The position numbers were made by a program, and so were the translations under genes. Under the pieces are notes generated by a model. The model was not told the DNA's origin. It saw only the letters and a program-made list of their open reading frames with translations, and ran no database searches. Positions 1 to 64,000 of a DNA stretch of 64,000 nt are shown one piece after another. The stretch spans positions 124,001 through 188,000 of the forward strand of contig NZ_CP046565.1 in the NCBI RefSeq assembly GCF_012769535.1, in the 5' to 3' direction. Source of the DNA: Methylococcus geothermalis (GTDB lineage: Bacteria; Pseudomonadota; Gammaproteobacteria; Methylococcales; Methylococcaceae). How positions within the stretch are numbered: position 1 is the first letter of the stretch; every line of letters begins with the position of its first letter.

Positions 1-2338
<2,338 letters not shown>

Positions 2339-2394
2339 GAAAGACTCCTGAGGGAATGAGGGAAAACGGGGGTAAAAAGCACGCGGTATCATAG

Positions 2395-4292
<1,898 letters not shown>

Positions 4293-4345
4293 TCTGGCGG
4301 AGCGACACTCGAAGAAAAACCCGGCCGGGAACGCCTACTACTCCG

Positions 4346-4690
4346 TCAAAAGGTGGAGCTGTTCCATCCCCAGAAACTCCCGGCGGCATCGGTGAACTCG
4401 ATGTAGACGCGCGTCGGCGCTATTCCAGCGAAATCCTCTAGCAGCGAGCACAAGGCCCGGGACAAGACCTTGGTCTTGCCAGCGGGGAGGCCGATGCTCT
4501 TCAGTTCCAGGAAAGCCGCCGGCTCATCCGTGCCGGCGAAAAGCATGGCCGGATTCGAGGTGAGCTCCACCATCACATAGCGTTCCGGCTTGCCCAGTTC
4601 GCTGGCTATTCTTTGGGAAGCCGCGGCCAGCAGCGCTTTCGACTTCTCGGGTTCGAGCCCGCGGCTCATCTGGATTTTCAGGTAAGGCAT
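4346..4690 (-). CDS. MIF/phenylpyruvate tautomerase-like protein
   Basis: 114 residues in the tautomerase superfamily of macrophage migration inhibitory factor. The start MPYLKIQ exposes Pro2, the catalytic N-terminal proline after Met removal, and residues near LTSNPAMLFAGTDEPAAF match the MIF pattern. Starting at 4690 is required by this proline and supported by CCAGGAGAAC just upstream; the frame extends further 5' but would bury the proline. The physiological substrate in bacteria is generally unknown. Confidence 0.85.
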   Translation of the reverse strand: MPYLKIQMSRGLEPEKSKALLAAASQRIASELGKPERYVMVELTSNPAMLFAGTDEPAAFLELKSIGLPAGKTKVLSRALCSLLEDFAGIAPTRVYIEFTDAAGSFWGWNSSTF

Positions 4691-4801
4691 GGTGTTCTCC
4701 TGGTAGTTGGCTTCCGCCTCGGACGCGAACGGCCGCTTCAAGCCCCGATCGTCACCCGACACGCCGTATTCGGCGCACGCGATGCGTGCCGCTGACGCAG
4801 C

Positions 4802-5347
4802 CTATGGACCAATACCCCTATCATGCAAATACTGGTCCTTCAACCTGACATACCCATCGCGGGAATGAATCAGGAATTCGAGTTCGGAGTCCTTCAGGGG
4901 CCGCGCCTGCTTGGCGGGCGATCCGACATAGAGGAATCCGCTCTCCAAACGTTTGCCCGGCGGCACCAGGGTGCCGGCGCCGACCATGACATGGTCCTCG
5001 ACGACCGCGCCGTCCATGACGATGGCGCCGATGCCGATCAGGCATAAATCGCCGATGGTGCAGCCGTGCAGCACGGCGCGGTGGCCCACGGTGACGCCGG
5101 CGCCGACGATCAGGGGGAATCCGGCCTCGTTGAAGGCGCTGGGCTGGGTGACGTGCAGCACGCTGCCGTCCTGGATGTTGGTGGCGGAGCCGATTTCGAT
5201 GCGGTGCACGTCACCGCGGGCCACCACCATCGGCCAGATCGACACGTCGTCGCCCAGGCTCACGTCGCCCGCGACGAAGGCGCTTTCCGCGACGAATACG
5301 TTCCGGCCCAGTGCGGGGTGGATGCCATTGTAGCGCTGGATCGCCAT
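4802..5347 (-). CDS. gamma-class carbonic anhydrase-like protein (YrdA family)
   Basis: 181 residues forming a left-handed beta-helix of hexapeptide repeats. Candidate metal ligands His65 (VLHVTQ), His89 and His94 (GHRAVLHGC) have the spacing of the Cam/YrdA family. The short acidic loop of true Cam carbonic anhydrase is not evident, so catalytic activity is uncertain. Divergent from lemA, with 79 bp between the two starts. Confidence 0.88.
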   Translation of the reverse strand: MAIQRYNGIHPALGRNVFVAESAFVAGDVSLGDDVSIWPMVVARGDVHRIEIGSATNIQDGSVLHVTQPSAFNEAGFPLIVGAGVTVGHRAVLHGCTIGDLCLIGIGAIVMDGAVVEDHVMVGAGTLVPPGKRLESGFLYVGSPAKQARPLKDSELEFLIHSRDGYVRLKDQYLHDRGIGP

Positions 5348-5426
5348 TTTTCTCCTCTCTGTCGGTCGGCGTTCTGGCGAGGGCCGCCGGCCGCTATACT
5401 AGGCCCCACGCAGGAGGAGAGTCGCC

Positions 5427-5999
5427 ATGCCCATCGCCGGTTTCATACTTTTCGGGGTGCTGATCCTGATCGCCTTGTACGTGATCCTGATCTACAACCG
5501 TCTCGTGCAACTCAAGCATGATACCGTAAAAGCCTGGGCCAACATCGACGTGCTCCTGGCCCAGCGCCACGACGAGTTGCCGAAGCTGGTGGAAACCTGC
5601 AAGCAGTACATGAAGCACGAGAAGGAGACCCTGGAACGGGTGATCCAGGCCCGCAGCGGCGTGTCCGCGGCGCGCGAACATCACGACGTCCGGGCCCTGG
5701 GCTCCGCCGAAGGCGAATTGCGGCAGGGACTCATGAGCCTTTTCGCCGTGGCGGAGAACTACCCGGAGCTCAAGGCGGACCAGTCGTTCCGGGCGCTGGA
5801 GCGACGCATCACCGAGCTGGAAAGCTCGATCGCCGACCGCCGCGAGTTCTACAACGACCACGTCAACGCCAACAACGTCCGGCTCGACCAGTTCCCCGAC
5901 GTCATCATCGCCCGGCTGTTCGGCTTCAAGCCATTCGAGCTGCTGGAATTCTCGGATACCGACATCAGCAACCCGGACCTGCGCGCCCTGTTCGGCTGA
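5427..5999 (+). CDS. lemA: LemA family protein
   Basis: 190 residues. One N-terminal transmembrane segment (about residues 4-22) is followed by a helical domain; YNRLVQLKHDTVKAWANIDV and the LQARSG/FNDHVNxNN-like region (YNDHVNANNVRLDQFPDV) are diagnostic of LemA. The ATG follows GCAGGAGGAGAG, a strong binding site. It is directly coupled (TGATG) to a GIDE-domain gene, a pairing common in bacteria. Function is not established. Confidence 0.93.
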   Translation: MPIAGFILFGVLILIALYVILIYNRLVQLKHDTVKAWANIDVLLAQRHDELPKLVETCKQYMKHEKETLERVIQARSGVSAAREHHDVRALGSAEGELRQGLMSLFAVAENYPELKADQSFRALERRITELESSIADRREFYNDHVNANNVRLDQFPDVIIARLFGFKPFELLEFSDTDISNPDLRALFG

Positions 6000-6925
6000 T
6001 GGGGCTGTCCGACTGGCTCGCGGCGGCCGCGGAGCGCGAAATCTGGCTGCTGGCGTGGTTGAGTATCGCGGCGGCGGCCTTGTGCCTGTGGCGGGGCTTC
6101 GGCCATCTGAGCCACGGCCGGGCGATCACCGACCGTCCGACTTCGCGCATCCGCTCGGCGGCCCAGGGCTACGTCGAGCTGGAAGGGCGTGCCCGAATGA
6201 TGCCGGGCGAACCCATCGTCGCACCGCTGAGCGGAAAGCGCTGCGTCTGGTACCGCTACACCCTGGAACGCAAAGACCGGGAAAGCGGTGACTCGGACTG
6301 GCAAACCCTCGACGAGGGCGCCAGCACCGCCATCTTCGAGATCGAGGACGAAACCGGCCGCTGCGTCGTCGATCCGGAGGACGCCGAGGTGCTGGCGCCC
6401 ATCCGTGTGAGCTGGCGCGGCCTTTACCCCCGGCCCGGCGGCCTGCCGCGCGGGCGCCGAAGTCTCTGGGACGTCCTGTGCCCGGCCGGTCCCTACCGCT
6501 ATACCGAGTCCCGCATCCCCGAAGGCGAATGGCTTTTCGTTTCCGGCCAGTTCGCCGGCATCGGCGGCGGCGACTGCTCCCCGGAGGAAGAAACCCGAGA
6601 CCTGCTGGCGGCCTGGAAACGGGACAAAGCGGCTTTGCTGCGGCGCTTCGACACGAACCGGGACGGCGACATCGACCTGGAGGAATGGGAGACGGCGCGG
6701 GAAGCGGCCCGTAACGAGGTCTTGCAGCGGCGCGGCACGGCGGCGCACCCGATCGAGCTCAACGTGCTGCGGAAGCCCCGCGATGGATCGAGGTTCCTGA
6801 TCTCGGCGCTGCCCCAGGAGCACCTCGCCCGGCGCCATCTGTGGCTAGGGCTGGCCTGGCTGGCGGGTTTCCTGCTCGCCGCGGGCCTGGGCGGCGCAGT
6901 GTCGGCCAGACTGTGGACCGGTTAG
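5999..6925 (+). CDS. GIDE-domain membrane protein with an EF-hand-like loop
   Basis: 308 residues. The architecture resembles prokaryotic GIDE (MULAN-like) proteins: N-terminal membrane helix (about 14-33), a soluble domain with [12 protein letters not shown] and [14 protein letters not shown], and a C-terminal membrane helix (about 282-302). Residues 218-229 read [12 protein letters not shown], a complete EF-hand calcium loop (D at 1, 5, 7 and 9, N at 3, G at 6, E at 12) inserted in the soluble part. The start codon overlaps the lemA stop. The stop overlaps hisE by a few bases in convergent orientation. Confidence 0.8.
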
Positions 6926-7239
6926 CCGGGTTTGCGTGAAGCCTTCTCTTCCAGGCCCGACATGCCGAAGCGCCGGGCCAGTTCCCGCAGCACGTCGTCC
7001 GGCCCGAGTCCCTGCTGGGCGAGCAGCACGCAGCAGTGGAACCACAGGTCGGCCATTTCGTAGACGATCTTGTCGCGTTCCCCGTCCTTGGCGGCGATCA
7101 CGGTTTCGGTCGCCTCCTCGCCGATCTTCTTGAGGATGGTGTCGAGCCCCTTGGCGTACAGGCTCGCGGCATAGCTCTTCTCCGGCGCCTCCGACTTGCG
7201 CTGCTCGAGGATTTCCGCCAACCGGTCGAGGACGTCCAT
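6922..7239 (-). CDS. hisE: phosphoribosyl-ATP pyrophosphatase
   Basis: 105 residues. Hydrolyses phosphoribosyl-ATP to phosphoribosyl-AMP, step 2 of histidine synthesis. The MazG-like metal motif is visible as [17 protein letters not shown] followed by [14 protein letters not shown]. Last gene of the operon, four bases after hisI. Confidence 0.95.
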
Positions 7240-7242
7240 CGC

Positions 7243-7629
7243 TCAGGCCCCGTAGATCGAATCGGGCGACTTCAGCACCGGCTCGACCGTCTCCCAGCGG
7301 CCGTCCTTCAGCACGCGGTAGAAGCAATGGTGGCGGCCGGTGTGGCAGGCGATGCCGCCGGCCTGCTCGACCTTGAGCAGCACCACGTCCTCGTCGCAGT
7401 CCAGACGGATTTCCAGCACCTTCTGGCGGTGGCCCGACGCCTCGCCCTTGCGCCATAGCCGGCCGCGCGAGCGCGACCAGTACACGGCATAGCCTTCCTC
7501 GGCGGTCAGGGCCAAGGCCTCGCGGTTCATCCAGGCCACCATCAGCACCTGTCCGCTGCCGGCCTCCTGCGCCACCACCGGCACCAGGCCGTCGGCGGTC
7601 CAGCGTATCTCGTCGAGCCAGCCGCTCAC
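7243..7629 (-). CDS. hisI: phosphoribosyl-AMP cyclohydrolase
   Basis: 128 residues. Opens the purine ring of phosphoribosyl-AMP. Metal ligands are in RLDCDEDVV (Asp77, Asp79, Asp81) and CHTGRHHC (Cys95, Cys102). The start is a GTG at 7629 overlapping the hisF stop, giving [10 protein letters not shown]; no ATG fits the expected N-terminus. hisI and hisE are separate genes here, not fused as in enterics. Confidence 0.95.
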
Positions 7630-8390
7630 CGCCGCACCTCGATGCCCTGGGCGGCCATGAAATCCTTGGCCTGGCCGATGCTGTACTCGGCGAAATGGAA
7701 GATGCTGGCGGCGAGCACGGCGTCGGCCCGGCCCTGCAGGATGCCGTCTGCCAGATGCTGGAGGTTGCCCACGCCGCCGGAGGCGATCACCGGCACGCTG
7801 ACCGCGTCGCTGATCGCCCGGGTCAGTCCCAGATCGAAACCGGCGCGAGTGCCGTCGCGGTCCATGCTGGTCAGGAGGATTTCGCCGGCGCCCAGCTCGA
7901 CCATGCGCCGCGCCCATGGCACGGCGTCCAGCCCGGTCGGCTTGCGCCCGCCGTGGGTGAAAATCTCCCAACGCGGCGGGTTCTCGCTCACCTGCTTGGC
8001 GTCGATGGCCACCACGATGCACTGCGAGCCGAAACGCTCGGCGGCTTCGCGCACGAACTCGGGATTGAACACCGCGGCGGTGTTGATGCTGACCTTGTCG
8101 GCCCCCGCGTTGAGCATGCGGCGGATGTCTTCGAGGGTACGGATGCCACCGCCCACCGTCAGCGGGATGAACACCTCGCCGGCCACCTGCTCGACCACGT
8201 GCACCATGGTCTCGCGGTCGTCGGCGCTGGCGGTGATGTCGAGAAAGGCGAGTTCGTCCGCACCCTCCCGGTCGTAGCGGCGGGCGATCTCGACCGGATC
8301 GCCGGCGTCGCGGATGTCGACGAAGCGGACACCTTTGACGACGCGGCCATTGTCGACGTCGAGGCAGGGAATGATGCGCTTGGCCAGCAT
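7626..8390 (-). CDS. hisF: imidazole glycerol phosphate synthase cyclase subunit
   Basis: 254-residue TIM barrel that, with HisH, makes imidazole glycerol phosphate and [20 protein letters not shown] carries catalytic Asp11, and VVAIDAK carries the second aspartate (near 130); both phosphate loops (VGGGI and ASGGVG) are intact. Adjacent to hisA with one base between stop and start. Confidence 0.97.
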
Positions 8391-8391
8391 G

Positions 8392-9123
8392 CTAGAAGCT
8401 TTCCGCCAGCTTGAGGCCTTCTGCGAAATCCAGGGTGCCTTCGTAGATCGCCCGGCCGGTGATGGCGCCGATGACGCCGTCGCCGACGATCCCGCCCAGC
8501 GCCCTGATGTCGTCGATCGTCGTGATGCCGCCGGAGGCGATCACGGGGATGTGGATCGCGCGCGCCAGCCGGGAGGTGGCCTCGATGTTCACGCCGGCCA
8601 TCATCCCGTCGCGGCTGATGTCGGTATAGATGATCGCCTCCACCCCATCCTCCTCGAACTTCTGCGCCAGATCGATCACGTCGTGGTGCGAGAGCTTGGA
8701 CCAGCCGTCGATGGCGACTTTGCCGTCGCGGGCGTCCAGTCCGATGATGATATGGTTGGGGAATTCGGCGGTGACATCGCTCACGAAATGGGGCGCGCTG
8801 ACGGCCTTGGTGCCGATGATGACGAAATCGACCCCGGCGTTCAGGTAGCCCTGGATGGTCTCCTCGTCGCGGATGCCGCCGCCGACCTGGATTTCGATGT
8901 CGGGGTAGGTCTCCCGGATGGCATGGATGGTCTCGGCATTGCGCGGCCTGCCGGCGAAGGCGCCGTCCAGGTCCACCAGATGGAGGCGCCGGGCGCCGGC
9001 GGCAACCCAGCGGCCGGCCACCGCCACCGGATCGTCGGAAAACACCGTGTCGTCTTCCATGCGGCCCTGCCGCAGGCGGACGCATTTGCCATCTTTCAAG
9101 TCGATAGCCGGTATCAGCAACAT
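8392..9123 (-). CDS. hisA: ProFAR isomerase
   Basis: 243-residue TIM barrel catalysing the Amadori rearrangement of ProFAR to [22 protein letters not shown] (catalytic Asp8), [14 protein letters not shown] (second Asp), VGGGIRD and ASGGITT phosphate loops are all visible. Fifty-one bases separate it from hisH, the widest spacing between HisH and the downstream operon genes. Confidence 0.97.
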
Positions 9124-9174
9124 AAACGTAAGGCCCTCAACGCCCTCAGTAACGGGTTTTTCAACGGGATGTCC

Positions 9175-9816
9175 TTAAGGTTCCCACCGGAGGAAATTGG
9201 CCAGCAGGCGCAAGCCGGCGGCCTGGCTTTTTTCGGGGTGGAACTGCACCGCGAAAACATTGCCCCGCGCCACGGCGGCCGCGAACGGGCCGGGATAGTC
9301 GCTGGTCGCGGCGACATCGGCCGGATCGGCGGGCGCCGCGTAATAGCTGTGCACGAAATAGAACCAGCTCTCCGCCGGGATGCCGGCCCAGAGCGGATGG
9401 GACGGGTTGCTGAAATGCACCCGGTTCCAGCCCATGTGCGGAATCTTGAGCGGTTCGCCGCCGGCATCGGTGAGCCCCGCCGGGAACCGCAACACCCGGC
9501 CGGGAATGAGGCCGAGGCTGCGGGTGCCGCCGTTCTCCTCGCTCTCTTCCAGCAGCGCCTGCATGCCGAGACAGATGCCGAGGAAAGGCTTGTCGGCGGC
9601 GGCGCTCCGGATCACCGGCTCCAGTCCGCGTTCGGCGATGTGCGCCATGCAGTCGCGCATGGCCCCCACGCCGGGGAACACCACGCGATCGCTCGCGAGT
9701 ATCGCGGCCGGCTCGGAGGTGACCGCCACTGCGGCGTTTGCGTCCGCATGCTGGAGCGCCTTGGCGATGGAGTGGAGATTCCCCATGCCGTAATCGATGA
9801 CTGCCACCGAAGACAT
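9175..9816 (-). CDS. hisH: imidazole glycerol phosphate synthase glutaminase subunit
   Basis: 213-residue class I glutamine amidotransferase that supplies ammonia to HisF. The nucleophile elbow GICLGMQ gives Cys82; the His193-Glu195 dyad is in FHPEKS. N-terminal VIDYGMGNLHS is typical. Forty-eight bases separate it from hisB. Confidence 0.97.
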   Translation of the reverse strand: MSSVAVIDYGMGNLHSIAKALQHADANAAVAVTSEPAAILASDRVVFPGVGAMRDCMAHIAERGLEPVIRSAAADKPFLGICLGMQALLEESEENGGTRSLGLIPGRVLRFPAGLTDAGGEPLKIPHMGWNRVHFSNPSHPLWAGIPAESWFYFVHSYYAAPADPADVAATSDYPGPFAAAVARGNVFAVQFHPEKSQAAGLRLLANFLRWEP

Positions 9817-9864
9817 AAGCTCAGGTTCTGTCGAAAGTAAGGAAGGATGGATCGGGGATCGGGC

Positions 9865-10458
9865 TCAGAGCAGGCCTTTGGTCGAGGGGAGGACCCCGGC
9901 GGTCCTGGCATCGCGTTCGACGGCCGCGCGCAACGCGCGCCCGAACGCCTTGAAGATCGTTTCGGCGACATGATGGGCATTCTGCCCCTTGAGGTTGTCG
10001 ATGTGCAGCGTCGCCTGGGCATGGTTCACGAATCCGCGGAAAAACTCGACGAAGAGGTCCACCTCGAAATCGCCGATGCGGTCGCGGGGAAAATCGACCT
10101 CGTAGAACAGGCCGGGACGTCCGGAGAAATCGATCACCACGCGGGACAGTGCCTCGTCCAGCGGGACGTAGGCGTGGCCGTAGCGGTGGATGCCTCGCTT
10201 GTCGCCCAGCGCCTTGGCGAGGGCTTGGCCGAGTGTGATTCCGACGTCTTCCACCGTATGGTGGGCGTCGATGTGCAGATCGCCCTTCGCTTCGACCTCC
10301 AGGTCCATGCAGCCGTGCCGCGCCACCTGGTCGAGCATGTGGTCGAGAAAAGGCACGCCGCTCCGGAATTTGCCCTTGCCGGTACCATCCAGGTCGATCT
10401 GGACCCGTATCTGCGTTTCCAGGGTATAGCGCTCGACCTCAGCGGTTCGCCTGTTCAT
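9865..10458 (-). CDS. hisB: imidazoleglycerol-phosphate dehydratase
   Basis: 197 residues, monofunctional (no histidinol-phosphatase domain). The duplicated manganese motifs [10 protein letters not shown] and [10 protein letters not shown] are present, plus [11 protein letters not shown]. The start [16 protein letters not shown] at 10458 matches the usual N-terminus though I see no good Shine-Dalgarno site. First gene of the hisBHAFIE cluster; the 95-bp gap upstream should contain the operon promoter. Confidence 0.96.
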
Positions 10459-10553
10459 GGGGGAGGGAAGAATGAATCGTGTCTTGGCGGTTGAAGTGCC
10501 TATGATATACCGCCCGCGGAACGCGCATAAGCCCCTAGGCCCTTTCCGGCCCT

Positions 10554-12221
10554 CTATGCCGAGAATTCGGGCCCGCATGCCTCCCACGCCCGCCACACTT
10601 GGTCCATCACCCGGTCGACCGCACGGCGGTCGGTCCAGGGGCTCATGATGAACGATTTGATGGCGGCGATGCGGCCATTGCCGCGCCCGGCATCACGGTA
10701 GGCGTCGGTCCATGACAGCAGCACGCCCTCGCCTTTCACCGCCTTGGCGTGCATCCGGTCGAAGATTTCGCGGTTGAAGCGGTTGTGGCGCTCCAGCATG
10801 CCGGCGAACGCCGGATCGGTCAGCTCGCGATGATAGGCCGCAGCCGCATCGGTCCCCGGCGGGTAGAGCCGGAACAGCGTGACCGGCCCGAAATTGCAGC
10901 CGTTCAGGATATGGACGAAATCCAGCTCCTCCAGCAGCTCGCGCAGGCGTTCCGACATTTCCACGCTATGGCCGAGGATGACCCGGTAGCCCTCCTTGCC
11001 GAGCAACCGGAGATTGGCGAGGGCGGCGAGCGCACCGGCCCCGGAGCGCGAGCATTCCAGCGTGAACAGCCCTGGATGGTAATGGCCGAACTGGTAGAGG
11101 TAAGGCATCTGCGCCGGGTCGCGGCTCAAGAGCGCCAGATCGTCGCGGTTTTTCACCAACACGGCGCTGGACACATAGGGCGCGTAGCCGGTCTTGTGGA
11201 AATCCAGCCCGATGCTGTCGGCGCGGTGCAGAAAGCCGATGCGCTCCACCGAATCCTGCAGCGAACTCAGGGTGCGGGCGTGGAATCCGAGGGGATTCAG
11301 CTCGAAGTCATAGTCCTTGAACACGGCCCAGGGCCAGCCGATCACCGCATCGGCATGGAGGTGCGGCCGATACGGCAAGCGGTACTCCTCCGCCAGGGCA
11401 TCCCGGAGATCGGCGATCGCGGCGAGGTCGTCGATGCCGAACGCGTCCGTGGTGCCGAGGGTGGCGATGATCGCCGCCACGTCCTCGCCGGCGTCGAACC
11501 GCCGCCGCAGCTCGCTTTCCAGGTGGGTCAGCGACATCTCGTTCTGCAGCGTGGTGGGCACGGTGACCAGATTCTCGCTGCCCAGCCCCAACCAGCCGGC
11601 GACGTTCACCCGGGAATAGTGCGACACCCCCGAAGCCAGTATCTTGTACGGCTTGCGGACGCCTTCCCGCATCGCGCGGCCGCCGGAAACCTTCTCCAGA
11701 GCCAGCTTGAGCCCATACAGAATCGTGCCGGTGCCGCCGAAGGTGAATATCCCGCCGGCATGCTCCCGCTCGTAGCCGACCAGATCCGCCAGCATGGCCA
11801 CCGCTTCGATTTCGGCCTCGGCAAAGCGCGCCGAGTACTCGTCCCAGATGATGTTCGGATTGTAGATGGCACTGGCGATGAAGGCGGTGATGCTGGCGAT
11901 GGTGGGCGGCGGAATCACGTTGGCCTGGGCGTTGGGATGCGCCCATACCACCATGCCGCGGCAATAGTCCGCCAGCATCGCGGTAATCTGCTCGATCGAA
12001 CTCATCCGCTCCGGCATCGGCAAGGCCCGCTGGGCGGAATAATCGCCGTCCAGCGTCGAGCCCAGGATGGGCGAGGCCGACTTGAGATCGTCCACTCTGT
12101 CCAGGAAACAGGACAGCGTATGCACGAAGTAGCCGTCCATGACCGGATTGGACACCGGCGACGGGAAACAGGTCTTGAGGGTTTCCAGAATCTCGCTGTA
12201 GTGGCGATGATACGCGTTCAC
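10554..12221 (-). CDS. PLP-dependent group II decarboxylase-like protein
   Basis: 555 residues, fold type I PLP enzyme of the glutamate/aromatic amino acid decarboxylase group. Lys343 in [10 protein letters not shown] should bind [15 protein letters not shown] supplies the aspartate that contacts the cofactor, and [12 protein letters not shown] the conserved TxGTT region. The start is a GTG at 12221 preceded by AGGGAGGACGAAC. It is longer than most bacterial glutamate decarboxylases, and the substrate cannot be read from sequence. A single gene, divergent from the methyltransferase. Confidence 0.82.
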
Positions 12222-12354
12222 GTTCGTCCTCCCTGGGCTCGTCCGGTTGGGAACCGCGTCATTCGAGCAAACTAAACCAAGCCTCCGCCGAGGTCCAGTA
12301 CCCGGAGCAGACGATATAATCGCGGCAAGCGCCATCCAGCGGAAAAAGCCCCCC

Positions 12355-13095
12355 ATGGATTTCCGAATGAACTCCCCCGCCGGCAAAGCCATTCTGGCAC
12401 ACGCCCGGGAAGGGGACTACGCCCATCCCGGCGAAGAGGATGCCATTCTCGCCGCGGTCGAAGGACTGCCGCGCGATGCCATCCGCCGCCTTCTGGACGT
12501 CGGCTGCGGGCGCGGCGGCACCGCCGACTGGTTCCAACGCCACGGCTGGGGCGAGGTCACCGGTGTCGACATCGATGCCGTGTCGATCGACGAGGCCCGC
12601 CAGCGCTATCCCGAAATCCGGTTCGTCCGGCAGGATGTCTGCCGGATGGAGCCGGCACGGTTCAGCGGATTCGACCTGGTCTATCTGTTCACCGCCCTGT
12701 ACGCCTTTCCCGACCAGCCTGAAGCGCTGCGCCGGATGAGACTGGCCGCTCGCTCCGGAGCCTTCCTGCTCCTGGTCGACTACACCCGCCCCGCCGGATC
12801 GCCTCCGCCGCCCGAGCTGGGCCCCGAGATCGGAAATCCGATCGAATCCGAAACGGTGGCCGATACCCTGGATGCGGCAGGCTGGAAGCTGCAGACCCAG
12901 GAGGACTGGAGCGATCGATTCGCCGGCTGGTACGAGGACCTCCTGAAGCGCTTCGAACGCGAGCGCGACTGGATCACCCAGACCCACGGGCCGGACTGGT
13001 ACGGCTACGTGACCGGCTGGTACGGCGCGCTCAGGCGGGCCCTGGGCGAGGGAAGGCTGGGCGGCGCGCTGATCCGGGCGGTGGCGAAAGATTGA
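12355..13095 (+). CDS. class I SAM-dependent methyltransferase
   Basis: 246 residues. Motif I LLDVGCGRGGTADWF (48-62), acidic loop TGVDIDAVSID and a motif II region FDLVYLFTALYAF are visible. The C-terminal third is Trp/Tyr-rich (DWITQTHGPDWYGYVTGWYG). Substrate unknown. The ATG at 12355 begins MDFRMNSPAG; the spacing to a purine-rich GGAAAAAG element is acceptable. Confidence 0.8.
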   Translation: MDFRMNSPAGKAILAHAREGDYAHPGEEDAILAAVEGLPRDAIRRLLDVGCGRGGTADWFQRHGWGEVTGVDIDAVSIDEARQRYPEIRFVRQDVCRMEPARFSGFDLVYLFTALYAFPDQPEALRRMRLAARSGAFLLLVDYTRPAGSPPPPELGPEIGNPIESETVADTLDAAGWKLQTQEDWSDRFAGWYEDLLKRFERERDWITQTHGPDWYGYVTGWYGALRRALGEGRLGGALIRAVAKD

Positions 13096-13223
13096 ACCTG
13101 TGTCGGCCTTCGGCAAGGCTATTGGCCTATAGGTAAGCAATGGCGATTGAGCTTAGAATCCGGCCTGTCAGGCAACTTCCGCTTCATATGCCACCTCAAG
13201 ATCCCGCGCACAGGAGGCAAGAC

Positions 13224-13661
13224 ATGGCTAAAGCGATTCCCGACGGCTATCACACCGTCATCCCCTATTTGGTCGTACGCGGCGCCGCCGACCTGATCGA
13301 GTTCATGAAAAAGGCCTTCGACGCAAAGGAGTGGGAGCGGATCATGCGACCCGACGGCACCGTCGGCCATGCCGAAATGCGAATCGGCGACTCCGTGGTC
13401 ATGCTGAGTGAAGCGAGAGGCGAGTGGCAGCCGATGCCCGGCGCGATCTATCTCTATGTCCCGGATGCCGACGCCGCTTACCAGCGCGCCCTGGACGCCG
13501 GGGCGACTTCGATTTCGCCTCCCGCCAACCAGTTCTATGGCGACCGCCACGGCGGCGTGCGCGATGCCTCCGGCAACCTCTGGTGGATCGCTACCCACAT
13601 CGAAGACGTGCCGGCCGAGGAGCTCAAGCAACGCGCCGAAGTTTTCTTCTCCAAGCATTGA
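13224..13661 (+). CDS. VOC/glyoxalase-like (PhnB-type) protein
   Basis: 145 residues. The pattern IPDGYHTVIPYLVVRGAAD, GHAEMRIGDS, LYVPDADA and DRHGGVRDASGNLWWIATH is that of PhnB-like vicinal oxygen chelate proteins. Such proteins dimerise to form metal or ligand sites; the function is undefined. The start at 13224 is fixed by CAGGAGGCAAGAC just upstream. Confidence 0.85.
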   Translation: MAKAIPDGYHTVIPYLVVRGAADLIEFMKKAFDAKEWERIMRPDGTVGHAEMRIGDSVVMLSEARGEWQPMPGAIYLYVPDADAAYQRALDAGATSISPPANQFYGDRHGGVRDASGNLWWIATHIEDVPAEELKQRAEVFFSKH

Positions 13662-13671
13662 GCCCCTCCCG

Positions 13672-13955
13672 ATGACCGCCGATCGCCGCGTCACGCTGTT
13701 CCATGCGTCCTCCAGCCGCTCCACCGGCACATTCATGCTGCCCGAAGAACTCGCGGAGCCGACTACGAGCTGCAGGTTCTCAAATCTGACCGCCGGCGAA
13801 CAGCACGAACCCGGCTTCCTCGCCGATCTTGACCCGGAATCAGGGCGCGCGCCGCCGATCGGCGATCCCTTGCGCGGGCCCTAGCTGCGCTGGCTGGCGT
13901 TCTACGGCGCTTGTTTCGGAGCCGCGCCCAACGGCGCGAAGCCCCGCGACGGCGA
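13672..13955 (+). pseudogene. decayed glutathione S-transferase N-terminal region
   Basis: Starting at the ATG 13672, RRVTLFHASSSRSTGTFMLPEEL matches a GST thioredoxin-fold start (SRSxGTxxLLEEL). A frame change then gives DYELQVL, and after further shifts IGDPLRGP appears, followed by an in-frame TAG and LRWLAFYGACF, the usual GST linker segment. The gene is interrupted at least twice and lacks its glutathione-binding core and C-terminal domain. This rests on my recognition of family motifs in different frames. Confidence 0.6.
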
Positions 13956-14302
13956 AAGTTCGGACACTCGATGCGGAACTCGCCGCGACCCGAGGCCGAT
14001 GGCCCAACCGCCCCAACCCAGCCCTCATCCTCGGACCGCATCGCCCCATGTTAGGGCTTGGCACAATAACGGGGCAATCGACCCGCCTTCAGAACCTTTC
14101 GCACAAAGCCGGTGAATCGGCTCGCCATCCCGCGCCATGCATAATAAGGTCGCCATCAGGCCTAAAAAAGAATAAACCGGTAGTTTCGTTTTGAGGCGAT
14201 ACGTCATATGATCTTGCGCACGTCATTGGTGCATCGTCATTTTACGCACCATAATGATGCAACAATGTTGACGCCAAGACCCCGTCTACCGAGGAACGCT
14301 CC
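13956..14302. other. intergenic stretch
   Basis: No convincing gene. Just before the next gene are AT-richer sequences with dyad character: GGTGC at 14229 and GCACC at 14246, plus TGCATC/GATGCA copies. They may be the promoter or operator of the small secreted protein, but I cannot assign hexamers with confidence. Confidence 0.4.
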
Positions 14303-14605
14303 ATGCTTACCAAAACCACAACCACCATGGGCATCGTGCTGACTTTTGGCCTCCTGGCCGGACAGGCCCATGCCAAACCCGACATCGTTACCGAAGATGA
14401 CGTCAAAAGCTGCAGGTTCTTGAAAACCGTCATGGGATCTTCCGGTTACGGCAAGAACCTTGGAGGCTGGCAGCCTCAGGCCAAGGCATCCGCCGAAAAA
14501 GAAGCCTCTCAGATCGGCGCAAGCCATATCGTCTGGGGCGAGCTCCGGTCATCCGGCGCCTTCAACGGCATCGCGACGGCCAAGGCTTACGACTGCGGCC
14601 GATAA
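14303..14605 (+). CDS. small secreted protein, RcsF/DUF4156-like
   Basis: 100 residues with a Sec signal peptide (MLTKTTTTMGIVLTFGLLAG, cleavage probably after QAHA). The mature part has two cysteines (VKSCRFL and AYDCGR) and the pattern LGGWQPQAKASAEKEASQIGASHIVW, resembling the periplasmic RcsF/DUF4156 fold. The resemblance is weak. A strong terminator follows. Confidence 0.65.
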   Translation: MLTKTTTTMGIVLTFGLLAGQAHAKPDIVTEDDVKSCRFLKTVMGSSGYGKNLGGWQPQAKASAEKEASQIGASHIVWGELRSSGAFNGIATAKAYDCGR

Positions 14606-14692
14606 ATCTCGCGCCAGAGTACGCGCGGGACGCCGTCAAGCCGGCATCCCGCGCCTACGAAACGGACTTCCTCAATCCCCATCGTTTGTGGG

Positions 14693-14721
14693 CAGGACGG
14701 CTCATCCGTCCTGTCTTTTTT
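14693..14721 (+). terminator. intrinsic terminator
   Basis: A perfect 7-bp stem AGGACGG/CCGTCCT with loop CTCAT (14694-14712) is followed by GTC and six T residues. It ends transcription of the small secreted protein gene before the MarR gene. Confidence 0.85.
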
Positions 14722-14832
14722 GATGGCGGACGCCCCTTCCCTTCAGGTACACGCCGCCCATGTCCGCCGGCCAGGGGTTGATGCGAATAAATACGTGCAT
14801 ATACTCCCTTTATCAAGAGACGGAATGAAGGT

Positions 14833-15303
14833 GTGACCTTGCTCCCTTCCCAAACCGCCCCCGAATTCGAACCCGACTACCGGCTGTGCATGGACTGCAC
14901 GGGGTTCAACCTGCGCAAGGCCATGCGCGCGGTGGGTCAGCACTATGACGACGCCTTGCGTCCCGCCGGCATCCGCGGCACGCAGTTTTCTCTCCTCGTC
15001 GCGGCGAAAATGGCCGGGCCGGTGACCGTGGGCCGGCTGGCCGAAATGGCCGTCATGGATCGGACCACCTTGACCCGCAATCTGAATGTACTGGAGAAGC
15101 AGGGTCTCGTCGTGGTGACGGTGGGCACGGACCGCCGAACCAGGCGGGTCGCGATAACGGAAGAAGGCCTCGCGGTGCTTCGGCAAGCGTACCCGCTATG
15201 GAAGCAGGCTCAGGCCCGACTCATGGCGAAACTGGGGCCGGAACGGCTGCAGGCGCTGATGGATAACATGGCGGCCCTGGTCGAGGCCGCCCTGGCGCGT
15301 TGA
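14833..15303 (+). CDS. MarR-family transcriptional regulator
   Basis: 156 residues. The winged-helix core is clear: TVGRLAEMAVMDRTTLTRNLNVLEKQGLV, then the wing VGTDRRTRRVAITEEG. The N-terminus contains CMDCTGFNLRKA, with two cysteines that could sense oxidants, as in other MarR proteins (inference). The start is a GTG at 14833; an earlier ATG leads straight to a stop. It lies upstream of an RND efflux operon in the same direction and is a natural candidate repressor of it. Confidence 0.88.
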   Translation: MTLLPSQTAPEFEPDYRLCMDCTGFNLRKAMRAVGQHYDDALRPAGIRGTQFSLLVAAKMAGPVTVGRLAEMAVMDRTTLTRNLNVLEKQGLVVVTVGTDRRTRRVAITEEGLAVLRQAYPLWKQAQARLMAKLGPERLQALMDNMAALVEAALAR

Positions 15304-15321
15304 AATTTTTTCGCCAACTAT

Positions 15322-15333
15322 GTGTAGCTACAC
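15322..15333. promoter_or_regulatory. palindromic operator candidate
   Basis: GTGTAGCTACAC is a perfect 12-bp palindrome 18 bp after the marR stop, in the leader of the following genes. MarR proteins bind palindromes of about this size, so it may be the operator of the adjacent regulator. That link is an inference. Confidence 0.45.
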
Positions 15334-15368
15334 CTTCCATGCCGGCTCGACGGCGGGAGTCGCTTTCC

Positions 15369-15668
15369 ATGAACCACACCCATACGAAAGGCCCGCGGAA
15401 CCATCCGACCGTCATACGCCTGCTCGACCAGGCACCGGCTACGGAAACAGCGGCACTGGAAGCCGCCTGGCCGAGGCGGATTGCCCTGGAGGCCGGCGCC
15501 GATGACGTCGGTTTTGTCGGCATCGGGCGCCCGGAAATCGATCCGCAACCGGACGCTGGGCGTTCGGGAAGGACTCGACGGCCGGCCCGATTTCCGGCTC
15601 ACTGCCGACTGTCCGGTGTTTTCCCGCTTGATTTTCCCCTTGCCAAGAGCAGGGAAAAAGCGTTATGA
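15369..15668 (+). pseudogene. truncated Fe-S oxidoreductase-like reading frame
   Basis: An ATG at 15369 opens a frame with HPTVIRLLDQAPATETAALE and ALEAGADDVGFVGIGRPEID, which resembles the N-terminus of epoxyqueuosine reductase-like 4Fe-4S proteins often controlled by a neighbouring MarR gene. After about 60 residues the similarity stops and the frame runs on as low-complexity Arg-rich sequence to 15668, with no cysteine clusters. I read it as a truncated remnant. Confidence 0.45.
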
Positions 15669-15774
15669 AGTGCACTGCCTATCTTGCGGGTCACGCCGCC
15701 ACACCATCTTCAGGATTTTACGCCCGCCGAGCCCATCTATCCTCGCCTCGGCCGCCAGGGCCAGGGAACTCTCC

Positions 15775-16893
15775 ATGACATACGACACCATTCCGTGGAA
15801 ACCGGGGAATTTCAGCTCGATCGTCCTCCTCGCGATTCTGTCGACACTCGCGGCATGCTCGGACAGCCGGGGGGGGCCGGATCAAACCCGACCGGTCGTG
15901 ACCTTTCGGGTTGGCGGCGCACCAAGCCCCATCGGCATGAGCTTCGCCGGCGAAGTCAAGGCCCGCCACGAGACCGCTTTGTCCTTCCGGGTCGCCGGGA
16001 AGCTGGCGTCGCGCCCGGTCGAGCTGGGCGATACGGTCCGGAAAGGCCAGTTGCTGGGCAGCCTGGACGCCGCCGATTACAAGCTGGCCGTGCAAACCGC
16101 CCGGGCGCAGCTGGCCTCCGCCCGGGCGGAGCTGGATTTCACCCGCGCCGACCTCGGTAGATACCGCGAACTGCTGGATCAGCGCGTCATCAGCCCTCCC
16201 GAATTCGATCGCCGCCGTACCGCCCTCACCGCCGCCAAGGAACGCGTGTCCGCGCTCGAAGCCCAGCTCGGCCAGGCGGTCAACCAACTGGATTACACCG
16301 AGCTGCGCGCCGACCGGGACGGAGTGGTGACGGCGGTCGCGGCGGAGACCGGCCAGGTGCTCGCCGCCGGCCAGCCGGTGGTCACGCTGGCCAGGCTCGA
16401 CGACAAGGAGGTCGGCGTCGACATCCCGGAACATCGCATCGCCCAGATACGTCCGGGACAGGACGTGGCGGTCACGCTCTGGGCCGACGAGCGGCGGCTC
16501 AAAGCGCGCATCCGCGAGATCGCCGCGGCGGCCGACCCCGCCAGCCGGACCTACCGGGTCCGGGCGACCCTGCTCGAAGGCCAGGATATCGCCCGGCTCG
16601 GCATGACCGCGAACGTCTGGGTCGACGCAAACGGGACAGACGGCGTGGCAATTCCGCTCTCGTGCGTGTTCAGCCCCCAGCAACAGCCCGATTCGCCACG
16701 CGTATGGCTGGTGGACGAGGCGAAGCTCACGGTCAAATCGGTACCGGTCCGGCTGGGCGGGACTTTGAGCGGGGAACGCATCGCCGTGGAAGGACTGGCG
16801 CCCGGCCAGCTCGTGGTCAGCGCCGGCGTTCAGCGCCTGGCCGAAGGCCAGAAAGTGCGCATTCTGCCCGATTCCGCCGGCCATCGGCCATGA
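15775..16893 (+). CDS. RND efflux periplasmic adaptor (membrane fusion lipoprotein)
   Basis: 372 residues. Lipobox LAAC puts the acylated Cys at 28. The lipoyl halves (GKLASRPVELGDTVRKGQLL and LRADRDGVVTAVAAETGQVL) flank a helical hairpin (AQLASARAELDFTRADLGRYREL), followed by the beta-barrel (DVAVTLWADERRLKARI) and C-terminal membrane-proximal domain. The start at 15775 gives a correct signal peptide; the frame is open further upstream but that part encodes no signal. The stop overlaps the pump start (ATGA). Confidence 0.93.
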   Translation: MTYDTIPWKPGNFSSIVLLAILSTLAACSDSRGGPDQTRPVVTFRVGGAPSPIGMSFAGEVKARHETALSFRVAGKLASRPVELGDTVRKGQLLGSLDAADYKLAVQTARAQLASARAELDFTRADLGRYRELLDQRVISPPEFDRRRTALTAAKERVSALEAQLGQAVNQLDYTELRADRDGVVTAVAAETGQVLAAGQPVVTLARLDDKEVGVDIPEHRIAQIRPGQDVAVTLWADERRLKARIREIAAAADPASRTYRVRATLLEGQDIARLGMTANVWVDANGTDGVAIPLSCVFSPQQQPDSPRVWLVDEAKLTVKSVPVRLGGTLSGERIAVEGLAPGQLVVSAGVQRLAEGQKVRILPDSAGHRP

Positions 16894-19800
16894 AGGATTT
16901 CAACCTGAGCCAATGGGCTCTGGAACACCGCGCCTTCACCGGGTTTCTCCTGGCCCTGGTGATGCTGGGCGGCATCTTCGCCTATTTCCGTCTGGAACAG
17001 CGGGAAGATCCGGAATTCACCTTCCGCCTGATGGTGGTGAAGACGCTCTATCCGGGCGCGACGGCACGGGAAGTGGAGCAGCAGCTCACCGACCGCCTGG
17101 AAAAAAAGCTCCAGGAACTGCCGGACCTGGACTACCTGCGCAGTTATTCCAAGCCGGGGGAGTCGCTGGTGTTCGTGGTGCCGCGCGAGGAAACCTCGCC
17201 GGAAGAGGTTGCCGATCTCTGGTACCAGGTCCGCAAGAAAATCGGCGACATCCGCGCGACGTTGCCGCAGGGCGCCATCGGGCCGTTCTTCAACGACGAG
17301 TTCGGCGACACCTACAGCCTCATCTATGCCTTCTCCGGCGAAGGCTTCGACTACGCCCGGCTCAAGGCGCAGGTCGAGGCGGCCCGCCAGCAGCTCCTGC
17401 GGGTCAAGGACGTGGAGAAGGCCGATCTCATCGGCGTCCAGGACGAAAAGATCTACATCGAGTTTTCCGACAAGAAGCTGGCCCAGCTGGGTCTGGATGC
17501 CGCCTCGGTGGCCGCCGCGCTTCAGGGCCAAAATATCATGGCGCCGGCGGGGACGGTGTATACGGCCAAGGGCGATCTTCCGATCCGGATCAGCGGGAGT
17601 TTCGACGCGGTGGACAACGTGGCGAATCTCGCGGTGCGCGTCGATGGCCGGACTTTCCGGGTCGTCGACTTCGCCGAAGTGAGACGCGGCTACGTCGACC
17701 CGCCGGAATTCCGGATGCGTTTCAACGGCAAGGACGTCATCGGGCTTGGCATCGCCATGAACAAGAAAGGCGACGTGCTGGCGCTGGGGAAGGCTCTGGA
17801 CGCCACGCTGAAGCGCGTCGAAAGCGAGCTGCCGGTAGGGATCGAGGTGGAAAAGGTCGCCGACCAGGCGCGCGTCGTCGAACGCTCCATCGGCGAATTC
17901 AAGCGCACGTTCTTCGAAGCCTTGGCGGCGGTGCTCCTGGTCAGCTTCCTGAGCCTGGGACTGCGCGCAGGCGCGGTCGTCGCGCTGACGGTGCCGCTGG
18001 TGCTGGCCGCCACCCTGCTCGGCATGCTGCTGGCCGGCATCGCCCTGCACCGCATCTCGCTGGGCGCGCTGATCCTGGCGCTCGGGCTGCTGGTGGACGA
18101 TGCCATGATCGCCATCGAGATGATGGCCCGGAAGCTCGAGGAAGGCTGGGACCGGATGCGGGCCGCGACCTTCGCCTACCGCGCCACGGCCTTTCCGATG
18201 CTCACCGGCACCCTGATCACCATCGCCGGCTTCCTGCCGGTAGGCTTGGCCCGTTCGCAGGCCGGCGAGTACACGCAAGCGATCTTCCAGGTGGTGGGGC
18301 TGTCGCTGCTCATGTCCTGGTTCGGGGCGGTGATCTTCACACCTTACCTGGGATTCATGGTGCTCGGCAGGCAAGCGGCCGCCTCCGGCCACAAGCTCTA
18401 CGATAGCCCTTTTTATTGCCGCCTGCGGCACGGGGTGTCGGCTTGCGTCGAGCATCGCGGCAAGGTCATCGTCGCCACGATAGCGCTGTTCGGCCTCGGC
18501 ATCGCGACTTTGAGGGAGGTGCCGGAGCAGTTTTTCCCGCTGTCGAACCGGCCGGAGGTGGTGATCGACCTGTGGCTGCCCGAAGGAAGCAGTTTCGCCC
18601 AGACCGAAGCCGCGGCCAAACGAATGGAGGCGGTTCTGGCCAACGACCCGGATGTGGTGAGTTATGCCTCGTACATCGGCGGCGGCAGCCCGCGCTTTTT
18701 CCTGCTCATCGTGCAGCAGCTCGCCAATGCCAACCTGGCCGAATTCGTAGTGATGACGGGCGACAACGGCGCGCGCGAGCGGGTGATGCGGCGAGTCCGC
18801 GAGGCGCTGGCCGCGGATTTCCCGGAAGTGCGCGGTCGCGCCATGCGCCTCAACGTCGGCCCGCCGATGGATTATCCGGTGGTATTCCGGGTTTTCGGCG
18901 AAGATCCGGCCGTGGTGCGCCACATCGCCGACCAGGTGGCGGCAGTCGTGCGTACCAACCCCCATGCCGTGGATGTGAACGACGACTGGCACGAGCGCAT
19001 TCCATCGCTGCGCCTGACGCTGGACCAGGACAAGGCACGCGCGCTGGGCGTCAGCACGGCCGGTCTGGCGCAAGCCCTACGGGCCTACTACACCGGATTG
19101 ACCGTGGGCCAGTTCCGCGAAGACGACAAACTCATCGATATCGTCTGGCGCGCCCAAACGCGGCTGCGGACGGATGCCGGCGACCTGCCCAGCCTCAGCG
19201 TGCCCACCGGCAACGGCAAGTCGGTCCCGCTATCCCAGGTGGTGCGTTTCGAAACGGTGTTCGAGGACGGGGTGCGGTGGCGCCGCAACCGCTTCCCGGC
19301 GATCTCGGTACGCGCCGATGTCGCCGACGGCATGCTGGCACCCGATGTGGCGGCGCAGATCGAGCCGGCGCTCAAACCCATCAAAGACGCGCTGCCGCCC
19401 GGCTATTTCGTCGAAACCGGCGCCGCCAAGGAGGACGCATGGATCGCCCAGAAGTCGATCCTGATCTGGATTCCGCTGGTGCTCGTCGTCACTCTGCTGC
19501 TGCTGATGCTGCAATTGCAGAATCTGTCCCGCACCTTCCTGGTCTTCGTCACCGCGCCCCTGGGCGTGATCGGAGCCGCCTTTGCCCTGCTGCTGTTCCG
19601 GGCGCCGTTCGGTTTCGTGGCGCTGCTCGGCATCATCGCCCTGGCCGGCATGATCATGCGCAACTCGGTGATCCTGGTGGACCAGATCGAGCAGGACGAA
19701 AAGGCCGGTTCCGACACCCGCAGCGCCATCATCGAATCCACGGTCCGCCGCTTCCGGCCGATCATGCTCACGGCCGCCGCGGCGATCCTCGCCATGATCC

Positions 19801-19952
19801 CGCTCTCCACCAACGACTTCTTCGCCCCGCAGGCGATCGCCATCATGGGCGGGCTCACCGTGGCCACCCTGCTCACGGTGTTCTTCCTGCCGGCGCTCTA
19901 CGCGGCCTGGTTCAGGGTCGGCCGCCGGCCCCGGCGCGAGGGGGCCGCATGA
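16890..19952 (+). CDS. RND efflux pump, inner-membrane permease
   Basis: 1020 residues, an AcrB/HAE-1-type proton antiporter. TM1 is at about 14-34, TM4 carries VDDAMIAIEM with the paired proton-relay aspartates near 403-404, and a second set of membrane helices starts near residue 865 (IWIPLVLVVTLLLLMLQL). Two large periplasmic loops form the porter and docking domains. Middle gene of a three-gene operon with ATGA overlaps on both sides. Substrates cannot be deduced. Confidence 0.95.
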   Translation: MKDFNLSQWALEHRAFTGFLLALVMLGGIFAYFRLEQREDPEFTFRLMVVKTLYPGATAREVEQQLTDRLEKKLQELPDLDYLRSYSKPGESLVFVVPREETSPEEVADLWYQVRKKIGDIRATLPQGAIGPFFNDEFGDTYSLIYAFSGEGFDYARLKAQVEAARQQLLRVKDVEKADLIGVQDEKIYIEFSDKKLAQLGLDAASVAAALQGQNIMAPAGTVYTAKGDLPIRISGSFDAVDNVANLAVRVDGRTFRVVDFAEVRRGYVDPPEFRMRFNGKDVIGLGIAMNKKGDVLALGKALDATLKRVESELPVGIEVEKVADQARVVERSIGEFKRTFFEALAAVLLVSFLSLGLRAGAVVALTVPLVLAATLLGMLLAGIALHRISLGALILALGLLVDDAMIAIEMMARKLEEGWDRMRAATFAYRATAFPMLTGTLITIAGFLPVGLARSQAGEYTQAIFQVVGLSLLMSWFGAVIFTPYLGFMVLGRQAAASGHKLYDSPFYCRLRHGVSACVEHRGKVIVATIALFGLGIATLREVPEQFFPLSNRPEVVIDLWLPEGSSFAQTEAAAKRMEAVLANDPDVVSYASYIGGGSPRFFLLIVQQLANANLAEFVVMTGDNGARERVMRRVREALAADFPEVRGRAMRLNVGPPMDYPVVFRVFGEDPAVVRHIADQVAAVVRTNPHAVDVNDDWHERIPSLRLTLDQDKARALGVSTAGLAQALRAYYTGLTVGQFREDDKLIDIVWRAQTRLRTDAGDLPSLSVPTGNGKSVPLSQVVRFETVFEDGVRWRRNRFPAISVRADVADGMLAPDVAAQIEPALKPIKDALPPGYFVETGAAKEDAWIAQKSILIWIPLVLVVTLLLLMLQLQNLSRTFLVFVTAPLGVIGAAFALLLFRAPFGFVALLGIIALAGMIMRNSVILVDQIEQDEKAGSDTRSAIIESTVRRFRPIMLTAAAAILAMIPLSTNDFFAPQAIAIMGGLTVATLLTVFFLPALYAAWFRVGRRPRREGAA

Positions 19953-20020
19953 CCCCTTCGTCGGGAGCGAATGGGGACAGCCGGAGGCCACCCGTAGGGG
20001 GCGCGCCAAGGAGGGCGCAC

Positions 20021-21475
20021 ATGAACCCGATCCTTACGGCGCTGGCCGGCGCACTGACTGCAAGCTTCCTGTTGTCCGCCTGCACGCCGACGCGGGTCGA
20101 TCCCCCGGCGACACCGGCGGTGCCCGACCAATGGAGCCATGCCCCTGAGACGCGGATGGCATCGAGCCCCGCAGCCCTGAAGAGCTGGTGGAAAGGATTC
20201 GATGACCCGGAGCTGAACGCCCTGATCGACCGCGCGCTCGCCGCCAACCAGGACCTCCGGGCCACCCAGGCACGGGTGCGGGAGGCCGCAGCCATGGTGG
20301 TCGCCGCCGACGCCGCGCTTTATCCCAGCGTCGACTTCTTCACTTCCGGCGGACGCGAAAAGAGGATCGACCGCATCATCGCCGTCCCCGGCTCCCAGGG
20401 CTATCAATTGATCACCCCCACGGCCGACATGGTCACCGGCGGCCTCGCCGCGCGCTGGGAGCTGGACCTGTTCGGCCAGCGCCATCTGGAAGCCGAGGCG
20501 GCAGCAGCGCAGGCGCTGGGCGCGGAGGAAGCCCTGCATGCGGCCCAGGTCGGGCTGCTGGCCCAGGTGGCGACGAACTACCTGGAGCTGCGCGGTGTGC
20601 AGCAGCAGACGGCGGTATTCGAGGACAATCTCGAGGTGCAGCGCGAGCGGCTGAAGGCTTTGAAGGCGTTCTACCGCGCCGGCCTCGCCAATGAAACCGC
20701 CGTCGCCGGCCAGGACGCGCTGGTGCAGAGCGCGGAGGCGACACTGCCGAAACTGAAGGAAACCGCCGTCCGTTTGATTCACCGTCTGGGCGTCTTGACC
20801 GGCCAGCCGCCGCAGGCGCTGCAAGCCAGGTTGAGAGAACCCCGTCCGCTGCCGGGCTCGGCGCCCGCCATTCCCCAACTGCTGCCGTCGAGCCTGCTCG
20901 GGCAGAGGCCCGACCTCCGCCAGGTGCAGGCTGAAGTCGTTGCCGCGGCGGCCAGCCTGGGCGCGGCCCGCGCCGACCTGCTGCCGAAACTGGTGCTGTC
21001 GGCCAGCGGAGGCTTCGGCGCGCTGGCGGTCGGCGGCTTTCCCAGCCTCGCGGAAAGCGTCTATGCCTTGGGGTCTGGCCTCACCGCGCCCATCTTCAAT
21101 GCCGGGCGCATCCGCTCCCGGATCACCGCCGCCGACGCAAGGCTCGACCAGGTCGCCGCGAATTACGAGAAGACCTTCCTGCTCGCGCTGGAGGATGTCG
21201 AAAACGCCTTCGTCGCCCATCGCACGGCCAGCGAGCGCCGCAGCCGGCTGCTGCAGGCGGAAGCGGCGGCGGAACAAGCGCGGCGCTCGGCCGAAGCGCT
21301 ATATGACCGGGGAGCGGGCGATTACCTTTCGGTGCTGGATGCCCGTGGTTCGAAGCTGTCGGCCCTGGATGAAAACGTCAAAGCCCGGACCGCTACCCTG
21401 GTTTCGCTGGTTTCGTTGTATCGCGCGTTCGGGGGGGGATGGGCGGAGGAACCGGTTTCCGTCAAAACGGACTGA
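20021..21475 (+). CDS. outer-membrane efflux lipoprotein (NodT/OprM type)
   Basis: 484 residues. Signal peptide with lipobox LLSAC (Cys21), then the duplicated outer-membrane-factor repeats: WWKGFDDPELNALIDRALAAN, LPSSLLGQRPDLRQVQAEV, and GLTAPIFNAGRIRSRI. It completes the tripartite pump. I choose ATG 20021 because AAGGAGGGCGCAC precedes it and a signal peptide follows directly. An earlier in-frame ATG at 19949 overlaps the pump stop but would add 24 residues before the signal. Confidence 0.93.
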   Translation: MNPILTALAGALTASFLLSACTPTRVDPPATPAVPDQWSHAPETRMASSPAALKSWWKGFDDPELNALIDRALAANQDLRATQARVREAAAMVVAADAALYPSVDFFTSGGREKRIDRIIAVPGSQGYQLITPTADMVTGGLAARWELDLFGQRHLEAEAAAAQALGAEEALHAAQVGLLAQVATNYLELRGVQQQTAVFEDNLEVQRERLKALKAFYRAGLANETAVAGQDALVQSAEATLPKLKETAVRLIHRLGVLTGQPPQALQARLREPRPLPGSAPAIPQLLPSSLLGQRPDLRQVQAEVVAAAASLGAARADLLPKLVLSASGGFGALAVGGFPSLAESVYALGSGLTAPIFNAGRIRSRITAADARLDQVAANYEKTFLLALEDVENAFVAHRTASERRSRLLQAEAAAEQARRSAEALYDRGAGDYLSVLDARGSKLSALDENVKARTATLVSLVSLYRAFGGGWAEEPVSVKTD

Positions 21476-21534
21476 CAGGAGCCCCAAGGGTCGACTCCTC
21501 GGGAACCCTCCCCTTCGGTAGCAACGCCGAAATC

Positions 21535-21894
21535 TCACTCCCCCAGTGCCTCCAGCAATTTCGCCTCACTCTTGATGACATCGCCCCGCCCCCAGGCCGT
21601 CACGCCTTCCACGAACCAGCGCGGGTCGCCGGGATGCGGCAGGACCACGTCGAATTCCGCGTAGAACGAGCCGTCGCCGTGGAATTTCATCTGCCCGATG
21701 CTGTGGCCGCGGGCGTCGCGCCAGCGTCCGCAGAGGGTTTCCTCGCCGCTGTAAGGATCCTTGCTGGCTTCGAACTCGGCCTCATCGTAGACCGGGAGCC
21801 GCGTAAGCCTGTCGGGCGCGATCCCCAACTTCTCGATTTCGCGTCTCAGCCTGGCGCAGACCGCTTCGCCCCGCTGCTTCATGCCGGCATCCAT
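21535..21894 (-). CDS. conserved hypothetical protein downstream of Rnf
   Basis: 119 residues, soluble, no signal peptide. Visible features: ETLCGRWRDARGHSIGQMKFHGDGSFYAEFDVV and VEGVTAWGRGDVIKSEAKLLEALGE. I do not recognise a characterised family. It is 18 bases after rnfH on the same strand, so is probably the last gene of the Rnf operon. The window shows nothing that defines its role. Confidence 0.7.
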   Translation of the reverse strand: MDAGMKQRGEAVCARLRREIEKLGIAPDRLTRLPVYDEAEFEASKDPYSGEETLCGRWRDARGHSIGQMKFHGDGSFYAEFDVVLPHPGDPRWFVEGVTAWGRGDVIKSEAKLLEALGE

Positions 21895-21912
21895 CGGCGA
21901 GCCTTCCTGTCA

Positions 21913-22200
21913 TCAATCGTCATCGTCATCGTCGTCGGAAGCGATCTTGCGGCGCCGCACCGTCTTGGGATCGGCGGTGATCGGCCGGTAAATCTCGATG
22001 CGGTCGCCCTCCTTCACCGGCGTGTCCAGCTTCACCAGCTTGCCGAAGATGCCGACCTTCTGAACGCCCAAGTCGATTTCCGGAAACCGTTCCAGGATGC
22101 CGGAACGGTGGATGGCCTGTTCGACCGTGCTTTCATCCGGCACCTCCATCCTGAGCCACAACTGGCGGTCGGAATCCGCATAACAAATGCCTACGTTCAT
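21913..22200 (-). CDS. rnfH: RnfH-family ubiquitin-like protein
   Basis: 95 residues of the RnfH/UPF0125 family with a beta-grasp fold: LRMEVPDESTVEQAIHRSGIL, VGIFGKLVKLDTPVKEGDRIEIYRPI, and the basic ADPKTVRRRK segment. The C-terminus is an unusual run of seven aspartates after the basic stretch. It follows rnfE by 16 bases. Confidence 0.92.
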   Translation of the reverse strand: MNVGICYADSDRQLWLRMEVPDESTVEQAIHRSGILERFPEIDLGVQKVGIFGKLVKLDTPVKEGDRIEIYRPITADPKTVRRRKIASDDDDDDD

Positions 22201-22216
22201 GACGCGTGGTCCCCCC

Positions 22217-22909
22217 TCAGGAACTTTCCGCCACGGAACCGCCGAGGACCACCGGCCGGCTTTGATGCGCCTTCAGCCGCCGGTCGATCAGCTTTTTCCC
22301 CGCCAGGAGGAAACCCAGCATCAGGAACCCGCCCGGCGGCAAGGCCATCAGCAGGAATCCCCGGTAATCGGGGATGAGCGTCGTTTCCAGCCAGGCGAAA
22401 GAGTCGCCCATCAGGAGACGCGCGCTGGCGAACAGCGTGCCGGCGCCGACCACTTCGCGAGCCGCTCCCAGCACGACCAGCGCAAGGGTGAAGCCCAACC
22501 CCATCATCAACCCGTCCATCGACGCATGGGCCACGGGGTGGCGGGAGGCATAGGCTTCGGCCCGGCCCAGGATGGCGCAGTTGGTCACGATCAGCGGAAT
22601 GAACAGGCCCAGCACCTTGTGCATCTCATGCAGCCAAGCGTTCATCATCATGTCCACCAGGGTCACCACCATGGCGATCAGCACCACGAACACCGGGATG
22701 CGGATCTCCGAGGGAATCAGCGCCCGCACCCAGGACACCAGGGCATTGCACACTACCATCACCGCCGCCGTGGCCAGCCCCATGCCGAGGCCGTTGGTCG
22801 CGGTGCCTGTGACTGCCAGCAAGGGGCACAGGCCGATGCTCTGGCTGAAGACGATGTTGTTGTCCCATAGGCCGTCGCGGGTGATTTTGCGAAACGCCGG
22901 ATTCATCAT
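22217..22909 (-). CDS. rnfE: Rnf electron transport complex subunit E
   Basis: 230 residues, six membrane helices, inner-membrane subunit homologous to NqrD. The start MMNPAFRKITRDGLWDNN, SIGLCPLLAVT, and GRAEAYASRHPVAHAS are diagnostic. The cysteine in GLCPLL and one in the symmetric half (IVTNCAILGRAEA) are thought to hold an iron centre between RnfA and RnfE. Overlaps rnfG by four bases. Confidence 0.96.
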   Translation of the reverse strand: MMNPAFRKITRDGLWDNNIVFSQSIGLCPLLAVTGTATNGLGMGLATAAVMVVCNALVSWVRALIPSEIRIPVFVVLIAMVVTLVDMMMNAWLHEMHKVLGLFIPLIVTNCAILGRAEAYASRHPVAHASMDGLMMGLGFTLALVVLGAAREVVGAGTLFASARLLMGDSFAWLETTLIPDYRGFLLMALPPGGFLMLGFLLAGKKLIDRRLKAHQSRPVVLGGSVAESS

Positions 22910-23607
22910 TGACCTCCTGTTGCGGGCGACACCAGTTCGGCCCGGTGCCGCCGGAAGAACTGCAGCCCCTTGAACACCCCGCCCACCACCGCGCGCGGGG
23001 TGATGGTAGCGCCGGCGAACTGATCGAAATCGCCGCCGTCCTTCTTGACCCGCCAGTGTTCCTCCGAGGTGTTGTCCAGCGAACGGCCGGAGAAAGACAG
23101 AATCCAGTCCGACTTGGCGGTTTCGATCTTGTCGCCCAGCCCCGGCGTTTCGGCATGGGCCACCACCCGGACCCCGAGCACCGTACCGTCGGCCTTCAAG
23201 CCCATCACCAGGGCGATCGGGCCGGAATAGCCGCCGGTGGCGGACAGCTTGAACGCAACCGCGGTGACCTCGCCGTTCTTGCGCGCCATAGACACCCGAG
23301 TCTCGCCCAAGCCGGCGTCAGCCACCGTTTTCACATCGCGCAGCAGATCGTTGTCATACAGGTCGGGTGGCAGCACCTGCGCCAGCGTCGCCAACATGTC
23401 CTCGGCCTGGCGCTGCTCGATGGGCCCCTGAGTCGCCAGGTCGCCCAAACCCAAGAGCAAGCTGGCCACCAGGCCGGCGGCGGCCAGCAGCCAGGTCTGG
23501 TAGTCCAGCCGCTGGCGGAGAGTCTCCAGGTCGTCGAACCGCCGCCGCAGCCGCTCCCACCGGCTGGCGGCCTCCACCCGCGGGTTTTCCGGCGCCATGC
23601 TGCTCAT
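22906..23607 (-). CDS. rnfG: Rnf electron transport complex subunit G
   Basis: 233 residues: a single N-terminal membrane anchor (around residues 39-58) and a periplasmic FMN-binding domain. The flavinylation motif reads AGATIT with acceptor Thr201; the usual Ser of SGAT is Ala here. VVAHAETPGLGDKIE is also typical. The ATG at 23607 overlaps the rnfD stop. Confidence 0.95.
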   Translation of the reverse strand: MSSMAPENPRVEAASRWERLRRRFDDLETLRQRLDYQTWLLAAAGLVASLLLGLGDLATQGPIEQRQAEDMLATLAQVLPPDLYDNDLLRDVKTVADAGLGETRVSMARKNGEVTAVAFKLSATGGYSGPIALVMGLKADGTVLGVRVVAHAETPGLGDKIETAKSDWILSFSGRSLDNTSEEHWRVKKDGGDFDQFAGATITPRAVVGGVFKGLQFFRRHRAELVSPATGGQ

Positions 23608-24683
23608 CGCCGCCCTCCCGGGAGGTCCAGAGGCCTGCCTTTGAGGTCCCGTCCGTAGATGCGCGGCCGCACGTAATGGTCGATGACCGGCGTCAGTGCG
23701 TTCATCAGCAGCACCGAGAAGCCGGCGCCCTCGGGGTAGGCCCCCCAGGTGCGGATGACGAAGATGAACAGGCCGCAACCCGCGCCGAATAGGAGTTGCC
23801 CGGCGGGGCTGCTGGGCGAGGTGACGTAGTCCGTGGCGATGAAGAACGCCGCCAGCATCACGGCACCGGACGTGAGATGGAAGATCGGTCCGGCATAGCG
23901 CTCGCCGTCGATCAGGGCGAAGACGCCGGCCAGCAGCGCCACCGTCGTCAGCAGGGAAACGGGGATGTGCCAGGTGATGATCTTTTTCTTCAGCAGCCAG
24001 AGTCCACCCAAGGCCACCAGCAGGGAGGAGGTCTCGCCCAGGCTGCCTGCTTTCCAGCCGAGAATCGACGCCACGACGTCGTAAGGGCCGGACATCAGCG
24101 ATTCGCTCAATCCCCGCCCCTGTGAAAGCTCGGTCTTCCAGTTGCCGATCAGGGTCGGCCCGGTCATGCCGTCCGCCGCAGGGGCGCCGGCGAAGGTGAT
24201 CGCCAGGCTGTCGAACAGACCCGGCGCAGACGAGGAGAACGGCAGCGAAGGCACCGCCCAGGTGGTCATTTCCAGCGGAAACGCCACCAGCAGCGCCACG
24301 CGCGCCAGCATCGCCGGATTGAACGGATTCTGGCCGAGACCGCCGAACACCTGCTTGCCGACCACGATCGCGATGCCGGCACCGACCACGCCGATCCACC
24401 ACGGGGCCCAGGGCGGCAGCGTCATCGCCACCAGCCAGCCGCTGAGCACGGCGGAGCCATCCGGCAGAATCGCCCGCACCGGCTTGCCCGCCAGCGCCAG
24501 GCAGCCGGCTTCGAATGCCAGTGCCGAGAGGAGGGTCACCGCCCACAGAAACAGGGCCGGCCAGCCGAAGATGACGAGACCGAAGGCCGTGGCCGGCACC
24601 AGGGCCAGGATCACCGCCGTCATGATGCCCTGGACCTGGCTGTCCGACCGTGTGAACGGCGCGCTCAACATCGACATGCTCAT
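23604..24683 (-). CDS. rnfD: Rnf electron transport complex subunit D
   Basis: 359 residues, NqrB-like inner-membrane subunit with about nine helices. GGLGQNPFNPAMLARVALLVAFP and FFIATDYVTSPSSPAGQLLFGAGCG are hallmark RnfD segments. It carries flavin and links RnfC to the membrane arm. Overlaps rnfC at its start and rnfG at its end. Confidence 0.95.
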   Translation of the reverse strand: MSMSMLSAPFTRSDSQVQGIMTAVILALVPATAFGLVIFGWPALFLWAVTLLSALAFEAGCLALAGKPVRAILPDGSAVLSGWLVAMTLPPWAPWWIGVVGAGIAIVVGKQVFGGLGQNPFNPAMLARVALLVAFPLEMTTWAVPSLPFSSSAPGLFDSLAITFAGAPAADGMTGPTLIGNWKTELSQGRGLSESLMSGPYDVVASILGWKAGSLGETSSLLVALGGLWLLKKKIITWHIPVSLLTTVALLAGVFALIDGERYAGPIFHLTSGAVMLAAFFIATDYVTSPSSPAGQLLFGAGCGLFIFVIRTWGAYPEGAGFSVLLMNALTPVIDHYVRPRIYGRDLKGRPLDLPGGRR

Positions 24684-26170
24684 GCCGCCTCCTCCGCCTT
24701 GCGCTGCTGCGCCTGGGCCTTGCGCTGGGCCGCCAGCGCGGCCTGTTCCCGCTTATGGCGCTCGAACCGCGCCTGTCTTTCTTCGGCCAGGCGCTTGGTC
24801 TGCTCGGTCCTGTGCTTCATCTGTTCCCGCGCCACCAGTTCGCCGCTGGCGTATTTGAAATAGTGCACGAGCGGAATTTCCGAGGGGCAGACATAGGAGC
24901 AGGACCCGCAGCTGATGCAGTCCTTCAGGCCATAGCCGAGCGCGGACTCCAGCTGGCCGGCCCGGATCCGCGCCATCATCTCCAACGGAAGCAGGCCGGC
25001 GGGGCAGGCGCTGACGCAGCGCGAACAGCGGATGCAGGCTTTGGCATCGGATACCGCCACCTCCTGCGGCGACAGCGCCAGGATGCCGCAAGTGCCCTTG
25101 ACCAAAGGCACCTTGGGATGCGGCAGGGAGTCGCCCATCATCGGACCGCCCATGACATAGCTCGCGGTATCGTCCGGCCGATGGCCGCAGAAAGCCAGCA
25201 GATCGGCCAGCAGCGTCCCGATGGGCGCTTCGACGTTGCGCGGTGCGGCCACCGCCGAACCGCTGACCGTGACGACACGGCTGACCAGCGGCTTGCCGTA
25301 GCGCACCGCTTGCTGCACCGCGTAGGCCGTGGCGACGTTGTGCATCAGGACGCCGACGTCGGCGGAGCGGCCGCCGGCCGGCACTTCCTTGCCGGTGAAA
25401 TAGCGGATGAGCTGCTTGTCCCAGCCCATCGGATAAAGCGAAGGCACTTGCCGCACGTCCACCTTGCCGCCGTGCGGCGCCGCGGCTTCGCGCATCGCGG
25501 CATAGGCTTCGGGCTTGTTGTCCTCGATGCCGACGATCGCTTGGTTGCATTCCAGACCGTGCAGCATGATGAGGATGCCGTCGACGATATCCGCTGCGCG
25601 CTCGCGCATCAGCCGGTCGTCGCAGGTGAGGTAAGGCTCGCACTCGCCGCCGTTGATCAGCAGGGTCTGGATCTTGGTCTTCCGCCCGAGGTTCAGCTTG
25701 ACCGCCGACGGGAACGCCGCCCCGCCCATGCCCACCACGCCCGCGGCGCCGACGCGGGCGCTGATTTCCTCCGGCGGCAGGCTGAACGGATCGGCCACCT
25801 CTTGCGTCTCGATCCAGCGATCCTCTCCATCGGGTTCGAGCAGCAGGGTCGGGGTCGGCAGGGCCGACGGATGCGCCGCGGGGTAATCCAGGATGTCCGT
25901 CACGACGCCCGAAGTCGGCGCGTGCACCGGTGCCGAAATCGTTCCCTGTCCCGCCGCCAGCAACTGCCCCTTGAGCACTCGCTCGCCCACCCGGACGACC
26001 GGTTCGGCAGGCTGGCCGGCATGCTGCTGCAGCGACAGATAAAGCAGCGGCGGCAGCGGAAAAGCCGTTTCGATGGGCCGGTCGGAGGTGGCCTGCTTGC
26101 GCGGCTCGGGATGAACGCCGCCGCGGATCTTGCCGGAGGCTCCGAATGAGAACAACTTGAACGCCGCCAT
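24680..26170 (-). CDS. rnfC: Rnf electron transport complex subunit C
   Basis: 496 residues, peripheral NADH/FMN subunit related to complex I Nqo1. GVVGMGGAAFPSAVKL is the nucleotide loop, ECEPYLTCDDRLM a conserved flavin-site segment, and two 4Fe-4S clusters are at 379-390 (CIRCSRCVSACP) and 418-429 (CISCGSCSYVCP). A short Lys/Gln/Ala-rich helical tail ends the protein, much shorter than in E. coli. The start MAAFKLFSFG is at 26170. Confidence 0.96.
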   Translation of the reverse strand: MAAFKLFSFGASGKIRGGVHPEPRKQATSDRPIETAFPLPPLLYLSLQQHAGQPAEPVVRVGERVLKGQLLAAGQGTISAPVHAPTSGVVTDILDYPAAHPSALPTPTLLLEPDGEDRWIETQEVADPFSLPPEEISARVGAAGVVGMGGAAFPSAVKLNLGRKTKIQTLLINGGECEPYLTCDDRLMRERAADIVDGILIMLHGLECNQAIVGIEDNKPEAYAAMREAAAPHGGKVDVRQVPSLYPMGWDKQLIRYFTGKEVPAGGRSADVGVLMHNVATAYAVQQAVRYGKPLVSRVVTVSGSAVAAPRNVEAPIGTLLADLLAFCGHRPDDTASYVMGGPMMGDSLPHPKVPLVKGTCGILALSPQEVAVSDAKACIRCSRCVSACPAGLLPLEMMARIRAGQLESALGYGLKDCISCGSCSYVCPSEIPLVHYFKYASGELVAREQMKHRTEQTKRLAEERQARFERHKREQAALAAQRKAQAQQRKAEEAA

Positions 26171-26172
26171 GA

Positions 26173-26721
26173 TCAAGCCGCCTTGGCCGTAACCGTTTCC
26201 GGACTGGGCCAGCGCCAGTTGCGCAGCGTGACCTTGACCGGATGGAGCCGCAGACATTCGGTCGGGCAGACATCCACGCACTTGCCGCAGGCGGTGCAGG
26301 CGTCGGGAATCACGGCATGGATCTGCTTGGGCGCGCCGACCAGGGCATCGGTCGGACACACCTTGTAGCAGCGGGCGCAGCCGATGCAGGTGGATTCGTC
26401 CACCCGCGCCACCATCGGCGCCTGGTCCGCCACCTCGGACAGATCCAGATCGATCGACAGTTTGTTGGCCAGCTGCTCGGCCAGGGCACGTCCGCCGGGC
26501 GGGCAGAGGGTGGCCGGGGCTTCGCCCGCCACCAGCGCCTCGGCCGCGGGCCGACAACCCGGATAACCGCACTGGCCGCACTGCGATCCCGGCATCATGG
26601 CCTCGATCTCGTCGATCAGCGGGTTCTCTTCCACTTTCAGGTAGCGTGCCGCGGCCCCGAGCAGAAACCCGAGCGCTAGCCCCATGCCGGTCAGGCTGAC
26701 GATGGCGAACAGAATGTACAT
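26173..26721 (-). CDS. rnfB: Rnf electron transport complex subunit B
   Basis: 182 residues. N-terminal membrane helix, a cluster with Cys48, 51, 56 and 73 (CGQCGYPGC...C), then two 4Fe-4S clusters at 111-121 and 141-151. It is the presumed ferredoxin entry point of the complex. ATG 26721 has AAGGAG five to six bases upstream. Confidence 0.96.
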   Translation of the reverse strand: MYILFAIVSLTGMGLALGFLLGAAARYLKVEENPLIDEIEAMMPGSQCGQCGYPGCRPAAEALVAGEAPATLCPPGGRALAEQLANKLSIDLDLSEVADQAPMVARVDESTCIGCARCYKVCPTDALVGAPKQIHAVIPDACTACGKCVDVCPTECLRLHPVKVTLRNWRWPSPETVTAKAA

Positions 26722-26744
26722 ATGCACTCCTTCAGGTATCTGGT

Positions 26745-27326
26745 TCAATGCGCGGTCAAACCCGCGAACCCCATGAACGCCAGGGACAGGATGCCCGCCG
26801 TGATGAAGGCGATGGGCGGGCCGGTGAAAGCCTCGGGCACGCTCATCAGGGCCAGCCGTTCCCGGATGCCGGCGAAAATCACCATGACCAGGGTGAACCC
26901 CAGTGCCGAGCCGAAACCGAACAGCGCGCTGTGAAGAAAATCGTATTCCTGCTGGATGTTCAGCAGCGCCACCCCCAGCACCGCGCAATTGGTGGTGATC
27001 AGCGGCAGGAAGATACCCAGCACCTGGTACAGCACCGGGCTGGTCTTCCTCACCACCATCTCGGTGAACTGCACCACGGCCGCGATCACCAGGATGAACG
27101 AAAGAATCCGCAGGAAGCCGATGCCCAGCGGCATCAGGATGAAATGCTCGATGAACCAGCTCGCCACCGCGGTCAGGGTCAGCACGAAGGTCGTCGCAAA
27201 GCCCATGCCTATGGCCGAATCGAGCTTCTTGGACACGCCCATGAAGGGGCACAGTCCCAGGAACTTGACCAGCACCACGTTGTTGACCAGGGCCGTGCCG
27301 AGCAACAGCATCAGGTAGTCGTTCAC
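26745..27326 (-). CDS. rnfA: Rnf electron transport complex subunit A
   Basis: 193 residues, six membrane helices, homologous to NqrE and pairing with Rnf[33 protein letters not shown] is nearly invariant in this family. First gene of rnfABCDGEH. The complex couples ferredoxin-NADH electron transfer to ion movement across the inner membrane, and in diazotrophs supplies low-potential electrons to nitrogenase. Confidence 0.97.
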
Positions 27327-27610
27327 TCTTGAGGGCTCCTCGGGGGTTTTAGCCTGGCTGAGGCATAACGCATGCCAATGCCGGGCTGCGCGCCCTACCC
27401 CACCAACCGTGTGTCATTGCGACGCCGGGGGCACCGGCCGCCCGGTTCGGGCTTGTCGGAAATTGCACATGACCCTCCGCTCCGCGGGGCTTTGTCATCT
27501 TTGCTACAAAGGGCGCCCGCGGCCCGCCGGTATGTCCGTGCGATGAAAGCGATTGGCCGCGAATTTGCTCGATCAAGGGCATCGGCTTCTGCAAGACGTC
27601 TGACACACCC

Positions 27611-27805
27611 ATGAAATGGCACGACACCTACGACATCGCCGCCGCGCTCGCCGACCAGCACTCGGAGGTCGACCCGCGATACGTCCGCTTCACCGACCTG
27701 CTAGCCTGGGTCACGGCGCTGGAAGGCTTCGCCGACAGCGCCGACAAATGCAATGAAAAAATCCTGGAGGCGATCCAGATGGCGTGGATCGATGAAGTGA
27801 GTTAG
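27611..27805 (+). CDS. iscX: Fe-S assembly protein IscX
   Basis: 64 residues. MKWHDTYDIAAALADQHSEVDPRYVRFTDLLAW matches IscX/YfhJ, including the DP.YVRFTDL core, and NEKILEAIQMAWIDE is the conserved C-terminus. It binds IscS and iron in enterics. Here it is separated from any isc operon. The 284-bp region upstream (27327-27610) shows no gene. Confidence 0.93.
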   Translation: MKWHDTYDIAAALADQHSEVDPRYVRFTDLLAWVTALEGFADSADKCNEKILEAIQMAWIDEVS

Positions 27806-27958
27806 AAAGCGCGAACTGAAGACGCATCCGCCGCTGCATCCAAGGCAAGAGCCCCGGAGCTGTGGCAGTGCACCTCCGGAACACCGCACCTTGACTGAAG
27901 AGCACGGCGGGCAGATGATGGACTCGGACCGATGCCCCCAAGCCCTATGAGGTGACCC

Positions 27959-28462
27959 ATGACCGGACCCGGCAAACGACTCGACCCCGCCCATCAGCCG
28001 CGCAGGGACAGCATGTTCGAAGAGCATGTGCACGATCCCTACCGCGCCCGGGGCAAATGGCCGGAGCCGACGGTGTGTCCCGAATGCGGCGCGACCTTCC
28101 ATCAAGGACGCTGGCAGTGGGGAGAAGCGGCGCGGGACGCCGAGCGGCATCTCTGCCCCGCGTGTCAGCGGATACGCGATCAGGTGCCGGCAGGCGAACT
28201 GACGCTGAGCGGGCCGTTTTTCACCGACCACCGCCCGGAGATACTGAACCTCGTCCGCAACACCGAGTCCGCCGCGCGGGCGGAGCATCCGCTCGAACGG
28301 ATCATGGCTATCACGGAAGGGGAGGATCGCACCGTCATCACGTTCACGGACACGCATCTTGCCCATGGCATCGGAGAAGCGCTGCGCCATGCCTACCAGG
28401 GTGAACTGGATTCGCACTACACCGACGAGGGGGCTCTGCTGCGGGTCTCCTGGAACCGCTAG
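27959..28462 (+). CDS. zinc-ribbon protein, BCAM0308/NMD3-like
   Basis: 167 residues. Four cysteines (Cys40, Cys43, Cys66, Cys69; CPECG and CPACQ) form a zinc ribbon after an Asp/His-rich start (DPYRARGKWPEPTVC). The C-terminal part (ERIMAITEGEDRTVITFTDTHLAHGIGEAL) fits small NMD3-like ribbon proteins found in proteobacteria. Function unknown. The ATG 27959 follows GAGGTGACC. Confidence 0.7.
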   Translation: MTGPGKRLDPAHQPRRDSMFEEHVHDPYRARGKWPEPTVCPECGATFHQGRWQWGEAARDAERHLCPACQRIRDQVPAGELTLSGPFFTDHRPEILNLVRNTESAARAEHPLERIMAITEGEDRTVITFTDTHLAHGIGEALRHAYQGELDSHYTDEGALLRVSWNR

Positions 28463-28668
28463 GGGTACCAGAGCGGCGGCCGTGAATCGCATGGCCGCTT
28501 ACCGTCGAGCCCCAGGCGCGTTGTCATTCGCCGCCTCCCGCGAACGTCCGCGGCCTCAGGGTGCTGCGGGTCGATGATGGCGGCGACACCCTCCCACGGG
28601 CCGTGGAGCAGCTTCGATGCTGCCAGCCCCCTTTGTCCTTGGCAACCGGGAGGCGTCCCTATCAATCC

Positions 28669-29349
28669 ATGTTGAACCTTGCCCTGGCCATGCTGTTCTT
28701 CGTCGGCATCCACTTCGTCATTTCCGGCACCCCCCTGCGCGACCGGCTCGTCGCCTACCGGGGCGAAAAAGCCTTCCGCGGCGCATTTTCGGTGCTGTCG
28801 TTATTGGCGCTCGCGTGGGTCGTTTTCGCGTACCGTCAGGCGCCCTATGTCGAAACCTGGGGCCAGCTTGCCGGATTCAAGCCGGTCGCCGCGGTGCTGA
28901 TGCTGGTCTCCTTCGTCTTCGTGGTCGCCGGGCTCACCACCGCGAATCCCATGGCGGTGTCCGGCGAAAGCGCGCTGAATGATGCCGATGCCGCCGAGGG
29001 CATTCTCCGGATCACCCGCCATCCTTTCCTGTGGGGACTCTCCCTGTGGGCGCTGGTCCATGTGATCGCCAACGGCGACGTGGCCGCCCTGTTGCTGTTC
29101 GGTTCGCTGCTGGTGCTGTGCCTGGCCGGCACGCGCTCGATCGATGCCAAGCGCCGGCGAGCCCATGGCGACCACTGGAAACGCTTTGCCGCCGCCACTT
29201 CCAACGTTCCTTTCATGGCCATCAAGGAAGGCCGCAATCGACTCGAGATCGGCGAGATCGGATGGCAGCGGCTGGGCATCGCGGTAGCCTTGTATCTCGC
29301 CATGCTCCACTTCCACGCGAAGATGTTCGGCGTTTCAGCGCTATTCTGA
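28669..29349 (+). CDS. NnrU-family membrane protein
   Basis: 226 residues with about six membrane helices. LFFVGIHFVISGTPLRDRLV, ITRHPFLWGLSLWALVHVIANGD and SIDAKRRRAHGDHWKRFAAATS are characteristic of NnrU/isoprenylcysteine methyltransferase-related proteins. NnrU is linked to nitric oxide metabolism in denitrifiers, but no nir or nor gene is nearby. The Shine-Dalgarno site (GGGAGG) is rather far from the chosen ATG. Confidence 0.85.
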   Translation: MLNLALAMLFFVGIHFVISGTPLRDRLVAYRGEKAFRGAFSVLSLLALAWVVFAYRQAPYVETWGQLAGFKPVAAVLMLVSFVFVVAGLTTANPMAVSGESALNDADAAEGILRITRHPFLWGLSLWALVHVIANGDVAALLLFGSLLVLCLAGTRSIDAKRRRAHGDHWKRFAAATSNVPFMAIKEGRNRLEIGEIGWQRLGIAVALYLAMLHFHAKMFGVSALF

Positions 29350-29476
29350 GCCGGCGGGCAGACACAAGACGGGCCGGCTTGCCCCTTGCCTGCAGGGTTC
29401 GGGTCCACGTAATCTTGGAACGCCGGGCAGCCTCCGCCGGCTTGCTCGAACCTGTACAACAGCACGAGGTGTCATC

Positions 29477-29821
29477 ATGGATACCTGCTCCCTTACAGCA
29501 AAACAATGCACCCCTTGCCAGGGCGGCATTCCACCCTTGACCGCGGAAGAAGCCGAAAAGCTCCTTGTCCACGTCCCCCAGTGGGAACTCAAGGATGCCG
29601 CGACGAAGCTGAAAAGGACGTTCCGGTTCAAGAATTTCATGGAAGCGCTGGACTTCGCCCGGAAGGTCGGGGAATTATGCGAAGCGGAGGGCCATCACCC
29701 GGACATCGGGATCGGGTGGGGCTACTGCAGGGTGGAGTTCCAGACCCACAAGATCAACGGGCTCCACGAGAACGACTTCATCATGGCCGCCAAGGTCGAC
29801 GAGCTGTCGGGGGCAACCTAG
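29477..29821 (+). CDS. phhB: pterin-4a-carbinolamine dehydratase
   Basis: 114 residues. EGHHPDIGIGWGYCRVEFQTHKI is the catalytic signature, with His73 and His74. The protein dehydrates 4a-hydroxytetrahydropterin to recycle the cofactor of aromatic hydroxylases. No phhA is in the window, so it may serve another pterin-dependent step. N-terminus has three cysteines (CSLTAKQCTPC), uncommon in the family. Confidence 0.92.
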   Translation: MDTCSLTAKQCTPCQGGIPPLTAEEAEKLLVHVPQWELKDAATKLKRTFRFKNFMEALDFARKVGELCEAEGHHPDIGIGWGYCRVEFQTHKINGLHENDFIMAAKVDELSGAT

Positions 29822-29886
29822 AGGGCCTGCCCCCTCCGCGCGCTTCTGGCCGAACCCGGCTCACCCGAAATCACGGGAGGTCTGCC

Positions 29887-30789
29887 ATGCAAATCCTTGT
29901 CACCGGAGGAACGGGCTTCATCGGCAAAAGCTTGTGCCGGCATCTGTTGGAGCGCGGCCACCGATTGACCGTTCTCAGCCGGCAGGCGCCCGACGCTGTC
30001 CGGCGCTTGTGCGGCGAGGCGGTGACACCGGTCGCCAGCATCGACTCGCTTTCCCCGCAGGCCGGCTTCGACGCCGTGGTCAACCTGGCTGGCGAACCCA
30101 TCGCCGACAAACGCTGGACGGAAGCGCGCAAACGCCTGCTGTGGGAGAGCCGGGTCGGACTGACCTCGGAACTGGTCGATTACATCGCACGGGCCGAGAC
30201 CAAACCCCAAGTGCTGGTCAGCGGCTCGGCGGTCGGCTATTACGGCAACCGGGGCGATACCCTGCTCGATGAGGAATCCACGGGCGGTGACGACTTCAGC
30301 CACCGCCTGTGCGCGGCCTGGGAGGAGGCGGCATCCCAGGCCGCCGGACATGGGGTGCGGGTCTGCGTCCTGCGGACAGGACTGGTCGTCGGCCGGAATG
30401 GCGGCTTTCTCCAGCGGATGCTGCCCCTGTTCAGGCTGGGGCTCGGCGGCCAGATCGGGGACGGCCGCCAGTGGATGAGCTGGATCCACATCGACGATCA
30501 CATCGCCATCACCGCATACCTGATCGGGAATGCACGGCTGGAGGGTGCGTTCAATGCGACCGCACCCCATCCGGTGACCAACCGCGAGTTCACCGACTGC
30601 CTCGCGCGCCTCCTCAACCGGCCGGCGCCGGTGCCGGTGCCGGCGTTCACGCTCCGGCTGGCCTTGGGCGAAATGGCGGAATTGCTGCTCGGCGGACAGC
30701 GGGTGATACCGAAACGCCTGCAGCAGGAGCCGTTCCGCTTCAGCTACGAGCACCTCGAAGATGCACTGCGCGACGCCCTCGGGCGTTAG
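29887..30789 (+). CDS. TIGR01777-family NAD(P)-dependent epimerase-like protein
   Basis: 300 residues of the YfcH/SULA group of extended short-chain dehydrogenases. GGTGFIG (7-13) binds the nucleotide, NLAGEPIADKRWT is the family signature, and YYGNRGD includes the catalytic region. MSWIHIDDHI is also diagnostic. Activity unknown. It lies six bases before an SRPBCC gene, a pairing seen elsewhere. Confidence 0.92.
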   Translation: MQILVTGGTGFIGKSLCRHLLERGHRLTVLSRQAPDAVRRLCGEAVTPVASIDSLSPQAGFDAVVNLAGEPIADKRWTEARKRLLWESRVGLTSELVDYIARAETKPQVLVSGSAVGYYGNRGDTLLDEESTGGDDFSHRLCAAWEEAASQAAGHGVRVCVLRTGLVVGRNGGFLQRMLPLFRLGLGGQIGDGRQWMSWIHIDDHIAITAYLIGNARLEGAFNATAPHPVTNREFTDCLARLLNRPAPVPVPAFTLRLALGEMAELLLGGQRVIPKRLQQEPFRFSYEHLEDALRDALGR

Positions 30790-30795
30790 GCCCCC

Positions 30796-31461
30796 ATGCC
30801 GGCGGACCACTTCGACCTGGTGACTCGGTGGCGCCTCGATGCGCCGGCGGAAGACGTCTGGCGAATCCTGTCGGATGCGGAACGATGGCCCGAGTGGTGG
30901 CCCTGCGTGGAAGCGGTCGAAAGGATCGATCCCGGCGGAACGGACGGCGAAAACTCGCTCTGGGCCTACACCTGGAAAACGATGCTGCCTTACAAGCTCC
31001 ACCTGGAGTTCCGCATGACCCGTATCGCGGCCCCTGCGCTGCTGGAAGCGGAAGTGAGCGGAGATGTCGCCGGACACGGGCTTTGCCGCATCCATAGCCA
31101 AGACGGAGGCACCGTCGTTCGCTATGAATGGAACGTGAGGCTTCGCCGGTCATGGATGAAATGGCTCGCCCCGGTCGCCCGCCCCGTTTTCCTCTGGAAT
31201 CATGCCAGGGTGATGCGACAAGGCGAAGCCAAGCTGGCCGCCCGGCTTGCCCGCGCCGGACCGACGCCGTCAGTCCGCCATGAATCGCCGACAGAACCAT
31301 TTGCGCGCTTCCTCCGCCGCTCCCATGGCACAAACGAACGGAATCATGTAAAGCCAGACATCGGCTTGGAGCGGAGCGGTACCGAACATTTCGTTACCCC
31401 AGGGGGTATAGGTAATGAGGACGATGATGCCCGCTTCCAGAGCGATGCCCCACAGCAGTAA
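30796..31461 (+). CDS. SRPBCC-family protein with read-through C-terminus
   Basis: 221 residues. The first ~150 show an SRPBCC/polyketide-cyclase fold (VTRWRLDAPAEDVWRILSDAERWPEWWP and VRLRRSWMKWLAPVARPVFLWNH). The last ~60 (from about 31270) read antisense through the 3' end of the P-type ATPase gene and look like random sequence, so the natural stop was probably lost. The overlap with the convergent gene is 192 bp. Confidence 0.75.
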   Translation: MPADHFDLVTRWRLDAPAEDVWRILSDAERWPEWWPCVEAVERIDPGGTDGENSLWAYTWKTMLPYKLHLEFRMTRIAAPALLEAEVSGDVAGHGLCRIHSQDGGTVVRYEWNVRLRRSWMKWLAPVARPVFLWNHARVMRQGEAKLAARLARAGPTPSVRHESPTEPFARFLRRSHGTNERNHVKPDIGLERSGTEHFVTPGGIGNEDDDARFQSDAPQQ

Positions 31462-34029
31462 GGGATTGGCCAGCACTCCGGAGCAGAACGCCGATTGGCT
31501 GGGATGGCGGCAGAGGAACACATTGACCACCTGGGCCAGAACGATGGCGCCGAGACAGGCGGCAGTCGCCTGCAAATAAAGGGGGTCGTGCCGCTCCAGC
31601 ATCCGGCCGTAGCGCCAGCCGCCCTCTTCCAGCACGTGGAAAAAAACGCTCAGCGCAATGGCAGCCTCCATCACGCCCAGCCACACATAGGCGCGCAGCA
31701 AGAGAGGGCCGTGCAGAAGCCGCTCGCTGCGCGGCCGCGGCGGTTCCTGCATCAAACCGGAATGGGGCGGCTCCGCGCCGAGGGCCAGCGCCGGCAACAT
31801 GTCGGTACCCAGATCGACGGCGAGAATCTGGATCACCGTCAACGGCAACGGAATCTTGAACAGTACGAAAGCAAGATAGGGCACCAGCTCGGGGATGTTC
31901 GAGGTCAGGATGTAGGTGAGGAACTTGCGGAGATTCTGAAACACCGCCCGGCCTTCCTCGACGGCGCTGACGATGCTGGCGAAATTGTCGTCGAGCAGGA
32001 TCATGTCGGCCGCTTCCTTGGCCACGTCGGTGCCGGCTATGCCCATGGCGATGCCGATGTCCGCGGTCTTGAGGGCCGGGGCGTCGTTCACGCCGTCGCC
32101 GGTGACGGCGACGATCTCGCCCTTGCTCTGCAAGGCCTGTACGATGAGCATTTTCTGCTCTGCAGTCACCCGGGCGAAGAGAATCTCCGGCGCGTCCAAG
32201 GCCAGTTGCAGCTGGGCCCTCGTCATCTTCGGCAGGGCGTCCCCGCGCAGGACCACGGGGGCTTCGCCGCGAACCAGCCCGATTTCTCGCGCGATGGCGA
32301 CCGCGGTCACCGGATGATCGCCGGTCACCATGACCACCTTGATGCCGGCCGAGCGGCAGCGCTCGATCGCAGCCGCCACCTCCGGCCGCGGCGGGTCTTC
32401 CAAGCCGGCGATTCCGCACAGGGTCAGACGCTCCTCCCTCCCTTCCTCGCCGGATGCCAGATGGCGGTAGGCGAAGGCCAGCACCCGCAATCCGGCGGTC
32501 GCCATCTCGTCCTGCGCCGCCAACAGCCGCCGGCGGGCGGAAGCGTCCAGGGGCAACACCCGGCCGTCATGCTGAATCGTATCGCACACCGCCAGCAGCG
32601 ATTCCAGCGCACCCTTGCAATACAAAGTGCGGCGGATATCGTCCTGTTGTACGATCGACATGCGCTTGCGCTCGCTGTCGAAGGGGATTTCGGCGATTTT
32701 CCGGGAGCCTTCGGCTCCCCATCCCGCGCATCGAGCCCATTCCACCAAGGCGATTTCCATGGGATCGCCGAGGAACTCGGCCTTTCCGTTCCTGCTGCCG
32801 AAAGTGACGTTGTGGCAGACGGCGGCGGCGCGCAGCAACCAGGCGATGCTCTCCCCGGCGGGCGCCGCCACGCCCTCCGGTTCCAGGGCGACGAAACGGC
32901 CATCGGCATAGATCCGTTTCACGGTCATACGGTTCTGCGTCAGCGTGCCGGTCTTGTCCGAGCAGATCACCGTGGTCGAGCCCAGCGTTTCCACCGCAGG
33001 CAGGTGCCTGACCAGCGCATTGCGCCTGGCCATACGTTGAGTCGCCATCGCCAGCGACAGGGTCACCGTCGGCAGCAACCCCTCCGGCACATTGGCGACG
33101 ATGATGCCGATGGCGAACATGAAGTTGTCCCAGAACGGCAGGCCGATGGCTTGGCCAATCAGGAAGAATGCCACCCCCAGCCCGCTCGCCAGCGCAGCGA
33201 CCAGGCGCGACAACCGGGCGATCTCCCGCTGCAGGGGCGAGGTCGCTTCTCTGGTAGTCTGGGTCAGATGAGCGATCTTGCCGAACTCCGTATGCATGCC
33301 GGTGGCGAATACGACGGCCCGCGCTTGTCCCGAAACCACGGTCGTACCGGCGAGCACGAGGTTCCTGGCGGTGAGCGGCGTTTCATTCCGGTCCGGTTCG
33401 GCATGGCGGGCGGCGGGCAGCGATTCGCCGCTGATCGTCGCCGTATTCACCCTCAGGCCGAAGGATTCGATCAGCCGGCAGTCCGCCGGCACCCGGTCTC
33501 CTTCTTCCAGAAGAACGACGTCTCCGGGCACCAGCGATTCCGCGCCCGCCTCCTCCACCTGGCCATCACGCAGCAGCTTGACCTGTTGCGGCAATAATTC
33601 GCGCAGCGCCTCCAACGCCCGTTCCGCCCGGTATTCCTGCCAGAAAGAGAATATGCCGTTGATCAAGATGACGCCGATGATCGCCACACCCAGCTGCCCC
33701 ATGCCTTGGCCGGGGTCCAGGTGCTCGGCCAGAAAGGCCAGGGCTGCGGCGAACCAAAGGATGAGGGCGAAGAAATGGGTGAATTCGCGGGCAAAGCGCA
33801 ACCCCAGAGCCTTGCGCCGGACCTCCTCGACCCGGTTCGGGCCGTATTCGCGCTGGCGCCGGCCCGCCTCGCTCTTGCTCAGGCCGTCGAACGAGCTGTT
33901 CAGGCTGGCAAGCGCCTTCTCTGCCGAGAGGCCGGCGATGTGCGCCGTATGCAGCGAGGAAAGACCGAATGCCGCGGGCCGGGCGGGAAGAGGGTGGCGG
34001 GAAGCCGGGCGCGTCAACTTGGAAGGCAT
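31270..34029 (-). CDS. cation-transporting P-type ATPase (type II)
   Basis: 919 residues. Order: actuator with TISGESLP, phosphorylation site [10 protein letters not shown] (Asp358), nucleotide domain (CKGALESLL), hinge [10 protein letters not shown], and about ten membrane helices. The TM4 motif is [16 protein letters not shown], closer to the Na+/K+-ATPase (IIC) group, [13 protein letters not shown], than to the Ca2+ pump motif with AIPEGLP. Ion specificity is uncertain. ATG 34029 follows GGGGAGGATCG. Confidence 0.93.
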
Positions 34030-34202
34030 CGATCCTCCCCGGAGAAACGGGCACCGCAACCCATGAAAGAGGAGCGGGCCGGGAACGGTGTCAGGATGTC
34101 GGGCTGCATCTGCCGGCCAGTGTATCGCCCCGATCGTGGGAAGCGAAGGCGCCGCCGTGCCCCTCCGGGATCATAGCGGAGCGATCCGGCGAATCCTAGC
34201 CG

Positions 34203-35069
34203 TCACTGCGGGAGCTTGTAGCGTGCCTCCTCGGCGTAATATTCAGGAAAACCGACCGCCGCCTTGAGATCTTCAAAGCCCAGCACCTTGGCGGGCTCGC
34301 CGCGGCGGATGCATTCGAGAGCCTCCCGCATGGCTCGGATGGAGACGTTCAGGAGCGTCAGCGGGTAGACCGCGATCTTGTAGCCGATGGCCTCGAGTTC
34401 CGCCGGCGGCAGTACCGGCGTCTTGCCCGCCTCGATCATGTTGACCATCTTCGGGCCCTCCACCTCCGCGCAGTACCTTTTCATCTCGTCCACATCGAGC
34501 GGCGCTTCGAGAAAGGTGATGTCCGCGCCCAGCTCCCGGAAAGCCTGGCAGCGCGCGATGGCTTCGTCGATGCCCGCGGGACCGCGGGCGTCCGTGCGCG
34601 CCATGATCAGGATGTCGGCGCCGGCGTCGCGGGCATCCACGGCGGCCCGGATGCGCATCAGGGCCTCGTCGCGTCCCACCACCGCCTTGCCCTGGGTATG
34701 GCCGCAGCGCTTCGGCGCGATCTGATCCTCCAGCATGATGCAGGCGAAGCCGGCCCTGGCATAACCCGCCACCGTCCGCTTGACGTTCAGCGCACTGCCG
34801 AAGCCGGTGTCCCCGTCTCCGAATATCGGGATGGACACCGCGGCACAGATGGCTCGCCCCTGGTCCACCAATTCGCCGTAGGACAGAAGACCGGTATCGG
34901 GCAGGGCGACCCGGTCGGCCGAAACGGCGAACCCGCTCATGAAACCCATCTCGAAGCCCGCTTGTTCGATCAGGCGGGCGGACATGGCGTCATGACAGCC
35001 GGGCATGATGCGGATACCGGGACGGGCGAGTAGCTGGCGTAATTTGGCGGCGGGGGAAGTCATCTGCAT
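34203..35069 (-). CDS. isocitrate lyase/PEP mutase superfamily enzyme
   Basis: 288 residues, TIM barrel. IFGDGDTGFG supplies Mg2+ ligands, and EDQIAPKRCGHTQGK carries the catalytic KRCGH loop seen in 2-methylisocitrate lyase and oxaloacetate decarboxylase members. No prp genes are nearby, so an oxaloacetate decarboxylase-like or dimethylmalate lyase-like role is as likely. ATG 35069 or the ATG two codons later are both possible. Confidence 0.85.
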   Translation of the reverse strand: MQMTSPAAKLRQLLARPGIRIMPGCHDAMSARLIEQAGFEMGFMSGFAVSADRVALPDTGLLSYGELVDQGRAICAAVSIPIFGDGDTGFGSALNVKRTVAGYARAGFACIMLEDQIAPKRCGHTQGKAVVGRDEALMRIRAAVDARDAGADILIMARTDARGPAGIDEAIARCQAFRELGADITFLEAPLDVDEMKRYCAEVEGPKMVNMIEAGKTPVLPPAELEAIGYKIAVYPLTLLNVSIRAMREALECIRRGEPAKVLGFEDLKAAVGFPEYYAEEARYKLPQ

Positions 35070-35206
35070 CGGGCCTATGAGGAAGGAAACTGAAGATAGC
35101 GCCCGGGGCCGAGCAGGGCAAGAGCGGACCGTCATGATCCATCACTCTCCCCATGAACGGCATTGACAAAGGGCGCGACGAAGGCGGCCTGCTTTTCACC
35201 ACCGCG

Positions 35207-35615
35207 TTAAGGAACCTCTGAACAAACCCTGCGGGTAAGCTAATTCCTGCCCAGAACCCGTGAACCGCATGAAACAGACTACCTTTGCCTCCTTGGCGTT
35301 TGACCGGAAGAGGAACCAGACCAAGAAGGGCCATCAGCGGTACTTCGGCATGAAGGTGCACGTGGGAGCGGATGTTCACACCGGCGTCGCCCACACGGTG
35401 TCGGTCACGCCGGCCAATGCCTCGGACATCCGTCAATGGCCGAACTTGCTGCGCGAGGACGACCGGCTGATCCTCGGCGACGCGGCCTTAGGTCAACGAC
35501 GCCTACAAGCGCGCGGCGCGGCAAAAGTCCCGGAGCGGGATCGCTACTTCGCAGCCGGCCTGGGGCGCCCCCAACCGCCCAACGCAGCCGGTCTGGACCG
35601 CAGCTCCGTAAACCG
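35207..35615 (+). pseudogene. IS5-family insertion sequence remnant
   Basis: TAAGGAACCTCTGAACAA at about 35207 looks like an IS5-type terminal repeat. From the GTG at 35260, KQTTFASLAF fuses directly to GHQRYFGMKVHVGADV and VHTVSVTPANASDI-like transposase sequence (residues from well inside the DDE domain), so a large N-terminal part is deleted. After LILGDA the frame shifts (VNDAYKRAARQKS appears in another frame) and it stops. Non-functional; the far end is uncertain. Confidence 0.7.
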
Positions 35616-35665
35616 ACCATCTCGATTCGATTTCGTTCGGCGACCGGACTTCCAATGCCACAGAG

Positions 35666-36286
35666 CTACAGCGTCTGAAATAGCTTCCGCGCCTCCTTGC
35701 GCATGCCGCTGCGCTGGAACAGGAGCTTCCAGCGCTCGCCGCCGCACTGACGCCACAGGACCACGGCGCGGATGCCGGCCAGGAGAAGCGCGCGGATGCG
35801 GTTGGCGTTGGCGCTGTTGGTGAGATAGGACGGTTGGCCGTTCACCATGACGCGGGGCCTCAACTGGCTCACGGTGCGCTGATAGAGATCGGCCAGGTTG
35901 GCGTAGACGGTGTCGTTGAGCTCGCCGAAATACTCGGCCTGCTCCTTGACCTGCTCGATCCCGGTGCGGAGGGTTTCGAGCATGCGGGGGTCGCTGACGA
36001 GCTTGCGCTCCAGCAGGATCAATGCGGCGCCGTAGCGGGCCAGTTCGGCATCGGGCGGCTCGAAGCCGGCGAGCTGGCGGTCCAGAAGCTGCAAACCCGT
36101 CTTGAGCCGTTCGATCCCGCCGTAAACGGCCGGCACGTCATCGGCATCGATCGCGAACACGCTGCGGACGACGGCGTCCAGGTCGCCGGCATCCGCGGTG
36201 CCCCGCTGGGCGATCTGTTTGACAAGGTAGGTGGCCTGGGCCAGTCCGGCCAGCGCGATCACCTGGTTGGCGAGCGTCTTGATCAT
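35666..36286 (-). CDS. hflD: HflD homologue
   Basis: 206 residues, all-helical. NQVIALAGLAQATYLVKQIAQRG, LIRALLL-type region (ANRIRALLLAGIRAVVLWRQCGG) and the C-terminal FQRSGMRKEA match HflD (YcfC), which in E. coli influences lambda lysogenisation through CII and sits in the mnmA-hflD-purB cluster. Here mnmA and purB are absent and the partner is a MazG-like gene overlapping by four bases. Confidence 0.93.
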   Translation of the reverse strand: MIKTLANQVIALAGLAQATYLVKQIAQRGTADAGDLDAVVRSVFAIDADDVPAVYGGIERLKTGLQLLDRQLAGFEPPDAELARYGAALILLERKLVSDPRMLETLRTGIEQVKEQAEYFGELNDTVYANLADLYQRTVSQLRPRVMVNGQPSYLTNSANANRIRALLLAGIRAVVLWRQCGGERWKLLFQRSGMRKEARKLFQTL

Positions 36287-36672
36287 GACTCGATTTCCTG
36301 ATCCTCTTCCCGGCAGGGCATCTTGCGCCGGTTGTATTTGACGGCGTTGCCTTTGGCAAGATGCACCGGATACTTCTCTGCATTGCGCTTCATCTTATCC
36401 CGAATGGCGGTTTCCAGATCGATCCCCAGCCGGTCGGCCAGGCGGATCAAGTAGATCGCCACGTCCGCCACCTCTTCGGCCACGGCCTGCCGGAGGTCGG
36501 GATCGTCGCCCACGGCCAGGGACTGCTCCGGCGTCAGCCAATGGAAATGTTCCATGAGTTCCGCGCTCTCCACCGCCAGCGCCATAACCAGATTCTTCGG
36601 TGTATGGAACGGCTCCCAGTGCCGCTCGGCGGCGAATTCGCGCAAGCGTTGCTGTATCTCGGGCAGGTCCAC
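36283..36672 (-). CDS. MazG-like nucleotide pyrophosphohydrolase
   Basis: 129 residues. FHTPKNLVMALAVESAELMEHFHWLTPEQS and EEVADVAIYLIRLADRLGID carry the ExxE and ExxD metal motifs of the dCTPase/MazG family. I place the start at the GTG 36672, since it follows AAGGAGG and begins just before the conserved LPEIQQRLREF; the frame is open 30 codons further without conservation. Confidence 0.88.
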   Translation of the reverse strand: MDLPEIQQRLREFAAERHWEPFHTPKNLVMALAVESAELMEHFHWLTPEQSLAVGDDPDLRQAVAEEVADVAIYLIRLADRLGIDLETAIRDKMKRNAEKYPVHLAKGNAVKYNRRKMPCREEDQEIES

Positions 36673-36815
36673 GACCGGCTTCCTCCTTCTTCGATGCCTT
36701 TGCTTGATTCCGCTCAACTCGTCAAAATAACTCCGACCCGCCGCGTCCAGGACCCTCCTCGTCATGGCATCATGGGGGCCAATTTAATGAATGAAGGCAC
36801 GGGAGCTTACCGACT

Positions 36816-37130
36816 ATGGACCGACTGATAGCCGACCTGCAGAAAACCATCCAGGCGCTCGAAACCATCAGCACCACCAAGCCGGCACTCGCAGAGCAGA
36901 GCGACGAGCTGCTGGACCAGTTGTTCCAGCAGAAAATCGACTTGGTGGCCGCCTCGCTCAACGCCGAAGCCCCCTCCTACCAGCAGGCATTACAAGCCAT
37001 TTCATCGGCGGCGGGCAAGGTCGAGAAGCTGGCCAAGAATCCAGCGGACGCGGCGGAGACCTTCAAGTCCGTGGAAAACGCCATCGCCAAGCTGGCACGT
37101 CTGCTCGATCAGCTCGTGCATACGCCGTGA
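36816..37130 (+). CDS. hypothetical helical protein
   Basis: 104 residues, almost entirely predicted helix with heptad-like repeats (LIADLQKTIQALETISTTKP; SSAAGKVEKLAKNPADAAETFKSVENAI). No cysteine, no signal peptide. I do not recognise the family. Its stop overlaps the GTG start of the metallophosphoesterase, so they are likely translated together. Confidence 0.65.
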   Translation: MDRLIADLQKTIQALETISTTKPALAEQSDELLDQLFQQKIDLVAASLNAEAPSYQQALQAISSAAGKVEKLAKNPADAAETFKSVENAIAKLARLLDQLVHTP

Positions 37131-38107
37131 CGGAGCGGCACCCTGCCTGTCCGCCGATCCAGGCCGACGCGTACGCCCGGCTGGAGCGGCGTATCGGCCG
37201 CTGCCACCTGAATCAGCGTCTCGGCATCGAGCACGATTTCGAAGCCCGCATCTTCGGGCAAGGACGCAATTTTTTCCACATCGAAAATTGGAACCGGTTG
37301 CACACCCTGCTGCGGCGCATGCTCAAGCTGAGCCTCTTGTACCGCCCCGGTCAGCGCGCCGCCCGCCGCATCGAAATCCGCCGCAACGAATTCCGGCTGG
37401 AGCACCTGCCGGAAGCCTTCGAAGGCTACACCCTGCTGCATATCAGCGATTTGCATCTGGACATGGCGCCGGACCTGCCCGATGCCCTGATCCGCGCCAT
37501 CGCCCAGGCCGGGCATTACGACGCCTGCGTGCTGACCGGCGACTTCCGGGTCCGCACCTTCGGCCCTTACCGAAGCGCCATCGACGCCTTCGCCCGCGTG
37601 CGCCCCTCAATCGACAAACCGGTGTTCGCCATCTTGGGCAACCACGACACCATCCGCATGGCGCCCGAGATCGAAGACTTAGGGGTGCGCATGCTCCTCA
37701 ACGAAGCCCACGAGATCCGCCGCGACGGCGCCTCCATATTTCTCGCCGGCGTCGACGATCCGCATTACTACCGGGCGGACAATATCGAAAAAGCCGCCGA
37801 TCCGATCCCCGCAGGCTCGGTGTCGATTCTGCTGTCCCACTCGCCCGAATTGTACCGTCATGCCGCCTACGCCGATTTCGACATCATGTTGAGCGGCCAT
37901 ACCCACGGCGGCCAGATCTGCCTGCCCGGCGGCATTCCGCTGACGCTGAACGCCCGCTGTCCGCGCGCGTTCGGCCGGGGCTATTGGCGCTATCACCGCA
38001 TGCAGGGCTACACCTCGGCCGGCTCCGGCGTCTCCATCATGGACGTCCGCCTGAACTGCCCGCCGGAAATCACCGTGCACCGACTCTCCCGCCTTCCGGC
38101 TCAATAG
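37127..38107 (+). CDS. calcineurin-like metallophosphoesterase
   Basis: 326 residues. Metal motifs in order: HISDLHLD (from about residue 105), LTGDFR, GNHD, LLSHSPE and SGHTHGGQ. An N-terminal region of ~95 residues (HLNQRLGIEHDFEARIFGQG) precedes the catalytic domain, as in the YkoQ-like group. The start is a GTG at 37127 overlapping the upstream stop. Substrate unknown; related proteins hydrolyse UDP-diacylglucosamine or nucleotides. Confidence 0.88.
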   Translation: MTERHPACPPIQADAYARLERRIGRCHLNQRLGIEHDFEARIFGQGRNFFHIENWNRLHTLLRRMLKLSLLYRPGQRAARRIEIRRNEFRLEHLPEAFEGYTLLHISDLHLDMAPDLPDALIRAIAQAGHYDACVLTGDFRVRTFGPYRSAIDAFARVRPSIDKPVFAILGNHDTIRMAPEIEDLGVRMLLNEAHEIRRDGASIFLAGVDDPHYYRADNIEKAADPIPAGSVSILLSHSPELYRHAAYADFDIMLSGHTHGGQICLPGGIPLTLNARCPRAFGRGYWRYHRMQGYTSAGSGVSIMDVRLNCPPEITVHRLSRLPAQ

Positions 38108-38598
38108 GGCCGGTTGCGGATACGGAGCCGGTAAAGGACGGCGGAAAGGGCGAGTTCGAGGACGATGAACACGATCACGAACCAGGCGATATAACTCCAG
38201 TCCAGGCCCAAGCGCTCCCGCACCGCCAGCAGCGGCAGCAGCGACTCCGGCACCTGGTCCAACCCCAGCGCCATGCCGCTGGAGCCGATCCCGAGCCGCC
38301 GCTTGAGGAAGCTGGACAGCAGGTCTCCGGCCAGCGATGCCGCGCCGACCAGCGCGCCCATCGCCCAAGGCAGGCCCAGCAACGGCGCGGTGAGTGCCGC
38401 CGCGCCGATGCCGCAGACGAGCCCCCGCCAGGTTTTGCTCGGACCGAACCACGGACGCCCGTCCGGGAAGCGGCAACCGCCGTCCACCGGCCAGCCCAAA
38501 CGGTCGCCCAGAAGCTTCCGCAGCAGGATGGGGGTGCCGTTCGCCATCATCAGCAGGATGAGCAGTCGTGCGGTCATTCCGGTGGTTTCGGCACCCAT
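38101..38598 (-). CDS. CDP-archaeol synthase-like (CarS/DUF46) membrane protein
   Basis: 165 residues, four to five membrane helices. NGTPILLRKLLGDR, WFGPSKTWRGL, and GDLLSSFLKRRLGIGSSG are the substrate loops of the CarS/CdsA-like family, which activates lipids with CTP. Bacterial members are of unknown substrate. It overlaps the convergent phosphoesterase stop by seven bases. Confidence 0.85.
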   Translation of the reverse strand: MGAETTGMTARLLILLMMANGTPILLRKLLGDRLGWPVDGGCRFPDGRPWFGPSKTWRGLVCGIGAAALTAPLLGLPWAMGALVGAASLAGDLLSSFLKRRLGIGSSGMALGLDQVPESLLPLLAVRERLGLDWSYIAWFVIVFIVLELALSAVLYRLRIRNRPY

Positions 38599-38662
38599 GT
38601 CGTTGCATCCCTAAATTCGCTACGATGCCGATCATAATCCGAACCGCCTTGGGCGTATCCCT

Positions 38663-39094
38663 ATGACCGACTCCGATTCCGCCCGCTGGGAACATTTCGA
38701 GCACATGGCCGACATCGGCGTGCGCGGCTTCGGCGCCACGCCGGCGGAAGCCTTCGCCCAGGCGGCGCTGGCGCTGTCGGCGGTGGTCTGCGATCCGGCC
38801 TCGATCCGGGAAACGGAAAAAGTCGAAGTCGAATGCGAGGCTGCCGATCTCGAACTGGCGCTGGCGGACTGGCTCAACGCACTCATCTACGAAATGGCGG
38901 TGCGGGGGATGGTGTTCGGCAGGTTCCAGGTCGACATCGCCAACGACCGACTGAAGGGCATCGCTTGGGGCGAGCCGTTGGACCTGCAGCGCCATCGGCC
39001 GGCAGTGGAGATCAAGGGTGCGACCTATACCGAGCTCAAGGTGGCGCGCGAGGCGGGCGGCCTGTGGCGCGCCCAGTGCGTGGTGGACGTTTGA
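38663..39094 (+). CDS. archease
   Basis: 143 residues. HMADIGVRGFGATPAEAFAQAALAL, with the metal-binding Asp, and the ending AQCVVDV with a second Asp are diagnostic. Archease speeds up GMP loading and turnover of the RNA ligase RtcB, encoded 14 bases downstream. The two form an operon. Confidence 0.95.
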   Translation: MTDSDSARWEHFEHMADIGVRGFGATPAEAFAQAALALSAVVCDPASIRETEKVEVECEAADLELALADWLNALIYEMAVRGMVFGRFQVDIANDRLKGIAWGEPLDLQRHRPAVEIKGATYTELKVAREAGGLWRAQCVVDV

Positions 39095-39108
39095 CGGGGA
39101 GGATTGCC

Positions 39109-40539
<1,431 letters not shown>

Positions 40540-40564
40540 GGGACATTTCCACCAGGGAGAGAAT

Positions 40565-40858
40565 ATGCCTACAACCTCACTATCCTGGACCTGATCCCGC
40601 CCGACGACGCCCTGGTGCAGAAGCTGTCCGCGCCGGGCGGAGGCGGAGACGGCGACGAACTGGAACTGTTCCGCCTGGCCGGTGGACGCCGCAACCTGCC
40701 GCCGCCCGTCGAAAGCCCCTGCGATGTTCCGGTTCGTGGATGATGTCTACGTCGCGAAGGCGGAACGCTGGGCTGGACCGGTAAGGCCGGGGAGGACCTC
40801 GTGCGGGTAGTGGAAGAGCAAGGCCAGTCCGCATCGGCCACGCTGCCGGCGCGATGAT
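40565..40858 (+). pseudogene. frameshifted small gene remnant after rtcB
   Basis: An ATG with AGGGAGAG upstream is followed, one base out of frame, by YNLTILDLIPPDDALVQKLS and a Gly/Asp-rich stretch ending after about 55 codons. A further frame gives AGEDLVRVVEEQGQSASATLPA. The pattern suggests a short gene with indels, but I recognise no family and it could be chance. Confidence 0.3.
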
Positions 40859-40922
40859 GCCGACTCGGGACGCCTAGAGTTACGAGAACATCAAGCGCGG
40901 GCCCAGAGGATTCGCCTCCAGG

Positions 40923-40960
40923 AAAAAAACGACCCTGGCAACAGACGTCGCTGCCAGGGT
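40923..40960 (-). terminator. intrinsic terminator of the sRNA candidate
   Basis: On the minus strand ACCCTGGCA (40960-40952) pairs perfectly with TGCCAGGGT (40940-40932) around an 11-nt loop, followed by CG and seven T residues. Confidence 0.88.
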
Positions 40961-41097
40961 TTAAAGCGGGGCATTCCTTATCCCAGACACACACCACAGA
41001 GAAACGACGTTCCGGCAAGGAGACGAGAGCCGGAACCCGCCGACGCCGGGATGGTCAGCGAAGCCCGGATCAGAGCATGCTCCATTTCCCCGACGCC
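40923..41097 (-). ncRNA. candidate Fur-regulated small RNA
   Basis: No gene explains this stretch, yet it has all the parts of a trans-acting sRNA on the minus strand. A promoter lies at 41132-41104, giving a start near 41097. A perfect 8-bp hairpin (GTTCCGGC/GCCGGAAC, 41036-41009) exposes a 12-nt pyrimidine-rich loop, TCTCGTCTCCTT, complementary to Shine-Dalgarno sequences. A 9-bp intrinsic terminator ends it at 40923, about 175 nt in all. No minus-strand gene follows, so it is not a leader. A 35-codon frame inside (41085-40978, starting MEHALIRAS and ending CGVCLG) has only a weak, too-close ribosome site, but a dual-function RNA is possible. Confidence 0.6.
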
Positions 41098-41103
41098 GAG
41101 GCC

Positions 41104-41132
41104 AATTTAGCGAAAATGAGAATTGTTCGCAA
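41104..41132 (-). promoter_or_regulatory. sigma70-like promoter with overlapping Fur box
   Basis: Minus strand: -35 TTGCGA (41132-41127), 17-bp spacer, -10 TAAATT (41109-41104). On the plus strand 41112-41130 reads GAAAATGAGAATTGTTCGC, matching the 19-bp Fur consensus at 13 positions by my count and filling the spacer. Fur bound there would block the promoter under iron-replete conditions (inference). Confidence 0.55.
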
Positions 41133-41271
41133 CTATTTTGTGCCCCACCCTGAGTGTTCAATAACAAGAAACACAGCTTGGACATTTTTTGATATTGTTC
41201 ACCCCAAAAGAACTGTATAGACTCAGAACCAGTTTTCCGCCGGCTGACTTTGTATCGAGAGGTACCGTTAC

Positions 41272-41511
41272 ATGAATACCGTTCAGGCAATCCCGCTGTT
41301 CTCACAAGCGTTTCAGGATGTTTCGAGCTACATCGCGAGCATCCGCGCCCCGTATACGCTGCAGGACATCCAAGGCTTCAACACGGCGTACAAGCGGGCG
41401 TACCCCTCCCTCAGCCGGGAAGAAAAACGCAGGATCGAAGCATTCGTGGATTTCATGATTGAAAGCGTCGCCAAGAAGGAATGGGCGAACAAGATTTTCG
41501 GCGTCGTGTAA
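41272..41511 (+). CDS. hypothetical small protein
   Basis: 79 residues (start MNTVQAIPLFSQAFQDVSSY, end KEWANKIFGVV), helical, soluble, one plausible domain with LQDIQGFNTAYKRAYPSLSREEKRRIEAFVDFM. GAGAGG precedes the ATG and a terminator follows 20 bp after the stop, so it looks like a real single gene. It is divergent from the sRNA candidate, and the Fur-like site lies about 140 bp upstream. Family not recognised. Confidence 0.6.
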   Translation: MNTVQAIPLFSQAFQDVSSYIASIRAPYTLQDIQGFNTAYKRAYPSLSREEKRRIEAFVDFMIESVAKKEWANKIFGVV

Positions 41512-41530
41512 AGCCCGTCCCTTCACGCCA

Positions 41531-41554
41531 AAACCGCCCCTACCGGCGGCTTTT
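41531..41554 (+). terminator. intrinsic terminator
   Basis: CCGCC (41534-41538) pairs with GGCGG (41545-41549) around a 6-nt loop, followed by C and four T. The stem is short but well placed behind the small gene. Confidence 0.6.
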
Positions 41555-42411
41555 GCGCGTACTCAATCCGGCCGGACCAGCCGGATTTTGGTTTTGCATT
41601 GGTATACCGCATCGACATCTCCCTAACCGACCCGAGGTACCCGGCCGATGCGGGCTCATGCGCTCCACCGCCGCCGCCACGGCTTGCCAGACCTACGGCC
41701 GAATCGACCCGGGGCGTCTTGATCGGTCTGCTCCTCTCCGCCTTCTGCGCCGATAGGGTGGCTGCCGACAGTCAGTCTTCGATCGGCGGCCCGCCCGCGA
41801 AAACCGTCCAATTTGATTCCCCCAAGCCGTCCCTGTCCCTGCGCCAGGCCAAGCACGGTTCTCCGCGACACCACCATGGCGACCGCTGATTGCTGACGCT
41901 GCACGGGTCGGCACCCTTGGCTCGCGACATTCGCTGCTCATCCTCCGAAGGTGGGCGAGCCCCAACAGCGCAAGTCCTTCGCGTCGGGCTGGTGCGGCAG
42001 TTTCGGCGCAGGCACACCGCATCGGACATCCTCGACGCCCCACTCAGCCAGGACGTGATCCGGCTCGAACTCTCCCCGCCTCCAGCCGGTGCGCCGCCCG
42101 ACCCCATCACCTACCAGCTGCGCCCGCCGACACAGACTTCACGCGCCTCGTTGATCGCTCTCGCCAGTCGCACAGACAGCCGGGACATCCCTCCTTTCGG
42201 GCGCGCATCCTTGTAGATCGACGCGACCGGCGGCGCGATCTCGTTTAGTATTTTCTGGTCGTCGCAAGGGGGGCAGTTCCGACCTTGCCTTCGACACCGC
42301 CACGAGCTGCCGGATCAGCACCATGAAAACCACGCCGATCCGGCCTTTGCGGAAATATTCAAAGAGAATCGGCTTTACCGACCGAAAAGAAAATTGGATA
42401 GCGAGGTGTTT
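41555..42411. other. 857-bp region without a recognisable gene
   Basis: Reading frames of 60-110 codons occur on both strands but have biased, Arg/Pro/Ser-rich composition. On the minus strand a segment with ILNEIAPPVASIYKDARPKG and RLARAINEAREV (about 42260-42110) looks protein-like yet lacks a good start and could be a fragment of a lost gene. Nothing else can be supported. Confidence 0.4.
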
Positions 42412-42981
42412 ATGACGGTTTCCCACGATTTTATATCAGCCCTGCCCTGGAAAGGATTGGCGAAAGGCTTATCCATCCTCCTGGTATCAGCTGCTTTCCT
42501 GGCCGGTTGCGGAGAACAGGCGAATACCGGCGCCGCCCTCAACGAGACTGAGCAAAAATACGAAAAGGAAGTGACGCTCAGCGGAACCGTGAGCGACCAG
42601 AAGGGCCCTGTCACGAAAGGCAGAATCCTCGCCACCGATGAAAAGGGCAACATCATTTCCAGCGCCACGCTGGAAAATACCAACCGGTATTCCCTAGTGA
42701 TTCCGGCCGGCACCCTTTTGCCGATTCTGCTACAGGTCCATACCGAAGCCGAACCCCAAACCGGAAAACCGCTTACCCTGGCCGTCGCCGAAGCGACGAT
42801 GACCAACTACAATATCAATCCCCTGACGACGGCAATAGCGGAAAAAGCCAAATCCATGGGCGGCTATACGCGGAAGAACCTGATGGCTGCCGCCGTGTTG
42901 AGCACATCCGTACCGGATGAAGACAAAACCTCCTCGGGCTTTCGGGGAGATCCAACGAAAAATTACGGCGGCTGGCACTAA
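42412..42981 (+). CDS. hypothetical lipoprotein
   Basis: 189 residues. Signal peptide with lipobox FLAGC (Cys33). The mature part begins with an acidic linker, then a beta-rich segment (EVTLSGTVSDQKGPVTKGRILATDEKGNIISSATL) resembling carboxypeptidase-regulatory-like beta-sandwich domains, and a C-terminal part with NYNINPLTTAIAEKAKSMGG. I choose ATG 42412 because it gives the normal signal; an earlier start at 42394 adds six residues. Confidence 0.75.
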   Translation: MTVSHDFISALPWKGLAKGLSILLVSAAFLAGCGEQANTGAALNETEQKYEKEVTLSGTVSDQKGPVTKGRILATDEKGNIISSATLENTNRYSLVIPAGTLLPILLQVHTEAEPQTGKPLTLAVAEATMTNYNINPLTTAIAEKAKSMGGYTRKNLMAAAVLSTSVPDEDKTSSGFRGDPTKNYGGWH

Positions 42982-43025
42982 AGTGAGGTACGTCCCTGCA
43001 CCTCAGAAAAAAAGACAGCATCTCA

Positions 43026-43199
43026 TTACTGCTGCTGCTTGGCTTTCGCGATCTGCTCGTCGATTTGCTTGGAAGTTTCCATGTAAGCCTTTTCAGGAAT
43101 CGCTTCCTTATGGGTATTCTTGAAGATGAATACAAGAGCGATCACGAAAACGATCAAGCCACCAATATAGAGCCAGAAATTATCTTTTTCCTGTTCCAT
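43026..43199 (-). CDS. small single-pass membrane protein
   Basis: 57 residues: acidic N-terminus MEQEKDNFW, a hydrophobic segment LYIGGLIVFVIALVFIF (about 10-26), then a charged helix ending AKAKQQQ. GAGGAGGTTGAC immediately before the ATG is an excellent ribosome site, which argues that this is real. Convergent with the lipoprotein gene. Function unknown. Confidence 0.65.
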   Translation of the reverse strand: MEQEKDNFWLYIGGLIVFVIALVFIFKNTHKEAIPEKAYMETSKQIDEQIAKAKQQQ

Positions 43200-43372
43200 G
43201 TCAACCTCCTCAAGTAAATTTCTTGGAATGGGACACCTCACAGCGACTGCGGGGCAGAGATATCCTACCCATGCAAACGTGACATCGTCGTTACCATATC
43301 AAGAAAAACTTGTGACGAATTGACACCACAACCCAGAGGTACTCATGCCATCAAATGCATGTATTCGGTATG

Positions 43373-44345
43373 TGTCAAGTCCCGTGAGGTGATAAACCTT
43401 CTTGTGAAAGAGATCAGGGTGTGATGCTTGCCATTGTTTCAGGGCCTGGACCGGCGTTTGATGGTTGAGGGCTCGCTGCGGCATGTGGTGATTGTAGAGG
43501 TTGGCATAACGCAGCAAGGTGGTCGCCAGGTCTTCGGTCGAGTCGAAGCGATGGGTTTGCAGCACCTCGGCAATGCGGCCATTGAACCGTTCGACCATGC
43601 CGTTGGTTGGTGGCTTGGCCTTGACCAGGAAGCGGTCGGTGAATGCCGAGACGTGATCGGTCAGGCATGTCGGGATGCGGAACGGTGCCGCCTCGATCAC
43701 GGCCTTCAAGAACGCCTTGGCGGAACGCGCGGTGCGGTTGGGTTTCAGAGCCACGTAGACCCACCGCGTGGCGCGATCGATGGCGACAAACAGAAACTGG
43801 CGGGCTTCGCCCTGGATGGCCGGGAGATATTTCACATCGATGGGCACGAAGCCCGGCTCATAAGCCTTGAAGGATTTGTGGGGTGTGGCGGCGGGTATCG
43901 GTTGCAAGGCCTTGAGATGAGCGACGCCATGCCGCCGCAGGCAGCGATCCAGCCCCGAGCGCGAGACGCCGGGATTGACGAATTCCCGCGTGACGGCCAG
44001 CAGGTCATCCAATGACAACAGCACGTGTTGCCGCAGGTAGACGACGATGGCCTCCTGCGCCGGGGTCAACGTGGTATGCAGCGTAGGCGGCCGGTGGGAG
44101 GCGTCTTCGACCGACGTCCGCCGGCGCCACTTCTGCACGGTGGCACGGGCGAGGCCCTACTGCCGGGCCAAGGCCCGCGAACCCTGGGTGGACTCCTGAA
44201 GTTCCCGCCGCACCGCGGGCGTCGTACGGGCACGGGGATGCAAACGAATCATCATCGGGACGCTCCCTTCTTCGAGGACGGACCAAACACTTCCCGGAGC
44301 AGGCTCCAGGCTTCGAGAGGAAAGATGATCACGCGGGACGTAACA
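43373..44345 (-). mobile_element. inactive IS481-family insertion sequence (973 bp)
   Basis: The ends are imperfect inverted repeats: TGTCAAGTCCCGTG at 43373 and, read inward from 44345, TGTTACGTCCCGCG (11 of 14 identical). The interior encodes an IS481 transposase on the minus strand. The flanks are ATG on both sides, too short to prove a target duplication. A 237-bp internally deleted copy lies at 49885-50121. Confidence 0.8.
43377..44254 (-). pseudogene. IS481 transposase, nonsense-interrupted and internally deleted
   Basis: The frame starts at ATG 44254 (MMIRLHPRARTTPAVRREL) and meets an in-frame TAG after RALARQ, at a position where the family has an aromatic residue; it then continues GLARATVQKWRRR. 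The DDE core is also damaged: LTDHVSAFTDRF is joined directly to KPPTNGMVERFNGR, missing the ~30 residues between the second aspartate and this motif. The natural end HLTGLDT reads on past the element end. It cannot make an intact enzyme. Confidence 0.8.
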
Positions 44346-44423
44346 ATGTCGCTTCCCTCCGGAGATCGTCTATCAGGCCGCGCATCACCTCGCGGCTGAC
44401 AAACAATGCACGACGTTTCGGGT

Positions 44424-44639
44424 CTATGCAATCATCCGGGACCCGACAACTAGCCGCCGGGGTTGATCGTGCTCGTCGAAACCGACGCTCAGTGTTCGAC
44501 GCTCGTCATCCCAGACGACCTCGAGCTCCGCATTGACGAGCAGGCGCTGATGCCTGTCTGGATAGACTATACGGAGTACCGAGGCCGACCCTGGCGTCGA
44601 GGACTGGTTGGCGTGGCTCGCGGCCATACACGTCGGCAT
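44424..44639 (-). CDS. hypothetical short protein
   Basis: 71 residues, beginning three bases after the stop of the upstream secreted-protein gene. LRIVYPDRHQRLLVNAELEVVWDDERRTLSVGFDEHDQPR has protein-like alternation, but there is no recognised family and no clear ribosome site. It may be a fragment. Confidence 0.35.
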   Translation of the reverse strand: MPTCMAASHANQSSTPGSASVLRIVYPDRHQRLLVNAELEVVWDDERRTLSVGFDEHDQPRRLVVGSRMIA

Positions 44640-44642
44640 CGC

Positions 44643-45020
44643 TTACGGGTGACTCTGAACCTGACCGCTGCGACTTTCGGCCAGTTGCCGTTGCAACTCG
44701 GCGATCTCCTTCTGCTGCGCCTGGACCATCGCCTTTAATTCGGTGATCTCGGACGAGGACACAGGTTGCGCGTTCGTCTGCAACTGCTGGCTGTACTCCA
44801 TCTGGCGGCGCTGCATCTCCAGTTGCATCTCCATCTGCTGCTTCTGCATCGCCATCGTTTGCTGTTGCTGAACCACGGACGAGCCCATGCCGACGAGCGA
44901 CGGGATCATGTAGATGAGAGAGTTGTCAGCCCAGGCGGATGTGTCGACGAACAAGAGACTGAAGGAGAGTGCAAGGAGCCGCCCGATCTCACGGAGCATT
45001 CTGCTGTCAATGGCATGCAT
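44643..45020 (-). CDS. secreted Gln/Met-rich coiled-coil protein
   Basis: 125 residues. Signal peptide ending around DTSAWA (cleavage after residue 31). The mature part has NSLIYMIPSLVGMGSSVVQQ, then a Met/Gln-rich coiled coil (MAMQKQQMEMQLEMQRRQMEY) and a second helix (AQQKEIAELQRQLAES). The start at 45020 has AGAGG seven bases upstream. Follows the phosphatase gene by 84 bp on the same strand. Methionine-rich helices can bind copper, but that is speculation here. Confidence 0.6.
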   Translation of the reverse strand: MHAIDSRMLREIGRLLALSFSLLFVDTSAWADNSLIYMIPSLVGMGSSVVQQQQTMAMQKQQMEMQLEMQRRQMEYSQQLQTNAQPVSSSEITELKAMVQAQQKEIAELQRQLAESRSGQVQSHP

Positions 45021-45104
45021 GGGATACCTCTGCAACGCAAATGGGTGTTGTCAGAACCGAGCCCGATGAGTGACGCCGGCTCATCGCCGTGCCCGGAATA
45101 ATCT

Positions 45105-45653
45105 TTAGCCGCTGACGCCATCCGTACGCCAGTTTCGAATGTAGTTTTCCTGTTCAACGGTTTGGGGAATGCGCGGGAAGCACCACCGCTTCGCTTCACC
45201 GACGGTTGCCCAGAGTTCCTGTAAGCGGCGTAACGCACCCTCGCCGTCGTGCCCGCTCTGGACCAGGTAACAGCCGATGACCATCCCGGTGCGACCGATA
45301 CCGCCCCGGCAATGCACATAGACACGATGCTCGTCGCCAAGCCACTCATCGATCTGACGCAGGATGGCCGTCATGTGCTGGCGGTCGGTTGGGACACTGA
45401 CATCGGGGATGGGATGGCGCCGATGCATCACGTTGAGTGCGCGTTTGGACGCCAACTCCAGAAGTAACGCATCGTAGGGCGGCTTCTCATGCGGCTCCGT
45501 CAGATCCAAAAAGCGGGTGAATCCGCTGGCAAGAAAGGAATCGAGCTTTTCGTGTGTTTCCTCGGGATCGTCCGCGCCTGGGTACTCCCCCGCGAGCAGG
45601 CGATCCGAAAGGACCCAGTAGGTGTTCCGGTGAGGTCGGTCCCAAGGGGACAT
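45105..45653 (-). CDS. dual-specificity/tyrosine-type protein phosphatase
   Basis: 182 residues. The P-loop HCRGGIGRTG gives nucleophile Cys115 and Arg121, with a candidate general acid Asp84 in HPIPDVSVP. The fold resembles cyclin-dependent kinase inhibitor 3-like bacterial phosphatases. The start at 45653 has TGGAG upstream and gives the expected N-terminus. No kinase gene is nearby. Confidence 0.85.
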   Translation of the reverse strand: MSPWDRPHRNTYWVLSDRLLAGEYPGADDPEETHEKLDSFLASGFTRFLDLTEPHEKPPYDALLLELASKRALNVMHRRHPIPDVSVPTDRQHMTAILRQIDEWLGDEHRVYVHCRGGIGRTGMVIGCYLVQSGHDGEGALRRLQELWATVGEAKRWCFPRIPQTVEQENYIRNWRTDGVSG

Positions 45654-45810
45654 GGCGTGGCTCCAGGTTAATGAGGATGACTGTCGGATGACCCGAGAAG
45701 GGGCTCGGAGCGGCACGAACGGCGCGCGCCTGCCTGCTCGCATTCGGGGTTTCGAACTTTATGCTCCTGCTTGCTCTCATGCGAACTTTAACTCCATCGA
45801 CCCTCCCGAT

Positions 45811-46266
45811 TCACCGTGCTTCCGACGCTTCATGCGCCGCGATGATGCGCGCCAGGTGATGCTTCGGAGCACCCTGGATCGCCCGCAGCAGCGCATGGCT
45901 GACCGAGCCAACCCCAAATCGGTCCTGGATGCTGCCGAGCAGGGACACCAGCAGGTGGGCCGTCATCTCGGCATCGGCCAAGGCGCGATGGGCGCGTTCT
46001 GCAGTCGGGAGATCGAGGTGGCGGACCAAGGTGCCAAGCTGGTGATTCGGTGCCTGCGGGAAAATCCGCCGGGACAGCAGCAAGGTGCAGGCGAACTCCT
46101 GCCGCCGCCTCGGTGCCGAAGCCAGCGGCGACGTGTTTGCGGCGACGGTCGGGGCCTCCTCTTCCATCACGGCGTCCCACCCCCTCGGGTGGCATAGCAG
46201 CAGCATCGCGAGCAGCGCCATGCCGCTGATGACGCCCTGCGCAAAGAGCCATGCCGATTTCGTCAT
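45811..46266 (-). CDS. chimeric gene: membrane segment fused to exonuclease C-terminus
   Basis: 151 residues. Residues 1-26 are a hydrophobic segment (LFAQGVISGMALLAMLLLC). From about residue 56, FACTLLLSRRIFPQAPNHQLGTLVRHLDL and ERAHRALADAEMTAHLLV match the C-terminal half of DnaQ-like 3'-5' exonucleases, including the last ExoIII histidine and aspartate. The N-terminal half with the DxE metal site is missing and replaced. Probably a rearranged, inactive gene. Confidence 0.55.
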   Translation of the reverse strand: MTKSAWLFAQGVISGMALLAMLLLCHPRGWDAVMEEEAPTVAANTSPLASAPRRRQEFACTLLLSRRIFPQAPNHQLGTLVRHLDLPTAERAHRALADAEMTAHLLVSLLGSIQDRFGVGSVSHALLRAIQGAPKHHLARIIAAHEASEAR

Positions 46267-46590
46267 GGCGCCGATTCGAGATCGCGAGGACCGGTGGCCG
46301 GACGCTCGATTGGCGGAGGCATCTGCGGTCTGTAGCGGGGGTTCCTGGCCTCAACCTTGATTCCCGGAGTAGACCACCTCGGCGTAGGGCGTTGCGAGCG
46401 AAGGGTCCCGTCGAATGATGTCGATCGGTGCTCGTTTAACCCCTCCAATCAGAGCAGCAGGCTTGCGGTTCGGAAGTCTCTCCACGGCAGATATCTCCGG
46501 ATCAATGGAAGCATCATGCAGGCCCCTGACACGGTGACGTGGGGAAGTCCTGCGTACTCTCGGGGACAGAAGCCTATCAATATCAATAGG
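46267..46590. other. region without a recognisable gene
   Basis: Frames on both strands are short and composition-driven. No promoter or RNA structure is evident apart from the paired dyads immediately downstream. Confidence 0.4.
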
Positions 46591-46679
46591 GTGCGACAAC
46601 TTGCGTCGCACTTCAGCCACGAAGCGTATCGGTGCGAACTGCATCCTGGAGCAAGGACCATGCGACGCATTCTGTCGCA
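46591..46679. promoter_or_regulatory. two matching dyads, probable operators
   Basis: GTGCGAC-N7-GTCGCAC at 46591-46611 and TGCGAC-N7-GTCGCA at 46661-46679 share half-sites and spacer length; their starts are about 70 bp apart. They lie 86 to 174 bp before the ATG of the next gene. Two copies with this spacing suggest a dimeric regulator bound at two sites, possibly forming a loop. Confidence 0.5.
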
Positions 46680-46764
46680 CACGGAGCGTATTCTCTCCAT
46701 CCGTTCGAATACGAGAGTTGCAGCGCAGCTCGATTGCCACTGACGCCACGAGAGGACAAAGCTC

Positions 46765-47325
46765 ATGAACGATGAACGCCCAATGAACGACCATGCAGCG
46801 ACGGTGCACGACATCGCCCGCGCAGCCCGGGAGGGTAAACTGACCAGCGAAGCGCTCGGCAAGATTCTGGAAAGCCGGCACGGTGCGGTGAATTGCTATC
46901 CTGGACAACCCACCGACACCTGCCATCCGATCGCCTATTTCATCGCGCTGGAGGGGCGATTGGGCCATGAACTTCAACTCGAACTGGCCCACGCCGAATG
47001 GGAGGCCGACCGGCCGCCCCGCTGGTGGACTCGTCATCTCTTACGCTACTGGTATCTGCAGCGGCGCTACGGGCATCCGCCGCGTCCGTATCCTATGTAT
47101 CCTATGTATGAACCGCCCTTTACGTTTGCCTACATGCTGGGGCAACTCCTGCAGCATGTTATGTTCTCATGCTATGGAGAGACCCGCGAGTTGGTGCTGA
47201 TCACCGATACCTGGAATCCGGAAGCGTTCGAATGCTGGCGCGACGAACTGGAATACATCCAGCACAAGGCTTCCCTGGCGATTTATCTGATCGGTGAGGG
47301 TTCTCTCTGCACGCGCCTGATCTGA
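46765..47325 (+). CDS. hypothetical protein
   Basis: 186 residues. An N-terminal helical part (HDIARAAREGKLTSEALGKILESRH) is followed by a Trp/Tyr/Arg-rich middle (WWTRHLLRYWYLQRRYGHPP), a PMYPMYEPP segment, and ITDTWNPEAFECWRDELEYIQHK. No family recognised, no signal peptide. GAGGACAAAGCTC precedes the ATG. Confidence 0.55.
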   Translation: MNDERPMNDHAATVHDIARAAREGKLTSEALGKILESRHGAVNCYPGQPTDTCHPIAYFIALEGRLGHELQLELAHAEWEADRPPRWWTRHLLRYWYLQRRYGHPPRPYPMYPMYEPPFTFAYMLGQLLQHVMFSCYGETRELVLITDTWNPEAFECWRDELEYIQHKASLAIYLIGEGSLCTRLI

Positions 47326-47421
47326 GCTGAACCCATCCGTCGGGCCTCGAAGCCGTGCAATCGACAATCGTCCCGAGTTGGCATTGATGGACATTCCAAA
47401 TCAGAGGAACGACCCCAGCGA

Positions 47422-47661
47422 CCCTGGGCAGAAGCGATGGACGTCGCCGAAAACGGGGGTGTGTTCATGGCAGTCGGGACGTCGATGCTGGTTCAGCCCG
47501 CGGCATGGCTACCCGTTGCGGCCCTGGAGGCCGGCGCGCAGGTGATTCGGATCGACCCGGAACCGACGAATCTCAGCGACCGGGCACAGTTCGATCTGAG
47601 GGGCAAAGCCGGTGACGTTCCTCCCGTACTGATGCAGTCTGTCTGGAGAAGCCGAACATGA
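47422..47661 (+). pseudogene. C-terminal fragment of a sirtuin (Sir2) deacetylase
   Basis: PWAEAM then GVFMAVGTSMLVQPAAWLP, AGAQVIRIDPEPTNL and LRGKAGDVPPVL match the end of the Sir2 NAD-binding fold (VGTS, then I(N/D)PEPT, then GxAxxVLP). The catalytic HG motif, zinc ribbon and GAGIS motif are absent; only about 75 residues of ~240 remain. An ATG at 47437 exists but a functional product is unlikely. Confidence 0.65.
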
Positions 47662-47936
47662 CCAAACAACACGCGGCCATCATTCTGATCCTGGCTTCCA
47701 TGTTTCCCACGCCATCCGTGGCCGACGACTCGGCCCGTTGCTACGCCATCCGCGATGCCGATCGGCGGAACGCCTGTCTCGCCGAAACCCGCGACGCGAA
47801 GAGCTATTGCTATTCCATCAAGGACGCCGACCGCCGCAACATCTGCCTGGCCGAAACGACCGGCGAACGATCCCGCTGCTATAGCATCCGGGACAAGGAT
47901 GTGCGCGCCTCGTGTCTGGCGGGGATGGGGTGGTAG
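47658..47936 (+). CDS. secreted protein with three tandem cysteine repeats
   Basis: 92 residues. Signal peptide to about residue 22 (SVA before DDSAR). The mature part is three near-identical 23-residue repeats with consensus CY(A/S)I+DxDxRxxCLAxT; cysteines at 28/40, 51/63 and 74/86, each pair 12 apart. Each repeat could close one disulfide. Its start overlaps the sirtuin fragment end. Function unknown. Confidence 0.7.
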   Translation: MTKQHAAIILILASMFPTPSVADDSARCYAIRDADRRNACLAETRDAKSYCYSIKDADRRNICLAETTGERSRCYSIRDKDVRASCLAGMGW

Positions 47937-48026
47937 ATGAAGCTGGCATCCTCGCTATCGCACCCTCTCACGGCCTGGACCCAAAGACCGGAATCTTCCC
48001 GGATATCCCATAACTCTCGTGACGCA

Positions 48027-48857
48027 TCATGAGCAGCCCCGGTTTCTTTTTGACGATCGGAGGTTAGAACCAGATTGAGCATGACCACCCATGTCGTCAT
48101 GTTGCACAAACGGCGAGCCACCTACCGATAGGTTTTGACAGATTAAGTCAACGAGTCTATCTGGATAATGAGTCTCTAAATGTACGTTTTGATACATCAC
48201 GCCACCAGCCTGGTTAGGCTGGTAGCCAACAGGAGCGGTCGGCGTCGGGGACGATATACCCCTTGATCCCCCATTATATGCAAAGCAATTAGTAGCAAGA
48301 AAGTTCAATATCGCACCATTAGTGACAGGCCCGTTTGGACCAAACCATAAAGGAAGTTTATTTCCATTGGGACAATCAGCTGGCTCACATACAAAGAACG
48401 CATCTGTTTGAGGTCTGGACAAATGCCTTTTCCAAATCCAGTCATGAACCGAACCTACTATAAAGCGGTAATGAGAATCGGGAAATGGAGCACGGGTGTT
48501 AGGAACAATTGGTGCGACCTCGATCATCCCGCGTCGCGCGGATGGCCATGGTCTTGTCACGTGCTGCGGAAAACGGTGAAATGCGGCGGCCCAAGTCAGT
48601 ACCTCAACTATTTTCGAAGCAAACAGTATTCGCTTTGGGCACCCTCCCGAGATTCCGAAAATATAATCTCCGACGCCTTTGTTCGGCCTATCACAGATTC
48701 GGCGTCTCATGTGCAACTTACAAAACCCGAATAGTAGATATTGTCCGTATGGAGTTATGCTTGGCCCCCCTGACCCCTGCGGTACCTCCCAAGGGCCATG
48801 CATGTGATTCCCATTAGAATTCGTAGAGGCAACGACATAGATGTACCCAACTGGCAT
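48027..48857 (-). CDS. Nmad2-like nucleotide-modification-associated protein
   Basis: 276 residues. PYGQYLLFGFCKLHMRRRICDRPNKGVGDYIFGISGG and RILFASKIVEVLTWAAAFHRFP resemble Nmad2 (GDW(I/V)xGxG followed by a strand pair and VSExLxFxEY). The C-terminal third (NFLATNCFAYNGG and an HxxPDR-like HYPDRLVDLI) fits too. ATG 48857 lies ten bases after the Nmad3 stop; an alternative GTG is at 48866. Base composition is clearly more AT-rich than the neighbours. Family assignment is by eye. Confidence 0.55.
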   Translation of the reverse strand: MPVGYIYVVASTNSNGNHMHGPWEVPQGSGGPSITPYGQYLLFGFCKLHMRRRICDRPNKGVGDYIFGISGGCPKRILFASKIVEVLTWAAAFHRFPQHVTRPWPSARRGMIEVAPIVPNTRAPFPDSHYRFIVGSVHDWIWKRHLSRPQTDAFFVCEPADCPNGNKLPLWFGPNGPVTNGAILNFLATNCFAYNGGSRGISSPTPTAPVGYQPNQAGGVMYQNVHLETHYPDRLVDLICQNLSVGGSPFVQHDDMGGHAQSGSNLRSSKRNRGCS

Positions 48858-48867
48858 GAGGCTCACC

Positions 48868-49572
48868 CTAATTGGACTTCAATAGTATCGGGGCTTGCTT
48901 GCAAAGCCACTTATAAAACTTGACGCCATTTACAAACCCTGGTAGCTGGGCACTCCGCTGAAGATACCCATTCTTGACGTTCAATCCGCCCCAGGTTTTC
49001 AGCAGATTGGGGAACACACGGTAAGCTCCTTTCCGGTAATCACCAATGGCGATGCACTGTTGAAACCGACCTGACACTTCAGGTCGACCGCGTACCACGA
49101 TATCGTCGGCGGCTGGCGGCAAAATTCGCCGTGTGTGTGCATTCTCGTGCCACCGAGACTGCGGGATGCTGACAGCTGCGACGATTTCCTGGACGACGAA
49201 GATTCCGATCAGCCCGTAGACTAGTCGCTTGCTGGATATATCCTTTAGCCCGGCGTAGAACGCAAGGAAATCACCGGCGTCAAGGTTGGAGCTGATTTGG
49301 GTCCCTTTTTTCCCCTGATCACCATAGGTCAGATAGGCGAAATCGGGGTCAAGATGCATGTTCTTCCCAGTCAAGTGCGCGGGGAGGGAGCAGTGTAATC
49401 CCGAGAGGGCCGAGGAAATTAACGAATAGGGTGTGTGGAGGCCTGGATGTAGCGAACGGGCTTCTGGAATTGGCGCGTAGACAAAATCACCCGTAGAGGC
49501 ATCGATCGGTCCATTCCAACGGCCACCACCTTCGCTTTGATCAGCCCCTACCCGTACGAGTAAGCCTTTCAT
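48868..49572 (-). CDS. Nmad3-like nucleotide-modification-associated protein
   Basis: 234 residues beginning MKGLLVRVGADQSEGGGRWN. The series RVGxDxSxGG, FVYAPIPE, LDPDFAYLTYGDQG, and LDAGDFLAFYAGL is what I know of Nmad3, a domain found with DNA-base hypermodification genes. The C-terminal part (DDIVVRGRPEVSGRFQQCIAIG) matches as well. It forms a two-gene operon with the Nmad2-like gene. The start at 49572 is the first residue of the conserved region. Confidence 0.6.
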   Translation of the reverse strand: MKGLLVRVGADQSEGGGRWNGPIDASTGDFVYAPIPEARSLHPGLHTPYSLISSALSGLHCSLPAHLTGKNMHLDPDFAYLTYGDQGKKGTQISSNLDAGDFLAFYAGLKDISSKRLVYGLIGIFVVQEIVAAVSIPQSRWHENAHTRRILPPAADDIVVRGRPEVSGRFQQCIAIGDYRKGAYRVFPNLLKTWGGLNVKNGYLQRSAQLPGFVNGVKFYKWLCKQAPILLKSN

Positions 49573-49798
49573 GTCAATTCTCGCTTCCACAATTCGTCGC
49601 GCACCGCTCCAATGGCGGCGGGGTATTCGGCACGATTCAGACCCTGAGTATGACCCGAATGATGACCACCAACACTTGCGTTGGGTGGTTCGAATACTGA
49701 TCACGGGGCTGATCCAATGATAGTCGCAAGTGTGTTGACCGTCCACCCGATTGTCCCTATCGTGCGACCAGCTGGAATTAGGGAGCGATCAGCTCGCA
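49573..49798. other. intergenic region upstream of the Nmad pair
   Basis: No gene is supported. The minus-strand promoter of the Nmad pair should lie here; I see no confident hexamer pair. Confidence 0.35.
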
Positions 49799-49882
49799 TA
49801 GGGCGGAACCGGCTCCCTTGGGTTCCGCCACCAATACTGGACGGTGATTTTGGCGGATCGCCTTTCGGCATCCGCCGCCCTA
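49799..49882. repeat. 84-bp palindromic REP/MITE-like repeat
   Basis: Terminal inverted repeats TAGGGCGG (49799) and CCGCCCTA (49882) enclose two hairpins: GGCGGAACC/GGTTCCGCC (49802-49829, perfect 9 bp) and GGCGGAT/ATCCGCC (49852-49876). The style is that of dispersed bacterial palindromic repeats. It ends two bases before the deleted IS481 copy. Confidence 0.6.
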
Positions 49883-49884
49883 CG

Positions 49885-50121
49885 TGTCAAGTCCCGTGAG
49901 GTGATCAACCTTTTTGTGAAAGAGACCGGGGTGTGATGCTTGCCATTGTTTCAGGGCCTGGACCGGCGTTTGATGGTTGTGCGCTCGCTGCGGCATGTGA
50001 TGATTGTAGAGGTTGGCATAACGCAGCAAGGTGGTCGCCAGGTCTTGGGTCGAGTCGACGCGATGGGTTTGCAGCATAGGCGGCCGGTGGGAGGCGTCTT
50101 CGACCCACGCGGGACGTAACA
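49885..50121 (-). mobile_element. 237-bp internally deleted IS481 copy (MITE-like)
   Basis: Both ends match the 973-bp element (TGTCAAGTCCCGTGAGGTGAT at one end in part, GCGGGACGTAACA at the other), and the first ~190 bp are nearly identical to its transposase 3' end (FHKKVDHLTGLDT, PQRAHNHQTPVQALKQWQ). At least two internal deletions remove the rest, leaving GGCGGCCGGTGGGAGGCGTC near the far end. It has no transposase but keeps both termini. Confidence 0.75.
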
Positions 50122-50241
50122 CCTGACCCGCTGTGAAGAAAGTAACCCGCGAGGGCTGCGCGAGTCCTGGTCCTCAAGACATCGAATGGCGATCTCCGTA
50201 GAGGCCGTCCACCTCTGGGCGTGGGTCAGCCGTTCAACGGC

Positions 50242-50269
50242 AAAAAAGCACCCTCCCCTTACCAAGGGG
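50242..50269 (-). terminator. possible terminator after tRNA-Arg
   Basis: Minus strand CCCCTT-GGT-AAGGGG is followed, after seven bases, by six T. The gap between stem and T-run weakens it. Confidence 0.35.
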
Positions 50270-50355
50270 TTATCGTTGCTAGCGCAACATCATGCGACGC
50301 AGGGAGGTTTTGTTGATTCCATGGCGGCATGGGGCACCCACACGCCAAAAAGAAG

Positions 50356-50432
50356 TGGTGCCCCGGATACGATTCGAACGTACGACCTTCCCCTTAGGAG
50401 GGGGACGCTCTATCCTACTGAGCTACCGGGGC
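50356..50432 (-). tRNA. tRNA-Arg (anticodon CCU)
   Basis: Acceptor stem GCCCCGG/CCGGGGC, D-arm GCTC...GAGC, anticodon stem CCCC/GGGG around loop CTCCTAA (anticodon CCT in DNA), TΨC arm with GTTCGAATC, discriminator A and encoded CCA. It reads AGG codons. The 3' end faces the accessory region at lower coordinates. Confidence 0.95.
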
Positions 50433-50795
50433 GTCGAGATGCGGGAGGCTGCCGCGTTTCGGGCGGCCTTCCGCCTCAGCGAAGGCTTCCGGCGCATTTT
50501 AGCCTTTGTAAACATGGTTTTCCAATCGAAGCCAGGGATGCGGAAGCGCGCTCGTCTCGATCTGTCCCTTGATACTGGCGGGCCGTACCGCCAACCCTCT
50601 GCTGCCGCAAGCCCGGAGCATCAGCATCGTCACCAGCGCACCGGCGGGGAGCGAAGACGGTGCAGATACCAGCCAGCCGGGGGGAGAAACCGGCAGCATG
50701 AGCGTTTCCCATGGCTCCGGCGGCGGTACGTGCCCCAGCCCAACGTGACCTACTCGCGGGTCGCCACCAGTGTCCGGGCCGGTGATCCGGCCGGT
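50433..50795. other. 363-bp region without a clear gene
   Basis: A minus-strand frame (about 50699-50499) with PPGWLVSAPSS, LVTMLMLRACGSRGLAVRPASIKGQ and HPWLRLENHVYKG has protein-like features reminiscent of transglutaminase/lasso-B2-like folds, but the ends do not form a complete gene. It may be a remnant downstream of the deacetylase. Confidence 0.35.
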
Positions 50796-51740
50796 TCAGC
50801 GGCCCAGCGCTTGCTGAATCTTGGGCAGGACGCCGGAAACGGTCGCCGCGAAGGTGGCCGCGTCCGCCCCCCGCCCTATCCCGAACCGGGGGATGGTGAA
50901 CGGATCGGCGCGGTTCTTCCAGACACCGGGACGGGTGAGGACGGCACCTTCGAAACCCAGCCTCCGGCAGAGCGTGATGTGCTCCGGCGTCCATCCGCCG
51001 TTCGGAAAACAGAAATAGCCTCCGTTGCCAGGCAAGGTATTGAGGATTTCCTGCGACTGCAGCAGAGTCCGCTCCGCCTCGGCCTGGTTCAGGCGGGGGA
51101 GAATCTCGTGGCGATGGGTGTGGGAGCCGAAGCGGACCAGACCGCTCGCCGCCATCTCGGCGATTTCCTCCCGGTTCAAGGGCCGGTAAGCTTCGACCGC
51201 GTCCTCCGAAATCGCGCCGGCGTCGGGATGCCCTCGCAGCAGGGTGTCCACGGCATCGTCGATGTCGTGGGGGTGCGTGCCGGCCTTGAGGTTCTCCTTG
51301 ATGCGCTTGAGTTCGGGGGGCGCCACCCTTCCGCGCAACGCCATCTGCAAACGGTCGAACCAGAACGGGCGCCGGGTGCCGATCGCCCCGGTGACCAGAA
51401 AAACGGTGGCGGAAAACCCGAACTCCCGCAGGATGGGGAAGGCGACGCGGAAGTTGTTGGCATAACCGTCGTCGAAGGTCAGAGCAACCCTGGGCCGGCC
51501 ATCATCGTCCCCCTCCCAGGCCCGTTCCAAGGGAACGACGCGGTAATACTGGCCAAGGTGTTGCATCTGGCTCCTGAATTCGGAGGCCCGAACCTGAAGC
51601 CAGTCGCCTTCCGCCGAATCGAAACCGTCCTCCATGACGCCGTGGTACATCAAAACGGTGACGCCGCCGCGGTGATGCCGCCGCGCAAGGGCGTTCACGC
51701 CGGTCAAGGCCAGACCTTGGGCTACGATTCGTTTGAGCAT
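50796..51740 (-). CDS. polysaccharide deacetylase-family protein
   Basis: 314 residues of the NodB/CE4 fold: VTVLMYHGV, ALTFDDGYANN with the metal and catalytic aspartates, and FGSHTHRHEIL with the metal-binding histidines. FCFPNGGWTPEH is also conserved. It probably removes acetyl groups from a surface glycan; exosortase-linked members are similar. Follows rsmI by 23 bp on the same strand. ATG 51740 has GGAGAA upstream. Confidence 0.9.
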   Translation of the reverse strand: MLKRIVAQGLALTGVNALARRHHRGGVTVLMYHGVMEDGFDSAEGDWLQVRASEFRSQMQHLGQYYRVVPLERAWEGDDDGRPRVALTFDDGYANNFRVAFPILREFGFSATVFLVTGAIGTRRPFWFDRLQMALRGRVAPPELKRIKENLKAGTHPHDIDDAVDTLLRGHPDAGAISEDAVEAYRPLNREEIAEMAASGLVRFGSHTHRHEILPRLNQAEAERTLLQSQEILNTLPGNGGYFCFPNGGWTPEHITLCRRLGFEGAVLTRPGVWKNRADPFTIPRFGIGRGADAATFAATVSGVLPKIQQALGR

Positions 51741-51763
51741 GCGGTTCTCCGTCTCTGAGGGTT

Positions 51764-52621
51764 TCAGACCCGATCGCCTTCGGCGTGCTTGAGTTCCAAA
51801 GCTGCCCGGTACAGGTCCTCCCGGCGCGCGCCGGTGATCCTGGCCGCAAGCCCGGCAGCGCTCTTGAGCGAGCATTCTTCCAGCAACAGTTTCAAGACCC
51901 GCAAGGCCTCCGGCGATAGCCCGGTTTGGGCCGGTTCGGGCTTGGCGCCCTCGATCATCACCACGAATTCGCCTTTGCTGTTTTCCGGCGCCCGGTCCAT
52001 GAGCGCAGGCATGTCCGCGGCAGGGGCGCACACGAAGTTCTCGTGCAGCTTGGTCAGCTCGCGCGCCACCACGACCCCGCGGTCCTCGGGAAAAACCGTT
52101 GCGATGTCGGCGATGCAATCGCGGATACGGTGGCTGGCTTCGTAGAACACCAGGGTGCGCTCTTCGGCGACCAGCGATTCGAACCAGCGCCGCCTGGCGG
52201 CGCCGGTGCGCGGCGCAAAACCCTCGAAAACGAAGCGCGCCGCGGACAAGCCCGAGGCGGACAAAGCGGTGACGAGGGCACAGGCGCCGGGTACCGGTGT
52301 TACGATGATGCCGGCCGCACGGGCGCGGCTCACCAGCGGGAAACCCGGATCGTTGATCAGCGGCGTACCGGCGTCGCTGATCAGCGCGATGCACTGGCCG
52401 GCTTTGAGCCTGTCGATCAGGCGATCGGATGCCTGCTGCTCATTGTGCTCGTGCAGGGCGAACAGCGGCCGGTCGATGCCGTAGCGATCCAGCAAAGGCC
52501 GGCTGTGCCGGGTGTCCTCCGCGGCGATCAGGTCGACCGACTTGAGGATTTCCACGGCCCGAAGGCTGATGTCGCCCAGATTGCCGATGGGTGTGGCAAC
52601 TAGGTATAGTACTCCGTTCAT
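51764..52621 (-). CDS. rsmI: 16S rRNA cytidine-1402 2'-O-methyltransferase
   Basis: 285 residues. YLVATPIGNLGDIS, SDAGTPLINDPG and the EASHRI segment are diagnostic of RsmI (YraL). It methylates the ribose of C1402 in the ribosomal P site. Divergent from lpoA (45 bp between starts), the arrangement conserved in many gammaproteobacteria. Confidence 0.95.
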   Translation of the reverse strand: MNGVLYLVATPIGNLGDISLRAVEILKSVDLIAAEDTRHSRPLLDRYGIDRPLFALHEHNEQQASDRLIDRLKAGQCIALISDAGTPLINDPGFPLVSRARAAGIIVTPVPGACALVTALSASGLSAARFVFEGFAPRTGAARRRWFESLVAEERTLVFYEASHRIRDCIADIATVFPEDRGVVVARELTKLHENFVCAPAADMPALMDRAPENSKGEFVVMIEGAKPEPAQTGLSPEALRVLKLLLEECSLKSAAGLAARITGARREDLYRAALELKHAEGDRV

Positions 52622-52666
52622 CCGCTCAGACGCCTGCATTTTCCAAATGGAATCAAAGGGTTCGAC

Positions 52667-55491
<2,825 letters not shown>

Positions 55492-55508
55492 CGGAGAGGA
55501 GCTAGACG

Positions 55509-56912
55509 ATGACCGCGCCCGAAGGATTCCTCCGCGAACTGGAGAAGCTGTTCCCGGCCGGCAGCCGCCATACCGATCCGGCCCAGTGCTGGGCCTACGG
55601 CTATGACAACAGCAAGCGCCAAGCGCTGCCCGATGCCGTGGTGTTTCCCCGCTCGCACGAGGATGTCGTGACCCTGGTCCGATTATGCAATCGCCACCGC
55701 GTCCCGCTCACCGCCCGTGGCCGCGGCACCGGCACCACCGGCGCCACGGTGCCCATCGCAGGCGGCGTGGTCGCTTCGCTGGAACGCATGACCCGGATCA
55801 TCGAGATCTCGCCCGACAACCGCTTCGCCGTGGTCGAGCCCGGCGTCACCAACCAGGCGCTGCAGGACGCGGTGAAGCCGCACGGCTTCTTCTGGCCGCC
55901 CGATCCCACCAGCGCCGAGTTCTGCAGCATCGGCGGCAATCTCGCCTACAACTCGGCCGGTCCACGCGCCGTGAAATACGGCACGCCGAGGGAGAACACC
56001 CTGGGGCTCCGGGCCGTGACCGGTGCCGGCGAGGAGCTGCGCTGCGGGGTCTACACCACCAAGGGCGTGGTAGGCTACGACCTGACACGGCTCATCATCG
56101 GCTCCGAGGGCACGCTGGCCATCATCACCGAAGCCACCCTCAAACTCACCCCATTGCCTTCGGCCAAGCGCACCCTGCGGGCGATCTATGCGGACGTGGC
56201 TTCCGCCGCCCGCGCCATCGCCCGGATCATGGCGCAGCCGGTGATTCCCTGCGCCTTGGAGTTCATCGACGGCAACGCCATCGCCCTGGTGCGGCGCTAC
56301 GCCGCCGTCGACCTGCCGGAAGACGCCGCCGCCCTCTTGATGATCGAGCTGGACGGCTCGCCCGAGAGCCTGGACGCCGGCGTGGAATCCCTGCGCGCCG
56401 CCGCTTCCCTGGACGGGCTGGTGGAGTTCCGCGCGGCCCGCACCGCCACCGAGGTCGAAGCCCTGTGGAGCATCCGCAAGGCGCTCTCGCCCTCGCTGCG
56501 CAAGGTCGCGCCGAAGAAGCTCAACGAGGACGTGGTGGTGCCGGTGACCGAACTGCCGGCCCTGATCGCCGGCCTCGATGAATTATCGCAAAAGCACGCC
56601 ATTCCCATCGTCAACTTCGGCCATGCCGGCAACGGCAACATCCACGTCAATCTCCTGTTCGACCCGGACCGGGCGGACGAGAACGAGCGCGCCCATGCCT
56701 GCCTGCACGAGATGTTCGCCCTGGTGCTCGAACTGCGCGGCACCCTGTCGGGCGAGCACGGCGTCGGGATCGAGAAGCGGGACTACGTCGGCAAGGAACT
56801 GGACCGGACCTCGCTGGCGCTGATGCATGCCATCAAGCGCCAGTTCGATCCGTGCGGCATCCTCAATCCCGGCAAGTCGTTTCCGGCGGAAGAGGCACCG
56901 CCTCCGGCATGA
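55509..56912 (+). CDS. FAD-linked oxidase, GlcD/D-lactate dehydrogenase type
   Basis: 467 residues. The PCMH FAD domain shows LTARGRGTGTTGATVPIAGG and SIGGNLAYNSAG; the C-terminal domain has NFGHAGNGNIHVNL, GTLSGEHGVG and FDPCGILNPGK. Substrate may be D-lactate, glycolate or 2-hydroxyglutarate. No GlcE/GlcF subunits follow. Overlaps the next small gene by four bases. Confidence 0.92.
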   Translation: MTAPEGFLRELEKLFPAGSRHTDPAQCWAYGYDNSKRQALPDAVVFPRSHEDVVTLVRLCNRHRVPLTARGRGTGTTGATVPIAGGVVASLERMTRIIEISPDNRFAVVEPGVTNQALQDAVKPHGFFWPPDPTSAEFCSIGGNLAYNSAGPRAVKYGTPRENTLGLRAVTGAGEELRCGVYTTKGVVGYDLTRLIIGSEGTLAIITEATLKLTPLPSAKRTLRAIYADVASAARAIARIMAQPVIPCALEFIDGNAIALVRRYAAVDLPEDAAALLMIELDGSPESLDAGVESLRAAASLDGLVEFRAARTATEVEALWSIRKALSPSLRKVAPKKLNEDVVVPVTELPALIAGLDELSQKHAIPIVNFGHAGNGNIHVNLLFDPDRADENERAHACLHEMFALVLELRGTLSGEHGVGIEKRDYVGKELDRTSLALMHAIKRQFDPCGILNPGKSFPAEEAPPPA

Positions 56913-57103
56913 CGACGAAGCTGGGCGCCAGGCTCGCATCCTTTTGGCGGACGGTTCGGACCGTCACCGGAGACGATGCCTACGAACGCTACCTGGAGCA
57001 CTGGCGCGAACATCACGCGGACGCAGGCCTGCCGCTAAGCCGCAAGGCATTTTATCGGGCCGAGCAGCAGCGCCGCTGGAACGGTTTCCGGCGCTGCTGC
57101 TGA
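56909..57103 (+). CDS. YbdD/YjiX-family (DUF466) small protein
   Basis: 64 residues. TVTGDDAYERYLEHWREHH, GLPLSRKAFYRAEQQRRW and the ending FRRCC are the family pattern. In enterics it sits beside the CstA/BtsT peptide or pyruvate transporters; here no such transporter adjoins it. Coupled by ATGA to the FAD oxidase. Confidence 0.85.
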   Translation: MTTKLGARLASFWRTVRTVTGDDAYERYLEHWREHHADAGLPLSRKAFYRAEQQRRWNGFRRCC

Positions 57104-57110
57104 GGCCGGC

Positions 57111-57371
57111 TCAAAGCTTGTTCCGGATACGCTCGTAAGCGTTCTTGATCTCCTCGCCGAGCATCTGTACGCCGGCCCACACGTCCTCCGACGCCTCCTT
57201 GGCCTCATCCGCCGCCCCGGCTATTCTCGCTTTCAGCTCCTCGAGCTGCTCCTCAGCCTTTTCCCACTCGTCGCGGATATTCATGCGCGCCAGATCCAGT
57301 TGCACGACGATCTCGTCGCGCTGCTGTATCAATCCGTCGCGGAATTTTTCCATCTCTTCTTTCAGATTCAT
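57111..57371 (-). CDS. hypothetical coiled-coil protein
   Basis: 86 residues, all helical and highly charged: EEMEKFRDGLIQQRDEIVVQLD, then IRDEWEKAEEQLEELKARI. No signal or membrane segment. Convergent with the DUF466 gene. It resembles small coiled-coil proteins common in methylotrophs and others, with no known function. AGGAGT precedes the ATG. Confidence 0.75.
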   Translation of the reverse strand: MNLKEEMEKFRDGLIQQRDEIVVQLDLARMNIRDEWEKAEEQLEELKARIAGAADEAKEASEDVWAGVQMLGEEIKNAYERIRNKL

Positions 57372-57601
57372 CGTGTGTACTCCTGTCCAGTCAAGCTTCC
57401 GACATCACTTCGAAGGGGTGCCGGGCCGGGGACAACATAGCAGCTTATTGCAGAATACCGCCAGTATGCCGCACCAAACCCCACGCCGGCCGCGCAAGGC
57501 AACGGTGCATTTCGTATCATGCCGTCGGTGGCCGGTTGCGCGGGCGCATGGTCCCCATATCTAATGGGCGCAGTTTTTTATCTTCATTCAGGACAACAGC
57601 G

Positions 57602-58366
57602 ATGATCCATCAACACACCACGCTCGAACGCCTTCCCGAGGCCTACAAGATCCTTTTCACCGGCTTCCTCCTGGTCATCGGCATCGGCCTGCTGATGGCC
57701 GGGGAGCAGATCATGCTGACCCACGGCAAGGCCGATGGCAAACCGGGCCTCTCCATCAACGACATCATCTACAGCTATTACGGCAACCGGACCGGCTCCA
57801 AGCTCGAAACCATGCTCAAAGGCCAGATGAAACCCATGGCGCCGGACGACGTGCGTTTCGAACTGATCAAATGGGCCGAAGACGGCGCGCCGATGACCGA
57901 GTGGTCGTCCAAGATCAAGCCGCGGCTCGACCAGTATTGCGTGAGCTGTCACAACGCCGATGCCGGCCTGCCGGACTTCACCAAGCCGGAGAACGTGCAG
58001 AAAGTCGCCGAAATCGACCAGGGCGCCTCCATCACCTCGCTGACCCGCGTGTCGCACATCCACCTGTTCGGCATCGCGTTCATTTTCATGTTCGTGGGCT
58101 GGATCTTCGGCCTGGCCGAATTCCCGCGGAAATGGAAACTGATCCTCATCGCAACGCCCTTCGCCTTCCTCATCGTCGACGTGCTGTCTTGGTGGCTGAC
58201 CAAGTTCTTCTCCATCTTCGCCTGGCTGACGATGGTCGGCGGCATCGGCTACAGTCTGGCCTCGACGGCGATGATCGTCACCGCGCTGGCGCAGATGTGG
58301 CTGCCGCGCAAGCACTGGCTGACGTATTGGACTTGCGAGCAGCCGGCGGACGGCGAGCAGCCGTGA
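57602..58366 (+). CDS. membrane-bound c-type cytochrome-like protein
   Basis: 254 residues. N-terminal membrane helix (about 18-38), a soluble domain with haem c site CVSCH (Cys113, Cys116, His117; probably periplasmic), and about four C-terminal helices (IHLFGIAFIFMFVGWIFGL; LILIATPFAFLIVDVLSWW). HIHLFG and the helices hold several histidines that might bind more haem. It resembles hypothetical proteins with a cytochrome-plus-membrane arrangement; partner unknown. Confidence 0.78.
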   Translation: MIHQHTTLERLPEAYKILFTGFLLVIGIGLLMAGEQIMLTHGKADGKPGLSINDIIYSYYGNRTGSKLETMLKGQMKPMAPDDVRFELIKWAEDGAPMTEWSSKIKPRLDQYCVSCHNADAGLPDFTKPENVQKVAEIDQGASITSLTRVSHIHLFGIAFIFMFVGWIFGLAEFPRKWKLILIATPFAFLIVDVLSWWLTKFFSIFAWLTMVGGIGYSLASTAMIVTALAQMWLPRKHWLTYWTCEQPADGEQP

Positions 58367-59457
58367 CCGAAGAAGACAGCGCCCGTGCCGCCCGGGCGGC
58401 CAAGCCGTTCCCGCCCAATCCGTGGATGGCATCATCATCAGAGCGGGCTACAGCGAAGCGCTGCACCGGATGCCGGAGGTACCCGAAAAACGCCACGGGT
58501 GGGAGCCGCTGTCCGGTGCCGAGCTGATACGGTCGGTGCTTCCCGAAATCTCGCGCTTGGCCGAGGCCATCGAAAGGAAAAAACGCCAGCGGGAGTGATC
58601 GATCCCGCCTTCCAGGGTTACCGGTGGCCCCGGCACCGGTTGCTAGCCGGGCTGCATCTCATCCGCATTGGCGATCGATGCGAAGCGCGTGATCTCGTCG
58701 AATATTTCGTCGGGAATCGTGTGCTGGTATGGGTTGTTGATCACGGCAGGAAAATCCGTGCCCCACTCAGGCCCGGTTTCGCCCCCTTTATTACCCTCCG
58801 ATGAGGCTGTGCAATGTGTCCGGCGAATGGCTCATGCGATGCCCGACCAGGCAGCGGGCGCGGTATCCGCTGGCCCGGCGACCGATTCGTTCATGGCCGG
58901 AAATCCGAGCGACGCAGAAAATTCACGCCCCCTGCCCATCACGCTACGCATGCGCAAACCTCCCTGGCACACCGATCGACGTTGTGGCACGATACGATGG
59001 CCCCGTTCTGCGGCTTTCGGCCCATCTACAGGCGGCGGCAGTCCCTGCGATACGCACGTTGCGCTTGCCGTTTCAGACGATACAAGGACACGACACGGAC
59101 TCCGGACCCTCTAGCCGCAAGAATCACTCATGAACCTCAACTTTCGCCGTTTTCGGCAGGTTGCGTCCGATGACGCCGCCGCCGTTGGTCATTGCCTCGC
59201 TCCCAAGCGGCACGTCAGCCCGCATCGCGCCGATGCCGCCAAGCTCAGCCCCTACCCATGCACGAGACGATCCGCCGAAGGGATGCCGGGCTAGTCACTG
59301 ACGCAGCCAATAAGCTGCTCCGCCTCAATCGCCCGACTGAAAACAACGGGGTCATCACCGAGTCGTTACGATATATTTCTTGGCAACCGGAAGACGCCTT
59401 TTTTGAAAACTGCGCCCAACTGAAAGAAAAACAAACCGTTTTCAGCAGTCCTCCCGC
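58367..59457. other. 1.1-kb region with only short, uncertain frames
   Basis: A plus-strand ATG at 58425 opens 57 codons (MDGIIIRAGYSEALHRMPEV, ending AIERKKRQRE) that look protein-like. On the minus strand 58798-58643 reads EWGTDFPAVINNPYQHTIPD and IFDEITRFASIANADEM but has no good start, and may be a fragment. The 120 bp before the pump (59330-59457) are AT-richer and should contain the RND promoter. No RNA gene seen. Confidence 0.4.
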
Positions 59458-62400
59458 ATGAACCAGATCGTTCTCATTGCCCTGCGCAGGCCTTATACCT
59501 TTGTCGTTCTGTCAATCCTGATCGTATTGTTCGGGATCATGTCGGTACTCAAATCGGCGACCGACGTCTTTCCGCCCATCAAGATCCCCGTCGTCTCCGT
59601 GGTCTGGGCCTATGCAGGGCTGCTGCCGCAGGATGTCTCCGGGCGTATTACGTATTATTACGAACGCGCTTTGACTTCGACGGTGGAGGGTATTGCGCGT
59701 ATCGAAAGCAATTCCTACTACGGCATCAGCATCATCAATATCTACCTTCAGCCCGATACCAATCTCGCCGGCGCCGAAGCCGAGATCACCGCGATTTCGC
59801 AGACGGTGGTCAAACAGTTGCCGCCGGATATTTCGCCGCCACTGATCATGCGCCTGGAAGCGTCTTCGGTGCCGGTAGCCATGCTGCAGGTGACTTCCGA
59901 TACGCTGTCGCCGTCGGAACTCTACAATCTCGCCTATGCACGCATCCGGACGCTGCTGGTGACGATACCGGGAGCGATCCTGCCGCAGCCCTATGGAGGC
60001 AAGCCCCAGCAGTTGCTGGTCTCGCTCGACAAGCAGAAACTGCTCGCCCACAACATCACCGCGACCGACGTCCACAACGCCTTCGGCGATCAGAGCATCG
60101 TGCTGCCGGCGGGCGACATGAAGATCAAGCAGACCGATTGGATGGTGCAGACCAATGCCACGCCGATGCAGGTCGAGGATTTCAACAACATTCCGATCAA
60201 GCGGGTCGACGCGACCAACGCCACGATCTATCTGCGCGACGTCGCCGACGTACAGATCGCCGGCCCGCCGCAAATCAACGCGGTACTGGTCGAGGGCAAG
60301 CAGGCGGTGATGGTCGTGGTGATGAAGAGCGGCAATGCGTCGACCCTGGAAGTGGTCGACGGAATCAAAAAGATGATTCCGCGCATCGAGCAGATCGTGC
60401 CCGAGGGTGTGCATATCAAGCTGCTGAACGACGCCTCGATCTTCGTGAAGGATTCGATCAAGGACGTTCTGCATGAAATGGGAACCGCCGCCCTGCTCAC
60501 CGGTCTGGTCGTGCTGCTGTTTCTCGGTTCGTGGCGGCCGACGGTCATCATCGCCACCTCCATCCCGCTCGCCATCCTGACCTCGATCATCTGTCTGCAC
60601 CTGATGGATGAGTCGATCAATATCATGACCCTGGGCGGATTGGCGCTGGCGGTCGGCATTCTGGTCGACGACGCGACCGTGATGATCGAGAACATCGACA
60701 CGCATCTGGAAATGGGTAAGCCGCTCGAAACCGCCATCGTCGACGCCGCCAATCAGATCGTCGTCCCGACCCTGGTGGCCACCCTTTGCATCGTCACCGT
60801 CTGGTTCCCGTTGTTCGAGCTGAGCGGCGTGTCAGGCTATCTGTTCGCGCCGATGGCCGAGGCGGTGATCTTCGCCATGCTCGCCTCCTTCATCCTGTCG
60901 CGCACGCTGGTGCCGACCATGGCGAAATACATACTGGTGGATCACAACGCACCGCTAGGCCAGCCAGAACCGGCATTGGCCGGCGGCGGCAGCGTCCACG
61001 GCCCGGCGCCGGGGTCCGCTCATCATGCGGCGAAACCGCCTGGCTTCCTGGGGCGTTTCCAGAAGGGATTCGAGCGCGGTTTCGATCATTTCCGCGAAAA
61101 CTACAAGGCGCTGCTCGAACAGGCGATCGCCCATCGCGGCGCCTTCATTGGAATGTTTCTGACATTCGCGGTCGGCTCTCTCGTCCTGTATTACTTCAAT
61201 GGACGCGACTTCTTCCCCGAAATCAAGTCGGGAACCATCCAGATGCACCTGCGGGCACCGCTCGGCACGCGCATCGAGGTGGCCGGACGTATCGCCACCC
61301 TGGTTTCGAACGACATCGCGAAGCTGCTGCCTGGCCAGGTCGAGGGCGTCGTCAGCAATTGCGGCCTGCCGGTCGGTCCGCATAACCTGGCCTTCATTCC
61401 CACCCCGACCATCGGCTCGCAGGATTGCGATCTGACGATCAGCCTGAAGAATGAGGCGTCGCCGGTATGGGACTTCCGGCGCATCCTCCGCAAGGGTTTA
61501 CGGGAGCGCTATCCGGGAACCGAATTCACTTTCCAGCCGGCCGATCTGACCGCGAAGATTCTCAACTTCGGTTCGCCCTCGCCGATCGACGTCCGCGTCA
61601 ACGGCACGGAGATGGAAGCCAACTACGAGTACGCCCGCAAGCTGGCGAGCAAGTTACGCAAGATCAGCGGCAGCAGCGACGTGACGATCCAGCAGACCAT
61701 GCGCACGCCGACGCTCAACGTGAACGGCAATCGCAGCCTCGGGCTGGGCATCGACCTGACCTTGAAAGACATCACCGACAATCTGCTGATGTCGACGTCC
61801 GGCAGCCAGCAGGTCGATCAGGTGTTCTGGCTCGATCACAAAACCGGCCTGTCCTACCAGGTCAATGTCTATCTGCCGCAGCCGCAGCTCGCGAGCATCA
61901 ATGATCTCTTGACCATTCCGGTCGACAAGGGCGACATGAATCCGACGGGAAAGGACATGCAGTTGCTCGGAAACGTCGCCTCGCTTTCCGTGACCGGTAC
62001 GCCGGGGGTGGTCACGCATATGGACATCATGCCGGTGTTCGATATCTACGTATCGGCCGAGGGGCGCGACCTCGGTGGCGTGCTGGCCGATGTCGAGAGA
62101 GTCGTCAAGTCTATGGAGAACGAGCTGCCCCGCGGCACGAAGGTCGACATCAAGGGACAGGCCGAAACCATGGCCCGTGCGTACATTGAGCTGCTGGGTG
62201 GCCTCCTTGCCGCGATCGTGCTGATCTATTTGCTGCTCGTCATCAACTTCCAGTCCTGGCTCGATCCCTTCATCATCATTACCGCCCTGCCCGGCGCCTT
62301 GGCGGGCATCGCCTGGTCGCTGTTCATCACCCATACCAATATTTCGGTGCCGGCGCTGACGGGCGCCATCATGTCGATGGGTACGGCAACCGCCAATTCG

Positions 62401-62685
62401 ATCCTGGTCGTTTCCTACGCCCGCGAACGGCTCGAAGTGCATGGCGATGCCCTCAAAGCAGCCGTCGAGGCGGGCTACGCGCGCATCCGGCCGGTGCTGA
62501 TGACCGCCTCGGCCATGGTCATCGGCATGCTGCCGATGTCGCTGAGCAACTCCCAGAACGCGCCGCTGGGCCGCGCCGTCATGGGCGGATTGATGCTCGC
62601 CACCTTTGCGACCCTGCTGTTCGTGCCCTGCGTTTACGCCATGATTTACAGCAAGCGAACCGCCAGCCGAAAGGAGAAAAGCTGA
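59458..62685 (+). CDS. RND efflux pump, inner-membrane permease (second system)
   Basis: 1075 residues of the AcrB/HAE superfamily. TM1 and the DVFPPIKIPVVSVVWAYAG segment, TM4 VGILVDDATVMIENI with the paired aspartates, and GRDFFPEIKSGTIQMHLRAP are clear. A Gly/Ala/His-rich cytoplasmic linker (about residues 505-530) lies between the halves. First gene of an operon with an adaptor and an outer-membrane factor. It begins at ATG 59458 and overlaps the adaptor start. Related to multidrug pumps with substrates unknown. Confidence 0.94.
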   Translation: MNQIVLIALRRPYTFVVLSILIVLFGIMSVLKSATDVFPPIKIPVVSVVWAYAGLLPQDVSGRITYYYERALTSTVEGIARIESNSYYGISIINIYLQPDTNLAGAEAEITAISQTVVKQLPPDISPPLIMRLEASSVPVAMLQVTSDTLSPSELYNLAYARIRTLLVTIPGAILPQPYGGKPQQLLVSLDKQKLLAHNITATDVHNAFGDQSIVLPAGDMKIKQTDWMVQTNATPMQVEDFNNIPIKRVDATNATIYLRDVADVQIAGPPQINAVLVEGKQAVMVVVMKSGNASTLEVVDGIKKMIPRIEQIVPEGVHIKLLNDASIFVKDSIKDVLHEMGTAALLTGLVVLLFLGSWRPTVIIATSIPLAILTSIICLHLMDESINIMTLGGLALAVGILVDDATVMIENIDTHLEMGKPLETAIVDAANQIVVPTLVATLCIVTVWFPLFELSGVSGYLFAPMAEAVIFAMLASFILSRTLVPTMAKYILVDHNAPLGQPEPALAGGGSVHGPAPGSAHHAAKPPGFLGRFQKGFERGFDHFRENYKALLEQAIAHRGAFIGMFLTFAVGSLVLYYFNGRDFFPEIKSGTIQMHLRAPLGTRIEVAGRIATLVSNDIAKLLPGQVEGVVSNCGLPVGPHNLAFIPTPTIGSQDCDLTISLKNEASPVWDFRRILRKGLRERYPGTEFTFQPADLTAKILNFGSPSPIDVRVNGTEMEANYEYARKLASKLRKISGSSDVTIQQTMRTPTLNVNGNRSLGLGIDLTLKDITDNLLMSTSGSQQVDQVFWLDHKTGLSYQVNVYLPQPQLASINDLLTIPVDKGDMNPTGKDMQLLGNVASLSVTGTPGVVTHMDIMPVFDIYVSAEGRDLGGVLADVERVVKSMENELPRGTKVDIKGQAETMARAYIELLGGLLAAIVLIYLLLVINFQSWLDPFIIITALPGALAGIAWSLFITHTNISVPALTGAIMSMGTATANSILVVSYARERLEVHGDALKAAVEAGYARIRPVLMTASAMVIGMLPMSLSNSQNAPLGRAVMGGLMLATFATLLFVPCVYAMIYSKRTASRKEKS

Positions 62686-63911
62686 TGCCCAAGATTCTGC
62701 GCGAACCGCGTGTTGCCCTAGCGATCCTGCTTTGCATCGCATATGTCGGCTATCAGTTCTATGAGCGCAAGCGCGCCGCCGATGCCCTGCGCGAGGAGAC
62801 GCTCAGGGAGGCCGTGCCGACCGTTGCCGTGACTCATGCCCGACCGGTTGCGCCGACCGCGACCATTTCGCTTCCCGGCAATATCGACGCCTGGTATCAG
62901 GCGCCGATCTATGCCCAGATCCCGGGCTATGTGAAGATGTGGTACAAGGATTACGGCGCGCGCGTGAAGCAGGGGGAGGTGCTCGCAGAAATCAGCCAGC
63001 CGACGCTCGATGCCGAATTTTCTCAGGCCAAGGCGGATCTGGACTCGCAGCGCGCCAAATACAATCTCGCCCTGGTGTCCCTGAAGCGCTGGCTGGCCCT
63101 GCGCGAATCGCATGCAGTGTCGGAGCAGTCGATTTCGGTCCAGGAAGCCAATGAGCGATCCGAAGCGGCACTGGTCAAGGCCGCGGAGAACAACGTCAAT
63201 AATTTTCTGGCGAAGATGCGCTTCAAAACCATCGTCGCACCCTATGACGGCGTGGTGACGCAACGCAATATCAACGTCGGCGATTATATCAATAAGGACG
63301 GCTATATCAGCAGCGCCAACGGCAATACGGTCAGCAATCTGTTTTCCGTGGCCGATATCCATAAGATGCGCCTCTTCATTTCCGTGCCGAGCACCTTTGC
63401 GGAAATACTTAAACCCGGCCTTACCGCGGACGTCACCGTGCCGCAATTCACCAACCGTCATTTCACCGCCAACTTCCTGACCGCCGCCAATGGCATCGAC
63501 CCGAATACCCGCACCATCATTACCGAATTCACGATCGACAATGAAGATGGCGCATTATGGCCAGGATCGTACGCCACGGTCAGTCTCACGGTGCCGGTTG
63601 ATACCCATATTCTGAGCATTCCCGCCAGCGCCCTGGTATTTCAGGAAGCCAACACCCAAGTCGCCGTGGTGTCGGATGACGATCGCGTTCACTTCAAGCC
63701 GATCCAGGTGAGCAAAATTCTCGACGGAACGGTCGAATTCACCGAAGGCGTTTCCCGCGACGAGCGTATCGTGAACAACCCCAGCGCCGCCTTGCTCGAA
63801 GGCGACAAGGTGCGCGTCGTCACGCCCGCGCCGGGCTATGATCTTTCCAGCCAGGAAACGCCTCCTGCGGCCAAGCAACCCGCCTCAACAATCCCCGCTC
63901 CCGCCGAATAA
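62685..63911 (+). CDS. RND efflux periplasmic adaptor (second system)
   Basis: 408 residues. N-terminal membrane anchor (REPRVALAILLCIAYVGYQFY), lipoyl halves around YAQIPGYVKMWYKDYGARVKQGEVLAEI and FKTIVAPYDGVVTQRNINVGDYIN, a helical hairpin between, then the beta-barrel and a proline-rich tail. Not a lipoprotein, unlike the first system's adaptor. GGAGAAAAGCTG precedes the ATG, which overlaps the pump stop. Confidence 0.93.
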   Translation: MPKILREPRVALAILLCIAYVGYQFYERKRAADALREETLREAVPTVAVTHARPVAPTATISLPGNIDAWYQAPIYAQIPGYVKMWYKDYGARVKQGEVLAEISQPTLDAEFSQAKADLDSQRAKYNLALVSLKRWLALRESHAVSEQSISVQEANERSEAALVKAAENNVNNFLAKMRFKTIVAPYDGVVTQRNINVGDYINKDGYISSANGNTVSNLFSVADIHKMRLFISVPSTFAEILKPGLTADVTVPQFTNRHFTANFLTAANGIDPNTRTIITEFTIDNEDGALWPGSYATVSLTVPVDTHILSIPASALVFQEANTQVAVVSDDDRVHFKPIQVSKILDGTVEFTEGVSRDERIVNNPSAALLEGDKVRVVTPAPGYDLSSQETPPAAKQPASTIPAPAE

Positions 63912-64000
63912 TGGGCAAGCGCCTGCGGACGACCCCGGAAATGTCACGTATTCTTCGCACACGCATGCGGCGTAGCGGCCTGTTATTACTGCTGGCGCTC
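63911..64000 (+). CDS. outer-membrane efflux factor, 5' end only
   Basis: The ATG at 63911 overlaps the adaptor stop (TAATG) and gives a basic N-terminus followed by a hydrophobic signal (RRSGLLLLLAL); another ATG at 63941 is possible. About 30 residues are inside the window. The position after pump and adaptor suggests a NodT/OprM-type protein. Confidence 0.55.
   Translation, partial: MGKRLRTTPEMSRILRTRMRRSGLLLLLAL

Follow-up and report, generated by a model that had tools for sequence, protein, structure and literature searches.

The closest described counterparts of the locus analysed here are small RNAs (sRNAs) under the control of Fur. According to the available parts of the papers concerned, sodB is a target of RyhB (PMC11257911), the Pseudomonas sRNAs PrrF1 and PrrF2 have a Fur site immediately upstream (PMC7377471), and BrrF of Burkholderia cenocepacia is a structured, lineage-restricted RyhB analogue, dissimilar to other Fur sRNAs, that acts on sdh, acn and sodB (PMC7377471). 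IsrR of Staphylococcus aureus is also Fur-regulated, and its C-rich regions are able to base-pair at ribosome sites (PMC11257911). For methylotrophs, the available part of a Methylosinus transcription-unit paper covers EcpR1 and alpha-r45 (PMC12403871), and that of a review contains no iron-responsive sRNA of such a kind (PMC10992012). In the literature searched, which was judged largely from listings, no paper on an iron-responsive Methylococcus sRNA was found.

The locus lies in a 64-kb window, by which we mean the whole stretch of DNA that was analysed, of a host genome of 3.37 Mb in a single contig (G000). It was compared across a genus set of six genomes, G000 to G005. We consider it likely that the locus encodes a new, genus-restricted, RyhB-like iron-sparing RNA of the Methylococcaceae, which would be repressed by Fur and act in trans. 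Such an RNA would join the class of iron-responsive sRNAs at the level of function, and it stands outside every Rfam family tested.

Organization of the sRNA locus

The unit occupies positions 41132-40923 of the minus strand and comprises a promoter, a Fur-type box, a structured RNA of ~175 nt and a terminator. The promoter (41132-41104) reads TTGCGA-17-TAAATT, with the -35 element at 41127-41132 and the -10 element, at a spacing of 17 bp, at 41104-41109. The TTG of the -35 element is invariant in the six genomes, and the element is TTGAGA or TTGATA in four relatives. The RNA itself (40923-41097) has a 5' end at ~41097, inferred from the position of the -10 element, and a 3' end set at the T run. 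A 5' domain (41042-41097) is followed by a second hairpin (41009-41036), with a perfect 8-bp stem (GTTCCGGC/GCCGGAAC) and the loop TCTCGTCTCCTT at 41028-41017, which is the candidate loop for pairing with sodB and bfr. Next come the mostly unpaired block GTTTCTCTGTGGTGTGTGTCTGGGA (40981-41005), a candidate seed or chaperone site, and a mini-hairpin GGG...CCC (40969-40984). The intrinsic terminator (40923-40960) has a stem at 40960-40932 with 9 perfect bp (12 pairs in the scan) and seven T at 40929-40923; in G001 it is degenerate and lacks a proper T run.

The promoter, the 8-bp hairpin and the 9-bp terminator with its seven T, as named in the preliminary description, are all present on the minus strand. 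The Fur-box-like sequence that it had placed in the spacer is also there, at 41131-41117, but it overlaps the -35 element as well as filling most of the spacer. The RNA had further been called unannotated, and this agrees with searches of the Infernal/Rfam type. At the gathering cut-off, the whole window gave one match, to a tRNA elsewhere, and none at the sRNA, so that the models of RyhB, PrrF and the other Rfam sRNA families are not reached. Positions 40900-41300 searched at E <= 10 gave two matches, both to animal RNA families and far below the cut-off, and the six orthologous loci at E <= 1 gave one, to anti-hemB on L004, with 20.1 bits against a cut-off of 49.5.

Taken alone, the promoter and terminator signals are weak and show no excess over chance. 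No sigma-70 site reaches the threshold of the scan, the sRNA promoter matching at 8/12 positions by manual count, and three terminators were found in 40000-42000 against 1.7 expected. The fold of the sRNA is moderately better than that of shuffled sequences (z = -2.25; 5 of 200 shuffles equally good). With signals at chance level, outside evidence is needed, and the sRNA gene is taken to be real because it is conserved in all six genomes of the genus.

Conservation of the RNA and its structure

As judged from the six-species alignments, the locus is real and conserved. Conservation of the stem-loop RNA in relatives had been suggested as a check, and the locus is present throughout the genus. 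Of 101 genomes searched by BLAST, five matched the unit, and each of the five belongs to this genus. A covariance model found 11 of 301 genomes of the order at E <= 0.1, six of which are the genus genomes, with E-values of 1.9e-6 or better; the weakest of these is the diverged G001, which is absent from the model. There was no credible match in the remaining 295 of these genomes, although distant relatives may be missed, since the 301 are an even sample of a larger group and the filters were stricter.

Six weak matches (E 0.009-0.09), in G027, G021, G014, G029 and G158, which belong to other genera, and at a second place in G005, are regarded as chance. The alignment covers mostly the terminator in L033, L035 and L038, and the 5' domain with a G+C-rich hairpin in L034; for L036 and L037, the score alone was considered. 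The second G005 match (20.2 bits) aligns mainly at the terminator and was not counted as a copy. An exact DNA pattern gave a single match in the genome contigs (L006), which has unrelated flanks, lies in seemingly coding DNA and is also attributed to chance. A DNA search of plasmids gave no match to the locus.

Conservation is uneven along the unit. Mean pairwise identity among the six species is 0.71 for the promoter, 0.74 for the second hairpin and 0.77 for the following block with the mini-hairpin, and 0.55 for the 5' domain and 0.60 for the terminator region; the flanks (0.48 for 60 nt upstream, 0.33 downstream) are far below the promoter, hairpin and block. An anti-Shine-Dalgarno role had been proposed for the loop. 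Its hairpin is kept, but conservation is highest in the block that follows it. In the 5' domain, the sequence of which is poorly conserved, the outer stem is retained (paired in 90% of cells) and the inner hairpins are retained poorly (60-68%).

When the G003 fold is taken as the basis of the structure, 84.7% of the alignment cells are paired, against 33-52% for slid structures and 82.2% for shuffles, 6 of 500 of which are as high. Ten pairs are changed on both sides, compared with a mean of 5.9 in shuffles (6 of 500 reach 10) and 4-7 in slid structures; five such pairs are in the terminator, three in an inner 5' hairpin and one in the loop hairpin. For the other measures of pair change, shuffles were as good in 56/500 (covariation score), 26/500 (cells changed on both sides) and 407/500 (further pair types), so that in this small alignment of six sequences two of the five measures are not clearly above their shuffles. 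Over the entire structure, the expectation of compensatory changes in the stems is thus modestly borne out, but it is hardly tested in the loop hairpin, which is almost unchanged among the species.

The loop of the mini-hairpin contains an A-N-GGA motif (40979-40975, minus strand), which is a possible CsrA site. A Fur-controlled sRNA might accordingly act through a protein, by sequestering CsrA/RsmA with this loop or as an RNA bound by Hfq or ProQ, and not by pairing with mRNA. The motif is kept in all six genomes, the three pairs of the mini-hairpin never vary, and the surrounding block is the best conserved, all of which would fit this possibility. However, only a single site of the ANGGA type is conserved. 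Known CsrA-sequestering RNAs have many sites, and the several GGA hairpin loops of a CsrB/RsmZ-type RNA were not seen in the alignment, which was inspected by eye. We consider action through a protein improbable.

Another alternative is a dual-function or small-protein mRNA under Fur, with a frame that ends in ...LAGTSFLCGVCLG and has a CxxC motif. The conserved block is open in this frame in the six species, as judged by eye without a formal coding test, and G000 has a 35-codon ORF with an ATG start. Against this stand the lack of a start codon common to the species and of a good ribosome site, one-base indels within the frame (in the loop and at GGGATAAGG/GGGAAAGG), a frame that reads AFLFVVC in G004, and differences in the block that are mostly non-synonymous. 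A coding role appears very unlikely. Judged by its sequence, the RNA would be a stand-alone non-coding transcript with its own terminator, as an iron-sparing sRNA should be.

The Fur-type operator and related sites

The box at the sRNA promoter, TGCGAACAATTCTCA, differs by one mismatch from the 15-mer TGAKAAYNRTTMTCA and is one of only six such sites in the G000 genome. At up to one mismatch, TGAKAAYNRTTMTCA occurs 6, 6, 8, 5, 4 and 4 times in G000 to G005, respectively, whereas the reversed pattern used as a control has two sites in G004 and none in the other five genomes. The sRNA promoter is among these sites in five of the six genomes, the exception being G004, with the weaker predicted operator TGAGAACGTTTCTCT. 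Compared with TGATAATNATTATCA, the sRNA boxes match at 10 of 14 positions in G000 and G002, 11 in G003, 9 in G004, and 12 in G005 and G001. In 20 sampled G000 stretches, 29 of 399,700 positions reach at least 10/14, and the G004 score of 9/14 is met or beaten at 241.

A promoter of the same layout precedes bfd, beside the bacterioferritin gene bfr, where TTGAGA, the box, a 17-bp spacing and a -10 element are found in all six genomes; the sRNA promoter of G003 and the bfd promoter of G001 share their first 16 letters. Part of the 33 sites could be assigned, and iron or haem genes with Fur-type sites include bfd, a FagA-like ORF and a gene for a CCP/MauG-family protein. The FagA-like ORF, of 78 aa (L061:2633-2869 (-), G000:C1 near 1273442), has a mismatch-free box at its promoter in 6/6 genomes. 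It has no Pfam or NCBIfam family, and we take it to resemble FagA of Pseudomonas. The CCP/MauG-family di-haem protein (L063:2996-4168 (+), G000:C1 near 2887446) has a box directly upstream of its start. It matches Pfam CCP/MauG above the cut-off and, as its best NCBIfam model, MbnH below the cut-off, and was verified in G000 and G004. In L065 (G000:C1 near 273261), a box lies between the ORFs of two large multihaem cytochrome-like proteins.

Fur is encoded (E 1.8e-44), and a second, weaker match to the Fur family (E 1.2e-9) corresponds to a protein that could also bind the box. Hfq is encoded as well (E 2.4e-29); with the gene present, binding of Hfq to the sRNA is putative. Control of the sRNA promoter by Fur, as originally suggested, is strongly supported because the box is rare (4-8 sites per genome), is found at the sRNA promoter in five of six genomes and has the same layout at bfd in all six. 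The promoter is thus very probably under Fur control.

The box could in principle serve only the divergent 79-aa ORF (41272-41511, plus strand), with the minus-strand RNA as an incidental conserved transcript. It is palindromic and lies ~140 bp upstream of this ORF. But the -35 element overlaps the box in the sRNA orientation, as it does at bfd in 6/6 genomes, and the RNA is conserved in its own right, which makes this possibility hard to credit. The 79-aa ORF itself is the divergent neighbour in all six genus genomes. It has no Pfam or NCBIfam match, and 29 of the 38 family genomes contain relatives, some of them several.

On the other side, the sRNA gene converges with a gene for RtcB (39100-40539, plus strand; the left limit is that of the tested stretch, the start being unmapped) in G000, G003, G004 and G005, and with a penicillin-binding-protein gene in G002. 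In G001, the contig stops ~108 nt beyond the RNA and the downstream neighbour is unreadable. In G003, G004 and G005, ~55 nt separate the end of the neighbour from the terminator. In G000, what is left of the 3' portion of this penicillin-binding-protein gene lies at 40648-40851, between RtcB and the terminator; in the G002 gene, which replaces RtcB as neighbour, 477 codons of open frame fall within the stretch examined. Farther away, 43299-44138 (minus strand) matches an IS481-family transposase below the NCBIfam cut-off, with its best plasmid relative in Candidatus Methylocalor. A structured RNA ending in a terminator might suggest a leader or attenuator at the 5' end of a gene on the minus strand, a reading that the preliminary description had already discounted. 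It can hardly be maintained when the downstream neighbour lies on the other strand in all five readable genomes and the minus-strand ORFs 40569-41018 and 40580-40834 are mechanical.

Candidate targets

The preliminary description had the CU-rich loop pair with AAGGAG-type ribosome sites. The loop sequence UCUCCUU is exact in three of the six species, UUUCCU in two, and lost in G001. Each genome has 13-26 places at which AAGGAGAC precedes an ATG by 2-8 nt, and sodB is among them in five of six genomes. The best model for the product of this gene is [Fe] SOD, with 346.4 bits against a cut-off of 348. Between the loop and the sodB Shine-Dalgarno region, 9 bp are predicted in G000 and G003, 10 bp in G002, and a weak pairing of 7-8 bp in G004 and G005. 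For the changed loop of G001, a 9-bp helix is predicted with ACUAGCGCC, just 3' of the sodB Shine-Dalgarno sequence, at -13.8 kcal/mol with its own sodB versus -3.5 with the other five.

Seven gene families were picked from known RyhB-type targets, and sodB was settled on after its match had been seen. By helix alone, sodB ranks 5/269 in G000, 0/269 in G002, 2/269 in G003, 37/152 in G004, 11/150 in G005 and 1/163 in G001, where the background includes sodB and the one is sodB itself; gene starts were taken from a simple script, and G002 and G003 were ranked against G000 genes. Out of 500 shuffled loops, 0, 0, 1, 35, 39 and 9 are as good at sodB in G000, G002, G003, G004, G005 and G001, respectively. 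In the same order, the ranks corrected for accessibility are 28/269, 28/269, 8/269, 62/152, 63/150 and 14/163 (10, 10, 3, 41, 42 and 9%), and the best sodB site then differs from the loop in G003, G004, G005 and G001. These corrected ranks are suggestive only, and sodB is the best target candidate.

The other families were scored in all six genomes (sdhC and acnB, like sodB), in five (leuC, the second SOD, bfd) or in four (bfr). Only bfr ranks well in every genome scored, with 7-8 bp at GGGAGA and ranks of 13/269, 7/269, 28/269 and 12/150; GGGAGA is also present in bfr of the unscored G004 and G001. The sdhC start codon can pair with UUUCUCUGUGG in five of six genomes, at ranks of ~6-13% only, and this is the best accessible site in G002 and G001 alone. 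For leuC (a tentative name), acnB, the second SOD and bfd, pairing was inconsistent, and single ranks are noisy, since one leuC row (G005) gives 1/150. RNAduplex on whole leaders was set aside as G+C-rich pairing dominates, the sodB rank being 17% with the loop and 70% with the whole RNA. For the conserved block, the six genomes contain no long or near-perfect conserved complement elsewhere, and no target in common.

Predicted pairing of the loop with the sodB Shine-Dalgarno region, and perhaps with that of bfr, is the best-supported idea of a target. The anti-Shine-Dalgarno mechanism is plausible, but unproven. It is less secure than the operator because the loop is lost in one species and CU-rich loops fit many ribosome sites; sodB stands as a reasonable candidate, and the mechanism as first worded is weakened by the variation of the loop.

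Proposed function

In iron-sufficient cells, Fur-Fe2+ would repress the sRNA gene, in keeping with the conserved operator-promoter and RNA. When iron is short, repression would be lifted and the sRNA presumably made. Together with Hfq, it would then act as RyhB does and lower the synthesis of iron-using proteins by pairing with ribosome sites. The loop of the second hairpin may bind the sodB Shine-Dalgarno region, and perhaps that of bfr, and the conserved block after the hairpin probably holds a second contact, with a target or with Hfq. A RyhB-like RNA is favoured because the locus is found beside the 79-aa ORF in all six genomes, the box has the layout of bfd, and both Fur and Hfq are encoded. 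This interpretation is weakened by the poor sodB pairing in G004 and G005, the weak box in G004 and the degenerate terminator in G001.

A bolder and rather doubtful extension is that the RNA is an independently evolved RyhB equivalent, the contact loop of which co-evolves with the sodB ribosome site. It is suggested by G001, because the loop has been rewritten there and yet pairs, in another register, with its own sodB only. If true, the iron proteins of methane oxidisers would be linked to the supply of iron through this RNA. Methane oxidisers rely on copper, iron and haem proteins, and an iron-sparing RNA would therefore add a genuine level of regulation there. The window and the 30 stretches examined gave no match to motifs of methanol and methane oxidation genes, so that methanotrophy is deduced here from the family name. 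If the RNA spares iron, it would be another case of unrelated RNAs solving one problem. Its targets and its operator are directly testable from the six-species alignment.

Comparison with known systems

Like the sRNA proposed here, RyhB of E. coli and its relatives is Fur-controlled and belongs to organisms with Hfq, and the candidate pairing with sodB adds to the resemblance. RyhB has a length of ~90 nt. In contrast, the RNA described here is ~175 nt long and more structured, has a CU loop, lacks an Rfam match at the cut-off and has been seen in one genus of the Methylococcaceae only. PrrF1 and PrrF2 are likewise Fur-controlled gammaproteobacterial sRNAs. Instead of two near-identical tandem copies, however, each of the six genomes has one credible copy, which has other neighbours and no Rfam match at the cut-off. 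IsrR offers a precedent for C-rich pairing with ribosome sites, although it is a Firmicute RNA with three C-rich regions, likened to the present one by description and not by sequence. Finally, BrrF is a precedent for what we propose for this sRNA, namely a lineage-restricted analogue of RyhB without sequence similarity to it.
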